Positions 1 through 64,000 of a stretch of DNA of 64,000 nt are shown piece by piece. The first letter of the stretch is position 1. Each line of letters begins with the position of its first letter. Source of the stretch: Gammaproteobacteria bacterium (lineage in GTDB: Bacteria; Pseudomonadota; Gammaproteobacteria; Steroidobacterales; Rariloculaceae); NCBI GenBank assembly GCA_022826245.1, contig JAJDVG010000028.1, positions 1 through 64,000 of the forward strand. Reading direction: 5' to 3'. The position numbers and the translations under genes were made by a program. Under the pieces are notes generated by a model, which saw nothing but the letters and a program-made list of their open reading frames with translations, did not search any database and was not told the origin of the DNA.

Positions 1-60
1 GAAACCGTCGTCATCGAGGGCAATAGCTACCGCATGAAGGACGCCAACACCGAATCATGA
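1..60 (+). pseudogene. 3' end of an IS21-type helper ATPase (IstB-like), cut by the window edge
   Basis: Frame 1 is open from the window edge to a TGA at 58-60 and encodes 19 residues ending in EGNSYRMKDANTES. The hydrophobic-EGxSYR pattern followed by a basic tail resembles the C-terminus of IS21-family IstB ATPases as I remember them. Too little is visible to prove the family. The rest may be intact outside the window, so pseudogene status is not established. The next gene begins without its N-terminus, which fits an insertion at this point. Confidence 0.35.
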
Positions 61-128
61 TCGCGGCCACCAAAACGACCTTGCAGAAACCTACAACTTC
101 AAACTGCTGGTTTTAGTGCATCTTCACA

Positions 129-635
129 GTGTTGCTAGCAAGGGAGAATGCGGCGGCGTTTCTCCCCATCAAGCCGGGAGAGTTCGCTCCTGCGATTCCC
201 CGCCGGATCCTGCAGCTCAACCAACTGGTCGATGACGTTGTGGCGCGTGCTCGAGAACGCGGATTCGTGAAGACCGACGGCTTGATCGCGACGCCGCAAC
301 GATACGGATACGGTCGCTACATCAAGCTCGGCACGGAACGCGCGGACCGATGGGGCGGGGCATGGTTCGGTATCCAGTCCGAGCTCTGGGCGCAATTTGC
401 AGAAACGCCCCTGTGGCTCACTTTCCATTCCGGCGGAAACTGGGGCGAGAACGTCTTGAGCGTTGACGGTCTGCGCCAGAGGCTGGGCGAAGACGTCTGG
501 GCGCGGACTCCCAACTCGATTCCGGTCCACCTTCCAACCGGAGTCGAGTACGACGCTGTGCTGGATTCGGTCGTCGGTTATTTGTGCGAACTTGCTAACC
601 GGATCGGGGGGATGTCACCAAGCCCGCGAGAGTGA
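129..635 (+). pseudogene. C-terminal part of an unknown protein, probably 5'-truncated by the adjacent insertion
   Basis: The frame is open from just after an in-frame TAG at 114-116 and encodes up to 168 residues from a GTG at 129. The sequence begins abruptly, without an N-terminal fold or ribosome binding site. It contains YGRYIKLG and PLWLTFHSGG with many aromatic residues. This pattern reminded me of the C-terminal part of PD-(D/E)XK-nuclease-associated hypothetical proteins, but I cannot confirm that. The IstB-like tail lies only about 70 bp upstream, so I infer that an IS insertion removed the 5' portion. A short intact gene is the alternative. Confidence 0.4.
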
Positions 636-1270
636 CTTGGCGGTTGCGTTGAGCGCGACGGCGTGAATCTCCCCAAGGATCTGCTCTCGCAGGCCCGGCT
701 TCTTGCGACCAAGGAAAAGCGGCGCCCACTACAGGCCAGCCTGCGGTTATCTTCGACGGTCGATTCCTCCAGACGGCTTATTTCATCGACGAGCGCCTGG
801 TTCCTGAGCGTCCGCGCGAGCAACTCCAGGGTCTGGCGCGCCTCGTCCAAGCCCCGCTCAGCAAGCCGCCGCTCGTTCATCGTGTAGCCGCTGACCAGAT
901 GCTCGCGCAAGGTGCGGGTGGCCCACTGGCGAAAACGCACGGCCCGCTTCGAATTTACCCTGTAACCAATGGAAATGATCGCGTCCAGGTTGTAGTGCTT
1001 GAGTGCGCGTCGAACGCTTCGCTTGCCTTCCGTTCGAACCACCAAGAAATCGTTACTAGTTGACTCGGCATCCAATTCCTTGCTGGAGAAGACATTGCGC
1101 AGATGCATCACGATGTTTTGAGGCGTGGATTGAAACACCGCCGCCATTTGACGCTGCGTCAGCCAGACCGTCTCCTTGTCAAAGCGCACATCCACGCGCG
1201 CCTCGCCGTCCTCGGACTCGTAAACGATGACTTCGCCGCCGGGGGATGGTGGAGATAGGTCCGTATTCAT
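578..1270 (-). pseudogene. RhuM-family protein, C-terminally truncated
   Basis: Residues 1 to about 165 match the RhuM (virulence/Fic-associated) family: an N-terminal VRFDKETVWLTQRQMA segment, then LFxxTPQNI-like, HYNLDAIISIGYRVNSKRA and FRQWATRTLREHL. These are family hallmarks. Family members normally continue to about 330 residues. Here similarity stops after TLELLARTLRNQALV, and the remaining roughly 60 residues are Ser/Arg-rich and look like out-of-frame translation. The ATG at 1270 is a good start. It is probably non-functional, sitting between other truncated genes. RhuM function is itself poorly defined. Confidence 0.7.
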
Positions 1271-1370
1271 CGCAAGCTTCCTGAGTCTACTGGCCCCAGA
1301 CCTTCACGCCGCGGCCTCACCCGCCAATTCGGCTGAACCGCCCCGACTTACCCGTAGGCTCCGTCATTTG

Positions 1371-1477
1371 AGTGGAATGCCCCGGTCTGGTGGACACTTC
1401 CGGGCTATGTTCCGAGCACAGGAGAAAGTGCGATGAGCAGCCAGAGATACAGCCGTGAATTGCAGGACGCGGCCGTT
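1371..1477 (+). mobile_element. IS3-type left end with the first codons of orfA
   Basis: A segment containing CCCCGGTCTGGTGGACACTT is followed about 30 bp later by AGGAGA and an ATG at 1433 that starts MSSQRYSRELQDAAV. Both the end sequence (CCGGT...GTGGAC) and the OrfA opening (RYSxEFKDxAV-like) are typical of IS3-family elements as I know them. After codon 15 the orfA similarity ends and the DNA runs into the 3' flank of the ATPase gene. Only the left tip remains. No right end was found. Confidence 0.55.
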
Positions 1478-1546
1478 TGCGAACGGGAGGATGCGGCGGC
1501 ATTCCGGAGTCTGGATCAAGGCAAATCTTCGAAACACGCCATCACG

Positions 1547-2740
1547 TCAACTGTCTTCCCAATGCTTGCCCGGCATAATTCGTTTCATGAATTCATCGAA
1601 CAGCGGAACTGTGAATGCAGTGTCGCCATGATTCGGACTCCAAATCATGCCGCTCTTGATTAGTTTGTTCCTCGTCGGCGCCACGCTTTGCACAGGTCGT
1701 CCAAGACGATCGGCTATATCACCGGATCGATGCGGACCTGGACCGAGATCTGACATTGCCCTGAGGTACTTTTTCTCGGACGGTGTGAGTCGATCGAATC
1801 GAACCCGAAAAAAACTTTCGTCGAGCGCCGCTATCGCAACGGCTGACGCGTCCTTGACATCCGACAACGTTATCGGAGATTCGTCGGCGCAGTCCCAAGC
1901 ATGCTTGCCCCATTCCTGCAGGAAGTATGGGTAGCCTCTTGTTTGTCGAATAATCTCGGCGACCGCGTCCGGATCGACTTGCACGTTCTCCTCGAGAGCT
2001 GGCCTTACGATCGCGGCTGCGGCAGACTCCTCATCGAGCGCATCTACTCTTGGAAACTGAAACAGGCGTTCCGCGTAGGACTTCGCTTTGCCCATACGTC
2101 CTCTTAACTGGGGAAGACCGGCGCCAATTAACGTGATTGGCAATCGAAGTTGCGCGCAGCGATGCAAGGCGCCAATCAGAATTGCCAGTTGCTCCTCTTC
2201 GACGTATTGCAACTCGTCAATGAACATTACAACCGCAACGTCCGCGATCTGAGCGGCCGCGCCAACAGCTTCCAGCAACGTCGATAAGTCTTGTTCCAGG
2301 TCTCCGTTGTCGGCCAGACCCGGCTCCGGGTGGAAATCGATCCCTACCTCAATGTCCTGATACTTGAATTTGAGTGCCTCGGCGAAACCCGCCAGTGCCC
2401 GGAGTCCTCTTTCGGCCAACTCCTTTGCACGCTCGGTCTTACTAAGCTTTAGCAGGGTAAGCCGAAGTTGGGGCGCCAACAACGCCGGGAGTGATCTCGA
2501 TTCAGGAGCTTCTATGCGAACGGTGAGGAACCCCCCCGACTCGGCAGTATCACAAATTTTGTCAAGCAGTACAGTCTTGCCGACGCCTCGAAGACCCACC
2601 ATCAGAATGCTTTGCGCAGGCCGCCTCTTTCGAATTCGCTCTGTCGCGATGCGTGCTTGCTCTCGGATTTCGTCGCGGCCAGCCAACTCCGGTGGCGGGG
2701 TACCGGCTCCCGGAGAGTAAGGGTTAAGTACGGGGTCCAC
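1547..2740 (-). CDS. orphan AAA/STAND-type ATPase with C-terminal winged-helix
   Basis: This 397-residue protein has a Walker A GLRGVGKT at about 49-56, a Walker B VVMFIDELQY at about 172 and a sensor-like ITLIGAGLP at about 207. The C-terminal 110 residues (LTPSEKKYLRAM...IADRLGRPVQSV) look like a winged helix. The layout resembles Orc1/Cdc6-like and archaeal-type ATPases found in bacterial accessory DNA; no partner gene is adjacent. GTG at 2740 is preferred over TTG at 2746 because a strong -10 lies directly upstream, which would make the mRNA leaderless. The role is unknown; DNA-linked regulation or defence is possible but not shown. Confidence 0.75.
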   Translation of the reverse strand: MDPVLNPYSPGAGTPPPELAGRDEIREQARIATERIRKRRPAQSILMVGLRGVGKTVLLDKICDTAESGGFLTVRIEAPESRSLPALLAPQLRLTLLKLSKTERAKELAERGLRALAGFAEALKFKYQDIEVGIDFHPEPGLADNGDLEQDLSTLLEAVGAAAQIADVAVVMFIDELQYVEEEQLAILIGALHRCAQLRLPITLIGAGLPQLRGRMGKAKSYAERLFQFPRVDALDEESAAAAIVRPALEENVQVDPDAVAEIIRQTRGYPYFLQEWGKHAWDCADESPITLSDVKDASAVAIAALDESFFRVRFDRLTPSEKKYLRAMSDLGPGPHRSGDIADRLGRPVQSVAPTRNKLIKSGMIWSPNHGDTAFTVPLFDEFMKRIMPGKHWEDS

Positions 2741-2774
2741 AGTCAAAGTATAACAAAGTTAGGAAAGTTAGCAA
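2740..2774 (-). promoter_or_regulatory. sigma-70-like promoter of the orphan ATPase, leaderless start
   Basis: On the minus strand TTGCTA (2774-2769) and TATACT (2752-2747) are 16 bp apart, with TG one base before the -10 (extended -10). The expected transcription start falls at about 2741-2740, on the GTG start codon. The surrounding 2747-2830 is strikingly AT-rich compared with the flanks. Confidence 0.5.
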
Positions 2775-2888
2775 TTTTCAGTAAACTCGCTAAAGTCCCT
2801 ATAATTGTAGATATAGCGTAAGCATCATCCCGGAAAACAGTCGGAGAGTGCGGTGGCCAAGGCACCTGCCGCGCGGCAAGTGGGCGCC

Positions 2889-4244
2889 CTATTCCTTCGC
2901 GGCCTTGGCGGGCAGGTGCCGCAGGAACAGGGCCAACGCCAGCACGCTGGCGGTCGCCTCCGCGACCGGCAGGGCCACCACAAAGCGTTGGTCGGAAAGC
3001 AGCCAGTAGGACAGAGCCAGAAACGCAGTTGGCAGGATCAGGCTGCGGCAGAGGGCCACCGCTACGGATTGAAGCGGACGGTGGATGGCCGTCAGGTAGC
3101 CCGACAGCAGGACGTTGACGCTGACGAACAGGAACAGCGGCCAGATGTAGGTGACAAATTCGGTGGCCAGGGCGACCGTGGCGGCGCTGTCCCGATCATC
3201 GACGAACAGCCGGATGATCGGCTCGCTGGCGGCCAGCAGCACCGTGATGAAGATGGCGTTCAGCATCGCGATGGCGCCGGCGGCCGTCTTCAGAAAGGCG
3301 GCCATGCGCGCCGCGTTGCGGGCGCCGAAGTTCTGCGAAATCATCACCTGAACGGTGTCCGAAACGGCGAAGAACATCATGTAGCCCAGCAGCATGGTGT
3401 AGCTGACCACGGTCATCGCCGCGACGCCATGCACCCCGATTCGCCGCAGCAGCATCCAATTGAGGATCAGCAAGACAATCCCCCCGGACACCTCGTTGAT
3501 GAATTCGGAAACGCCGTTGAAGGCGGCCTGGAACACCTCCCGCCAGTTGCGCTGCCGAACGGCGAAGCGCAGCCGGCGGCCAGGCTTCAGGAAGTAGATC
3601 ATCATCACCGGCAGCGGTAGCGCCTGGGATATCCCGGTGGCGAAGGCCGCCCCGGTCAGCCCCCAGCCAAACCGGCCGATGAACAGGTAGTCGAGCAGGA
3701 TGTTGACCACGGCGCCGATGGTCAGTGCGGTGGCGACCAGATTCGGATAGCCATCCATGCGGATAAAGTAGTACAGGGCGAGGACGATGAGCTGCGCCAG
3801 CAGAAACGGCATGATGATCCGGTAGTACTCGCTCATGGCCGGCAAGAGTTCCAGGCTTGCCCCGAGCCCGGTGAAAAGCGTCTCCTCGAAAGCGAGCGCC
3901 AGCGAGATCGCGACCGTCCCATACAGCGCCATGCACACCAGCGTCTTGCTGAAGATGGCTGATGCGGCGGGTTTGTCGTCCTCCCCCAGGTACTTGCCGG
4001 CCCGCACCGAGCCGCCGATGGAGAGCATCATGCCGACCCCGAACAGCAGGGTTGAGATCGGAATGATCAAATTGACCGCGGCCAGCGCGGTGACGCCGAC
4101 GTAGTTGCCGATGAACAGCCCGTCCACCAACATGGCGGAGGTCATGGCGATGAGCCCGAGCACGGCCAGCGCCAAGTACTTGAAGAACGCAGGGACGACC
4201 GCGCCCTTGAGCGCCTGTTCGTTTTGGTCGGATGCTGAGCTCAT
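2889..4244 (-). CDS. MATE-family multidrug/cation efflux transporter
   Basis: This 451-residue integral membrane protein has about 12 hydrophobic segments and the two-fold MATE organisation. An N-terminal AMLVDGLFIGNYVGVTALAA block is repeated in degenerate form after residue 230 (EVSGGIVLLILNWMLLRRIG, FFAVSDTVQVMISQNFGA). MATE proteins export drugs or metabolites in exchange for Na+ or H+; the substrate cannot be read here. The similarity feels closest to the MepA-like branch. ATG at 4244 gives the expected short cytoplasmic leader before TM1. A long inverted repeat lies just upstream and may be its control site. It is monocistronic. Confidence 0.9.
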   Translation of the reverse strand: MSSASDQNEQALKGAVVPAFFKYLALAVLGLIAMTSAMLVDGLFIGNYVGVTALAAVNLIIPISTLLFGVGMMLSIGGSVRAGKYLGEDDKPAASAIFSKTLVCMALYGTVAISLALAFEETLFTGLGASLELLPAMSEYYRIIMPFLLAQLIVLALYYFIRMDGYPNLVATALTIGAVVNILLDYLFIGRFGWGLTGAAFATGISQALPLPVMMIYFLKPGRRLRFAVRQRNWREVFQAAFNGVSEFINEVSGGIVLLILNWMLLRRIGVHGVAAMTVVSYTMLLGYMMFFAVSDTVQVMISQNFGARNAARMAAFLKTAAGAIAMLNAIFITVLLAASEPIIRLFVDDRDSAATVALATEFVTYIWPLFLFVSVNVLLSGYLTAIHRPLQSVAVALCRSLILPTAFLALSYWLLSDQRFVVALPVAEATASVLALALFLRHLPAKAAKE

Positions 4245-4258
4245 GTGGAAACGCCATC

Positions 4259-4305
4259 AAATGCCATGAAAATCAAGCATCGGCCGCTCGATTTTCATGG
4301 TATTT
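4259..4305. repeat. 16-bp inverted repeat upstream of the MATE gene
   Basis: AAATGCCATGAAAATC (4259-4274) and GATTTTCATGGTATTT (4290-4305) are inverted copies with one mismatch and a 15-bp spacer. The repeat sits 15 bp upstream of the MATE start codon. It could be an operator for a dimeric repressor, a hairpin in the 5' leader, or the ends of a tiny mobile remnant. Confidence 0.75.
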
Positions 4306-4909
4306 GTTGGTGGACCGGTATGCTTCCGCCCTGCTCGAGCGCGAGTTTCCGCAATGGGGCGTCAACGTGCCCGCAGTTACCAAATGCCGGTTCGGTCCAA
4401 AGGGTTGGGCTCGGGAGTCGCCATGTTTGCACAAACGTCAATATGGGCAAGGTTCGCGAGCCATATTGTACTTGACGACTATATGGGAGGCGGGAAGGGG
4501 CCATAAGTAACGAAGCGACAATAGCGGCGTTGCGGCAGGTCGAAGACGGTTTGCGGTTGGTCTTGAGTCTGTAGTGCCGAGATCGTACGCCGGCGGTTGC
4601 AGCAGTGTTAACGATCCGGCATAAGTACCGGCATTCTTGTCTTGGAAATCCGCAATAGACCTCCATAAGTCTTTGAGTTTTAAGGACTGTACGGCGGCGG
4701 TGGAACCGGCATTCTAGGCGGCACTTTAATGAGATCCGCGATGGGACTAAAGCTGTCTCGCGACGGCATCCTCAAGCACCGAGTAGCCCCAAAGATACAG
4801 TGTCTGCTCCTTCTTGCCAGCGCCGCCAATGCGTAGGGCACTGGAAATTACTCATGAGTATTTTTGGGTCAACCGAAAATTACTAACGGGAAGCGCAACG
4901 CCCAACGGA
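4306..4909. other. non-coding stretch with short dispersed repeats; no gene recognised
   Basis: About 600 bp lie between the MATE inverted repeat and the acyltransferase stop. The open frames here have no recognisable protein features. Two small repeats recur: CATAAGT near 4503, 4620 and 4665, and ACCGGCATTCT near 4627 and 4707 (inverse-like AATGCCGGTTC near 4383). It may be decayed coding or mobile DNA. Confidence 0.5.
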
Positions 4910-6268
4910 CTATCGCGAACCGAAATCCGGAGCGTCGAAAATACGCCGTGTGCCGGGGTCCGCGTAGCGGTCGACGGTGGTCCGTACCGCGGTCACCAGT
5001 TGCTTTCTCTCGTCTACGAGCGCCTCGATGTCGCCGCGCAACCGCGCAAGGCGAAACACGCCGCGTATCGAGACCAGCAGTTGCGCCTGTTTTTCGAGCA
5101 CGAACACGGCGGCGAACAGGCTGACCGGGATCAGCAACATCGCCGGAATCGCCCAGCCCCAGCCGAGAGCCAGTCCGGCCCAGACGGTTAACAGCGCGTA
5201 GACGGCCAGCAGTGCCGGAACCGCCGTCGTGACTTTCAGCGTGGCGATGTCGTCCACATCGTCGCTGAACCGCGAACTCACGGCGGCGGCGAGCCAGGCG
5301 ACCGGAAGCACGACGACCGCGCCCGGCAGTGCGAGCGGCAGCAGCACGATGAGCAGGGCCGTGCGCCATACGATCCGCGCCATCGCTCGGCGCACGCTGA
5401 CGGGGCGACTGAGCTGATGGTCCTTGAGCCCGAGGCGTTCCAGCCGGGCCTGGTAGGCCTCGATGCCGGCGCGCAGCCGCTGCATGTCGGGCTTCCCGGC
5501 GAAGCGCGTGTAGTGTTCCGCGAACCGGCGGCTGAGTTCCACGTAGACCGCGGGCGTGAGTTTCGTCGTCGACGGCTTGTACAGGCGCCTTGCGGCGTGA
5601 ACGAACCGCAATGTCGCTCGGTCCGGTGCGTTCAGGGTGACGCGCGCGAGCCTTTCGCGCAGTTCCGCGGTGAACTGTCGAACGGTCTCCGCCTCGTCTT
5701 TCCGGTAGGCCGCGAGCCGCTGCTCATCCACGTGCATCGGCGTTCCGAAGTGCAGCAGGACCTGACTCCTGAAGCGATGACGATCGAGGTAGGTCAGGCC
5801 GAACGGAACGATCGCGACCGCGTCCTCGCGGCGCGCGGCGGCGCGCAATGCCATTCTCGCGGCGCCGGTCTTGAGCCGAGTGAGCTGACTTTCGGTATGG
5901 CTGACGCCCTCCGGGAAAATGGCCACGCAGTCGCCGCGCGCAAGCACCGCGTCGACGCGGTCGAAAGCCTCCCGGTTATCCGCGTCAGGGACGCCTTCCT
6001 CGCGGCGCACCACGGGCACGGCGCCGGCGGCGTCCAGCAACCGGGCCAGCAGCGGGATCTTCCACAGCTTGGCGTTGCCGAGAAAATGAATGGGCGTGCG
6101 CCCCGAATGACCCATCAGGATCACCCCGTCGATCAGCGCGTTGGGGTGATTGCCGGCGAGAATCGCGGCGCCGCGCGCGGGAACGTTCTCCAGGCCCACC
6201 ACCTCGATTCGCTTGTAGAACGTGCGGGCGACCAGATTCAGGAATCGAACGAACGCACGGTAGAGCAT
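4910..6268 (-). CDS. membrane acyltransferase of the GPAT/LPLAT (PlsC-like) family
   Basis: This 452-residue protein has an N-terminal acyltransferase domain: GNHPNALIDG at 39-48 (catalytic His41 and Asp47), a second block with GNAKLWKIP, and IFPEGVSHTES near 118. His and Asp are separated by five residues, as I recall for the yeast Gpt2/Sct1-type enzymes, rather than four as in PlsB and PlsC. The C-terminal third has two to three hydrophobic segments (about 305-395), so it is membrane-anchored. It probably acylates glycerol-3-phosphate or a related acceptor in phospholipid synthesis; the exact substrate is unknown. It appears to be a single-gene unit. Confidence 0.8.
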   Translation of the reverse strand: MLYRAFVRFLNLVARTFYKRIEVVGLENVPARGAAILAGNHPNALIDGVILMGHSGRTPIHFLGNAKLWKIPLLARLLDAAGAVPVVRREEGVPDADNREAFDRVDAVLARGDCVAIFPEGVSHTESQLTRLKTGAARMALRAAARREDAVAIVPFGLTYLDRHRFRSQVLLHFGTPMHVDEQRLAAYRKDEAETVRQFTAELRERLARVTLNAPDRATLRFVHAARRLYKPSTTKLTPAVYVELSRRFAEHYTRFAGKPDMQRLRAGIEAYQARLERLGLKDHQLSRPVSVRRAMARIVWRTALLIVLLPLALPGAVVVLPVAWLAAAVSSRFSDDVDDIATLKVTTAVPALLAVYALLTVWAGLALGWGWAIPAMLLIPVSLFAAVFVLEKQAQLLVSIRGVFRLARLRGDIEALVDERKQLVTAVRTTVDRYADPGTRRIFDAPDFGSR

Positions 6269-6516
6269 GGCGGGAGTATCGCGACGGTCCTGGCTGCGGG
6301 GAAACTAACAGAATGCCCCGGGTGCCGCTATCCGCGTTTATCTGCGTATTCCACGTAATTTGCGAGGCGCCCAACCCAAGGTAAACAGACCGCTGAAACG
6401 GGGCAGCTCCAGGTGAACAGCGGAGTTGCCGAGATTGCAGGAGCCGGTGGCTGCCGGCGCGTTTGTGCGCCAGCGGGCCGAGCACCAAAACCAGCCAGGA
6501 CGCGCTTGGCAGCACG

Positions 6517-8988
6517 CTACCACCGATACTCCACGTACGCCCGGTAGTGCCTGGGCAATTCCGGCAGCGCGATGACGCTGCCGTACAGGTTCGGAAAGTT
6601 CGCCCGGAAGTAGCGTTCGTCGGTGATGTTTCGAGCGGTGAGGTTGAAGGTCCAGGGACCCCGGTCGACGACCACGCCGAGGTTGAGCAGCGTGTAGGCC
6701 GGCAACGTCACCGCCCCCGACAATCCGGAAGCGACGGCGTCGACATCGACCGCGCTTGCGCTGATCGCGACGCCGTTGCCGAAGTTGTAGGTGCCGGTAA
6801 GCGCCAGCACATTGCGCGGCATCCCGGCGCGGCGGGCGGCGTCCTCGCCATCGACCCTGACGATGCCGCCGAGGGCTCCGCCGTAGAAGGCTTCAGGCGC
6901 AACGCCGGGGATGTCGTCGGCGCCGATGTAGCTGTAGCGGCCGCCGTTGGCGAGCGTGTTGAGGTTGATCGCCTCCATGTCGGTGTAGCTCAGGGTGAAG
7001 AGCCAGCTCGGCCCGGGAATCCAGCGCATCTCGAATTCGACGCCATCGGTGCGCGTGGCCTGGTTGTTGACGATCGATTGGGCCGTGTAGTCGGTGCGTT
7101 CCTGCCGATAGCGCGCTATCGCGAAATAGAGCGCATTGAAGAACAGGCTGCCCTTGAGGCCCGCTTCGAGCAGTTCGGAGCTGTCGAAGGCGCCGCCGCT
7201 CAGCACGTTCGCCGTTGAGAGTTCCGCGCCCTGCCCGGCGATGACCGTGGACTGCCGCGAGGCGGTCAGGTACGGCGTCAGGCCGTTGTCGCTCACCCAG
7301 CTCAGGCTCAGGTTCCACGACACGCCGCTGAACGTGTCCGACGCTTCCGTGACGACGCAGTCCGGCGCGGACGGCAGGCACTGGTGGTTGGAGCTCGGCA
7401 GCAGCAACTTGTCGAGCGGCGAGCGGCTCTGCATGTCGATGGCGTCGTAGCGCAGCCCCGCAAGCACGCCGAAGCCGTTGTCCCAGGTGATGTCCGCGAG
7501 CCCTGCGAGGCCCAGGTTCAGGTAGTCGCCCAGGTAGTACTCCGTGTAGTCGCGGCCAATTTCGGTCGCGAGCCACCGCGTGTTTAGCGCGCTCTCCGGC
7601 CTCGTCAGGTCGCGGCGGTCAAAGTACTCGTTCGTGTAGTCGTTGGCGTGGTGGAAGTTCGTGTAGCGCACGGACGGCGACCATTGCAGGTCCACCGTCG
7701 CCCCGGCCGGACGAAACATGGCCTGGGCCACGAGCTTGTCCTCGATCACCCAGGTGTCGTGAAACTGGGAGAAGCCATAGCTCGCCTGATTGAAGTTGTC
7801 GTAGGACTCATAGAAGAGCTGGTTCTTCCACTCCCAGCGGCCGCCTTGCGGGTCGACCAGCACATCGAAATAGAGTGTGACGACATCCGTGTGGATGACA
7901 TCGTCGGGGCTCACCAGCACCTGGCTGCCGTCGAGCATCGCGAGACCCGGGTCCACCAGCCCGAGCAGGTCGGGATGGCAGTCGAAAACGGACGTGTCGC
8001 CGATTGTGCAGACATCGTCGCCGGCGGACGGACGGGTAAGCGGAGAGCTTGTGCCGGACGCGAGACCCGCGGCGAAGGGGTTGAGGTCGCTGAAGCCGTC
8101 GCCGTCGACATCGAATTCCTGGTGGGAAATGTGCCCGTCGCCGTTGGCGTCGAGCGGCGGCGGGCTGCCCGTGACGTAGATGCCATGGTCGATGAGGTCC
8201 TGGGTCAGGCGGTTCCAGCCCGCCACCTCGGTGACGCCGACCTCGTGGAGCATGGCGCCGAACTCCAGGTGCACGCGGTCGGTGGCATCGACATCGAACG
8301 AAGCCTGTACGAGGTTCTGATCGAGGCCGACGCTGTCCCGATAGTAGCTGCCGGAGTCCTCGCGCTCGCCGTACAGGTAGTAGCCGAAGTCCCTGCCCCC
8401 GAGCCGCGCCGGTCCGCCGACCTCGCCGCTCAGCGTGCGCTTGGTCCAGCTTCCGGCGCCGAGTTCGACGCCGCCGACGGGCTCCGGCAGCAAGGCGCCG
8501 GATTCCTCGACCCGCGCTGCACGTGGCGTGAAGTTCATGTAGCCGCCCATCTTGGCCGGCCCGAAGATCGGCGATGCCGGACCTCGCACGATGTCGATGC
8601 GGTTGGAGGCGCCGATGGGAGTCGGGTAGTTGCCGCGATTGGCGAGCCGCCGCATGCCGCGAAAATAACTTTCCCCCGGCGTGCCGCGGATGTCGAGCGA
8701 GCCCGCCACGCCGAAGAACGACTGCGTGTAGGTGCCGGGCGCCAGCGCCACGAGCTCGTCGATGTCGCGCATGTCGAAACGCCGGATCATCTCCCCGCTG
8801 ACGCTGGAGACCGACCGCGGCGTCTCGAGCAGCGACTTTCCGAAGCCGAACACGGAATCGACCGCTTCGCCGGGCTGACTGCGGAGATCACCGCGCACCA
8901 CGACTTCCTCCAGGACGTTTTGCTGGGCGAGGGTGGGTGCTGGCGCAAGCAGTATGCCGAGCGCGATAGCGGCGCCGGTGCAGACCAT
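6517..8988 (-). CDS. TonB-dependent outer-membrane receptor with EF-hand-like loops
   Basis: The start chosen at 8988 gives 823 residues with a clear signal peptide (AAIALGILLAPAPTLAQQ). A TonB box-like EEVVVRG follows, then a plug domain (LDIRGTPGESYF, IDIVRGPASPIFG) and a C-terminal beta-barrel ending in an aromatic residue (YVEYRW). Near residues 280-302 a loop carries two adjacent Ca-binding type repeats, DANGDGHISHQEF and DVDGDGFSDLNPF. Further on is a two-cysteine loop (VCTIG...FDCHP). It belongs to the siderophore/organic-ligand receptor class, but the ligand is unknown. No transporter gene is adjacent. ATG at 9072 is an alternative start but would bury the signal peptide. Confidence 0.9.
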   Translation of the reverse strand: MVCTGAAIALGILLAPAPTLAQQNVLEEVVVRGDLRSQPGEAVDSVFGFGKSLLETPRSVSSVSGEMIRRFDMRDIDELVALAPGTYTQSFFGVAGSLDIRGTPGESYFRGMRRLANRGNYPTPIGASNRIDIVRGPASPIFGPAKMGGYMNFTPRAARVEESGALLPEPVGGVELGAGSWTKRTLSGEVGGPARLGGRDFGYYLYGEREDSGSYYRDSVGLDQNLVQASFDVDATDRVHLEFGAMLHEVGVTEVAGWNRLTQDLIDHGIYVTGSPPPLDANGDGHISHQEFDVDGDGFSDLNPFAAGLASGTSSPLTRPSAGDDVCTIGDTSVFDCHPDLLGLVDPGLAMLDGSQVLVSPDDVIHTDVVTLYFDVLVDPQGGRWEWKNQLFYESYDNFNQASYGFSQFHDTWVIEDKLVAQAMFRPAGATVDLQWSPSVRYTNFHHANDYTNEYFDRRDLTRPESALNTRWLATEIGRDYTEYYLGDYLNLGLAGLADITWDNGFGVLAGLRYDAIDMQSRSPLDKLLLPSSNHQCLPSAPDCVVTEASDTFSGVSWNLSLSWVSDNGLTPYLTASRQSTVIAGQGAELSTANVLSGGAFDSSELLEAGLKGSLFFNALYFAIARYRQERTDYTAQSIVNNQATRTDGVEFEMRWIPGPSWLFTLSYTDMEAINLNTLANGGRYSYIGADDIPGVAPEAFYGGALGGIVRVDGEDAARRAGMPRNVLALTGTYNFGNGVAISASAVDVDAVASGLSGAVTLPAYTLLNLGVVVDRGPWTFNLTARNITDERYFRANFPNLYGSVIALPELPRHYRAYVEYRW

Positions 8989-9070
8989 GATCGATTCCGT
9001 ACTAATCTGAATCGTACGTAGAGAAAGTCTCCGTTGACCTGAATCTCCACGCCCTGATACGGTGTTCGAC

Positions 9071-9250
9071 ATGCGGAAGGGGGTTCTTGATCGCGCCTTG
9101 CTCATGGCGATTCTCGCCGCGCTCGGCGGCTTGTATTGGCAACTCTTCAGCGTTTCCGGCCACATCGCAGATGTGCGCGAGCGGTTGGCGAGCGTCGAAA
9201 CGCAGCTCGAATACGCGCTATCGCGTACTTCCGATCCAATCTCCGACTGA
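9071..9250 (+). CDS. small single-pass membrane protein with coiled-coil tail (tentative)
   Basis: This 59-residue frame starts MRKGVLDRALLMAILAALGG, a basic N-terminus followed by one hydrophobic helix. A heptad-like tail follows (HIADVRERLASVETQLEYAL). Composition and layout look like a genuine small membrane protein rather than random translation. It is divergent from the TonB receptor and its start lies about 80 bp from the receptor's chosen start. No clear ribosome binding site is visible. No family was recognised. Confidence 0.4.
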   Translation: MRKGVLDRALLMAILAALGGLYWQLFSVSGHIADVRERLASVETQLEYALSRTSDPISD

Positions 9251-9319
9251 CACTCCCGTCATCCTGCCCCGGCACCGGCACTTCAGTGCGTCGCGACGCC
9301 TTCACATGGTAGGTCGTGG

Positions 9320-9922
9320 ATCGGCTCAAACCACTACTACCTCTCAGTGTTCGGCGAACCGGATGCCGACGGTGACTGAGCATACCTGCTGACCGGCCAT
9401 CATCTGGCGGTCACGTTCACGGTCTCACAATGTCGGGTTTCGTTCATGCCCCTTTTTCTGGGGTCGCAGCCCCTAATGGTCAGGCGCGGCATAGAGGCCG
9501 GATGGTCGCCCCTCTACCACGAAAGCACACGAGGATTCGACCTGATGCAGTCGCTGACGCCCGAGCAGCAGTTGTTGCTGCGGCTCCTGGTCATGGAGTT
9601 CGTCGGCAATGCCGGCCATGATGGCGCGCGAACCCAGCTTCTGGCGATCGACGACGGCGGTTGGGACGAGTTCTGGTTTGCGTGGCGCGGACCGACGGAC
9701 GATCAGGACGACCTCTTCTACTATCGCGTGCACGGCGAACGCGTGCTGCTCGAGCTGGCCTGGGAGGCCCGCAACCACATTCACGCTATCATTCGCGACC
9801 CGCTCAACGACTACGGCGAAGACTGGCTCGGACTGCATTACGCGGAGAACCATCCGGACATGTCCGCGATCATGGAAGAGGTACGGGAGCAAATCAGGAA
9901 TTCCGAAGAGGAATCGCCGTAG
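9320..9922 (+). pseudogene. DUF3500 paralogue, 5'-truncated, one in-frame stop and a 117-bp deletion
   Basis: From 9320 the frame reads GSNHYYLSVFGEPDADGD, then TGA (9377-9379) where the intact paralogue at 14318-15529 has TGG. It then continues in the same frame to the end at 9922 with high similarity (for example RNHIHAI, DPLNDYGEDWLG). The first half of the protein is missing. Compared with the intact copy, 39 residues are lost precisely between two EQQ-coding segments, giving SLTPEQQLLLRLL. A shorter product from ATG 9446 is conceivable, but the damage argues for a dead copy. Confidence 0.85.
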
Positions 9923-9945
9923 CCCGCACGAAGGGGTAAAAGGGA

Positions 9946-11715
9946 ATGACCAGAAAGATGCTCGCCGCCTGCCTGCTCGCACTGAGTACGGCAGCGCTGG
10001 CACAGCCGCCGATAGCTGCGCTCGTCACGCGGCCCGGAGAGCGTATCGAGAACGTCATCGAGACAGACGACGGCACGCTCTACTTTACGGGCGTCTTCAA
10101 CAGCGAGGTCCTGCGGCGCACACCGGACGGCGAGGTCGAAGTCTTCGTCGATTCACTCTCCTTTCCGCAGGGCATCCTGCCCTATGGGGACGGCTTCGTG
10201 ATCGATTCGCAGGATCGCGAACCGGACTTTACGGCGCCCGGGGGATTCAGTTTCGCGGGGCTCGGCGCACGCTTGTCGGTCGTGGATGCCGACGGAAACG
10301 TCGTTGATACATTGACCGGGCCGGACGATGACGCCTTCTACAACGGCATGGCCTTCGTCGGACCTGATGCACTCCTGATCGCGGATCCAGGCGGCGAGCG
10401 CCTGTTGCGCGCGGATCTCTCGAACGGGGCGGTGGAGGTCTGGCTCGACTCCGACGTCATACGGGCTTCGACCGGCGACGACAGCTTCCCGAACGGCCTC
10501 AAGGTCCATGACGGGTGGGCCTACTTCAGCCGCGGGGACATTTACCGGATCGAGATCGGCGCCGACGGCAGGCCGGCCGGAACTCCGATTCTCGCGGCGG
10601 TAACAGGCGGCACGGACGACTTCGACGTCGCGCCGGACGGCACCATTTTCGCGAGCAGCGGCAACGACATCGTGATGACCACGGTCGATGGCGACTCGAT
10701 GGTGTTCGTCGACGAAGAATGTCCATTTTGCACGGCCGCGCGCGTGTCGCGGGATGGAGCGAGCCTCTACATCACGGGCGGTGGCCTGCCCTTCCTTCCG
10801 AATCCGCCCCCGGGACACGTAAGCCGCGTATCGCTTGAGTCCGTTTGCGGTCGCGCCTGCCTTGAGGAACATCTGGATTCCTATCTGCAGGCGGTCTTCG
10901 AGAACGATCCGGCCGCAGCGATGCTCGCACCTGAGCACCGCGCAACCGAGAACGCCGTCGACTTCGGCCCTGGTGAAGGACCATGGGCGAACACGACGGG
11001 CTACGGTGATGTCCAGCGCCGTTATGCGGATCCCGAGACCGGACAGGCCGCCTACTTCGGCTACCTGCGCGAAGGCGACATGGACAACATCGTTTCCGTG
11101 CGCATCCGCGTCGAGGACCGCGTGGTCACCGAGGCGGAGTGGACCATCGCCCGCGACGGACAGTTCGGTCTCATCGATGCCGCCGGGCTTGCCGCGAACC
11201 CGCCTCCCCCGGAAGAGGTGCTGCCGATGGACGAACGGACATCCCGGTTCATGATGGTCGCCATCGCGAACGGCTACTTCCAGGCGCTGCAGGATCATGA
11301 CGGCGAGTACATTCCGCACTTCGACACCTGCGAACGCGTCGAGAACGGCGTCAAGGTCACGCATCGTCCGCTGAGCCAGCCGCTCGGCGGCCCGCCGCCG
11401 GAACCCGTGGAGGAAGCCGATGACGAGGCGCCATCGCTTGCCGACGAGGAGATTTCCGGCGACTGCGTGGCGGGCTTCGAGATCTTCCGCGACGGGATCG
11501 CCGAAGCGACGATGCGGCGCTTCCCGCTGGTGGATGAGGTTGCGGGCGTCGTGTTTGGTGCTACGATTTTTCGCCGCCCCGAAGGGAATACGAATCGAAG
11601 GAACCTGCTGACCGAGTACTTCTACGTTCGCGAAGGCAGACTCGCTGGCATTTGGGCGGCCATGTACTACCTCGATCCGCAAGCGCCCTGGACGTCCGGA
11701 TGGGAGAACAGATAG
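9946..11715 (+). CDS. exported SMP-30-like beta-propeller fused to an NTF2-like (DUF8021-type) domain
   Basis: The 589 residues open with a signal peptide (MLAACLLALSTAALAQ). Residues 25-300 are propeller blades of the SMP-30/gluconolactonase/NHL kind (TDDGTLYFTGVFNSEVLRR, FYNGMAFVGPDALLIADPGG, SFPNGLKVHDGWAYFS). From about 303 a different domain starts with CGRACLEEHLDSYLQAVFEN and has ANTTGYGDVQRRYADPETGQ. This resembles the SnoaL/NTF2-like DUF8021 domain, mostly known from fungi and some bacteria. A lactonase-like or ligand-binding periplasmic role is possible; no catalytic set was verified. An AAGGGG-type ribosome binding site precedes the ATG. It probably forms an operon with the next two genes. 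Confidence 0.75.
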   Translation: MTRKMLAACLLALSTAALAQPPIAALVTRPGERIENVIETDDGTLYFTGVFNSEVLRRTPDGEVEVFVDSLSFPQGILPYGDGFVIDSQDREPDFTAPGGFSFAGLGARLSVVDADGNVVDTLTGPDDDAFYNGMAFVGPDALLIADPGGERLLRADLSNGAVEVWLDSDVIRASTGDDSFPNGLKVHDGWAYFSRGDIYRIEIGADGRPAGTPILAAVTGGTDDFDVAPDGTIFASSGNDIVMTTVDGDSMVFVDEECPFCTAARVSRDGASLYITGGGLPFLPNPPPGHVSRVSLESVCGRACLEEHLDSYLQAVFENDPAAAMLAPEHRATENAVDFGPGEGPWANTTGYGDVQRRYADPETGQAAYFGYLREGDMDNIVSVRIRVEDRVVTEAEWTIARDGQFGLIDAAGLAANPPPPEEVLPMDERTSRFMMVAIANGYFQALQDHDGEYIPHFDTCERVENGVKVTHRPLSQPLGGPPPEPVEEADDEAPSLADEEISGDCVAGFEIFRDGIAEATMRRFPLVDEVAGVVFGATIFRRPEGNTNRRNLLTEYFYVREGRLAGIWAAMYYLDPQAPWTSGWENR

Positions 11716-11759
11716 CGAGTCTGGCATCGCCGGACAGCAGACGTGAGGAGAATAGGAAA

Positions 11760-12701
11760 ATGACCCATTTCCCACTTGGGACCAGGATCATGGTTGGCGC
11801 ATTTGCGTTGGCCCTGCTCGGCGCCTGCGCCGAAAGCGAAATGCCGCAAGCGCAGGAGGCGCAGGACACTGCGGCCGCGCCGGACATGCCGGCTGCTCCG
11901 CCGGATCTGACGGCAGTCTGGGCCGTCGAAACGCGTTACGTCCTCGAAGGCAGCGCCGCCGGCGTTCCCCTTCAGCTCCACAGCACCAATTGGGCTCCCC
12001 TGAGCGACGGCGTGCCCGAAGAGATTCAAGCACCGACTTTCGAAGAGCAAAGGGCTGGGATTGAACAGGTGATCGCGAGCAATGTGGACCTCTTCGCCCA
12101 ACGTGCCCGAAACCGGTTCCAACCCCCATACAACGAAGCCGGACTAGCCGCGCTTGAGCAGATGCAGGCCGGTCAGACGCCGCCGCAAAACCCGTACGAG
12201 ATGTGCCTGCCAAGCAACGCGACCGGGTTCGGCGGAGTGTTCTCGACCGCGCGTATGGTCCACAAGGACGACCTGATCGTGGCCATATCCCAGGACGGAA
12301 CCGTTCGGCACTTCTATCTCGACGGCCGTGACTCCTCCAACGCCCTGCCCGCCTACGAGGGGCACTCGGTTGGTGGGTTCGACCCGGACGGTACGCTGGT
12401 CGTCGAGACCACAGCCTATCTCGGCACGACATTCAATGGTTGGCCCATGAGCAGCGAAGCCCGCCTGGTCGAAACGCTGAGTCTTTCCGAAGACGGCAAC
12501 GAACTCGCGATCAAGTCGGTGTATGAGGACCCCGTCTATCTTGCTGAACCCGTTGCCCGCATGACCTACATGTTCCGCCAGCCGGCCGACTTCGAGCTGA
12601 TTTTCGACCGCTGCGTGGAAAACGTATATGGCTCACTTGTTTACGACGAAGTCGTGCCAGATTACGTCAACGAACGACGTGAACTTCCGGAAGAGGATTG
12701 A
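11760..12701 (+). CDS. putative lipoprotein of unknown function
   Basis: This 313-residue product starts from ATG 11760, preceded by a good GAGGAGAATAGG ribosome binding site. The signal sequence ends in a lipobox, ALLGAC, so Cys21 or so should be lipidated. After a Pro/Ala-rich linker come LTAVWAVE and, in the C-terminal half, a pattern shared with exported proteins of this neighbourhood (YEGHSVGGFDPDGTLVVETT, FNGWPMSSEARLVETLSL). Similar proteins are often found next to DUF6152 genes, as here, where the next gene starts 3 bp after this stop. Function is unknown. Confidence 0.8.
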   Translation: MTHFPLGTRIMVGAFALALLGACAESEMPQAQEAQDTAAAPDMPAAPPDLTAVWAVETRYVLEGSAAGVPLQLHSTNWAPLSDGVPEEIQAPTFEEQRAGIEQVIASNVDLFAQRARNRFQPPYNEAGLAALEQMQAGQTPPQNPYEMCLPSNATGFGGVFSTARMVHKDDLIVAISQDGTVRHFYLDGRDSSNALPAYEGHSVGGFDPDGTLVVETTAYLGTTFNGWPMSSEARLVETLSLSEDGNELAIKSVYEDPVYLAEPVARMTYMFRQPADFELIFDRCVENVYGSLVYDEVVPDYVNERRELPEED

Positions 12702-12703
12702 TC

Positions 12704-13090
12704 GTGAACAGAACATTTTCGGCTTTATTCCTTGCCATTTTTTGCATTTCTTCTGCGGCAATAGCCCATCATTCGACCAACCTCGGCTACGACACTTCGA
12801 TCGAGGACTTCGAAGTTACCGGCGAATTCATCGAGTTTCGCTGGATCAACCCGCATGTGCTCATGCGCATAAGGCTGACCAACGCGGCGGGCGAAGAGGA
12901 AATCTGGACCGCCGAAACCCATAGCGCCGCAGTTCTCGGTCGCTTCGGCTGGCGCCCGAACATGTTCGAACCGGGCCAGCAACTCACCGTGATCGGCAAT
13001 CCGCCGCGCCGCATGGAAGACCACATCGTGCACATCCAGTACGTGGAAACCGCGGGCGGTCAACGATATTCGGTGAACCAGGCGAACTGA
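12704..13090 (+). CDS. DUF6152-family exported protein
   Basis: GTG 12704 has AAGAGG seven bases upstream and gives 128 residues. A signal peptide (FLAIFCISSAAIA) is followed directly by HHSTNLGYD, so the mature protein should begin with paired histidines, a feature of the DUF6152 family. The rest is a small beta-rich domain (VTGEFIEFRWINPHVLMRI, LTVIGNPPRRMEDH). A copper- or metal-related role has been suggested by the N-terminal His, but nothing here proves it. It is translated from the same unit as the upstream lipoprotein. Confidence 0.8.
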   Translation: MNRTFSALFLAIFCISSAAIAHHSTNLGYDTSIEDFEVTGEFIEFRWINPHVLMRIRLTNAAGEEEIWTAETHSAAVLGRFGWRPNMFEPGQQLTVIGNPPRRMEDHIVHIQYVETAGGQRYSVNQAN

Positions 13091-13156
13091 TCCAGCGCAG
13101 GTACCCGATCTCCGCCTGGCGAGACACTTTCGGAGTCGCCGCCCAGGCGCTTGAGT

Positions 13157-13205
13157 TGTCAACGAGGTTTTTCTCGTTGACACATAAGCTGTGCGCACAT
13201 ATCCT
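13157..13205 (+). promoter_or_regulatory. vapBC promoter with overlapping operator palindrome
   Basis: A perfect 10-bp inverted repeat TGTCAACGAG / CTCGTTGACA (13157-13166 and 13173-13182) ends in a consensus -35, TTGACA. The -10 TATCCT lies 17 bp further at 13200-13205. The expected start site (about 13212) is within a few bases of the vapB ATG at 13214, so the transcript is leaderless or nearly so. Binding of the VapBC complex to this palindrome would explain autoregulation. Confidence 0.65.
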
Positions 13206-13213
13206 GTGCAGCC

Positions 13214-13447
13214 ATGAACGTAACCTTGTCACTCAATGACCGGGTTGTCGCGGAAGCGCGGCGGATCGCTCAGGCGCGCGGTACGAGCCTCAACCAGATG
13301 ATTCGCGACTACCTCCAGCAGTTGACGGGGGCAGACGACGTCGAGGCCGTGATCGCGGAGCTTTCACAGCGGTGGGCCGACGAGAACTATCGCTCCAGCA
13401 GCACATGGACGCGCGAGGAGTTGCATGAGCGACCGGGCGTTTCTTGA
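13214..13447 (+). CDS. VapB-type antitoxin (ribbon-helix-helix, DUF6364-like)
   Basis: This 77-residue protein has an N-terminal beta strand, MNVTLSLNDRVVAEA, and an RHH helix pair with GTSLNQMIRDYLQQL. The acidic/aromatic C-terminal tail (SSSTWTREELHERPG) probably wraps the toxin. Antitoxins of this type bind DNA as dimers and neutralise a PIN toxin. The stop overlaps the next start by 23 bp, so the two genes are translationally coupled. No ribosome binding site precedes the ATG, consistent with a leaderless mRNA. Confidence 0.85.
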   Translation: MNVTLSLNDRVVAEARRIAQARGTSLNQMIRDYLQQLTGADDVEAVIAELSQRWADENYRSSSTWTREELHERPGVS

Positions 13448-13856
13448 TACGAATGTTCTCGTTTACGCGCACGACGCCCGCGACCCCCTGAAGCGCGAGC
13501 AGGCGCAGCAGTTGATCCTGCGGCTGCTGCGCGAGCGACGCGGCGTAGTGTCGGTCCAGGTACTCGAGGAGTTCTTCGCGGCCGCAACCCGCAAGCTCGA
13601 AATGCCGGGCGACGTGGCGAAGCGGCACGTCGCATCCTACGCCCGGCTTGACGTTGTCTCGCTTGCCGTCCCGGACGTGCTGGCGGCGATCGACCTGCAT
13701 CGACTGCACGGATTTTCGATCTGGGACGCCCTCATCGTGCGCGCAGCGCTGAACGGCTCGTGCGCGACCTTGTACACCGAAGACCTGCAGCATGGTCGCC
13801 AGATAGAAACGCTGCTCGTCGACAACCCGTTCGCGGCGCAAAGCACACCCTCGTAG
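13425..13856 (+). CDS. vapC: VapC-type PIN-domain ribonuclease toxin
   Basis: The 143 residues form a complete PIN domain. The acidic residues expected at the active site are visible: Asp in FLDTNVLVYAHD (residue 8), Glu in QVLEEFFAA (about 48) and Asp in FSIWDALIVRAA (about 107), plus ATLYTEDLQHG near the end. VapC toxins cleave tRNA or rRNA when freed from VapB; the target cannot be deduced. The gene overlaps vapB, and its end abuts the orphan glmS 3' fragment within 16 bp. Confidence 0.9.
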   Translation: MSDRAFLDTNVLVYAHDARDPLKREQAQQLILRLLRERRGVVSVQVLEEFFAAATRKLEMPGDVAKRHVASYARLDVVSLAVPDVLAAIDLHRLHGFSIWDALIVRAALNGSCATLYTEDLQHGRQIETLLVDNPFAAQSTPS

Positions 13857-13871
13857 ACGGACGTGCGTCAG

Positions 13872-13930
13872 CTACTCCACCGTCATCGACTTCGCGAGAT
13901 TCCTCGGCTGATCGATATCCGTGCCCTTGA
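13872..13930 (-). pseudogene. orphan copy of the glmS 3' end (last 18 codons)
   Basis: On the minus strand this encodes KGTDIDQPRNLAKSMTVE followed by TAG. It matches the C-terminus of GlmS at 21884-21943 (KGTDVDQPRNLAKSVTVE) with about seven differences in 58 bp. Homology starts exactly at the stop codon and ends about 60 bp upstream, where the flanks become unrelated. It has the same orientation as glmS, so the two copies are direct repeats around about 8 kb. The glmS tail is the known Tn7 target, so this may be a boundary left by an integrated element. Confidence 0.8.
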
Positions 13931-14051
13931 GCTCGGTTGTGAACGTTGAGGCAGCATTGCCGCGGAAATTCCTGTCGAGAGCTCGATATCCGTGACGCCA
14001 ACCGCAAAGCGTGGCGGCGGCCCACCAGACACCTGGGGGCATCCCGGGCAG

Positions 14052-14105
14052 GTACTTGGCCCAAGTACGGAACTTCAACGGATCGGGTCGTAGCAGCCCG
14101 ATCCG
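14052..14105. repeat. two consecutive palindromes beside the glmS fragment
   Basis: GTACTTGG-C-CCAAGTAC (14052-14068) is a perfect 8-bp-arm palindrome. CGGATCGGG and CCCGATCCG (14079-14087, 14097-14105) are perfect 9-bp inverted arms with a 9-bp loop. No T tract follows on either strand. They could be recombination-protein sites, an operator for the DUF3500 gene, or a hairpin terminator. The remainder of 13931-14317 holds no recognisable gene. Confidence 0.6.
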
Positions 14106-14317
14106 CTCTTGGACTGACCCTCCACGGTCACAGAATCAACCCCGCACATTCACGCGTCCCTGCGGCCACCGCGACGAGCGCACCTCGGATTGGCTGACGA
14201 ACACCCGCGCCGTCAGCAAGTGACGCTTGCGGGCGAGCAAATGAGCCGGTTACGCTCTTGCGCCCGCACGCCGTTGTCTGGAGAGCCATGACAGCGACGC
14301 CAACAAGGGTGAGAACC

Positions 14318-15529
14318 ATGCATAGACATCGCTGTACCCCGGTCACCTCGTTGACGATGTGTGCCGTTGCCTTGTCCGCACTGCTGTTCGCAGGCCATTC
14401 GCGGGCGCAGTTCGCGGGCAACATCGCCCTGCCTGAGGAATTCGGCGAGGCGCAGCGGGTCACCCTGGCCGCACAGGCCTTTCTGGACTCGCTCACCGCT
14501 GAACAACGCAACACCGCTTCGCTGCCGCTCGACAGCGAAAACCGCGGCAACTGGTCGAATCTCCCAAACGGCATCGTTCAGCGATCGGGCCTGCGCACGG
14601 GAGACCTTGGCGAGGCGCAGCGCATCGCCCTGCACCACTTGCTGCGCTCCGCGATGTCGAGCCAGGGCTATCTGAAGGTGGCGGGCGTCATTCACATGGA
14701 TGAAATCCTCGGCAACACCTACGCCGACCCGCCTGAAAACCTCATGAACATCGATGTCGGCGGCTTCGGTCGAGGGCCGGTCGAACTCAGCGGCGACTCG
14801 CCCGTGATCTTCGGCGCCAACCATTACTACGTTTCGCTGTTCGGCGCACCGGCCACCGATGGGGAATGGGCATTCCTGCTGACCGGCCATCACCTGGCCG
14901 TCAGCTTCACGGTCGCGCAGGGTCGAATTGGCTTCACGCCGCTGTTCATGGGATCTCAGCCCCTGGTGGTCCGGCGCGGCGTCGAGGCCGGCTGGTCGCC
15001 GCTCTATCACGAGAGCATCCGCGGCTTCGATCTCATGGAATCTCTGACGGCCGAGCAACAGCAAACGGCGCTCATCAGCGAAGAACGCGTCTTCGATGTC
15101 CTGACGGGGCCGGGCAGACGCGACGGAGTGTCGTCGTTCGAAGGTCTCAAGGCTTCCGACATGTCGCCCGAGCAGCAGTTGTTGCTGCGGCTGCTCGTCA
15201 TGGAGTTTGTCGGCAACGCCGGCTACGAAGGCGCCCGGGCACAGCTTCAGGCGATCGATGACAGCGGTTGGGACGAACTCTGGTTCGCCTGGCGCGGACC
15301 GGTCGGCGACCCGGAAGACCTTTTCTACTACCGCGTGCACGGCGAGCGGCTGATACTGGAGCTGGCTTGGGAGGCGCGCAACCACATTCACGCCATCGTT
15401 CGCGATCCGCTCAACGACTACGGCGAAGACTGGCTCGGCATCCATTACGTCGAAAACCACCCGGACGTGACCGCGTTGATGGAAGCGTTACAGGAGCAGG
15501 TCGAGCAGGGCGAAGCGTCGGCGCCGTAG
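14318..15529 (+). CDS. DUF3500-family exported protein
   Basis: This 403-residue protein starts at ATG 14318 with AAGGGTGAG upstream. The signal peptide is SLTMCAVALSALLFAGHSRA. The mature part fits DUF3500: AAQAFLDSLTAEQRNTASLP near 50, GLRTGDLGEAQRIALHHLL, NHYYVSLFG and LLTGHHLAVSFTV, then VMEFVGNAG and HIHAIVRDPLNDYG. The many His and Asp residues suggest metal or ligand binding. The biochemical role of the family is unknown to me. A degenerate paralogue lies 5 kb to the left, so the locus has been duplicated. Confidence 0.85.
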   Translation: MHRHRCTPVTSLTMCAVALSALLFAGHSRAQFAGNIALPEEFGEAQRVTLAAQAFLDSLTAEQRNTASLPLDSENRGNWSNLPNGIVQRSGLRTGDLGEAQRIALHHLLRSAMSSQGYLKVAGVIHMDEILGNTYADPPENLMNIDVGGFGRGPVELSGDSPVIFGANHYYVSLFGAPATDGEWAFLLTGHHLAVSFTVAQGRIGFTPLFMGSQPLVVRRGVEAGWSPLYHESIRGFDLMESLTAEQQQTALISEERVFDVLTGPGRRDGVSSFEGLKASDMSPEQQLLLRLLVMEFVGNAGYEGARAQLQAIDDSGWDELWFAWRGPVGDPEDLFYYRVHGERLILELAWEARNHIHAIVRDPLNDYGEDWLGIHYVENHPDVTALMEALQEQVEQGEASAP

Positions 15530-15682
15530 CAGGAGCGGGTCACACGGGGAGGCGTCCGCGCCGTAGCACGCGCAGTTCTATCGGGTCGCGCTGGTAGAGA
15601 ATCGTCCAGGGAACTCGGCCGCCGCGTGAACTGGCAACGAGAGTTGGCTTGTACTGGGATTCAATACGTGCAGAATAGCGCC

Positions 15683-15979
15683 ATGCCGCCGATCGCTCGA
15701 CACAACTGGACACTCAAGCTCGGGTTAGCCCTGTTCCTGGCCGGGCAGCTTTGCTCCGTTGCACATGCGAGCGAATTCGGCCCACTTCCCCATGAGCACG
15801 ATGGCGTCGTTTGTCTTGCGATCCTGACCGATGAGCAGGAAGGGCTCGTTCCGACTGCGAATCTCACTGCGCCAACGTTCATCGCCCTGGTCTCCGCTGT
15901 ACCCCAAACAGCGAGACAAGCACCGCTCAAGCGGTTGCACTCGATTCGACCTCCGTCTACAGGTCCTCCCTCGATCTAA
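15683..15979 (+). CDS. small exported His/Cys protein, DUF2946-like
   Basis: The 98 residues from ATG 15683 include a signal peptide (LGLALFLAGQLCSVAHA), then FGPLPHEHDGVVCLAIL and a C-terminus of RPPSTGPPSI. The HEHDGxxCxAI motif with the xRxPPS tail resembles DUF2946-type proteins, often encoded next to metal-related TonB receptors. Here the receptor gene follows at 16075. The start is uncertain because no ribosome binding site is evident. Metal binding at the HEHD/Cys motif is an inference. Confidence 0.6.
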   Translation: MPPIARHNWTLKLGLALFLAGQLCSVAHASEFGPLPHEHDGVVCLAILTDEQEGLVPTANLTAPTFIALVSAVPQTARQAPLKRLHSIRPPSTGPPSI

Positions 15980-16074
15980 AACTCCTTGATTTCCTTGCAC
16001 CGTTGAGAGCGTCTGTGCGTTCGCGCGCTGCGCTGGTGTCTTTGCGTATTTCAGAAGTTCATGGATCGAGACAA

Positions 16075-18276
16075 ATGACCAGACACACATCCAGGCCGGC
16101 GGCGTTCGCCTTCGCTGCCGCACTCACAATTCCTTGCGCACTGCCTGTTGCAGCGCAAACAACACAGACAGCCGACGACGAGAATGTCGTGGAGGAGGTT
16201 TTCGTCGTAGGCACGCGCCGCGCGTATCGCGGAAATTTCGACGATCTCGAAAAACCAACGGCGGACCAGACCATTGACGAAGCCCTGCTGCGCGAGGTCG
16301 GGGCGATAAACCTCAATCAGGCGCTGGATTTATCGGCATCCGTTGCACGCCAGAACAACTTTGGCGGATTGTGGAACAGCTTTTCGATTCGCGGCTTCTA
16401 CGGAGACATCAATCTGCCCAGCGGATTTCTGGTTAACGGATTCAATGCAGGCCGCGGGTTCGCCGGCCCGCGGGATCTGGTCGGCATCGAGTCGGTGGAA
16501 GTGCTCAAGGGGCCGCGCTCAGCGCTGTTCGGGCGCGGTGAACCCGGCGGCACGGTCAATCTTGTGACCAAACGGCCGCAATTCGAGACCCTGGGGGACT
16601 TCCGCGCCACCTTCGGGAGCTGGAGCCAAATGCGTTTCGAAGGGGATGTCCAAACCACGGCAGGAAGCAATGACCAGGTCGGACTGCGCATCGTGGGATT
16701 CCACGAGGATGCGGAGAGCTTCAGGGATACCGTCGAGACAGCGCGTTTTGGCCTTTATCCGTCGATCACCTGGGAAATTTCCGACGCAAGCAGTGTGACT
16801 TACGAATTGGAGTACACACAGCAGGAGATTCCCTTCGATCGCGGTGTTGCCTATTCGGAAGACTACGGTTTCACGCCGCGTGAAACTTTCGCCGGCGAGC
16901 CCGGCGACGGGCCCATCGAGACCGAGGTGCTCGGTCATCAACTCGAAGTCCAGCACAACTTCTCCGATAACTGGAGTCTGCTTGCCGGTCTTGGGTATAG
17001 AGATACGTCTTTTGAAGGCAACGCATCCGAAACAAACTTCGGCGGACGCCAGACATACTTCCTGGATGGTCGAACCCTGTCGCGATTTTTCCGTTATCGG
17101 AACTTCGAGTCGGACTATTTCGTAGCCCGAGCGGAAGTTGCGGGTGAGTTCAATTCAGGCTCGCTTCGCCACAGACTGCTCGTGGGCGCCGACTATGACC
17201 GCTTCGACCTGAGTTGGTTTATCCAGCGCTACCGGCCAAGGTGGTTTCCGGGGACGACGGATATCAATACTCTCGACCCGGCAGCATATCTTTTTCTGGA
17301 CGTGTTCAATCCGGTCTATGGCCAGTTCCCGCAACCGGTGCCCGGGCCAAACACGAACCGGGATGAGCGCCTGGATGGATTCGGCTTCTACATACAGGAC
17401 CAGATCGACATCACGGATCGGTTTCAGGTTCGCCTTGGCTTGCGCTGGGATGACTTCGAGCAGGACTTGACCAACCTTCGCGCGACGCCCGCAACGACGA
17501 TTACGACATCGGACGATCGAGTCTCACCGCAGCTTGGCGCGGTTTACTCGGTCAACGACGGTTTCAGCCTGTACGCTTCCTACGGCGAAGGCTTCCGCCA
17601 ACAGGCAGGGTCCGACTATCAAGGCCGGCAATTCAATCCCAACCTCACCGAGTCTGCAGAGATCGGACTGAAACTGGACATGGCGCAGTTCTCCCAAGGG
17701 GTCTCCGGCTCGCTCACGTTTGCGCTATTCCAGGTCGACCAAAGCAACATTCTGGTGAACGACGATCGGCCGGAGGCCGTAGCGCTGGGGTGGTTTTCTC
17801 ATGATGCAGGCGAAGCACGCAGCCGAGGGTTTGAAATTGACGCGGACCTTGCCTTCGAGAACGGCGCCAATCTGTGGTTATCCTACGCGTACGCCGACGC
17901 GGTATTCACCACGAGCAATCTCGAAGCCGACTGGGGCGTGCTCATTGAAGCCGGCGACCCACTCATCAACTCGCCGGAACACCAGGCGAATGTGCAATTC
18001 AGCCAGAGTTTCGAGCTGGGAGGCATGCCGGCGCAGGTCGGCGCGGGCGTTCAATATACCGGCGATCGGCTCGGGTTTACCGCTTTTGACTTCTACTTGC
18101 CCAGCTATACCACCGCACGCTTGTTTGGCCAGATTCGGCCCAGCGAGCGCTTCATAATTCGCCTTGACATGGACAACGCATTTGACGAGGTGTACTACAC
18201 GAATTCGTATGCGGACGTCTGGGTCGAACCGGGCGCGCCGCGCCGTTACCGCCTCACGGCGTCCTATTCGTTCTAG
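16075..18276 (+). CDS. TonB-dependent siderophore-type receptor
   Basis: The start at ATG 16075 gives 733 residues with a signal peptide (FAFAAALTIPCALPVAAQ) and a TonB box-like VVEEVFVVGTRR. The plug has FSIRGFYGDINLPSGFLVNG, IESVEVLKGPRSALFGRGEP and GGTVNLVTKRP, the hallmark blocks of ferrichrome/pyoverdine-type receptors. A 22-strand barrel should follow; it ends RYRLTASYSF. It imports a ferric chelate or similar ligand using TonB energy. The DUF2946-like gene precedes it and an ABC exporter follows, suggesting one uptake/processing locus. Confidence 0.9.
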   Translation: MTRHTSRPAAFAFAAALTIPCALPVAAQTTQTADDENVVEEVFVVGTRRAYRGNFDDLEKPTADQTIDEALLREVGAINLNQALDLSASVARQNNFGGLWNSFSIRGFYGDINLPSGFLVNGFNAGRGFAGPRDLVGIESVEVLKGPRSALFGRGEPGGTVNLVTKRPQFETLGDFRATFGSWSQMRFEGDVQTTAGSNDQVGLRIVGFHEDAESFRDTVETARFGLYPSITWEISDASSVTYELEYTQQEIPFDRGVAYSEDYGFTPRETFAGEPGDGPIETEVLGHQLEVQHNFSDNWSLLAGLGYRDTSFEGNASETNFGGRQTYFLDGRTLSRFFRYRNFESDYFVARAEVAGEFNSGSLRHRLLVGADYDRFDLSWFIQRYRPRWFPGTTDINTLDPAAYLFLDVFNPVYGQFPQPVPGPNTNRDERLDGFGFYIQDQIDITDRFQVRLGLRWDDFEQDLTNLRATPATTITTSDDRVSPQLGAVYSVNDGFSLYASYGEGFRQQAGSDYQGRQFNPNLTESAEIGLKLDMAQFSQGVSGSLTFALFQVDQSNILVNDDRPEAVALGWFSHDAGEARSRGFEIDADLAFENGANLWLSYAYADAVFTTSNLEADWGVLIEAGDPLINSPEHQANVQFSQSFELGGMPAQVGAGVQYTGDRLGFTAFDFYLPSYTTARLFGQIRPSERFIIRLDMDNAFDEVYYTNSYADVWVEPGAPRRYRLTASYSF

Positions 18277-18411
18277 CCGCCCTGAGTTGAGTCCATTCGC
18301 GAACTTTCGCGTCCTGCAAGCATCGTGAGAAGCGCAACAAGCCGTGGCTGAGTTACTTCTGAATGCCGATGCCGGCAGACACGCGAGACCACCCTTGACT
18401 CGGGAGTTCAA

Positions 18412-19134
18412 ATGATGCCCGTACTATCCGCTCAGGCGCTCAGCGTCGTACGCTCCGGCCAGGAAGTGCTGAAGGACGTCTCCTTCAGCATCGCGCAAGG
18501 CGAAGTTCATGCCTTGCTGGGGGGCAATGGCGCCGGCAAGTCAACGACCTTGCTTACCTTTCTCGGATTCCTCCAGCCGGCTTCGGGAAGTGTGCATGTG
18601 CAGGGCCGCGACGTGAACGAGAATCTGAGCGCGGCCCGGCAGGCCATCGCCTTCCTGCCCGAGGCGGCCACCCTGTATGGGCACTTGTCGGCCTATGAAA
18701 ATCTCCGCTATTTCCTTTCGCTGGCGGGGACGGACACCGGCCGGGACGAACTCGATGCCGCCCTGGACCGTGTAGCCTTGCAGCCCGAAGCCCGGGACAT
18801 GCGGATGCAAACCTACTCCAAGGGCATGCGTCAAAAGGTGGCGATCGCCCTGGCCATCCTGCGGGATACGCCTATCCTGCTGTTGGACGAGCCGACATCG
18901 GGTCTCGATCCCGTGGCGATCGACGAGTTCAATCGGCTGGCCCGGGATCTGGCCGAGGCCGGCCGGACCATTCTCCTGGTCACTCACGATGTCTACGGCG
19001 CCTGCCACGTGGCGGACCGCATCGACCTGTTACAGAAAGGCGTACTCGTCGGCGCCTTCGACCGACCACCCGGTATGGACCGAATCGACACCGAGGCAGT
19101 GCATGCCGCCTTCGCCAGGCAAGCGGGAGCATGA
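18412..19134 (+). CDS. ABC transporter ATP-binding protein
   Basis: This 240-residue ATPase has Walker A GGNGAGKST, the signature YSKGMRQKVA, Walker B ILLLDEPTSGLDP and the H-loop LVTHDVYG. It is of the ABC-2/NosF-CcmA type that drives export or membrane-protein remodelling. It overlaps the following permease by 4 bp (ATGA). The complex should contain two copies of this ATPase and the two dissimilar permeases. Two ATGs (18412, 18415) are equally possible starts. Confidence 0.9.
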   Translation: MMPVLSAQALSVVRSGQEVLKDVSFSIAQGEVHALLGGNGAGKSTTLLTFLGFLQPASGSVHVQGRDVNENLSAARQAIAFLPEAATLYGHLSAYENLRYFLSLAGTDTGRDELDAALDRVALQPEARDMRMQTYSKGMRQKVAIALAILRDTPILLLDEPTSGLDPVAIDEFNRLARDLAEAGRTILLVTHDVYGACHVADRIDLLQKGVLVGAFDRPPGMDRIDTEAVHAAFARQAGA

Positions 19135-20573
19135 CCATGAACAGAATATTCGCGATAGCACGAGAAGAGTCGCGGCTGTGGCTGAGATCACGGCTGGCGC
19201 TTTACACGTTTCTGATCTTTGCCGCGTTGCTGACGGCCACCAGCATCGCCACCTCACTCAGGATGAGCGAGGAATATCGGGAACGCTCCGAACAGCAGGC
19301 ACTGGCGGAAGAAACTTTTCTGTCCCAGCCGGATCGCCATCCACACAGAATGGTGCACTACGGGCATTACGTTTTTCGCACGCCCCCGCCGCTCGCGACG
19401 ATCGATCCCGGTGTCGACGCGGTCACCGGGCAATCGATATTTCTGGAAGGCCACCGGCAAAACACGGCGATGTTCGCCGATGCCAGGGCGAGCGCCGACC
19501 TCGGCGGCTTCGAGGGGCTGACCGCGGCCCTGGTGTATCAATTGTTCGCGCCCCTGCTGCTGATCGCCCTCGGCCATGGCCTGATCATTCGCGAGCGCGA
19601 AGAGAACACGCTGGCGCCGTTGCTGGCCCAGGGCGTGACGGGAAGTGAATTGTACGCGGGCAAATGGTTTGCCCTGGCGGGAGTTGCGCTGGCGCTGCTG
19701 TTGCCGCTGGCCGTCGTGTCGGGGGCGGCTGTCGCCGGAGGCGGGTCGCTGCCGGCAAGCGCGGGAATCATCGGCCTCTATGCGCTCTATCTGCTTGTCT
19801 GGTGCGGTCTGATCCTGCTGGTATCGGCCCTGGTCCGGTCGCGCGCGCTTTCCCTCGGCGTTCTGGCGCTGTTCTGGCTCGGCGCCGCCCTGATCGTCCC
19901 GCGCATCGCCGTCGAATCCGCCAGCACGATCATGCCCATTCCGGGGAAGCTGGAGACCGACCTGCGCATGCAGGAAGAACTGCGCGTAGTCGGCGATGGC
20001 CACTACGCTGGCGCGCCGCAATATCTGCAGCTTCAGGCAAATCTTCTGGCGCAATACGATGTCGAACGTGTGGAAGACCTGCCGGTCAATTTCCGCGGCG
20101 TCGTCGCGGAGGTTGCCGAAGCCGATCTGGCGGAAGTGATGAACAGATATGCCGAGGAGCGCATGGCGCTCGAAGCGCGTCAGGCCCGGTTCGCCGAGTA
20201 CTTCGGCTGGCTTTCGCCGGTCGTTGCGGTTTCGGCGGGCTCCCGCGCGCTGGCGGGAACCGACCTCGCGACTCACCATCGATTTCTGCGCGAAGCCGAG
20301 GAAGTGCGCTTCGATTTCGTGCAGGGCATTAATCGTGTCCATGTCGAGCAACTCGCCTATAGCGTTGACATGAATCGCGGCATCGATGCCGAATCCGAAC
20401 GGCGTGCCCGCACGTCGGCCGAAAACTGGAACGTGCTCGATGAATTTTCCTTCCGGCCCGCCGCGGCCGGCGAACGCCTGACTCGCGCCGGCGCGGCCCT
20501 GGCCATGCTTTTCGCCTGGTTCGCGTTGCTGACGGCCGGCGGCGTCCACGCCGCGCGCAAGATGCAGCCATGA
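19131..20573 (+). CDS. ABC-2 type permease, DUF3526 family (first subunit)
   Basis: This 480-residue membrane protein has one N-terminal TM (LALYTFLIFAALLTATSIA), a periplasmic region of about 110 residues, a cluster of TMs at about 140-260 (LVYQLFAPLLLIALGHGLII through LGVLALFWLGAALIVPRIA), a long second periplasmic domain and a last TM. LIIREREENTLAPLLAQGVT is the coupling segment usual in ABC-2 permeases. It resembles DUF3526/NosY-like proteins. The substrate is unknown. It overlaps both neighbours by 4 bp. Confidence 0.85.
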   Translation: MTMNRIFAIAREESRLWLRSRLALYTFLIFAALLTATSIATSLRMSEEYRERSEQQALAEETFLSQPDRHPHRMVHYGHYVFRTPPPLATIDPGVDAVTGQSIFLEGHRQNTAMFADARASADLGGFEGLTAALVYQLFAPLLLIALGHGLIIREREENTLAPLLAQGVTGSELYAGKWFALAGVALALLLPLAVVSGAAVAGGGSLPASAGIIGLYALYLLVWCGLILLVSALVRSRALSLGVLALFWLGAALIVPRIAVESASTIMPIPGKLETDLRMQEELRVVGDGHYAGAPQYLQLQANLLAQYDVERVEDLPVNFRGVVAEVAEADLAEVMNRYAEERMALEARQARFAEYFGWLSPVVAVSAGSRALAGTDLATHHRFLREAEEVRFDFVQGINRVHVEQLAYSVDMNRGIDAESERRARTSAENWNVLDEFSFRPAAAGERLTRAGAALAMLFAWFALLTAGGVHAARKMQP

Positions 20574-21820
20574 CCGGGCTGATCCGGGAAATCCGCTTTC
20601 TTTCGAGTGACCGGGCGGCCTTGCTATGGCTCGGTATCGCGGTGCTCGTCGCTGCCCTGTCGGTGGTTTTGGGGCTGCGCGAAATCGCCTCGCAGCGCAC
20701 GGTCCTGAACGAATTGATCGAAATCGATCGCGTCGAACGGGAAGTGGTGACGGGACTGTACCGGGACTGGGGCAATGCGGCCTATTACACTTTCCACCTG
20801 ACCTACGATTCGCCGTCGGATTTCGCAGTCGCCGCACTCGGCCAACGCGATACCTCTCCCTGGAAGCACAATATCCGCGCACTCGCAGTGGAAGGGCAGA
20901 TTTACGAGACTGACGCGGAAAATCCCGACTTTGCCCTGATCGGCCGTTTCGACTTCGCGTTCGCCGCGAATCTGCTCGCCCCGCTATTGCTGATTCTGTT
21001 GTTGCACGATCTGCGCTCCTCCGAGCGCACCGCAGGTCGCTATGAATTGCTCAGCGCGACAGCGGCAGTCCACGGCAGCCCCTGGTTCGCGCGGGCGGTC
21101 TTGCGGGTTGGAGCACTGATGCTCTGCCTGATCGTTCCACTCTGGGCCGGCGGTTTGCTTGCCGGAACGGGCGTTTCGGACATGGCGCTTGCAAGCCTGA
21201 TCGTGGCCTTGCACATCGGATTCTGGTGGGGAGTTTGCGCAATTGTCGATCGTGTCGCCTGGAGCAGCCCTGTCAACCTGACCGTGCTGATCGGCGCCTG
21301 GCTGGCCCTCGCCGTAATCGTCCCGGCGGCTGTCAAGCTCTCGGTGGATGCCGCCGTACCGTTGCCGGATGGAGGCGACATCCTCCTTACCCAAAGAGAG
21401 GCGGTCAACGACGCCTGGGATCTGCCCAAGTCCGCGACGATGGAGCCGTTTATAGAGCGCCATCCCGAATGGGCGGATTACACGGAAGTCAGTCAGCCTT
21501 TCGAATGGAAGTGGTATTACGCTTTCCAGCAGGTCGGCGACCAGACCGTCGAGCCACTGTCACTGGCTTATCGGGAAGGCCGTATCCGACGCGACCGCCT
21601 TGCGGGAATGTACGCCTGGCTATCTCCGCCCGCGCTCGCCGAACGAGCCCTGCAAGCTATCGCAGGTACGAATCTGGCGGCCTCGCTGGCCTATGAACAA
21701 CAGGTGCGCGACTTTCACGCCGCTCTCAGGACCTACTACTATCCCAGGCTGTTTCGCGACGAGGCTTTTTCCGATGCGAGCATCGGGCAGCGGCCTGAAT
21801 TCCGCGCGGCGGGTAAATGA
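20570..21820 (+). CDS. ABC-2 type permease, DUF3526 family (second subunit)
   Basis: The 416 residues share the layout of the preceding gene: an N-terminal TM (AALLWLGIAVLVAALSVVLG), a periplasmic domain, TMs from about 130 with LLHDLRSSERTAGRYELLSA as the cytoplasmic coupling helix, and a C-terminal periplasmic domain (LSPPALAERALQAIAGTNLA). A pair of DUF3526 permeases with one ATPase is a recurrent arrangement next to TonB receptors in proteobacteria. The gene converges on glmS, with 63 bp between the stops. Confidence 0.85.
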   Translation: MTGLIREIRFLSSDRAALLWLGIAVLVAALSVVLGLREIASQRTVLNELIEIDRVEREVVTGLYRDWGNAAYYTFHLTYDSPSDFAVAALGQRDTSPWKHNIRALAVEGQIYETDAENPDFALIGRFDFAFAANLLAPLLLILLLHDLRSSERTAGRYELLSATAAVHGSPWFARAVLRVGALMLCLIVPLWAGGLLAGTGVSDMALASLIVALHIGFWWGVCAIVDRVAWSSPVNLTVLIGAWLALAVIVPAAVKLSVDAAVPLPDGGDILLTQREAVNDAWDLPKSATMEPFIERHPEWADYTEVSQPFEWKWYYAFQQVGDQTVEPLSLAYREGRIRRDRLAGMYAWLSPPALAERALQAIAGTNLAASLAYEQQVRDFHAALRTYYYPRLFRDEAFSDASIGQRPEFRAAGK

Positions 21821-21883
21821 TCCGCCGTCTTCGGCGAGGCGTTTCGCCTAATCGCCCGGCGGGATTCGTGGAATCCAGCCCGC

Positions 21884-21943
21884 CTACTCCACCGTTACGG
21901 ACTTCGCGAGGTTCCTCGGCTGATCGACGTCCGTCCCCTTGAC
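21884..21943 (-). other. glmS 3' end: predicted attTn7-type target and right copy of the 60-bp repeat
   Basis: In many bacteria TnsD binds the last codons of glmS, and Tn7 inserts just downstream of the stop codon. This segment is also the intact partner of the orphan copy at 13872-13930. The two repeats face the same way, with the accessory segment 13931-21883 between them. Confidence 0.5.
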
Positions 21944-23716
21944 CACTCCCACGTGGTAGGCCAGTAGCTGCAAGGGCACCGTGTAGACGATCGGCGCGAT
22001 CAGGCGGTCCGCGTAGGGCATCTCGATGACCGTAACGCCGGGTTCGCGCTCGAGCCCCGAATCGCGGCCGGCGAAGACGTAGAGCTGGCCGCCTCGGGCG
22101 TGCACGACTTTCATGTTGGACTTGAGCTTGTCGAGCAGCTCGTTGTTCGGCGCGACGACGACGACCGGCATTTCCTCGTCGACGAGCGCGAGCGGGCCGT
22201 GCTTGAGTTCTCCTGCCGCGTAGGCCTCAGCGTGAATGTAGGAGATCTCCTTGAGCTTGAGCGCGCCTTCCATGGCGACCGGCCACATCGGGCCGCGGCC
22301 GAGAAACAGCGCGTGCTGCTTCTCGGCGAAACTCTCGGCGAGATCCTCGAGCTTGCCGTTCATGGCGAGCGCCTTTTCGACCGCTCCCGCGGCGCGATAG
22401 AGATGCGTCACGAGTTCCGCCTCGCGCTCTTCGGGCATGCCGCGCTGGCGCGCGAGCATGAGCGTGACGAGCAATAGCGAGATGAGCTGGGTCGTGAAGG
22501 CCTTCGTGCTCGCAACGCCGATTTCCGGGCCCGCCTGAGTCATCATGACGAGATCGGACTTGCGCACCATCGAGCTTTGCGGGCTGTTGCAGATCGTGAG
22601 CACGCCGATGTAGTCGGCCTGCCGCGCCATGCGCAGAGCCTCGAGGGTGTCGGCCGTCTCGCCCGACTGCGAAATCGCGACGAACAGCGTGCCCTCGGAG
22701 ACGACGATATCCCGGTAGCGGTATTCGCTCGCGATCTCGACCTGGCAGGGCAACCCCGCCAGCGATTCGATCCAGTACTTGGCCACGCGGCCCGCATGAT
22801 AGGCCGTACCGCAGGCGACGATGTGCAGATTGCGGACCTGTTCGAACAGCTCCACCGCGCGCGGACCGAGCGAGTCTGTCACCACGCGGTCGTCGGCGAC
22901 GCGTCCGTACAGCGTGTCGGCGATCGCACGCGGCTGCTCGAAGATCTCCTTGAGCATGTAATGGCGGTAGGGTTCCTTGTCGACGGAATCGGAACTCCAT
23001 TGGGATTCGTGGACGGGCCGCTCGACCGCCTCGCCGGCGGAATCGAAGATGCGCACGGCATCGCGCCCGATTTCCGCAAGATCGCCCTGCTCCAGGTGGA
23101 TGAAACGCCGCGTCACGGGCAGCAGCGCCGGCACTCCGCTGGCAATGAAGTTCTCGCCGAGGCCGAGGCCGATCACTAGCGGGCTTGCGATGCGGGTCGC
23201 GACGATGCGGTCGGGGTTCTCGGCGTCGATGACGGCGAGCGCGTAGGCGCCGACGAAACGCTTCGCCGCCAGGCGCACGGCCTCGAGCAGGTCGTGTCCC
23301 TGCTCGAGGTGTTCGCGGATCAGGTGGGCCGCGACCTCGGTGTCGGTCTCGGAACTGAATTCGTAGCCGAGCGAGACGAGCTCCTGCCGGATTTCCTCGT
23401 GGTTCTCGATGATGCCGTTGTGGATGACGGCCACCCGTCCGCCGGACAGGTGGGGGTGCGCATTGGCTTCGGTGACGCCGCCGTGGGTTGCCCAACGGGT
23501 GTGGGCGACACCGAGGCGGCCCCCGAGCGGCGCCCGGTCGAGCTTCTCGTCGAGCGCCGCGATCTTGCCGACCGCGCGCCGCAGATCAAGATCGTTCTTG
23601 CCGGCGGCGACCGCAATGCCGGCCGAGTCGTAGCCGCGGTATTCGAGCCGCCGCAATCCTTCGACGAGTATCGGAACGACGTTACGTTCCGCTATGGCGC
23701 CGACTATCCCGCACAT
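21884..23716 (-). CDS. glmS: glutamine-fructose-6-phosphate aminotransferase (isomerising)
   Basis: The 610 residues match the E. coli enzyme length. It makes glucosamine-6-phosphate from fructose-6-P and glutamine, the first step to UDP-GlcNAc. After Met removal the N-terminal Cys (CGIVGAIAE) is the glutaminase nucleophile. The glutaminase domain (1-240) is followed by two SIS domains (CGTAYHAGR, AISQSGETADTLEALRMA, EIGVASTKAFTTQL) and the conserved C-terminal DQPRNLAKSVTVE. The last codons are the classical attTn7 target. glmU lies 120 bp upstream in the same direction. Confidence 0.97.
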   Translation of the reverse strand: MCGIVGAIAERNVVPILVEGLRRLEYRGYDSAGIAVAAGKNDLDLRRAVGKIAALDEKLDRAPLGGRLGVAHTRWATHGGVTEANAHPHLSGGRVAVIHNGIIENHEEIRQELVSLGYEFSSETDTEVAAHLIREHLEQGHDLLEAVRLAAKRFVGAYALAVIDAENPDRIVATRIASPLVIGLGLGENFIASGVPALLPVTRRFIHLEQGDLAEIGRDAVRIFDSAGEAVERPVHESQWSSDSVDKEPYRHYMLKEIFEQPRAIADTLYGRVADDRVVTDSLGPRAVELFEQVRNLHIVACGTAYHAGRVAKYWIESLAGLPCQVEIASEYRYRDIVVSEGTLFVAISQSGETADTLEALRMARQADYIGVLTICNSPQSSMVRKSDLVMMTQAGPEIGVASTKAFTTQLISLLLVTLMLARQRGMPEEREAELVTHLYRAAGAVEKALAMNGKLEDLAESFAEKQHALFLGRGPMWPVAMEGALKLKEISYIHAEAYAAGELKHGPLALVDEEMPVVVVAPNNELLDKLKSNMKVVHARGGQLYVFAGRDSGLEREPGVTVIEMPYADRLIAPIVYTVPLQLLAYHVGVVKGTDVDQPRNLAKSVTVE

Positions 23717-23770
23717 CGCCTGTCAGTCCTCTCGATACGTCCCGCTCAAGGCACGCCGTTCAGGGCTTGA

Positions 23771-23788
23771 GCGTTCAACCTTGAACGC
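23771..23788. promoter_or_regulatory. inverted repeat between glmU and glmS
   Basis: GCGTTCAA-CC-TTGAACGC is a perfect 8-bp-arm inverted repeat in the 120-bp glmU-glmS spacer. A related GTTCAGGGCTTGAGC and TCTGAACGTTC flank it, so the spacer is rich in GTTCA motifs. It could be an operator, an RNA hairpin or a processing site controlling glmS. No typical T tract is present. Confidence 0.45.
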
Positions 23789-23836
23789 CATGGTCTGAAC
23801 GTTCCGCATCTCTCGCTCGATCTCCCCGCGCCGAGC

Positions 23837-25213
23837 TTACCGCGGCTTCCTCGCGGGCCTCTGCCAGCCGCGGACCTCCGCCTGCCGGGACCGCGCCACC
23901 GTAAGCTTGTCCGGCGGGGCGTCCTTGCTGATCGTCGAGCCCGCGCCGATCGTTGCGCCCGCGCCGACCTCGACCGGGGCGATGAGCATGACGCCGGAAC
24001 CGATGAACGCGCCGTCGCCGATCGTCGTGCGGTGCTTCGCCGCGCCGTCGTAGTTGCAGGTGATCGTGCCCGCGCCGATGTTGACGTCCCGACCGACCGA
24101 GGCGTCGCCGACGTAGCTCAAGTGGCTGATCTTCGTGCCGCTGCCGATCCGGCTGTTCTTCACCTCGACGAAGTTGCCGACCTTGACGCGCTCGGCGAGC
24201 TCCGTGCCGGGTCTCAGACGCGCGAACGGGCCGAGTTCGCAGGCGGCTCCGGCCGTCACGCCGTCCATGACCGTGTTCGGGTGAACGACCGTGTCCGGGC
24301 CGAGCCGGCTGGCGCGGATCGTGCAGTTCGGGCCGATGCGCACACCGCGCGCGAGGCTGACCTCGCCCTCGAACACCGCGCCGACATCGATGAAGACGTC
24401 GCCCTCGACGGTGAGCTCGCCGCGCACATCGACGCGGGCGGGATCGGCGAGCGTGGCGCCGGCCTCCATGAGTTCGCGAGCGCGCGCCCGCTGGTAACCG
24501 CGCTCCGCTTCGGCGAGCTGTGACTTGTCGTTGATGCCGAGTACCTCGTCCGGATCGTCCACCTCGACCGCCGCGACACGGGCGCCTTCGGCGACCGCCG
24601 GCGCGACGACATCCGGCAGATAGTACTCCCCTTGCGCGTTGTCGTTGCTCAAACCGGCGATCCAGCGGCGCAGGTCGCGGGCGCTCGCGACCATGACACC
24701 GGCATTGGTTTCGCGGATGCGGCGTTCCTCTTCCGTCGCGTCGGCATGCTCGACGATGCCCGAAACGCCGCCGTCGGCAGCCCGCAGGATGCGCCCGTAA
24801 CCGGCCGGATCAGGCAGCGTTGCGGTCAGCAGTACGAGGTCTGCGGATTCCGCCTTTTCCGCCGTGTCACAGAGCCTGCGCAGCGTCTCGGCGCCGATCA
24901 GCGGCACGTCGCCGAAGAGCACGAGCACACGATGCTCGTCGGGTATCCCGGGCAGAGCCTGGGCGACCGCATGCGCCGTGCCGTGCTGCTCGGCCTGCAG
25001 GCGCCAGCCGAGATCCTCGTCCGGGAAGGCTTCGCGCACTTCCTCCGCGCCATGCCCGTGGACGATCCGGACAGCCGCCGGCTCAAGCTCCCGCGCGCTG
25101 TCGAGCACATGCGCAAGGAGCGGGCGGCCGGCGAGCGGATGCAGGACCTTGGGCAGGTCCGAGCCCATGCGCTTGCCCTGGCCCGCGGCCAGGATGACGA
25201 CGGTAACCGGCAC
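23837..25213 (-). CDS. glmU: bifunctional UDP-GlcNAc pyrophosphorylase / GlcN-1-P acetyltransferase
   Basis: Starting from GTG 25213, the 458 residues are close to the E. coli length. The N-terminal uridyltransferase domain has LAAGQGKRMGSDLPKVLHPL, EQHGTAHAV and FGDVPLI. The C-terminal half is a left-handed beta-helix of hexapeptide repeats with VEVKNSRIGSGTKISHLSYV and GAGTITCNYDG. The enzyme makes UDP-GlcNAc for peptidoglycan and lipid A from the GlmS product after GlmM. Upstream in-frame codons to 25366 are Arg/Ala-rich and not conserved, so the later start is preferred. It follows atpC in the order common to gammaproteobacteria. Confidence 0.96.
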   Translation of the reverse strand: MPVTVVILAAGQGKRMGSDLPKVLHPLAGRPLLAHVLDSARELEPAAVRIVHGHGAEEVREAFPDEDLGWRLQAEQHGTAHAVAQALPGIPDEHRVLVLFGDVPLIGAETLRRLCDTAEKAESADLVLLTATLPDPAGYGRILRAADGGVSGIVEHADATEEERRIRETNAGVMVASARDLRRWIAGLSNDNAQGEYYLPDVVAPAVAEGARVAAVEVDDPDEVLGINDKSQLAEAERGYQRARARELMEAGATLADPARVDVRGELTVEGDVFIDVGAVFEGEVSLARGVRIGPNCTIRASRLGPDTVVHPNTVMDGVTAGAACELGPFARLRPGTELAERVKVGNFVEVKNSRIGSGTKISHLSYVGDASVGRDVNIGAGTITCNYDGAAKHRTTIGDGAFIGSGVMLIAPVEVGAGATIGAGSTISKDAPPDKLTVARSRQAEVRGWQRPARKPR

Positions 25214-25437
25214 GTTCGGGGTCCCTCGACTGAAACGGCCAACGATGATACTTGCTGCGCGGCCCGCGGACCCGCCGACGTGAACGCCCGCGTGAGGGAC
25301 AGCGCGTGGCGCCGCGGCCGGTGAGGCGCCGGGCGCTGCCCGGGAGCCCGGGCCGCAGGAATTCACGGCTGCAGATTCGCTGTGGGCGAAACGCCTGGCC
25401 GAAGACGGCCGATCGCGACTTCCAGCGGCGCAGGCTT

Positions 25438-25854
25438 CTACCGACGCTTGCCCTTGAGCTTCTGCGCCGCGCGGTAGCGCGCCTCGGCCTCGACGAGTTC
25501 GGCCTGAGCCTGCGCGAGATCGATCTCGTCGCTGCGCCCGGCAAGCACTTCCCGCGCTTGCTCGCGCGCCGCGAGCGCCGCCTCTTCGTCGAGTTCGTCG
25601 CCGCGCAGGGCGCTGTCGGCAAGCACCGTCACGAGATACGGTTGCACCTCGAGCACGCCGCCGGTGATATAGAAGAACTGCTCCTCGCCGTCGCTCGTCT
25701 CGACGCGTACTTCGCCCGGCTTGAGTTCGGTCAGGAGCGGTGCGTGCCGCGGCGCGATGCCGAGCTCGCCGAGCTTGCCGGGAGCGAATACCCAGTTGGC
25801 TTCGCCCGAAAAGATGTCGCCTTCGGCGCTGACGATGTCGACCTGGATGGGCAT
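25438..25854 (-). CDS. atpC: F1Fo ATP synthase subunit epsilon
   Basis: This 138-residue protein has the N-terminal beta-sandwich (VDIVSAEGDIFSGEANWVFA, LGIAPRHAPLLTELKPGEVR) and the C-terminal helical hairpin (EEAALAAREQAREVL). Epsilon is the rotor subunit that couples F1 to the c-ring and can inhibit ATP hydrolysis. It is the last gene of the atp operon, 68 bp after atpD. Confidence 0.95.
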   Translation of the reverse strand: MPIQVDIVSAEGDIFSGEANWVFAPGKLGELGIAPRHAPLLTELKPGEVRVETSDGEEQFFYITGGVLEVQPYLVTVLADSALRGDELDEEAALAAREQAREVLAGRSDEIDLAQAQAELVEAEARYRAAQKLKGKRR

Positions 25855-25922
25855 CGCGTGGCTATCCCCTGGATTGCTTCGTCGTACTCGCCTGACCGTA
25901 CTTCATGAGAGCCCGCGCACCG

Positions 25923-28182
<2,260 letters not shown>

Positions 28183-28222
28183 CGTTCAGCCCTTTGAGCT
28201 CGCTTCCCGTTGCCGGCCGGCG

Positions 28223-29767
<1,545 letters not shown>

Positions 29768-29780
29768 GTCTCGAATCCTC

Positions 29781-30335
29781 TCAATCGACCAACGATTCGG
29801 CGAGCCGCTGCAGGCGGCTTCTGAGCGAACCGTCGATCACCATGTCCTCGGCGCGAACGATCGCCCCGCCGAGCAGCGCCGGGTCGACCTCGTGTTCAAG
29901 CTCGACGTCCCGGCCGAGTTTCTCCTGCAAGGCCTGCCGGACCCTTGCGCTGAGCGCGGGATCGACTTCGCTTGCCGACGCAAGCGTGACCCTGATCGTG
30001 TTCTCCGCCCGGCTCTTGAGCTCGTCGAACCGGGCCGAAATATCCGGCAGCGCCTGGAGTCGGCCGTATTCGGCGAGGAGCCTCAGGAAGTTCCAGCCCT
30101 CGTCCGTAGCGAGCGCCGCCGCGTCGTCGATGTCGCCGCAGACCTCGCGCATGAACCGGGCACGCTGTTCCGCCAGCAGTTCCGGCTGCGCGAGGAACCG
30201 CCCGACTTCCTCGTCCGCGACGATTTCCGCCGCGCGCTGCAAGGCCGTCGACCATGCCGCGAGGGTGCCTGCGGCGCGCGCGACATCGTAGAGCGCTTTC
30301 GCGTAAGGCCGGGCTACGGTGCTCAGGTCGGCCAT
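29781..30335 (-). CDS. atpH: F1Fo ATP synthase subunit delta
   Basis: From ATG 30335 ([19 protein letters not shown]) the 184 residues show the N-terminal helical bundle typical of delta/OSCP and the C-terminal [20 protein letters not shown] with [10 protein letters not shown]. Delta links the peripheral stalk (b subunits) to the top of F1. The extension upstream to 30464 overlaps atpF and is not used. Confidence 0.95.
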
Positions 30336-30363
30336 CGGCTGCGTGTTCCGTCGTTCCTTGCCG

Positions 30364-30834
30364 TTAGAGTTCCGCGGCGAGCCGGTCGAGCATCTCGCCG
30401 TGGTCGGACGCGTCGATCTCGCGTGCGAGCAGCTTCTCGGCGCCGGCGACCGCGATCGCGACAACCTCCGCGCGCAGGTCGTCGCGGGCCCGGTTGATTT
30501 CCACTTCGATCTCCGAGCGCGCGCCTTCGAGCTGCCGCACCTTCTCCTGCTCGCCTTCGGCCCTGGCCTGCTCGACGATCTCGCTCGCCCGCGTGTTGGC
30601 CTGGTCGACGATGAGCCGCGCCCGCTCGCGGGCCTCGGCGATGAGTTGCTCGCTCTCGCCCTTGGCCTTCGCCAGATCGCTGCGGCCGCGTTCGGCCGCC
30701 GCGAGACCGTCAGCGATCTCGTTCTGGCGGGCCTCGATCGCCCCCATGATGAACGGCCAGATGTATTTCATGCAGAACCAGACGAAAACGATCATCGCGA
30801 TCGTTTGCCCAATGAATGTGAGATTGAAATTCAC
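30364..30834 (-). CDS. atpF: F1Fo ATP synthase subunit b
   Basis: The GTG start at 30834 yields VNFNLTFIGQTIAMIVFVWF, the conserved single TM opening, and a product of 156 residues, exactly the E. coli length. The rest is a long charged coiled coil (residues 30-140) forming the peripheral stalk dimer. Earlier in-frame starts would add an Arg-rich non-membrane leader and are rejected. Confidence 0.95.
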   Translation of the reverse strand: MNFNLTFIGQTIAMIVFVWFCMKYIWPFIMGAIEARQNEIADGLAAAERGRSDLAKAKGESEQLIAEARERARLIVDQANTRASEIVEQARAEGEQEKVRQLEGARSEIEVEINRARDDLRAEVVAIAVAGAEKLLAREIDASDHGEMLDRLAAEL

Positions 30835-30865
30835 CTGCGACCTCCCGTCAGCGATACGTCGCTGC

Positions 30866-32047
<1,182 letters not shown>

Positions 32048-32437
32048 TCAGGTTTCGGTCGGCGCCGGTCGAACCTCGTTGCCTGTGAGCAGGGAGCCCA
32101 GAACCACGAACTGTACGGCGATGAACCCGCCGAGGACCGCCAGGCCCGAGAGCGGTCTCACGAACGCGAACAGCAACGCGAAGAGCAGCACCGTCAGCGC
32201 ATACTTGCCGATCACGCCGATCCATGCCGAGCGCAGCAATGCGCGCGCGTCGTTGCGTGCGCTCAACAGCCTCGCAGCCAGGAATGCGTTCGGGATGACC
32301 GCGACCAGCGCGCCCGCGACGACTGAAGCGGCGGCGACCCCACCCTGCCAGAGCCACACCAGCGCGGCCAGACACAAACCGACGCCCACCTGGGCAAGCA
32401 GGGTCAGCGGCACGAATCGCCTGTCGTCAGCCAGCAC
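32048..32437 (-). CDS. atpI: ATP synthase assembly protein AtpI
   Basis: From GTG 32437, preceded by GAGGGG, the 129 residues contain four hydrophobic segments (VPLTLLAQVGVGLCLAALVW, VVAGALVAVIPNAFLAARLL, YALTVLLFALLFAFV, LAVLGGFIAVQFVVLG). This is the pattern of AtpI, the first, non-essential gene of many atp operons, which assists c-ring assembly. Sequence conservation is low in this family, so the call rests mainly on position and topology. The in-frame Arg-rich sequence upstream spans the promoter/hairpin region and is not coding. Confidence 0.85.
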   Translation of the reverse strand: MLADDRRFVPLTLLAQVGVGLCLAALVWLWQGGVAAASVVAGALVAVIPNAFLAARLLSARNDARALLRSAWIGVIGKYALTVLLFALLFAFVRPLSGLAVLGGFIAVQFVVLGSLLTGNEVRPAPTET

Positions 32438-32479
32438 GGCGGCCCCTCGGGTCTGCCCCGAAAACCGGAAAAGGCGGTC

Positions 32480-32508
32480 AAAAAAATGGCCACGACGGCG
32501 TCGTGACC
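32480..32508 (-). terminator. intrinsic-terminator-like hairpin in the atp leader
   Basis: On the minus strand GGTCACGAC-GCC-GTCGTGGCC (one G-U pair) is followed by A and seven T residues. This is a textbook intrinsic terminator. It lies downstream of the predicted atp promoter and 43 bp upstream of the atpI start. It may terminate parAB transcripts, attenuate atp transcription, or both. Confidence 0.7.
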
Positions 32509-32522
32509 CTTTCAGGCGGCGG

Positions 32523-32551
32523 ATTTTAAGCGGTCGCCTTTCGGTACGCAA
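32523..32551 (-). promoter_or_regulatory. predicted sigma-70 promoter of the atp operon
   Basis: On the minus strand TTGCGT (32551-32546) and TAAAAT (32528-32523) are separated by 17 bp. The start site would be near 32516. It lies in the 276-bp spacer between parB and atpI, where an atp promoter is expected. The rest of the spacer holds no gene. Confidence 0.5.
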
Positions 32552-32713
32552 TATGAACGGCAAGCGTATCCGCCCGATGCCATGGCATCCACTTTCGCCG
32601 GTCCTGAAGCGACGCCTTTTGCGGACGGGGATTGAAGCGCTTGTCGAGGCAAACGGATCGCGATGCGTCAGCGGGAGGTAGATCGGTCGGCGGCGATTCG
32701 GGCGACCGGGCGG

Positions 32714-33592
32714 CTACTTGATGTGCGAAAGAATCCCTTCCAGTTCGTCGAGACTGTGGTAGCGGATGACGATCCGGCCGCCTTTGCTGCCGTGCTCGAT
32801 CGCTACCGGCGCGCCGAGCGTCTCCCCGAGTTCGTTCTCGAGGCGGACGACGTTCGGGTCCTTGCGCCGCCGGGCGGTTTCACCGGTGTCGCGCTCACGC
32901 GCCGCGGCGAGCCGCTGCGCCGCGCGCTCCGTCTGGCGCACGCTCCAGCCTTCCTTCGCGGCGCGCATGGCGGTGTCGACCATGAGTTCCACGGGCTTGA
33001 CCGCGAGCAGCGCGCGTGCGTGCCCCATGTCGAGTGCGCGCCGTTCGAGCAGCCGCGTGACGACGAGCGGCAGTTCGAGCAGCCTGAGCAGGTTCGTGAC
33101 TGCCGCCCGGGAGCGGCCGACCGCCTCCGCGGCGCGTTCATGGGTCATCCCGAAGTCGGCGACGAGCTGCCTGAGCGCGCGGGCTTCCTCGATCGGGTTC
33201 AGGTTCTCGCGCTGGATGTTCTCGATCAGCGCGACGGCGACGGCCGATTCGTCCGGGATGTCCCTGACGAGCGCGGGCACGGTGTCGAGTTCCGCCATCT
33301 GGGCGGCCCGCCAGCGCCGCTCGCCGGCGACGATCTCGTAGCGCGCCTGGCCCTCGCCGCGGTCTTCCAGGGGCCGCACGACGATCGGCTGGACGATGCC
33401 CTGGGCGCGGATCGACTCGGCGAGTTCGGTCAGTGTTTCCTCGCGCATGTCGACGCGCGGCTGGTAGCGGCCGCGCTCGATGAGGTCGACCGGAAGATCG
33501 CGCAGTTCGGACTCGCTCACCGGCGGCAGCGAGCGTCCGCTCGAACTCAGAAGGGCGTCGAACCCCCGGCCCAGACTCTGTCGTTTCGCCAT
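32714..33592 (-). CDS. parB: chromosome partitioning protein ParB
   Basis: The 292 residues fit chromosomal ParB. The order is an N-terminal ParA-interacting segment (LGRGFDALL), the CTPase/ParB-Srx domain (GRYQPRV, GEARYEIVAGERRWRAAQ-like, ENIQRENLNPIEEARALRQL), an HTH (MTHERAAEAVGRSRAAVTN) and a C-terminal dimerisation domain (GGRIVIRYHSLDELEGIL). ParB loads at parS and organises the origin. Two perfect parS sites lie 10-11 kb to the right, in recF. It starts 22 bp after parA. Confidence 0.96.
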   Translation of the reverse strand: MAKRQSLGRGFDALLSSSGRSLPPVSESELRDLPVDLIERGRYQPRVDMREETLTELAESIRAQGIVQPIVVRPLEDRGEGQARYEIVAGERRWRAAQMAELDTVPALVRDIPDESAVAVALIENIQRENLNPIEEARALRQLVADFGMTHERAAEAVGRSRAAVTNLLRLLELPLVVTRLLERRALDMGHARALLAVKPVELMVDTAMRAAKEGWSVRQTERAAQRLAAARERDTGETARRRKDPNVVRLENELGETLGAPVAIEHGSKGGRIVIRYHSLDELEGILSHIK

Positions 33593-33613
33593 CCGTCGGT
33601 GTTCCTTCTCTCC

Positions 33614-34411
33614 TCAGGCGTCGCCGTCGCCCCGCCGTGCGGGCGCGCTGCCGTCGCGCCGATTGATTTCGCCGGCGAGCGCGAGATAAGCCACCGCGCC
33701 GCGCGAGTGCCGGTCGTGAAACAGCGCGGGCCGCCCGAAGCTCGGCGCTTCGGCCAGGCGGACGTTGCGCGGGATCACGGTACGGTAGACCCGGTCGCCG
33801 AAATAGTCCACCAGTTGCGCGGTGACCTCCCGATCCAGGTTGTTCCTCAGGTCGAACATCGTGCGCAATATGCCATGTATGGCCAGTTCCGGGTTGGCCG
33901 TTTCGCGAATCTGGCGAATCGTGTCGAGCACGCCGCTCAGCCCCTCCATCGCGAGATATTCGCACTGCACCGGGATCAGCACGTGATCGGCCGCCGTGAG
34001 CGCGTTGACCGTGAGCATGTTGATCGCCGGGGGGCAATCGATCAGCACGTAATCGTAGTTACCGACGATCCGGCCGAGCGCTTCGCGCAAGTAGAACTCG
34101 CGCCGGGGCTTCGCGAGCAGGTGGACCTCCGCCGCGGTCAGATCCCGATCGGCCGGCAGCACGTCGTAGCCGCCCGCGGCCGCCGGATGCATGACCTCGG
34201 CCGCCGGGGCGCCCTCGAGCAACACATCGTAGACGCTGCGTTCGAGATCGTTCCGGTCGATGCCCGAGGCGACCGTCGCGTTGCCCTGCGGGTCCATGTC
34301 CACGAGCAGCAGGCGGCGCCGGGTCGCGGCCAGGGACGCCGCGAGATTCACGCAGGTCGTCGTCTTGCCGACCCCGCCCTTCTGGTTGGCGACCGCGATT
34401 ACACTCGCCAT
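33614..34411 (-). CDS. parA: chromosome partitioning ATPase ParA (Soj)
   Basis: This 265-residue deviant Walker A ATPase has KGGVGKTTTCVNLAASL at about 11-27, VDMDPQGNAT (A'), and YVLIDCPPAINMLTVNAL (Walker B region). It segregates origins with ParB. The C-terminal tail after about 250 is Arg/Asp-rich and slightly longer than usual. Its start overlaps the rsmG stop by 13 bp, so the two genes are coupled. Confidence 0.96.
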   Translation of the reverse strand: MASVIAVANQKGGVGKTTTCVNLAASLAATRRRLLLVDMDPQGNATVASGIDRNDLERSVYDVLLEGAPAAEVMHPAAAGGYDVLPADRDLTAAEVHLLAKPRREFYLREALGRIVGNYDYVLIDCPPAINMLTVNALTAADHVLIPVQCEYLAMEGLSGVLDTIRQIRETANPELAIHGILRTMFDLRNNLDREVTAQLVDYFGDRVYRTVIPRNVRLAEAPSFGRPALFHDRHSRGAVAYLALAGEINRRDGSAPARRGDGDA

Positions 34412-35070
34412 CCGGCTTCCCCGTGTGCGGGCCGTTCGAGGGCGACGATGACGCTGCGGATGCGCCGCCCGGTTTCGCTCCCTACCGGCCGCAGACCGAG
34501 TGTCGGCGCGAGCGAGCGCAGCTCTTCGCCCAGGTGTGCCGCAGTCAGTACCAACAGGACGCCTCCGCGAACCAGTAGCGGCCGCGCGATTCGGATGAGT
34601 TTTTCCGGCGGAGCCACGGCTCGGGCGAGCACCGTATCAAAGGGGCGAGGACTTGGTAAATCCTCGACCCGGCAGTGCTCGACGAGCGCGTTGTCGAGGC
34701 CGAGCATGGCGACGGCGTGGCGCAGGAACCGCACGCGCTTCGCGCGGCTTTCGATCAGCGTGAACTCCCGGTCTGGCGCCGCGACCGCGAGCGGGATGCC
34801 GGGCAGTCCCGCGCCGGTACCGATGTCGGCGACCCGGCCGCCGCGCAGCAGCGGCGCGAGCGTCAGGCTCTCGACGAGATGGCGCTCGACGAGTTCCTCC
34901 CGCGAACGGATGCCGGTCAGATTGAAAACGCGGTTCCACTGCGCGAGCAGTTCGAGATAGGCCGTCAAGGCGGCAGTTTGCGCCGGCGGGAGCTTGAGAC
35001 CGGCGGCGTGCAGGCGGGCGGCAACCTTGTCTTTGCCGATCGCGGCGCGGCTCGTCGAGGCCTTCGTCAT
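34399..35070 (-). CDS. rsmG: 16S rRNA (guanine527-N7)-methyltransferase
   Basis: From ATG 35070 (MTKASTSRAAIGKDKVAARL) the 223 residues are of family length. LLAQWNRVFNLTGIRSREEL is the RsmG opening motif. VADIGTGAGLPGIPLAV binds SAM. RAVAPPEKLI is the conserved RAV segment. The enzyme methylates G527 in 16S rRNA. Normally it follows mnmG in one transcript, but here mnmG is divergent, so rsmG needs its own promoter in the 94-bp spacer. Upstream in-frame sequence to 35772 is antisense to mnmG. Confidence 0.95.
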   Translation of the reverse strand: MTKASTSRAAIGKDKVAARLHAAGLKLPPAQTAALTAYLELLAQWNRVFNLTGIRSREELVERHLVESLTLAPLLRGGRVADIGTGAGLPGIPLAVAAPDREFTLIESRAKRVRFLRHAVAMLGLDNALVEHCRVEDLPSPRPFDTVLARAVAPPEKLIRIARPLLVRGGVLLVLTAAHLGEELRSLAPTLGLRPVGSETGRRIRSVIVALERPAHGEAGWRV

Positions 35071-35150
35071 CGGTTGCAGTATACGAGTTGCGAACGTCCT
35101 GTGGCGCGATGGCACAGCGCTGAATCGACGTTTCCCGCGCGACAGGACAC

Positions 35151-35164
35151 TATAATTCGCGCCC
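35151..35164 (+). promoter_or_regulatory. consensus -10 abutting the mnmG start
   Basis: TATAAT (35151-35156) lies 8 bp before the mnmG ATG at 35165, so transcription should start at about 35163 and the mRNA would be leaderless. No Shine-Dalgarno sequence is present. The -35 region is weak (ACGTTT at 17 bp). Confidence 0.5.
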
Positions 35165-37069
<1,905 letters not shown>

Positions 37070-37084
37070 ATCGGTCTGCGGGCG

Positions 37085-37098
37085 GGCGCCCGGGCGCC
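37085..37098. terminator. GC palindrome between the convergent mnmG and mnmE stops
   Basis: GGCGCCCGGGCGCC is a perfect 14-bp palindrome in the 38-bp intergenic space and could act as a two-way transcription stop. No T tract follows on either strand, so this is tentative. Confidence 0.35.
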
Positions 37099-37107
37099 GT
37101 CGACGAC

Positions 37108-38457
37108 CTACTTGCCGATACAGAAGCTCGAGAAGATCTCCCCGAGCAGATCGTCGCTCGTAATCTCGCCCGTGAGCTCGCTGAGGGCCGTTTGCGCCGC
37201 GCGCAGTTCCTCCGCGGCGAGTTCGAGCGACCCGGGCAGATGCTCGCCGCTGCGTTCGAGCGCTTCGCGAACGCGGTCGAGGGCGTCGAGATGGCGGCGC
37301 CGCGCGCTGAACGCGCCTGCAGCTTCGCCCGACCAGCCCGCCAGCGCCTTGAGGTGCCCGACCAGCGACCCGATGCCCGCGCCGGTCAGCGCCGAGAGGC
37401 GGATCGCCCGGTGCGGCCCGTGTTCGAAGCCGCCCGGCGCCTCGTCGGTCAGATCGACCTTGTTGAGGATCGGCGTGAAGGCCTGGTCCGGTTCGAGCCC
37501 GTCGGCCGCGGCGGCAAGCGCGGCCTCGAGCCCGTCGCGAATGTCCGCGATCCACAGCGTATGGTCGGCCCGGCCGAGCTCGCGCTTCGCGCGCCGGACG
37601 CCTTCCTGCTCGACGGGATCCGCCGCGGCGCGCAAACCCGCCGTGTCGACGATGTCGATCGGTACGCCATCGAGGGACAGGCGCTCGCGAAGCGCGTCGC
37701 GCGTCGTGCCCGGAATGTCGGTCACGATGGCGGCATCGTAGCCCGCGAGCCGGTTGAGCAGGCTCGACTTGCCGGCGTTCGGCGGACCGCCGATCGCGAC
37801 GCTCAGGCCGTCGCGCAGCGCGGCGCCGCGCGTCGCTTCGGCGACCAGCGCTTCGAGATCCGCCCGGATGGCCGCCCGCCGCGCCGCCAGTTCGTTCTGG
37901 GTTGCAGGATCGAGTTCCTCGTCGGGAAAATCGAGCCAGGCTTCGATGAGTACCCGCAATTGCGTGAGCCCGGACTGCAGGGCGGCCACCTCGTCGGAGA
38001 AGCGTCCGCGCAGTGAACGCAGCGCCGCGCGCGCCGCGCGCCGGGAGCGGCTGTCGACGAGGTCGGCGACCGCTTCGGCCTGCATCAGGTCGAGCTTGTC
38101 GTTGAGAAAGGCCCTGAGCGTGAACTCGCCGGGTTCGGCGGCGCGCGCGCCGAAACCCGTGAGCGCATCGAGCAGCCAGTCGCTGACCACGGGGCCGCCG
38201 TGCGCGTGAAGTTCGACGACATCCTCGCCCGTGTACGAGTTGGGACCCGGGAAGTAGAGCAGGAGGCCCCTGTCGATCTGCCGCCCGTCCGCTGTCCGGA
38301 ACTCGCACAGCTCGGCCCGGCGCGGCGCAGGCTCGATACCGGTGAGCCGCTTCGCGATCGCGAGCGACTCGCCGCCCGAGAGGCGCACGATGGCCACTGC
38401 CCCGACGCCGGGCGCCGTCGCAACTGCGGCTATGGTCTGGCGGTTCGGCGCTTTCAC
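37108..38457 (-). CDS. mnmE: tRNA modification GTPase MnmE
   Basis: From GTG 38457 (AGGAC upstream) the 449 residues include the N-terminal tetrahydrofolate-binding domain (TIAAVATAPGVGAVAIVRLS), the G domain (GGPPNAGKSSLLNRLAG, DIPGTTRDALRE, DTAGLRAA, LNKVDLTDE) and the C-terminal FCIGK whose Cys is essential. It pairs with MnmG in wobble-uridine modification. It stands downstream of yidC as in most gammaproteobacteria. The next gene in the usual operon, mnmG, is inverted. A TTG at 38481 is an alternative start. Confidence 0.96.
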   Translation of the reverse strand: MKAPNRQTIAAVATAPGVGAVAIVRLSGGESLAIAKRLTGIEPAPRRAELCEFRTADGRQIDRGLLLYFPGPNSYTGEDVVELHAHGGPVVSDWLLDALTGFGARAAEPGEFTLRAFLNDKLDLMQAEAVADLVDSRSRRAARAALRSLRGRFSDEVAALQSGLTQLRVLIEAWLDFPDEELDPATQNELAARRAAIRADLEALVAEATRGAALRDGLSVAIGGPPNAGKSSLLNRLAGYDAAIVTDIPGTTRDALRERLSLDGVPIDIVDTAGLRAAADPVEQEGVRRAKRELGRADHTLWIADIRDGLEAALAAAADGLEPDQAFTPILNKVDLTDEAPGGFEHGPHRAIRLSALTGAGIGSLVGHLKALAGWSGEAAGAFSARRRHLDALDRVREALERSGEHLPGSLELAAEELRAAQTALSELTGEITSDDLLGEIFSSFCIGK

Positions 38458-38520
38458 CCCGGCGTCCTGTCTCGCGTGCAACGTCGCTTCAGCGCAGCCC
38501 GCAGGGAATGTCCTTCCCGC

Positions 38521-40203
38521 TCAGGCCTGCTTCGGCGTGTTCTCGCGCTCGACGATGGTGTTGATGCGCCACTGCTGAAGCATGGTCAGTATCGTATTCG
38601 ACAGCCAGTACAGCACCAGCCCCGACGGAAAGAACGCCATGAACGCCGTGAACACGAGCGGCATGATCTGCAGGACCCGCGCCTGTACCGGGTCCGGAGG
38701 CGCCGGGTTGAGCTTCGTTTGCCAGAACATCGCCGCACCCATGAGTATGGGCAGCACGAAGTAGGGATCGCGTACCGAAAGATCGTCGAGCCACAGCGCG
38801 AACGGCGCTTGGCGGATTTCGACGCTCTCGATCAGGACCCAGTAAAAGGCCAGGAAGAACGGCACCTGGACCAGGATCGGCAGGCAGCCCGCGGCCGGGT
38901 TGACCTTCTCGCGCTTGTACAGATCCATCGTCGCCTGACCGAGCGCCTGGCGGTCGTCCTTGTAGCGCTCCTGCAGCGCCTTCATGCGCGGCTGAAGCTT
39001 GCGCATCTTTGCCATCGAACGGCCGCTCGTGGCCTGGAGTTTGTAGAAGACGAGCTTGATCAGGATCGTAACGACGATGATCGCGAGCCCCCAGTTCCCG
39101 ACCCAGCCGTGGACCCACGACAGCACCCAGAACATCGGTTGCGCGAGCACCGTGAAAATGCCGTAGTCGACGGTGAGTTCCAGTTCCTGCGCCGTCTCGC
39201 TGAGCTGGTCCTGGAGCTTCGGGCCGACGAAAAGCTGCGCCGAGTACTCGAGCCGTCCGCCCGCCGGTACGTCCTTGCGCGGGCTGATCGCGGTGAGCAC
39301 CCACTCGCCGCCATTCGCTTCGGCGTTGAATTGCGTTGAGTCCTCGGGCGGGGGTACGGCCGCGGCGACGAAATGGTGCTGGATGCCGGCGAGCCAGCCG
39401 CTCGTCACCGTCTGCGCCACGGGCTCGTCGGCGATATCGTCGAAATCGAGCTTGTCGTACGCGTCCCCGTCATACAGCACCGGGCCGGTGAAGGAGTACG
39501 AGTCCACCGACGTGAACGAACGGTCGCGCGGCTGGTGCAAGCGGCGCATGCGCGTGTAGGCGACGCCCTGCCAGGCCGTATCGGCGCCGTTTTCGAGCAC
39601 GAAGTCGAGGCCGACGCGGTACGAGCCGCGCCGGAATGTGTAGATCTTGCTTGCCCGGATGTCCGCGTCCGCCGTCCAGTCGAGCCGGACGACGAGTTCG
39701 TCGCCGGAAAGCACGTATTCGGGCGCCGCCGCCTCGAAGGTTTCAAGGTGGTTCGGTTCAGCGCCGCCCTCCACGTCGCGCATGCCGGTCTGGAACACCC
39801 ATCGGCTGCCGGCGCTGAAATCGAGCAGGCGCACCGGGATGTCGGGCCGGTCCTTGTCGACGGGGTATTCGGTCAGGTCCGCCCGCACGAGGTCGCCGCC
39901 GGTCGTGTCGATGAGCACGTCGAGCACGTCGGTACGCACGCGCACGGTCGACGACGGCGTTTCCTGCGCGTCGGGCAAGGCTCCGGCCGGCGGCGCGGCG
40001 GGAGTCGCGGCCTGCGGGTCGGCCGGCGTCAGCGCCGGCAGATCGTCCTGCCCGGCGGAACCGACTTCCGGGAGCGACTCGGTGGGTCCCGCGGCCGGAG
40101 CGGGCGCGTCGGGCGCGGAAGAATAATCCTGGACCCATTGGCTGTAGCTCAGCCACAGCGTCCCGAGCAGCGCGAACCAGAGAATCAGGCGAATGTTATC
40201 CAT
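38521..40203 (-). CDS. yidC: membrane protein insertase YidC
   Basis: The 560 residues show an N-terminal TM (LILWFALLGTLWLSYSQWV) and an Ala/Pro-rich linker. A large periplasmic beta domain spans about 80-330. The C-terminal insertase core follows (LVFYKLQATSGRSMAKMRKL, PAAGCLPILVQVPFFLAFYW, IMPLVFTAFMAFFPSGLVLY), ending with WRINTIVERENTPKQA. YidC inserts Fo subunits and other proteins, with or without SecYEG. Its start overlaps the rnpA stop by 8 bp, so no yidD lies between them. Confidence 0.97.
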   Translation of the reverse strand: MDNIRLILWFALLGTLWLSYSQWVQDYSSAPDAPAPAAGPTESLPEVGSAGQDDLPALTPADPQAATPAAPPAGALPDAQETPSSTVRVRTDVLDVLIDTTGGDLVRADLTEYPVDKDRPDIPVRLLDFSAGSRWVFQTGMRDVEGGAEPNHLETFEAAAPEYVLSGDELVVRLDWTADADIRASKIYTFRRGSYRVGLDFVLENGADTAWQGVAYTRMRRLHQPRDRSFTSVDSYSFTGPVLYDGDAYDKLDFDDIADEPVAQTVTSGWLAGIQHHFVAAAVPPPEDSTQFNAEANGGEWVLTAISPRKDVPAGGRLEYSAQLFVGPKLQDQLSETAQELELTVDYGIFTVLAQPMFWVLSWVHGWVGNWGLAIIVVTILIKLVFYKLQATSGRSMAKMRKLQPRMKALQERYKDDRQALGQATMDLYKREKVNPAAGCLPILVQVPFFLAFYWVLIESVEIRQAPFALWLDDLSVRDPYFVLPILMGAAMFWQTKLNPAPPDPVQARVLQIMPLVFTAFMAFFPSGLVLYWLSNTILTMLQQWRINTIVERENTPKQA

Positions 40204-40561
40204 CGTCTTTCGGGTCCGCGCGCTTCCTCAGGCGCGCGAAGTGGCCATCGAGGCTCGCTCGAAGCGCGGCGCGGCTCGCGCCCGCCGCTCCGCTTTTCGC
40301 GACGACCACGAAATCCCAGCGCGGCAAACTGCTCTGCATGCGAAACGACTCCCTGGCCAGGCGTTTCAGTTTGTTCCGATCGACAGCCCGTTTGGCGGCC
40401 CGCCGCGAGACGGTCAGGCCGAGACGCGGTTCCGGCGCATCTGCGGCGCGCGCGAGCACCGTGAAGTAACGGTCAGTGGATCGTACCGGATTGGCGAATA
40501 CCCTGCCGAACTGTCGAGACTTGCTTAGGCGCCTGCTTGCCGGTAAAGCTGCGGCGGTCAC
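40196..40561 (-). CDS. rnpA: ribonuclease P protein component
   Basis: GTG 40561 gives 121 residues, close to the E. coli length of 119. The core is RRLSKSRQFGRVFANPV, RLGLTVSRRAAKRAVDRNKL, KRLARESFR and DFVVVAKSGAA. The RNxxKR-type basic helix (VDRNKLKRLARE) contacts the RNA subunit. The protein supports tRNA 5' processing. The in-frame upstream extension to 40741 overlaps rpmH and is not used. The gene lies 29 bp after rpmH. Confidence 0.93.
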   Translation of the reverse strand: MTAAALPASRRLSKSRQFGRVFANPVRSTDRYFTVLARAADAPEPRLGLTVSRRAAKRAVDRNKLKRLARESFRMQSSLPRWDFVVVAKSGAAGASRAALRASLDGHFARLRKRADPKDDG

Positions 40562-40590
40562 CGGCGGCTGATCCGCGACGCCACGGGCTG

Positions 40591-40725
40591 CTAGGGCGTG
40601 AGACGGGCGCGCCCCTTTGCGCGGCGCTTGCTCAACACCTTGCGCCCGGCCCGCGTCGCCATGCGCGCCCGGAAACCGTGCCTGCGCTTGCGGCGAAGGT
40701 TGCTGGGTTGAAACGTTCTTTTCAT
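40591..40725 (-). CDS. rpmH: 50S ribosomal protein L34
   Basis: The 44 codons from ATG 40725 read [20 protein letters not shown] and end [12 protein letters not shown], the classic L34 sequence, almost wholly basic. It is the first gene of the leftward rpmH-rnpA-yidC-mnmE cluster, with dnaA divergent to the right. A GAGGATTCG stretch upstream provides a modest ribosome binding site. Confidence 0.97.
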
Positions 40726-40808
40726 CGAGGATTCGGCCCAACGAGGCTAAAGGTGCAATAAAAACAAATACATGCGCCCACTTCAGGGCCGCGTAACTTT
40801 ACGCGCGG

Positions 40809-40836
40809 CGGTGGCGGCTGTCAATAGCCGCCGCCG
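40809..40836. repeat. GC-rich hairpin in the rpmH-dnaA spacer
   Basis: CGGTGGCGGC and GCCGCCGCCG form a 10-bp stem (one G-U pair) around TGTCAATA. It lies in the 210-bp divergent spacer. I saw no consensus DnaA boxes in this spacer. Confidence 0.5.
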
Positions 40837-40935
40837 CTCGGCGTGCTGTTGATTTTACGCTGCGTATGGCCGATTGTATGCAGTACACTCTCCCCCAAGA
40901 AAACAACACAAGCTCGCGACGCGGAGCACGCAACC

Positions 40936-42258
40936 TTGGCACAGGATCCCCTACCCGAAACAACCCTATGGACCAACTGCCTCCGGGCGCTCGCTGGTGA
41001 ACTGTCGGAGGCCGATTTCAACACCTACATTCGACCGCTTGAGCCCATCATCGACAACGATGGGCTTAGGCTGCTTGCGCCGAATCACTTCGTCGTGAAC
41101 TGGGTCGATCGCAACTGCCTCGACCGGATCGAGCGGGGGTGCAACGGAGTGAGCGTTACGCTCGGCGTCGGCAGCCGGGAAATCCTCGCGCCGCAACCCA
41201 CCGATGCCGCCGAGTCAGCCTCCGCGCGATCGACGCTGAACAGCCGGCTGAACCCCGAGTTCACCTTCGAGGCCTTCGTCGAAGGCAAGAGCAATCAATT
41301 GGCGCGCGCGGCGGCTCAGCGCGTCGGGCTCAACCCTGGCCGCGCCTACAACCCGCTCGCGCTGTACGGGGGCGTCGGCCTCGGCAAGACGCACCTCATG
41401 CATGCGATCGGCAACCTGATCCTGCAACGAAAGCCCGGCGCACGGGTCGCTTACGTGCACTCGGAACGCTTCGTCAGTGAAATGGTGCGCGGTTTGCAGT
41501 ACAACGCGATCGCCCACTTCAAGCGGACCTATCGCAGCCTCGACGCGCTGCTCATCGACGACATCCAGTTCTTCGCCGGCAAGGACCATTCCCAGGAAGA
41601 GTTCTTCCACACCTACAATGCGCTGCTCGAGGATCAACGTCAGGTCGTGCTGACCTGCGACCGTTATCCGAAGGATGTCGACCGGCTCGACGAGCGGCTC
41701 AAGTCGCGCTTCGGCGCCGGCCTCACCGTTGCGATCGAACCGCCCGAGCTTGAAACGAGCGTGGCGATCCTCATGAGCAAGGCGGTCGCCGCGGGCGTCA
41801 CTCTGCCCGAGGAGGTCGCGTTCTTCATGGCGCAGCGCATCCGATCCAATGTGCGCGAACTCGAAGGCGCCCTGCAGAGCGTGATCGCCACCGCCGAACT
41901 CTGGGACAGGGAAATTACCGTCGAGCTCACGAAAGAGGCCCTGCGCGATCTGCTCGCTGTCCATGACCGGCGCATCACGATCGATACCATTCAGAAGGCC
42001 GTTGCGGCCTACTACAAGATCCGCGTGGCGGACCTGCTTTCAAAGCGCAAGACCCGCTCCGTCGCCCGTCCACGACAGGTCGCCATGGCGCTGGCCAAGG
42101 AATTGACCCGCTACAGCCTGCCGGAGATCGGCGACCGCTTCGGCGGACGCGATCACACGACAGTGCTGCATGCCTGTCGCCGCGTGAAGGGTCTGCGCGA
42201 GACGGAATCGCGCGTCCAGGAGGACTACAACAACCTGTTCAGAACCCTGACGAATTGA
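40936..42258 (+). CDS. dnaA: chromosomal replication initiator DnaA
   Basis: From TTG 40936 (GGAG about 10 bp upstream) the 440 residues have domain I ([20 protein letters not shown]), a short linker and the AAA+ domain ([64 protein letters not shown]). Domain IV carries the DnaA signature ([17 protein letters not shown]). It melts oriC and loads DnaB. Domain II is shorter than in E. coli (467 residues). The frame is open upstream to 40843, but that sequence is not DnaA-like. Confidence 0.96.
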
Positions 42259-42449
42259 TGGGAACAGGTTCTTGACAACTTTCGCGCCGTGATCGATGCA
42301 CAGGGACCACACAGGCTGGCAGCGTGTCGCACACGAGTTAGTATTCTTTCAGGTTGTTGTTTATAAACGGTTTTTTCTATCTTTCCAGCGATTTCCCCGT
42401 AACTAGTTATCACCATAAGCAGTACAGAATCATATAGGTAATTCAGACA
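42259..42449 (+). other. dnaA-dnaN spacer, AT-rich, best candidate origin segment
   Basis: This 191-bp spacer is much more AT-rich than its surroundings from 42335 on. It contains palindromes GTTTATAAAC (42359-42368) and TAACTAGTTA (42400-42409). One DnaA-like box with a single mismatch to TTATNCACA lies on the minus strand at 42358-42366 (TTATAAACA), and a poorer one, TTATCACCA, is at 42407. No clear box cluster was seen. The dnaN promoter must also lie here or in dnaA. Confidence 0.35.
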
Positions 42450-43553
42450 ATGAAGTTCAGCGCACCACGGGAGGACCTCCTGAAGCTCCTGCAAGCTGTC
42501 GTCGGCGTGGTCGAGCGCCGCTCGACGATGCCGATCCTGAGCAATGTGCTGCTCAAGGTAGCCGGCGGCAAGCTCTCTGTAACCGCGACCGATCTCGAGG
42601 TTGAACTGGTGGCCGATGCGCCGGTCGATGTGGAAGCGAGCGGCGAAACAACGGTGCCTGGCCGAAAGTTGCATGACATCTGCCGACTATTGCCGGACGG
42701 TACGCGGGTGACCGCCACGCTCAGCGGCAATCGCATGGTGATCAAGGGCGGGCGGGGCCGGTACACGCTGGCGACGCTGTCGGCCGGAGACTTCCCGGTC
42801 GTCGATGAGATGGCAACCCGGCAGACGTTGCAGATGCCCCAACAGGCCCTGCAGGGGCTTCTGCAGCGAACCCAGTTTTCGATGGCCCAGCAGGATGTGC
42901 GCTACTACCTGAACGGGCTGCTTCTGGAAGCCGGGACCGACGGCTTGCAGGGCCTGCGTGCCGTAGCCACCGATGGTCACCGCCTGGCGCTGTCGGAAGT
43001 GGGGCTCAGTGAAACACCCGAAGCCCACCGGGTGATCGTGCCGCGGAAAGGCATTCTGGAACTCAATCGCCTGCTGCACCCCGAGGGCGATGTGCTCATG
43101 ATGATTGGAGAAAGCCACCTGCGCGTGGAGTTCGATGGGCTCAGGATGACCTCGACACTCATCGATGGGCAGTTTCCCGACTACACGCGCGTGATCCCTC
43201 TCGACCCGCCGAACTCGGTCATAGCCGACCGCGAGCAACTGCACCACGCGCTACAGCGCGCGGCGGTGCTCGCGAACGACAAGCTGCGCGGCGTGCGCCT
43301 CGAACTCGGCGAAAACAGCGCGGTCATTCACGCGAACAATCCGGAGCAGGAAGAGGCCGTCGAGACCGTCGAGGTCGAGTACGGCGGCGCGGAGCTGGAA
43401 ATCGGCTTCAACGTGAACTACCTGCTCGATGCACTCCAGCACATCGAGGGAGACAACGTCCAGGTCGGTTTGCGCGACGGCGATTCGAGCTGTCTGATCA
43501 CCGGCCAGGGCGACAGTTCCACACAGTACGTGGTCATGCCGATGCGGCTGTGA
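42450..43553 (+). CDS. dnaN: DNA polymerase III sliding clamp (beta)
   Basis: The 367 residues match the E. coli clamp (366). It is built of three similar domains, with MKFSAPREDLLKLLQAVVGV at the start, VERRSTMPILSNVLLK, LLQRTQFSMAQQDVRYYLNG in domain 2 and the C-terminal TQYVVMPMRL. The clamp tethers Pol III to DNA and binds many partners. It stands between dnaA and recF in the standard order. Confidence 0.97.
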   Translation: MKFSAPREDLLKLLQAVVGVVERRSTMPILSNVLLKVAGGKLSVTATDLEVELVADAPVDVEASGETTVPGRKLHDICRLLPDGTRVTATLSGNRMVIKGGRGRYTLATLSAGDFPVVDEMATRQTLQMPQQALQGLLQRTQFSMAQQDVRYYLNGLLLEAGTDGLQGLRAVATDGHRLALSEVGLSETPEAHRVIVPRKGILELNRLLHPEGDVLMMIGESHLRVEFDGLRMTSTLIDGQFPDYTRVIPLDPPNSVIADREQLHHALQRAAVLANDKLRGVRLELGENSAVIHANNPEQEEAVETVEVEYGGAELEIGFNVNYLLDALQHIEGDNVQVGLRDGDSSCLITGQGDSSTQYVVMPMRL

Positions 43554-43587
43554 GTACCGCCCGGGTTGCCGCCGGGGCGCGCTGACC

Positions 43588-47099
<3,512 letters not shown>

Positions 47100-47108
47100 G
47101 TAACGACC

Positions 47109-47909
47109 TCAGTAGTCCGAACAGGATGTCGGGTTCCAGCCCGAATCGTCGGCCTGTTTCTTGAAATTCGTGCTCGTTACGTAGGGGATACTGAGATACT
47201 GCGGATCCTCGACTATGGTCGTGATGAGCAGCCAGGTATCTCCGTTGGGCATGTCGGCGACATCGTAGTATTCGGTGACCACGGCATCGGCGCTGTAGGG
47301 AACGCCGTTCCAACGCAGGTATCCGGGCCGCAGATTGCTCGTGACCACTTCAAGCGAGCGCCAACGCGGTGAACCGGTTCCAACGATTCCAACCCCGTTG
47401 CCGAGGCCCGGAGGCGGGCCAAACCCGAGTTGCGAGAGCCCGCCCGGCGCCGGTTCCCAGCGCGCCGACGAGTAGCCCTGCCAGGAGGGTTCCATTTCGG
47501 GCGGAGGCTCGCCGCCGTCAAAGCGAAACAGCCGCGTCTGCGTGCCCGCATCGGTGTCGATCCTGAGCGTCAGATCGTCTTCCCAGGAGATGTGCAGGCG
47601 GCCGGGGACGCGCATGATCCCCGCCGCGCCGAAGGGGCGGCATTCCTCGCCCGGCACGACCACGCCGGGCTCCCATTGGTCGGCCACGCGGATACCTTCG
47701 GCGTTGACCGGGATACTGGCGTAGTCGCCCTTGCCCGGCACGATCATGCGCCAGCGCCAATCCTCGGTAACCACCGATACCCAATAACCCGTCAGATCGA
47801 CGGGCGCGGATTCCCGCGGAGACATCTGGGACTGCGCCAATGCGGCGGGTCCGACCGTCAACGTCAGCACGGCCGCCAGCGAAACGCCTGTTCTGGTAAA
47901 GCTGCTCAT
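47109..47909 (-). CDS. exported protein of unknown function (DLTGxW family), second copy
   Basis: From ATG 47909 the 266 residues have a signal peptide (GVSLAAVLTLTVGPAALAQ). The mature part starts with PVDLTGYWVSVVTEDWRWRM and contains ECRPFGAAGIMRVPGRL, then WQGYSSARWE and LRPGYLRWNGVPYSADAVVT. It has the same order of motifs as the protein at 48868-49782 and is probably a distant paralogue. Its ATG overlaps the stop of the metallo-hydrolase gene (ATGA), so the two are co-translated. Function is unknown. Confidence 0.75.
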   Translation of the reverse strand: MSSFTRTGVSLAAVLTLTVGPAALAQSQMSPRESAPVDLTGYWVSVVTEDWRWRMIVPGKGDYASIPVNAEGIRVADQWEPGVVVPGEECRPFGAAGIMRVPGRLHISWEDDLTLRIDTDAGTQTRLFRFDGGEPPPEMEPSWQGYSSARWEPAPGGLSQLGFGPPPGLGNGVGIVGTGSPRWRSLEVVTSNLRPGYLRWNGVPYSADAVVTEYYDVADMPNGDTWLLITTIVEDPQYLSIPYVTSTNFKKQADDSGWNPTSCSDY

Positions 47910-48859
47910 TCGCTGAGACTCCGGTATACGGCTTCCACAAACATTTCCGTTGTCCAAACTCCCGTATCCGCGCCGTATTCGGTGTCGTAGTCGAACGATG
48001 GGCGGGCCGCCTGGACCTCTTCGAGGGACAGGCCATCGTCGATCAGCGCCTGCACGCGGTCGCGAATAATCGTAACCATGTCCCGGTATTCGACCACATC
48101 GGCTTCTTCGGACAGCCGGCCACGCCCGGGGATCACCTTTGTGCCGCCCTCTTGCTTGTCCTCGGGCACCGCGATCCGGATGATTCTGTTCAACGCGTCG
48201 ATGACGCCCTGGACGCTGCCGCCGCGATCCAGATCGATGACCGGGTACAGCTCCGGCGTGTATACATCCCCGGTGCTCACGACATCCGAACGGCGAAACA
48301 GGACCAGGCTGTCGCCATCGGTATGGGCCGCCGGCTGGTGCAGTATTTCTATGGGCTCGCCGTTGAAGTGAATATCCCGGTAGGGCAGGAAATAGGCCAT
48401 GGTTGGCCATCCCTCGGGAGATAGTTGAGTCTCCGGCACGCTTTCGTCGGGCGCCGCGGTCATGCGTACGAGCACGTTCTCGTGGGCGACGATCTCCGTC
48501 TGGACGCCGGTCTCCTGCCGGCCCATGTTCGACAGCGCCTGATTGCCGCCGGTGTTATCCGAATGCACGTGCGTATTGATGATGATGTACCGCACGGGGT
48601 CTTCCGCAAGTTCATGAATCCGCTCGGCGACTTTCGGCGCCAACTCGGCGGCTTGCGTATCCACCAGCAGGACGCCGTCGTCACCGACCTGCAGCGTGGT
48701 GTTGCCGCGCGGCCCAACGAGCATGTAGACGTTGCCTTGAACGGGCAGTACGTGAATCTCGGCGTCAGCCGGATTCTCGCTCTGCTGGGAAAGGGCCGGA
48801 GCGGCCAGCAGCGCCGTCAGGATCGCCGCCGAAAGCCGTTGCGGGAAATGTGGGTGCAT
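47906..48859 (-). CDS. exported metallo-beta-lactamase-fold protein with altered metal site
   Basis: From ATG 48859 the 317 residues include a signal peptide (LSAAILTALLAAPALS), then an MBL fold: VYMLVGPRGNTTLQVGDDGV, IINTHVHSDNTGGNQAL, PAAHTDGDSLVLF and VIPGRGRLSEEADVVEY. The usual HxHxDH is HVHSDN, and the usual PGHG is PGRG. The Zn1 histidines (two in HVH, one in AHTDGD) remain, but two Zn2 ligands are replaced. It may be a mononuclear hydrolase or a non-enzymatic binder. It is flanked by the two DLTGxW genes in one operon. Confidence 0.85.
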   Translation of the reverse strand: MHPHFPQRLSAAILTALLAAPALSQQSENPADAEIHVLPVQGNVYMLVGPRGNTTLQVGDDGVLLVDTQAAELAPKVAERIHELAEDPVRYIIINTHVHSDNTGGNQALSNMGRQETGVQTEIVAHENVLVRMTAAPDESVPETQLSPEGWPTMAYFLPYRDIHFNGEPIEILHQPAAHTDGDSLVLFRRSDVVSTGDVYTPELYPVIDLDRGGSVQGVIDALNRIIRIAVPEDKQEGGTKVIPGRGRLSEEADVVEYRDMVTIIRDRVQALIDDGLSLEEVQAARPSFDYDTEYGADTGVWTTEMFVEAVYRSLSE

Positions 48860-48867
48860 GTCCGGTT

Positions 48868-49782
48868 TCACTCGGGGCAACTGCCCAGCCCGGTGCAAAT
48901 GCAGTACCGGCTGCACTGGGGCGCCGGCGGAACTTCACCCATGGTCATCCGGTACTCCGGATACAGGGTCTGCGCCCCGCCGCGGGCCGCTTCCAATGGA
49001 ACGCCGAACAACTCGGAAAACTCGAGGATAAAGGGGTTTTCGCCCGGCATGACGTGCGGCACCGTGCCTTCGGGCGCGGGTACTTCGGGCGCCGGAGTGC
49101 ACGAATTCGGCCGCATCTGCGCGTTGGGCTCAAGGGCCCAGTTGGAGGTTCTGACCAGCGGTTCGGTCAGGAAGGCCGGATCGTCGATGTAGGTCAGCAC
49201 GGTCAGGTAATTGCCGTGCCGGACCCAGACTTCGGTCAAGGTGGCCTGGGAGCTTCTCGGCATGCCGTTGCGCCGCAGATAGGACGGCTTGAAGTGCGTG
49301 GTGGTCGTCTTGAGCGTATTGCCCTCCCAGACCCCCGTGGAGAATCCCTGCCAGGTATGGCGGGCGTATTCGGGTGGATGGGGGCGGCCGTCCATGTATA
49401 TCGTTCGCTCCATCTCCATCCACGCCATGCGGGTGCGAATGGCGACAAGTTGCTGCGTGTCCGGGTCGAATTCTTCCCAGACCCGCATGGGTACGGACAG
49501 GCCGCGCATGGAATAGTCGCCCCCGTGGGGCCGGCACTGGTACTCCTGGACCGCGGAAATCCTGTTGGGATGGTAGCTGTCGGCCCGCATCCTGGCGGCG
49601 TCGTTGATCGGCAACTCGAGGTAGTCTCCAAGTGCCGGTCCGGGCAGTCGTTCGGGCGCGTCCTCGTGGTACAGGGCGACCCAATCGCCTGTGAGATCGA
49701 TCTGTGCGACGGCTGTCATGCACGGCAACAACAAGCCCGCCATCAAGCCGACTACAGCATGGGCGCCATTCAAGCCTCGCAT
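48868..49782 (-). CDS. exported protein of unknown function (DLTGxW family), first copy
   Basis: From ATG 49782 the 304 residues begin with a signal peptide (AVVGLMAGLLLPCMTAVAQ) and then IDLTGDWVALYHEDAPERLP. Further motifs are YQCRPHGGDYSMRGLSVPMR, WQGFSTGVWEGNTLKTTTTH and KPSYLRRNGMPRSSQATLTE. The C-terminus is Cys-rich (QCSRYCICTGLGSCPE). Such proteins occur in sets in many environmental bacteria, often beside MBL-fold or amidohydrolase genes. It is the first gene of a three-gene leftward operon, with 8 bp to the next start. Function is unknown. Confidence 0.75.
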   Translation of the reverse strand: MRGLNGAHAVVGLMAGLLLPCMTAVAQIDLTGDWVALYHEDAPERLPGPALGDYLELPINDAARMRADSYHPNRISAVQEYQCRPHGGDYSMRGLSVPMRVWEEFDPDTQQLVAIRTRMAWMEMERTIYMDGRPHPPEYARHTWQGFSTGVWEGNTLKTTTTHFKPSYLRRNGMPRSSQATLTEVWVRHGNYLTVLTYIDDPAFLTEPLVRTSNWALEPNAQMRPNSCTPAPEVPAPEGTVPHVMPGENPFILEFSELFGVPLEAARGGAQTLYPEYRMTMGEVPPAPQCSRYCICTGLGSCPE

Positions 49783-49905
49783 TTGCAAACCCCCGTGTTG
49801 GTGTCGATGCGCTCCGGACACGAATACTACATGCGTCGCGATACGACTTCAGCTATACGCGCCGCCCGTGACCCCGCCTGCCCGCACATGCTCCCGCGAG
49901 CAGTG

Positions 49906-50634
49906 TCATGCCTGTGCCGCGGGCGGGGAATCCATTTCCGCGATCCTGGCCTCGATCCACGCGCGAACCTCGGCGATGACCTCGCGCGGTTCGCGGCCGA
50001 CGGTCTCGATGGCGGGTCCGACCGCGAACTGAATCGTTCCCGGACGCTTGAGCCAGCCGCGCCTGGGCCAGAAGGCGCCCGCGTTGTGCGCGACGGGCAC
50101 GACGGGCCGTCCCGCGGCGCTCGCGAGCAGGGCGCCGCTCAGCCCGTAGCGTCGCGATTCGCCGTGCGGGACGCGCGTGCCCTCGGGAAAGATGACGATC
50201 CAGAAGCCTTCCGCGAGGCGTTTCTGACCCTCGTCGATGACCTTCTGCACGGCGATGCGCCCGGAGCCGCGGTCGATCGCGATGGGCTTGAGCAGCATGA
50301 GCACCCAGCCGAGGAGCGGCGCGAACAGCAATTCCCGTTTTACGACCCAGGTCTGCGTCGGAAAATGCTTCAGTACCGCGAGTGCGTCCCAGGCGGACGA
50401 ATGCTTGACGAGCAGGACGGTGTTCTGCTCGGGCAGGTTCTCAAGTCCCTGAACCACGTGGTCGAGGCGGCAGAGCTTGCGCAGAAGAAACCGCGCGGAG
50501 TCTGCCCAGTAGACGCACAAACGGTACGTCACGCGGTGCGGGAACGGCGCGGTGGCAAGCACGACGAAGCTGAAAAGCGCAACGGAGACGAACAGATACA
50601 GAGTGAAGGCGATCGAACCGAGCCACTGGCGCAT
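49906..50634 (-). CDS. 1-acyl-sn-glycerol-3-phosphate acyltransferase (PlsC-like)
   Basis: From ATG 50634 the 242 residues include an N-terminal TM (GSIAFTLYLFVSVALFSFVV), the catalytic KHSSAWDALA (HX4D) near 80 and FPEGTRVPHGE near 160. It should acylate lysophosphatidic acid to phosphatidic acid at the inner membrane. In Pseudomonas the equivalent gene follows gyrB and precedes gmhB, the same neighbourhood as here. It starts one base after the gmhB stop. Confidence 0.9.
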   Translation of the reverse strand: MRQWLGSIAFTLYLFVSVALFSFVVLATAPFPHRVTYRLCVYWADSARFLLRKLCRLDHVVQGLENLPEQNTVLLVKHSSAWDALAVLKHFPTQTWVVKRELLFAPLLGWVLMLLKPIAIDRGSGRIAVQKVIDEGQKRLAEGFWIVIFPEGTRVPHGESRRYGLSGALLASAAGRPVVPVAHNAGAFWPRRGWLKRPGTIQFAVGPAIETVGREPREVIAEVRAWIEARIAEMDSPPAAQA

Positions 50635-50635
50635 G

Positions 50636-51196
50636 TCAGCCACCGTGCCGCTCCTCCAGCAGCGCCGCAACGGCGCTTGCGAGGTCGGCGTGGACTTCCG
50701 GCTCGCGGTCTCCCAGGGCTTCGGAGGTTCGCAGCCCATAGCCGGTTCTGACGAGTATCGGCCGCGCGCCAACGGCCAGTGCGGCATCAATGTCTGTCAG
50801 GCTGTCGCCCACGAAAGGCGCATCGCGCAGGGATTCCCCGAAATCGCGTTCGATCCGGCGCAGCAGGCCCGGCGCGGGCTTGCGGCAGTCGCAGCCTTCG
50901 TCGGGCCGGTGCGGGCAGCAATAGACGCCCGCGAGCGCGCCGCCGGCGGCCTCGACCTCGCGCTGCATACGGGCGTTGATCTCCTCGAGCGTGCGCGCCG
51001 AGAAGAGGTCCCGGCCCACGCCTGACTGGTTGCTGACGACGACGACGCGAAAGCCCGCCCGATGCAGTCGCGCGATCGCCTCGAGGCTGCCCGGGATTGC
51101 ATGCCATTCGTCGGGCGACTTGATGTAGGCGGCGGAGTCCCGGTTGATGACGCCGTCGCGATCGAGCAGGACGAGCTGGCCGGCCGCCTCGCCCAC
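50636..51196 (-). CDS. gmhB: D-glycero-beta-D-manno-heptose-1,7-bisphosphate 7-phosphatase
   Basis: This 186-residue HAD phosphatase has the nucleophile motif LLDRDGVINRDS and the GmhB feature YIKSPDEWHAIPGSLEAIAR. VVSNQSGVGR is motif 2. The Zn-binding loop CCPHRPDEGCDCRKPAPGLL is followed by FVGDSLTDIDAA (motif 4). It acts in ADP-heptose synthesis for LPS core. It is operonic with glycyl-tRNA synthetase upstream and plsC downstream. Confidence 0.95.
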   Translation of the reverse strand: MGEAAGQLVLLDRDGVINRDSAAYIKSPDEWHAIPGSLEAIARLHRAGFRVVVVSNQSGVGRDLFSARTLEEINARMQREVEAAGGALAGVYCCPHRPDEGCDCRKPAPGLLRRIERDFGESLRDAPFVGDSLTDIDAALAVGARPILVRTGYGLRTSEALGDREPEVHADLASAVAALLEERHGG

Positions 51197-51199
51197 GCG

Positions 51200-52765
51200 T
51201 CAGCTCCCGATGCACTGAGCCAGGTAATCGGCCAGTTGGCCGCTACCGACCCGCTTCTGCTCGCAACTGTCGCGCTCGCGCACGGTAACCGTGTCGTCGC
51301 TCAGCGTCTGGCCGTCGATCGTGACGCAGTAAGGTGTGCCGGCTTCGTCCTGGCGCCTGTAGCGCCGGCCGATGGCGCCCTTCTCGTCGTAGACCGCGTC
51401 GAGCTTGCCGCGCAGCTCGCGATAGATCGCAAGTGCGCGCTCGGGCATCCCTTCCTTGCGCACGAGCGGGAACACCGCGGCCTTGACCGGCGCGAGCCTC
51501 GGGTGCAGCTTCATGACCGTGCGGCGCTCGCCGCCGACTTCGTCCTCGGTACAGGCGTCGCAGAGGAAGGCGAGCGCGGCGCGGTCGGCGCCCGCTGCAG
51601 GCTCGATGACGTGCGGCAGGTAGCGGCGCTCTTCGTCCGGTGCGGCCTGGTCGTCGAAATAGCGTAGGTCCTTGCCGCTCGCCTGCATGTGCTGGCGCAG
51701 ATCGAAGTCGGTTCGGTTGGCGATGCCCTCGAGCTCGCTCTGACCGAAGGGGAAGCGGTATTCGACGTCGGCGCAGGCGACCGCGTAATGGGCGAGCTCC
51801 GAATCCTCGTGGTCGCGCAAAGCGAGGTTTTCCGGGCGGATCCCGAGGTCCGCGTACCAGCGGTAGCGCCGGTCGCGCCAGTACACGTACCAGGCGCCGG
51901 CGTCGGCCGCCCGGCAGAAGAACTCCATTTCCATCTGCTCGAACTCGCGGCTGCGGAACGTGAAGTTGCGCGGATTGATCTCGTTGCGGAAGGCCTTGCC
52001 GATCTGGCCGATGCCGAACGGCAGCTTGACGCGTGCGGTGTCCAGTACGTTCTTGAAATTCAGGAAGATTCCCTGGGCCGTTTCCGGGCGCAGATACGCG
52101 GCGCTCGAGCTGTCCTCGAGCGCGCCGATGTAAGTCCTGAACATGAGATTGAACGCCCTGGGCGCCGTCAGCGTGCCGGGCTCGCTCGCGCCGGGTGCGA
52201 TCGTGCGCGCCCGCAGCGACTCGTCTTCAAGGGCGCCGGCGATCACTTCGATCGACAGGGCAGCGTCGCCCGGGCGGGACTTGCGAATGCGCCTTAATCG
52301 CTTGCGGTGCGGTTCCAGCAGCTCCTCTTCCGGAGTCTGGCCGGCCTCTCCGGGTGACGCGAACAGCATGTCGGTCACGGTTGCCCGCTCGCCGTCCGGA
52401 GTTTCGGCAACGAGGGCGAACACGACGAGCTGATCCGCCCTGTAGCGGCTCCTGGTCTCCCGGCAGTCGACCATCGGATCGCTGAAGCCGCTCAGGTGAC
52501 CGCTCGCGTCCCAGACCTTCGGGTTCAGGAGCAGCGCGCTGTCGATGCCGACCATGGCGAACGGCGCCGGGGCGCCGGTATCCGTGGCGGTTTCGTCGTG
52601 GTGGGCGATCATGTCGTCCCACCAGGCCTGCTTGACGTTGCGCTTCAGGGCGACGCCGAGCGGGCCGTAGTCCCAGAAGCCGTTGAGCCCGCCGTAAATC
52701 TCGCTCGACGGAAAAATGAAGCCCCGTCGCTTGCACAGCGATACGATCTTGTCCATCGAGTCCAT
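51200..52765 (-). CDS. glycyl-tRNA synthetase, homodimeric alpha2 type
   Basis: The 521 residues are a single-chain class II GlyRS: RRGFIFPSSEIYGGLNGFWD at the start, AYLRPETAQGIFLNFKNVLD, motif 2 FRNEINPRNFTFRSREFEQM and motif 3 TVTVRERDSCEQKR, plus an anticodon-binding C-terminus. This is the Thermus/eukaryote-like form. Most gammaproteobacteria have the unrelated alpha2beta2 GlyQ/GlyS at this very place beside gmhB. No glyQ or glyS is present in the window. It therefore looks like replacement in place. Two Met codons near the start (52765, 52756) are both possible. Confidence 0.95.
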   Translation of the reverse strand: MDSMDKIVSLCKRRGFIFPSSEIYGGLNGFWDYGPLGVALKRNVKQAWWDDMIAHHDETATDTGAPAPFAMVGIDSALLLNPKVWDASGHLSGFSDPMVDCRETRSRYRADQLVVFALVAETPDGERATVTDMLFASPGEAGQTPEEELLEPHRKRLRRIRKSRPGDAALSIEVIAGALEDESLRARTIAPGASEPGTLTAPRAFNLMFRTYIGALEDSSSAAYLRPETAQGIFLNFKNVLDTARVKLPFGIGQIGKAFRNEINPRNFTFRSREFEQMEMEFFCRAADAGAWYVYWRDRRYRWYADLGIRPENLALRDHEDSELAHYAVACADVEYRFPFGQSELEGIANRTDFDLRQHMQASGKDLRYFDDQAAPDEERRYLPHVIEPAAGADRAALAFLCDACTEDEVGGERRTVMKLHPRLAPVKAAVFPLVRKEGMPERALAIYRELRGKLDAVYDEKGAIGRRYRRQDEAGTPYCVTIDGQTLSDDTVTVRERDSCEQKRVGSGQLADYLAQCIGS

Positions 52766-52926
52766 GGCGGTTTGCTTGCGGTTGAGCGGGGGCGAAGCGC
52801 GAGAGTATAGCGAACGCAGTGCCTGGGGTCGTTGCAGCCGTGCGGGATGGTAGGATTTGCGGCGCCGTCGCGAGCTACCGTCGAATCGGGGTGGCGGAAA
52901 CGCCGCGACAGGAGGATCGAAGAGCA

Positions 52927-54414
52927 GTGAATCCGGACATCATCGTCGTCGGTAGCGGGTTTGGCGGAGCCGTGCTGGCCTCGCGACTGGTAGACGCGGG
53001 ACTGACTGTGCTTGTGCTCGAGCGCGGCCCGTGGCGGGATACCGTCGCGGTGCGAGCCGCCGGCATCGAAAGGCGCAAACCCCTGCCGCGCACCGGCGGA
53101 ATGTTGTCGGTCCTGCGTTCGCTCCGGCCGCCGAAGGGGCCGAGGAAAGGCATACGCCTCAACAGGTACGGCTATCTCGAGATGTGGGTCGGCGACGGCA
53201 TCAAGGCGCCTTGCACATCCAATGTCGGCGGCGGAAGCCACATCTGGGCCGCGCTGCTGGAGCGCGCACCGCAAGGCTTCTGGGACGATCGCGCCGCCGG
53301 GCTCAGCGACGCAACGCTCGCCTCGCACTACGCTCGCGTCGCGACGGAACTGAAGGGCGTCAGGCCAGCGGATCCATCCTCCATTCCCAATCACGCCGAC
53401 GCGGCGTGGTCGAATGAGGCGTGTTTCGCGCCGCTCGAGGACGGCGAGCAACCGCCGCTGGGCATTCTCTTTCCCGGGCCGGACGGCGATCTCTCGGCGG
53501 TCACCGACGAAAACGGCATCGTGCGCGAGCCGCTCGACGTCAACCGGGACAACGGTATGTTCGGCAGTCCGGGCGCTTCGAAATCCACCGTTGATGCGCT
53601 GTTCCTGCTGCCGGCCCTGAGCAGGGGGCTGACGGTGCGCGACATGCACGAGGTCCGCAGGATTTCCGCCGACAAGGCCGGCGGCTGGACCGTCGAAGCC
53701 CGCGATCTGCGCGGCGGCCGCAACGTGACGCTGGCGGCGCCGAAGCTTGCGGTCTGCGCGGGCACCATGAACACGAACGCCCTGCTGTTGAGCAGTCGCG
53801 ATACGGGCGGGCTGAGCGGACTTCCCGCGCTCGGCAAGGGGCTCGGCGCAAACGGCGATCTGATCGGCAGATGGCCGGTGGAAGACCGCGACAGCACGAT
53901 CGGTCCTCCTTCGTTCGGCCGCGTGAAGATTCGGGGCCACGAGGACAGCGCCTACGTCATTCTGGCCCGTGGAGAAACGCCGCCGGTGCCGGGATTCCTC
54001 TACAACGGCGCGCGCAGAAAAGCCGGCCGGTTCGTGGATCTCGTGGCCATGAGCCAGGATGCGGCGGACGGCCGGATCTGGTGCGACAAGGGCCGCATCC
54101 GGTTTGCGTTCGATCTCAAGGGGTCGACGAGCTATGCCGCGTCCATGCGGGCCATGGACGCCGTATCGGAGGCCTCCGGCCGGCCGGTCGCCTACCCGGA
54201 CACGGAAGTGTTTACCGCGCACCCCGCCGGCGGGTGCCGGATTTCCGACGACCCGAACGAAGGGGTGGTCGACGGCGGCGGCCAGGTTCACGACCATCCC
54301 GGGCTGTGTATCGCCGACGCCTCGGTGTTCCCGCAGCCCGTGGGCGTGCCGCCGTCGCTCAGCATCGCAGCCTGGGCCTCGCACGTCGCCGACCGTATCG
54401 TTCGCAGCAATTGA
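52927..54414 (+). CDS. GMC-family FAD oxidoreductase, cholesterol-oxidase-like
   Basis: From GTG 52927, with AGGAGG 11 bp upstream, the 495 residues contain the FAD dinucleotide fold (IIVVGSGFGGAVLASRLVDA), SNVGGGSHIWAALLERAP, AGTMNTNALLL and the C-terminal FTAHPAGGCRISDDP with GLCIADASVFPQPVGVPPSL. The catalytic His is in HPAGGC. The residue aligned with the active-site Asn of cholesterol oxidase (GVNP) is Pro (GVPP). The substrate is probably a hydrophobic alcohol or sterol-like compound. It is followed at 25 bp by a YdhR-like gene. No export signal is seen. Confidence 0.85.
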   Translation: MNPDIIVVGSGFGGAVLASRLVDAGLTVLVLERGPWRDTVAVRAAGIERRKPLPRTGGMLSVLRSLRPPKGPRKGIRLNRYGYLEMWVGDGIKAPCTSNVGGGSHIWAALLERAPQGFWDDRAAGLSDATLASHYARVATELKGVRPADPSSIPNHADAAWSNEACFAPLEDGEQPPLGILFPGPDGDLSAVTDENGIVREPLDVNRDNGMFGSPGASKSTVDALFLLPALSRGLTVRDMHEVRRISADKAGGWTVEARDLRGGRNVTLAAPKLAVCAGTMNTNALLLSSRDTGGLSGLPALGKGLGANGDLIGRWPVEDRDSTIGPPSFGRVKIRGHEDSAYVILARGETPPVPGFLYNGARRKAGRFVDLVAMSQDAADGRIWCDKGRIRFAFDLKGSTSYAASMRAMDAVSEASGRPVAYPDTEVFTAHPAGGCRISDDPNEGVVDGGGQVHDHPGLCIADASVFPQPVGVPPSLSIAAWASHVADRIVRSN

Positions 54415-54438
54415 TTACCGCCTGAAAGGAGCAACGCC

Positions 54439-54750
54439 ATGCACACCGTTCTCGTCAAGTACGTCCTGCCCGGGCCGGTCCCGCGCGACAAGATGATGGA
54501 AGGCTTCAAGGATGTCGAAGGGCGCTTCCGGGCGACGCCGAAGCTCATACGCAAGTATTTCAGCTACGACGAGAACGAACACACCGGCCATTCCGTTTAC
54601 CTTTGGGAAAGCGAAGCCGATGCGCGGCACTTTTTCAACGACCAGTTCCTGGCCGGCTTCAAGGCGAAGTTCGGCGCCGTTCCCGAACTCTTCTACGTCG
54701 ACACACTCATGGTGGTCGACAACGAGGCCGAGAAGACCACAACGAGTTGA
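54439..54750 (+). CDS. YdhR-like small monooxygenase-fold protein
   Basis: This 103-residue protein has a ferredoxin-like alpha/beta fold. TVLVKYVLPGPVPRDKMMEG, LIRKYFSYDENEHTGHSVYL and FGAVPELFYVDTLMVVDN match the putative mono-oxygenase YdhR family. AAAGGAG precedes the ATG. It is co-transcribed with the GMC oxidoreductase and is followed by an intrinsic terminator. A role in oxidising or handling an aromatic or sterol-like compound is inferred only from the neighbour. Confidence 0.8.
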   Translation: MHTVLVKYVLPGPVPRDKMMEGFKDVEGRFRATPKLIRKYFSYDENEHTGHSVYLWESEADARHFFNDQFLAGFKAKFGAVPELFYVDTLMVVDNEAEKTTTS

Positions 54751-54759
54751 GATCTGACC

Positions 54760-54793
54760 GCCGGCCGAAATTCCTCGGTCGGCTTCCATTTTT
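54760..54793 (+). terminator. intrinsic terminator after the YdhR-like gene
   Basis: GCCGGCCGA and TCGGTCGGC form a 9-bp stem (one G-U pair) with a 6-nt loop, followed by TTCCATTTTT. It separates the oxidoreductase operon from the glnA control region. Confidence 0.75.
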
Positions 54794-54809
54794 GCACCGA
54801 TTTGGTGCA
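54793..54809. promoter_or_regulatory. NtrC binding site upstream of glnA
   Basis: TGCACC-GATTT-GGTGCA is a perfect dyad matching the NtrC enhancer consensus (TGCACC-N5-GGTGCA). It lies about 130 bp before the predicted sigma-54 start site, the usual enhancer distance. NtrC is encoded at 58148-59548. Confidence 0.85.
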
Positions 54810-54904
54810 TCATGTCGCGCGTTTCGCTCCAGCGTGGGGCGACAGGGGCGCTCGAGCAGGGTCCCGGAGTTCGCGAAAGCAAGGCGAAACGCGTTTCGTG
54901 CCGA

Positions 54905-54921
54905 TTGGTACGTTTCGTGCA
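54905..54921 (+). promoter_or_regulatory. sigma-54 (RpoN) promoter of glnA
   Basis: TTGGTACGTTTCGTGCA matches the -24/-12 consensus TTGGCACG-N4-TTGCA at all but two positions and keeps the exact GG-N10-GC spacing. Transcription should start near 54932, about 97 nt before the glnA ATG. Confidence 0.75.
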
Positions 54922-55028
54922 TCAATGCAGGCTCCGTACCGGCGTTGGGGCCGGGGGAGCACGCCTGTGGGCGCTTGCCAACGGTCGTGTGGGATGCACG
55001 GCCAAACCAGTAGTAATGGAGGAGAATC

Positions 55029-56438
55029 ATGTCGTCAGCCGACGTTTTGAAGATGATTGAAGAAAACGGCGTGAAGTTCGTCGATCTGCGTCTTACGGAC
55101 ACGCGCGGGAAGGAACAGCATGTCAGCGTGCCGGCGCACATCGTCGATGAAGCCTTTTTCGAAGACGGCAAGATGTTCGACGGCTCGTCGATCGCCGGGT
55201 GGAGGGGCATCCACGAGTCGGACATGATTCTCATGCCCGATACATCGACCGCGGTCATGGACCCGTTCACCGAGGAAGCCACGCTGAACATGTTCTGCAA
55301 CGTGATCGAGCCGATGACGCTGCAGGGCTACAGCCGCGACCCGCGTTCCACCGCGGTACGCGCCGAGGCGTATCTGCGGTCCACAGGCATCGCCGACTCC
55401 GCCTATTTCGGCCCGGAGAACGAGTTCTTCGTGTTCGACGATGCTCACTGGCAAACCCAGATGCATAGCACCTTCTACGCGATCAAATCGAACGAAGGGG
55501 CCTGGCAGTCCGGCGACGAATTCGAGGAAGGCAACATCGGCCACCGGCCCCGGGTCAAGGGCGGATACTTCCCGGTGCCGCCGGTCGACTCCCTGGCGGA
55601 CGTCCGCTCGGCGATGTGTCTGGCGCTGGAGGACATGGGCCTGACTACCGAGGTGCACCATCACGAGGTGTCCACCGGCGGGCAGGGCGAAATCGGCGTC
55701 AAGTTCGACACCCTCGTCAAGAAGGCCGACGCCGTGCAGATCCTCAAGTACGTCGTCATGAACGTCGCGCACAGCTACGGCAAGACCGCGACCTTCATGC
55801 CGAAGCCGCTCGTCGACGACAACGGCAACGGCGCGCACGTGCACCAGTCGCTGGCGAAGGACGGCCAGAACATCTTCATGGGCGACGGTTACGCGGGGCT
55901 TTCCGATGCGGCGCTGTACTACATCGGCGGCATCAAGAAGCATGCGCGAGCACTGAACGCGTTCACGAACGCCGCGACGAACAGCTACAAGCGGCTCGTC
56001 AAGGGCTTCGAGGCGCCGACGCTGATCGCCCACTCGGCGCGCAACCGCTCCGCGGCCGTGCGCGTGCCGTTCGTCGCGAACCCGAAGGCCCGCCGGGTCG
56101 AGGTCAGGTTCCCGGACAGCACCGGCAACCCGTACTTCGCGTTCAGCGCGATGTTGATGGCCGGACTCGACGGTATCGTGAACAGGATCGACCCGGGCGA
56201 GCCCGTCGACAAAGACCTCTACGATCTGCCGCCCGAGGAAGAGAAGAACATCCGCACGGTCTGCTTCTCGCTGGGCGAAGCGCTCGAGGAGCTCGACCGC
56301 GACCGCGATTTCCTCAAGGCAGGCGAAGTCTTCAGCGACGATCTCATCGACGCGTACATCGACCTCAAGCAGGACGAGCTCACGCTGCTGCAGAAGTCGA
56401 CGCATCCCGTCGAATTCGAGATGTACTACAGCTTGTAG
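55029..56438 (+). CDS. glnA: glutamine synthetase type I
   Basis: The 469 residues equal the E. coli enzyme. [20 protein letters not shown] is the early signature. [11 protein letters not shown] carries metal-binding Glu residues, and [17 protein letters not shown] and [10 protein letters not shown] line the ATP and glutamate sites. Tyr398 in [10 protein letters not shown] is the adenylylation site, so it is of the GSI-beta, GlnE-regulated class. It assimilates ammonia. A GGAGGAGAA ribosome binding site precedes the ATG. An NtrC site and sigma-54 promoter lie upstream, and ntrBC follow. Confidence 0.97.
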
Positions 56439-56473
56439 GCGGACGACCGAAGCCGCCGTCAGCGACCGAATCT

Positions 56474-56496
56474 GGCGGGATCGTCAAGATCCCGCC
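56474..56496 (+). terminator. strong hairpin downstream of glnA
   Basis: GGCGGGATC-GTCAA-GATCCCGCC is a perfect 9-bp stem with a 5-nt loop in the glnA-DUF4124 spacer. No T tract follows, so it may be a partial terminator or an mRNA-stabilising end that lowers expression of ntrBC relative to glnA. Confidence 0.55.
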
Positions 56497-56539
56497 CGTT
56501 CGGTTGGTCCGCGCCGAGCGCGGGCGGTAAGCTTGGAGT

Positions 56540-57091
56540 GTGCGTACTTGGCTGATCCTTTCCTGCATGCTCTTCTCGACCGCGAGCCTGGCCGTGCCGG
56601 TCTGGACGTGGGTGGACGAACACGGCCTGCGGCACTTCTCCGACCGGCCGGGACCGGGCGCGCGCCTGATCGAACTCGCGAGCGCGCCGGCCGTCTCGCT
56701 GCCTGCGGCGCCGGCGCCCGCAGCGGTCGGGTCGGCGCCGAACGATGCCGGCGCCGCGGTACCCACAAGGCCGTACACGACCTTCGCGGTCGCGAGTCCG
56801 GCGGACGGGCAGACCCTGTGGAACATCGGAGGCCGGCTCGAGGTGCGCGTGGAACTGGCGCCGGCGCTGCAGCCGGGCCATCGGCTCGACGTGGAGTTCG
56901 ACGGCCGGCGGCTGGAGCTCGCGGCGGCCGCGCCGCAATTCACGGTCCCGGACGTCTACCGGGGGACGCATACGCTCAATGCCGTGATCGTCGACGACCG
57001 GGGCGAGGAGCTGCTTCGCTCGTCCGGCGTGACGTTCGCGGTGCAGCAAACGAGCATTCTCAACCCAAACAATCCGCAAAATCCCCGCTGA
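56540..57091 (+). CDS. DUF4124-containing exported protein
   Basis: From GTG 56540 (TTGGAG just upstream) the 183 residues begin with a signal peptide (MRTWLILSCMLFSTASLA). The DUF4124 motif follows, VWTWVDEHGLRHFSDRPGPG, then an Ala/Pro linker and a beta-sandwich-like C-terminal domain (RHxLDVEFDGRRLELA, GTHTLNAVIVDDRGEELLRS). A DUF4124 gene between glnA and ntrB is common in Pseudomonas-like genomes, but its function is unknown. Its TGA overlaps the apparent start of ntrB. Confidence 0.85.
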   Translation: MRTWLILSCMLFSTASLAVPVWTWVDEHGLRHFSDRPGPGARLIELASAPAVSLPAAPAPAAVGSAPNDAGAAVPTRPYTTFAVASPADGQTLWNIGGRLEVRVELAPALQPGHRLDVEFDGRRLELAAAAPQFTVPDVYRGTHTLNAVIVDDRGEELLRSSGVTFAVQQTSILNPNNPQNPR

Positions 57092-58147
57092 GGCACCGGC
57101 CGCGCGCGCCCGGCGCCGACAGTCTGCTGCGCAGCCAGACGACTGCGCTCGTCGCCGTCGACGACACGCTGACCGTGACTTTCCTCAATGCCGCTGCGGA
57201 GAACCTGCTCGGGCTCAGCGAGCGGCAGGTCATCGGGCGAACGATCGAATCGCTTGCGCAACCGTCGGCGGAACTCGTCAAGCTCTGCCGCAGAGCGCTC
57301 AACACGGGGTTGACCATCGGCTTGCGCGAGTTCGCCGCGCGCATCGGCGAGCGCGAACTCAACCTGCACTGCCAGGCCGCGCCGATCGACGACGAGCGCG
57401 GCCTGCTGCTCGAGCTATTCGATACCGACCGGGACAGCACGATCCGCCGCGAGGCGGAAATCGAGGCCCAGCGCAAGCTGTCGCGGCAGGTGATCCGCCA
57501 ACTGGCCCATGAGGTCAAGAACCCGCTGGTGGGCCTGCGGGGCGCCGCGCAGCTCCTCGAACGCCAGCTTCCGCGCCCCGAACTCAAGGACTACACGCGC
57601 GTCATCATCGACGAGGCCGACCGGCTTGCGGCCCTGGTCGACAGCGTCCTGTCGACCGGCGGCGCGCCGGTGCCGGACGAGTTCAACCTGCACGAGATCA
57701 CCGAACGCGTAGCGAATCTGCTTGCGGCGGAACTGCCGCCCGGCGTCGAACTCGACCGCGACTACGACCCGAGCCTGCCGCCGCTGCGGGCCGACCGCAG
57801 CCAGATGATCCAGGCCTTCCTGAACCTGGCGCGCAACGCCATGCAGGCGGTCGGGGCGGACGGGCGCATCGTGCTCAGGACGCGGGCGCTGCACAATCAC
57901 CGGATCGACGGCGGCCAGCACCGGCTCGTGCTCTCGGCCGAAGTACAGGACGACGGACCGGGAGTCTCGGCGGATCTTGCCGGGACGATCTTCTATCCGC
58001 TGGTCACGGGCAGGAAGTCGGGCACGGGGCTCGGGCTCACGATCGCCCAGGACCTCGTAAGCCGCAACGGCGGCTACATCGAATACCGGAGCCGGCCGGG
58101 CAAGACGGTCTTTCGAATGCGCCTGCCCGTCGACGGAGCCGCCAACA

Positions 58148-58155
<8 letters not shown>
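57088..58155 (+). CDS. ntrB: nitrogen regulation sensor histidine kinase NtrB
   Basis: The 355 residues, counted from CTG 57088, match the E. coli length (349). An N-terminal PAS domain (QTTALVAVDDTLTVTFLNAA) is followed by the H-box RQLAHEVKNPLVGLRGAAQL, N-box AFLNLARNAMQA, G1 QDDGPGV and G2 RKSGTGLGLTIAQDLV. NtrB phosphorylates or dephosphorylates NtrC under GlnB control. No ATG, GTG or TTG exists in this frame near the expected N-terminus. CTG overlapping the upstream TGA (CTGA) is the best candidate start, but it remains unproven. It overlaps ntrC by 8 bp. Confidence 0.9.
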
Positions 58156-59548
<1,393 letters not shown>

Positions 59549-59565
59549 CGCGACTCCGCGCAATA

Positions 59566-60498
59566 TCACGAACGGCCGGACGTCCTCTCGATATCGGCGA
59601 TGACCGCCTCGGCGAGTTCGAGTGCGGCGATGCCGTCGCGCCCGGTCACGCGGCAGGGCGTGTCGCGGAGCACGGAATCGACGAAAGCCTCGGTTTCGGC
59701 AAGCAGGGCGTCGCCCTTGTCCAGGCGCCAACTCCGCTCCTCCAACGGCTGTGCGCCGCCGCTCGTCACGCGCCGCACCTCGCCTCCGCCGAAGTCGAGC
59801 GACACGTACTGATTCTCCTGGAACACGCGGAACTTGCGTTGGGCGCTCATCGAGACGCGCGATGCCGTGACGTTCGCGATGGCGCCGTTCGCGAACTCGA
59901 TGCGGGCGTTGGCGATGTCGGTGCTGTCCGTGAGCACGGCGATCCCGACGGCCGACACCTTGCGCGGTCGGGCGTCCACGAGCGAGAGGATCACGTCGAG
60001 ATCGTGAATCATCAGGTCGAGCACGACGTTGACGTCGGCGCCCCGCGCATTGAAGGCCGCGAGCCGGTGGCACTCGATGAAGCGCACATCGTCGAGCGTC
60101 TCGCGCGCGGACAGCAGCGCCGGGTTGAACCGCTCCACGTGCCCGACCTGCAGCTTCAAATCGCGCTGCTCGGCGAGTTCGGTCAGGGCAACCGCCTCGC
60201 GGCTGGTCGGCGTCATGGGCTTTTCGACGAGCACGTGCACATCGTGCTCGAGAAAGAGCCGCGTCAGCTCGAAGTGCGCCGCCGTGCTCGCCGCGACCGT
60301 GACGGCATCGACCTTGCCGAGCAGCTCCCGGCAATCGCGAAAGAACGTCGTGCCGAGTTCCCGGGCGACCGCCTGGCCCACGTCGTCGCGAATGTCACAG
60401 ACCGCGACGAGTTCCGCGCTCGGCAGCGCCGCGTACTTCTGCGCGTGAAACCGGCCGAGGTAGCCCACGCCGACGACGGCGACGCGCAGCCGCTTCAC
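59566..60498 (-). CDS. Gfo/Idh/MocA-family oxidoreductase next to lpxA (GnnA-like?)
   Basis: From GTG 60498, overlapping the lpxA stop (GTGA), the 310 residues have the Rossmann opening RVAVVGVGYLGRFHAQKYAA, the EKPMTPTSREA motif with the conserved EKP lysine, and GHVERFNPALL. In Acidithiobacillus, GnnA, a Gfo/Idh/MocA enzyme, works with aminotransferase GnnB to make the 3-amino sugar used by LpxA. Tight coupling to lpxA suggests such a role here. No GnnB-like gene is in the window. A different sugar-nucleotide dehydrogenase is the alternative. Confidence 0.8.
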   Translation of the reverse strand: MKRLRVAVVGVGYLGRFHAQKYAALPSAELVAVCDIRDDVGQAVARELGTTFFRDCRELLGKVDAVTVAASTAAHFELTRLFLEHDVHVLVEKPMTPTSREAVALTELAEQRDLKLQVGHVERFNPALLSARETLDDVRFIECHRLAAFNARGADVNVVLDLMIHDLDVILSLVDARPRKVSAVGIAVLTDSTDIANARIEFANGAIANVTASRVSMSAQRKFRVFQENQYVSLDFGGGEVRRVTSGGAQPLEERSWRLDKGDALLAETEAFVDSVLRDTPCRVTGRDGIAALELAEAVIADIERTSGRS

Positions 60499-61280
60499 GG
60501 CCTTGCCACCCCTCGCTCGGAGGTCGCGAGAAAGTCGACGAAGTGCTCCATCCGCGGGCTCGGCGCGCACTCTTCGCCGATTCGCGCCAGGACCTCATCC
60601 ATCGTCAGCGACCGGTCGAGCAGGATCCTGAGCGCCCGATCGAGGTTCCTGCGTTCCGCCGCATCGACGCCGGCGCGCCGGAGCCCGACCCGGTTCAGCG
60701 CTCGCGGCACGGCCCAGTGACCTTCGGCGATCGTGTACGGCGGGATGTCCTTGTTGGCGAAGGCCCCGGCCGTCAGGAAGCAGAACGACCCGAGCCGGAC
60801 GAACTGCGTGACGCCCGCAAGCCCGCTCAGCAGCGCGTCGTCCTCGACCGCGACGTGGCCTGCGAGCTGGGTGGCATTGGTGATGACGACCCGGTCGCCG
60901 ACCCGGCAGTCGTGGCCCAGATGCACGAACGCCATGATCAGGGTGTCGTTGCCGATGCGCGTGACGCCGCCGCCCTTCGGCGTGCCGACGTTGATGCTCA
61001 CGTATTCGCCGATCCGGTTGCCGTCGCCGATCACGAGTTCCGTGTCGGCGTCGACGTAGCTCGTATCCTGGGGAGGGCCGCCAAGCACGGCTCCGGTCTG
61101 AATGAGGTTGTCCGCGCCGATGCGCACCCGCCCGTGACGCCCGCCGAGGCGCGCATGCGACTCGACGATCGTGCCCGCGCCGATCTCGACCCGGCCCTCG
61201 ATGACGCAGTACGGGCCGACTTCGACATCGGCAGCCAGCCTGGCTCGATCGGAGACGATTGCTGTGGGGTGGATGCTCAA
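60495..61280 (-). CDS. lpxA: LpxA-family acyl-ACP:UDP-sugar O/N-acyltransferase
   Basis: The 261 residues match LpxA (E. coli 262). It has a left-handed beta-helix of hexapeptide repeats (IHPTAIVSDRARLAADVEVG), GNRIGEYVSINVGTPKGGG, MAFVHLGHDCRVG with the catalytic His of HDC, ATQLAGHVAV and the C-terminal helical domain (RNLDRALRILLDRSLTMDEV). It starts lipid A synthesis. It is outside the usual lpxD-fabZ-lpxA-lpxB cluster. Several E. coli active-site neighbours differ (see findings). It is coupled to the downstream oxidoreductase. Confidence 0.88.
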   Translation of the reverse strand: MSIHPTAIVSDRARLAADVEVGPYCVIEGRVEIGAGTIVESHARLGGRHGRVRIGADNLIQTGAVLGGPPQDTSYVDADTELVIGDGNRIGEYVSINVGTPKGGGVTRIGNDTLIMAFVHLGHDCRVGDRVVITNATQLAGHVAVEDDALLSGLAGVTQFVRLGSFCFLTAGAFANKDIPPYTIAEGHWAVPRALNRVGLRRAGVDAAERRNLDRALRILLDRSLTMDEVLARIGEECAPSPRMEHFVDFLATSERGVARP

Positions 61281-61323
61281 GGCTGCTCGCTCACGGTCGG
61301 TTCAGGGCTCCATTACACCAGAG

Positions 61324-61341
61324 CGCTTGCGAGAGCAAGCG
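61324..61341. promoter_or_regulatory. inverted repeat in the lpxA/GTPase divergent spacer
   Basis: CGCTTGC-GAGA-GCAAGCG is a perfect 7-bp-arm inverted repeat in the 84-bp spacer between the two divergent starts. It could be an operator affecting both genes. Confidence 0.4.
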
Positions 61342-61364
61342 AGACCCGAGCAGAATTGCCGCCC

Positions 61365-62402
61365 ATGCCCGCGAATCTGAGTCCCGAGTACAAGAAGGCC
61401 GAACAGGCGTTTCGCGCGGCCCGCGACGAAGCCGAGCGGCTGGCCTGCCTCAAGGACATGCTGAGGACGATTCCGAAGCACAAGGGCACGGAACACCTGC
61501 AGGCGGACATCAAGAGCCGCATCAAGCAGCTTACCGAGGAGCTCGCCGGGCCGCGCAAGGGCGCCACGCGCACCGGTCCCGTGCATTCCGTGCGGCGCGA
61601 AGGCGCCGCACAGATCGCCCTGCTCGGACCGCCCAACGCCGGCAAGTCGAGCCTCCACGTCAGGCTCACGGGCTCGCGCGCCGACATCGGGCCGTATCCG
61701 CACACGACCCACGCGCCGATGCCGGGCATGCTCGCCTACGAAGACATCCACTTTCAGCTCATCGACCTGCCGCCGATCTCGGCGGACTTCTTCGAGCCGT
61801 GGTTCGTCAACGCCCTGCAGCCCGCCGACGCGGCCATGCTCGTCGTCGACATCTCCGATCCGGATTGCACCGATCATGTCGTGACGATCCTCGAACGGCT
61901 CGAGGAGAGGAAAATCACGCTGAGCGAGCGCTGGCCGGCCGCCGGGCAGCCCGCGCCGGACGCGGACGATGCCGGGGACGAACTGGCGCTCGACCCGTTC
62001 CGGATCAATCTGCCCACGCTTCTGGTGGCGAACAAGATCGACCGCAACCCGGACCCCGAGGACATCCGGGTGCTCAAGGAACTGACGGGCGTGAGCTTTC
62101 CCGCGCAGGCGGTTTCGACCGAATCGAGTCAGGGGCTCGACGCGCTCGGCCGGTTTCTTTTCACGCAACTTAAGGTCGTGCGTGTCTATACCAAGGCTCC
62201 GGGCAAGCCGGCCGAGATGGACCGGCCGTTCACGCTGCGCACGGGAGCGAGCGTGCTCGACGTGGCGCGCCTCGTGCACAAGGACTTCGCTGGGTCGCTG
62301 CGCTATGCGCGCGCCTGGGGGGGAAAGGTGTTCGACGGTCAGCAGGTCGGACCGGAGCACGAGGTCGTCGACGGCGACATCGTCGAACTGCACATGCGCT
62401 GA
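61365..62402 (+). CDS. DRG/Obg-like GTPase with C-terminal TGS domain
   Basis: From ATG 61365 the 345 residues contain an N-terminal helical hairpin (LSPEYKKAEQAFRAARDEAE). The G domain has G1 GPPNAGKSSL, G2 GPYPHTTHAPMPGM, G3 position DLPPI and G4 NKIDRN. The C-terminal TGS domain (RPFTLRTGASVLDVARLVHK, GPEHEVVDGDIVELHM) completes the protein. The layout is that of the DRG branch, common in eukaryotes and archaea, with bacterial relatives. The G3 motif lacks its glycine. The role is probably translation-related, but unproven. In-frame sequence upstream to 60543 is antisense to lpxA. Confidence 0.85.
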   Translation: MPANLSPEYKKAEQAFRAARDEAERLACLKDMLRTIPKHKGTEHLQADIKSRIKQLTEELAGPRKGATRTGPVHSVRREGAAQIALLGPPNAGKSSLHVRLTGSRADIGPYPHTTHAPMPGMLAYEDIHFQLIDLPPISADFFEPWFVNALQPADAAMLVVDISDPDCTDHVVTILERLEERKITLSERWPAAGQPAPDADDAGDELALDPFRINLPTLLVANKIDRNPDPEDIRVLKELTGVSFPAQAVSTESSQGLDALGRFLFTQLKVVRVYTKAPGKPAEMDRPFTLRTGASVLDVARLVHKDFAGSLRYARAWGGKVFDGQQVGPEHEVVDGDIVELHMR

Positions 62403-62408
62403 CAGGCG

Positions 62409-63362
62409 TCAGCCGCTGGCCGGAACGTCGAGCGCATCGCCGGAGTCGAGCGCGCCAACGAGTTCGGCGACGGACCCAAGACCGTGTGAGTCAAGGTAAC
62501 TCGCGAGCCCGGCGTTGATCTTCTTCGCGGCCAGCGGATCGTAGAAGAGCGCCGTGCCGACTCCGACGGTGGCGGACCCGGCCAGCAGGAAGGTCAGCGC
62601 ATCGTCCGCGGTCTCGATTCCACCCTGGCCGATGATGGGCGTGCCGTCGCGCCTGACTTCCTCGTAGACCTGGTGCACCTTGAGCAAAGCGATCGGCCGG
62701 ATCGCCGGACCCGACAGCCCGCCCTGGATGTTGCCGATGATCGGCTGACGCGTTTCCGGGTCGATGGCCATGCCCATGAGCGTGTTGATGACGGCGAACG
62801 CGTCGGCGCCGGCGTCGACGCAGGCGCGCGCGTTCGCGGCGATGTCGGTCTGGTTCGGCGAGAGCTTGACGATGAGCGGTTTGCGCGTCACCGCGCGGCA
62901 GGCCGCGACGACCTGCGCCGACATCCCCGGGTAGTTGCCGAATGCCACGCCGCCCTCCCTGACGTTCGGGCAGGAGATGTTGATCTCCATCGCGTCGATG
63001 GGCGAATCGTCGAACCGCCGCGTGACCTCGGCGTACTCCTCGACGGTCGAGCCGCAGACGTTGGCGATGAAGCGCGTTTCGTCGAAGTCGAGCTTCGGCA
63101 GGATCTCGCGGATCACGTGATCGACGCCGGGATTCTGCAGGCCGATCGCGTTCAGCATGCCGGCGGGCGTCTCCCAGACGCGGTGCGGGGCATTACCGAG
63201 CCGCGGCGCAAGCGTCGTGCCCTTGAGGACGATCGCGCCCGCGTCAGTGTTCGAGAAGCCCGCGACGCGCGTGTACTCCTCGCCGAAGCCGACACAGCCC
63301 GACAGCAGCACGATGGGCGAGTCGAGCTTAAGGCCGCAGAAGTCGATGGCCAGGGGGTTCAT
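62409..63362 (-). CDS. pyrD: dihydroorotate dehydrogenase, class 1 (catalytic subunit)
   Basis: From ATG 63362 the 317 residues form an FMN TIM barrel: LLSGCVGFGEEYTRVAGFSN, IVLKGTTLAPRLGN, ANVCGSTVEEYAEVTRRF, AMEINISCPNVREGGVAFGN with the catalytic-base Cys, PLIVKLSPNQTDI, NIQGGLSGPAIRPIALLKVH and IIGQGGIETADDALTFLLAG. Cys as base marks class 1 (soluble) rather than the membrane-bound class 2 with Ser that most gammaproteobacteria use. It oxidises dihydroorotate in pyrimidine synthesis. No pyrK-like gene is adjacent. It converges on the GTPase gene with 6 bp between the stops. Confidence 0.9.
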   Translation of the reverse strand: MNPLAIDFCGLKLDSPIVLLSGCVGFGEEYTRVAGFSNTDAGAIVLKGTTLAPRLGNAPHRVWETPAGMLNAIGLQNPGVDHVIREILPKLDFDETRFIANVCGSTVEEYAEVTRRFDDSPIDAMEINISCPNVREGGVAFGNYPGMSAQVVAACRAVTRKPLIVKLSPNQTDIAANARACVDAGADAFAVINTLMGMAIDPETRQPIIGNIQGGLSGPAIRPIALLKVHQVYEEVRRDGTPIIGQGGIETADDALTFLLAGSATVGVGTALFYDPLAAKKINAGLASYLDSHGLGSVAELVGALDSGDALDVPASG

Positions 63363-63460
63363 GGATCGGCAGCGTCCGGCGTCGTGCTCGCGGCAGCGTC
63401 GCAAGCATTATTGTGCGCCGCTCGATGCCGCATCAAGCCGGGCAAGCGCGGCGCCATCCG

Positions 63461-64000
63461 CTAACCAAGTTCGGCCATCACCGGCCGGCGCATGAGCGCG
63501 GCAACGGCGTCGTGGGGGCTGACGCCCTCGTAGAGCACCCGGTGGATCTGCTCGACGATCGGCATGCCGACATCGAGCCGCTTCGCTACCAGACGCACGG
63601 ATCGGGCGCCGAAGTAACCCTCGACGACCTGACCGATGTCGCGCCGGGCCTGCCGGGCGGTCTGACCGCGGGCGAGCGCAAGGCCGAAGCGGCGGTTGCG
63701 CGACTGGTCGTCGGTACAGGTCAGCACGAGATCGCCCATCCCGGCCAGGCCCATGAACGTGTCCCGGCGCGCGCCGACCGCAAGCCCGAGCCGGGTCATC
63801 TCGGCCAGGCTCCGGGTCAGCAGCGCGATGCGCGTGTTGGCGCCGAAGCCCAGACCGTCGGAGATTCCCGCGCCGATCGCAAAGACGTTCTTCGTGGCGC
63901 CGCCGACCTCCACGCCGATGATGTCGCTCGAGGTATAGGCGCGAAAGGTCTCCGTCGTGATCGACTCGGCCAGCCCTCGCGCGTAGTCGGCGCTCGCCGA
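63461..64000 (-). CDS. gpsA: NAD(P)H-dependent glycerol-3-phosphate dehydrogenase, 3' part
   Basis: The frame runs to the window edge and covers about 179 C-terminal residues, reading from [40 protein letters not shown] carries the active-site Lys. [20 protein letters not shown] and [20 protein letters not shown] are GpsA hallmarks. The enzyme makes sn-glycerol-3-phosphate for phospholipids. The N-terminal NAD-binding domain lies beyond the window. Confidence 0.95.

Follow-up and report, generated by a model that had tools for sequence, protein, structure and literature searches.

The window, that is, the whole stretch of 64,000 nucleotides analysed here, carries three adjacent genes on the minus strand. 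The first encodes a protein of 304 residues with a cysteine-rich C-terminal tail (A, 48868..49782), the second a metallo-beta-lactamase-fold protein of 317 residues (MBL, 47906..48859), and the third a protein of 266 residues (B, 47109..47909). The genes of A and the MBL are separated by 8 bp, and those of the MBL and B overlap by 4 bp. Order, positions, gap and overlap are all as described in an earlier note on this DNA. The N-termini of A, the MBL and B, read by eye, resemble signal peptides ending in AVA/Q, ALS/Q and ALA/Q, respectively, and all three proteins are probably exported; the description in that note of an exported system of unknown function stands. The outer two proteins share the motif order DLTGxW...WQGxSxxxWE...YLRxNGxP, as had been noticed: A reads DLTGDW, WQGFSTGVWE and YLRRNGMP, and B reads DLTGYW, WQGYSSARWE and YLRWNGVP. 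Their homology extends past these motifs (37% identity, E 2e-11, B against the gene of A). No Pfam or NCBIfam profile matched A or B at E values up to 1. The middle protein, also called MBL-fold before, matches PF00753 with an E value of 6e-10 and 39.9 bits, above the curated cut-off of 22.7, which places it in the MBL superfamily. A further member of the DLTGxW family lies elsewhere in the window on the plus strand (11790..12701; profile match of 137 bits), and directly behind it is a gene of DUF6152, the usual partner of the family (12704..13090, plus strand; PF19649, E 3e-19). No Rfam family at the gathering score and no tRNA gene were found in the window.

The trio is located between gyrB and plsC-gmhB-glyQS. 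The gyrB gene (44685..47099, plus strand) is on the opposite strand and convergent with the trio, and a plsC-like gene (49906..50790, minus strand; an ORF with an uncertain start) forms the other border. The gyrB gene was recovered from 19 of the 21 genomes of the family. Outside the genus, which here comprises the window's genome, G001 and G002, plsC follows gyrB in all 15 loci with a readable flank. Within the genus, the trio stands between the two genes in all three members; one locus (L215) was unreadable. The trio is inserted at the gyrB–plsC junction in this genus only, and the proposal that it had entered after gyrB, where plsC is normally next, is borne out. In another genome (G019), an A that is 83% identical to that of the window (locus L107) is followed by an MBL and B, away from gyrB. 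This means that the trio sits elsewhere there, as a unit.

All data come from metagenome-assembled genomes. The window's genome contains six three-gene sets and one A-MBL pair. In addition to the window trio (C44) and a second trio copy (C15), the order A-MBL-DUF6152-B followed by A-MBL is found in C10, DUF6152 lies between the MBL and B in C28, the order is MBL-B-A in C37, and B is on the opposite strand in C48. The neighbours of these copies include TonB receptors (C10 and C28), GntR, HlyD and AcrB-type genes (C15), a PSD-domain cytochrome-type protein and a further MBL (C37), and a DUF5916/CBM9 protein (C48).

A scan of a genome collection, seeded with an A-type alignment of 15 sequences, gave 579 confirmed A-type loci, the best 80 of which were analysed; these were chosen by A and are silent on MBLs or Bs that occur without A. 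Genes were regarded as chained when they shared a strand and were less than 700 bp apart. According to their titles, 56 of the best 80 loci belong to Acidobacteriota or its classes, 22 to Gammaproteobacteria, Proteobacteria and their kin, and one to Acidimicrobiia. One locus is titled Bordetella parapertussis, surely a wrong label of a metagenome-assembled genome. In these best 80 of 579 loci, the MBL is chained with A in 71 and the full trio is present in 50; the MBL is absent from the chain in nine and B in 29, several of the latter being truncated by the contig end. The arrangement A-MBL-DUF6152-B was observed in six. In 12 of the same 80, A and the MBL form one open frame of about 550–600 codons that is alignable throughout; such natural fusions imply proximity of A and the MBL. 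The pairwise distances of A, MBL and B over 48 full trios are correlated (r 0.69, 0.65 and 0.60), and none of 2000 permutations gave values as high. This is expected if the genes travel together, and species history contributes to it. The recurrence of the trio excludes chance adjacency: A-MBL-B is a real, widely shared recurring module. The search for the same trio in other genomes, suggested in the earlier note, did not end in genes that occur only separately. The term self-contained, by which the system had also been characterized, is not supported: B is missing in 29 of the best 80 loci, DUF6152 lies inside some copies (the six above as well as C10 and C28), and A and B each represent one branch of a family that counts about 100 members in the window's genome, most of them without an adjacent MBL.

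The flanks of the best 80 of 579 loci were surveyed as clusters, with one representative of each scanned. TonB or outer-membrane receptors were found in 10, tannase or feruloyl esterase in six and HpaB-type hydroxylase in six, followed by MFS, aldehyde dehydrogenase, VOC and cobalamin-independent-synthase-type clusters with four each, and two further clusters of four had no match. The neighbours vary widely, no cluster being present in more than 10 of these 80 loci, and they lean weakly to phenolic or aromatic compounds.

When A was used as a tblastn query, 101 matches were obtained in the 3.6-Mb genome (E ≤ 10; a few genes were counted twice). An iterated profile settled at 104 ORFs in the fetched stretches and at 105 on gene calls. 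In the alignment of 99 of the 104 ORFs, from which one two-domain ORF and four fragments or weak ones were left out, two columns (G, D) are invariant and a further eight (W, C, R, S, L, E, P, C) nearly so. No Pfam family covers the 99-member set: only DUF6152 recurs widely, in 24 members at E ≤ 0.1, and in NCBIfam there were four matches, all of them weak, single and scattered. Sequence searches of the PDB with the family, the A-type set and B gave weak unrelated hits and no credible relative, and the same was true of DUF6152. Within the taxonomic family, A found matches in all 21 other genomes (2 to 63 each at E ≤ 1e-5, with at most 60 candidates scored), and at the same threshold it found nothing in the 17 genomes that represent other families of the order. 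Over the class, the family profile detected members at E ≤ 1e-10 in two of 232 genomes, including the window's own, a count based on at most 11 scored candidates per genome that may miss weak relatives. All 15 genomes behind chosen outside loci contain between 3 and 118 family matches each. In the plasmid collection, no match was found with A, and a general family member matched weakly on eight sphingomonad plasmid records. Of the 105 gene calls, 67 have a DUF6152 gene no more than two genes away; 48 standalone DUF6152 genes are involved. The predicted mature N-terminus of these neighbours begins with His-His in 47 of the 48, and a Pro-His pair is invariant.

Structure prediction of the DLTGxW domain, another check suggested earlier, points to a calycin-type barrel for A. 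The model, based on 72 A-type sequences, has nine strands, with a pLDDT of 86.3 and a pTM of 0.82. In VIA-align, it superimposes on NanoLuc, CRBP1 and FABP with Z values of 9.1–10.4 over 104–120 residues, NanoLuc being the top row. The Foldseek top rows are nearly all FABP, CRBP, SAHS and UnaG barrels with E values of 1.5e-3 and worse; nothing was found with Foldseek at E ≤ 0.001, and the calycin assignment therefore rests on the shape of the model. The GxW of DLTGxW is at the first strand of the model, which we take to be a mark of calycins. A is taken to be a secreted calycin-type barrel on the strength of this prediction, and B likewise by homology.

The metal-binding positions of the MBL were read as H97, H99, D101, H102, H179, D198 and H246 in the numbering of the window protein; by a numbering that we presume to carry over from class B3 enzymes, positions 102 and 246 would belong to the second zinc site. 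In the window MBL, H97, H99, D101, H179 and D198 are kept, and residues 102 and 246 are Asn and Arg, so that the full di-zinc set HxHxDH + H + D + H is incomplete. Counted from the start codon at 48859, the codons concerned are 48554..48556 for residue 102 and 48122..48124 for residue 246, both on the minus strand, and the orthologs in both congeners have His at each position. The C10a MBL carries Lys102 and Gln246; the congeners' orthologs of the window copy and of C10a are intact. The genus shows two joint losses of positions 102 and 246, and L152 a further one. In the window's genome, two of the seven trio MBLs are intact and five are ligand-poor. Among 74 trio-type MBLs (hits of 750 nt or less or of 300 bits or less were left out), 39 are intact and 35 have lost at least one ligand position, in 29 different patterns. 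The sequence blocks near the ligands, DGD...F.R.SDV...GD and GGT...PG.GR, are kept. Only two of the 12 A-MBL fusions are intact, the other 10 being without at least one ligand position; the model of a natural fusion, built on too few sequences, has a pLDDT of 56.5 and shows no interface between A and the MBL. As a control, MBL-fold hits outside trios in the fetched stretches kept HxHxDH in 11 of 14 cases, compared with two of seven intact MBLs in trios. One of the three exceptions in this control adjoins the C37 trio.

In a tree of 90 MBLs (46 lost and 44 intact; made by a quick method), at least 13 changes of state are required, at least six of which are forced by strongly supported branches. 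Zinc ligands thus seem to have been lost repeatedly in trio MBLs; the tree gives no direction of change, and loss rather than gain is our reading. The dN/dS values by the Nei-Gojobori method, obtained against two congeners only and between paralogs in the case of C10b, were 0.084–0.180 for the seven MBLs of the window's genome, 0.065–0.143 for A and 0.106–0.231 for B. The C28 MBL, which has the fewest ligands, gave 0.084 and 0.094. In this genus, the ligand-poor MBLs are under purifying selection like the intact ones. Decay of the ligand-poor genes was also considered and is rejected on dN/dS. The combination expected of a metal-less partner subunit, i.e., ligands lost in a gene kept by selection, appears from these comparisons in five of the seven copies.

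At 22 of the 23 hallmark positions of A, conservation is much the same whether the neighbouring MBL is intact or ligand-poor; this comparison took in 57 of the 72 A rows, fusions and unplaced rows being left out. The exception is H243, present in 29 of 33 rows beside intact MBLs and in 12 of 24 beside ligand-poor ones. On all 74 pairs (39 intact and 35 lost), it is kept in 34 of 39 and 19 of 35, respectively. The positions that track the state of the MBL are D61 (p 1e-4), Y192 and H243 (both p 0.002); H243 is third of 264 positions, with p values uncorrected and kinship ignored. This association is a lead only, and A may not be wholly indifferent to zinc.

We tentatively propose that A, MBL and B form an exported module for the binding of hydrophobic or aromatic compounds. 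Within it, the MBL fold would act as the partner of A, as a catalyst if the zinc site is still present and in a structural or regulatory capacity otherwise. The ligand of A, and of B by homology, would be a small hydrophobic or aromatic molecule, bound either in the periplasm or extracellularly. The MBL might be a dedicated partner of A, with which it shares a gene cluster and, in certain lineages, a polypeptide chain, and the two may form a complex. An intact di-zinc MBL would probably hydrolyse the bound compound at an ester or lactone bond; this may be the main function, because 39 of the 74 MBLs are intact. In a site-lost MBL, such as the window copy with two ligands gone, the fold would be kept for binding or assembling an A-MBL(-B) complex. 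B would be a second barrel that is often but not always present. The neighbouring tannase, HpaB-hydroxylase and TonB-receptor genes suggest the class of substrate. On this view, exported calycin-type barrels would constitute a very large repertoire without a name, and A-MBL-B would be one of its specialised branches. Taken as a whole, with this last part included, the proposal has in our estimation a little less than an even chance of being correct. It seems doubtful, in our judgment, that about 100 secreted calycin-type barrels per genome make up a repertoire for handling ligands and are paired either with His-His DUF6152 proteins, a possible copper site, or with repeatedly zinc-stripped MBLs, the MBL being a docking or gating subunit and not an enzyme.

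The MBL might instead be a periplasmic zinc hydrolase, such as a lactonase or esterase, to which A and B carry substrates; the ligand-poor copies would then be single-zinc or other-metal enzymes rather than pseudoenzymes. The 39 MBLs with all seven positions kept fit this, and the best curated relatives of the window MBL are zinc hydrolases. Furthermore, positions 102 and 246 are the only ones missing from the window copy, C10a and L152, and what remains would, if our presumed numbering is right, make up one zinc site. However, both sites are lost in many copies, for example C28 (S L H N T D R) and L156 (S A Q Q H A R), the selection on the ligand-poor C28 is strong, and 10 of the 12 fusions lack at least one ligand position. 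This explanation is considered somewhat doubtful. A itself could be the enzyme, with a catalytic cluster of E40, H86, Y90, D131, R133, H163, K165 and R171 in its calycin-type barrel and the MBL fold only in support. These eight residues are invariant or nearly so in the 72 A-type sequences, they are equally kept beside ligand-poor MBLs, and NanoLuc, which heads the VIA-align rows, is an enzyme. Most of them are, however, unconserved in the wider family of 99, and conservation alone cannot separate binding from catalysis; catalysis by A is regarded as unlikely.

Handling of zinc or copper by the MBL and the barrels, rather than of an organic ligand, would make the trio an envelope or metal-homeostasis system. 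The predicted His-His N-terminus and the invariant Pro-His of the DUF6152 neighbours may indeed form a metal site, but DUF6152 is missing from the window's trio and no known metal transporter was recognised beside the trio copies scanned, and such a role is very unlikely. The insertion at the gyrB–plsC junction within one genus, together with the closely related A of G019 away from gyrB, might suggest mobile cargo, such as a phage or defence element, or decaying genes. The trio can hardly be any of these: PADLOC and PHROGs gave no families for A, the MBL or B, A had no plasmid match, and dN/dS is well below 1 in the genus. A phage or anti-phage defence identity of the three proteins was rejected for want of any PHROGs or PADLOC profile match.

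The proposed binding module combines two known folds, and no described counterpart of it was found in the open-licence PMC literature searched. This search likewise gave nothing on DUF6152 or on Rariloculus under that name, a related form of which occurs in one paper on composts, nothing on an MBL-lipocalin fusion in Acidobacteria, or on catalytically inactive MBL pseudoenzymes with metal-binding residues, a result that applies to the texts searched and does not establish absence from print. As far as its available part goes, a paper on Solibacter paralogs (PMC3174227) does not mention beta-lactamase. The wider family counts about 100 members in one genome of 3.6 Mb and tens in many Acidobacteriota, with no model in the searched libraries and no known function. 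The trio provides a way into it through a defined partner, through natural fusions and through a metal site that is present or absent among close relatives. Should the ligand-poor copies prove to function free of metal, secreted bacterial systems would have recruited the MBL fold many times over for a subunit that is not an enzyme.

The module is placed in no known family, because the MBL is below the cut-offs of the beta-lactamases and of the quinoprotein relay proteins and A is calycin-like by predicted fold only. The best curated relative of the window MBL is the quinoprotein relay/SoxH-related metallohydrolase (TIGR04559; E 4e-18), an MBL-fold protein that, like the window MBL in all probability, is exported. 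The window MBL differs from it in its score (65.8 bits against a cut-off of 280), in the two changed ligand positions and in having DLTGxW barrels as partners. With the class B metallo-beta-lactamases, the window MBL shares the fold and part of the ligand set, yet all its scores are far below the curated NCBIfam cut-offs (e.g., 40.8 of 100 and 32.2 of 200). As for the calycins, the predicted barrel of A aligns with those of FABP, CRBP and NanoLuc; in contrast to them, A has no sequence match to any solved structure, its best Foldseek E value being only 1.5e-3, and it is a probably exported protein of 304 residues with long insertions and a C-terminal extension. DUF6152 (PF19649), the usual neighbour of the wider DLTGxW family and fused to about a quarter of the aligned members, has no part in the trio of the window. 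Metal-less MBL-fold subunits are reported for eukaryotic RNA-processing complexes, namely CPSF100 and INTS9, which lack the HxHxDH residues and are retained as complex partners (PMC4819959). Unlike the trio MBL, which is bacterial, apparently exported and located beside a predicted barrel, these two, as presented there, are eukaryotic, contain a beta-CASP domain and are paired with an active MBL homolog. The likeness of the ligand-poor trio MBLs to CPSF100 and INTS9 is an analogy, not membership: in both cases, an MBL fold seems to be kept as a partner after its metal-binding residues have gone.

A gene for DUF6152 (PF19649) lies within two genes of 67 of the 105 members of the DLTGxW family, the exported proteins related to A (the DLTGxW protein encoded just upstream of the MBL-fold gene). 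These neighbors amount to 48 genes in the own-genome loci (L050-L099), and the assignment was confirmed by Pfam for all 48; one of them is located in the window at positions 12704-13090. The stretch 11790-13090 of the window consists of a second DLTGxW gene and, after 2 bp, this DUF6152 gene.

The real copy number of the family may be higher than the counted one. Two DLTGxW ORFs, at the ends of contigs C37 (L089:6327-6833) and C36 (L096:3771-4277), are equal in length (168 amino acids) and in score. This match suggests that paralogous copies may interrupt the assembly. Weak relatives of L077, a general member of the family, were found on eight plasmid records (H1-H8) from Novosphingobium, Sphingobium, and Croceibacterium, with identities of 27-33%; their annotation is hypothetical or absent.

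His243 of A (numbering of the window protein) was retained in 19 of the 35 proteins beside ligand-poor MBLs, which have lost zinc-ligand positions, and in 34 of the 39 beside intact ones, as raw counts with 264 positions tested and kinship ignored. If this difference is real, His243 could be located near the metal site of the MBL.

Close to gyrB, the adjoining recF contains two perfect copies of TGTTCCACGTGGAACA (window 44003-44018 and 44615-44630), whereas two copies occurred in none of 100 shuffles. We take this sequence to be parS, which is bound by ParB; this points to the replication-origin region.

In 47 of the 48 DUF6152 proteins, a signal-peptide-like end is followed immediately by His-His, and a downstream Pro-His is invariant. 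Judging from this arrangement, the predicted mature protein may begin with histidine; such a start would be a possible His-brace copper site.
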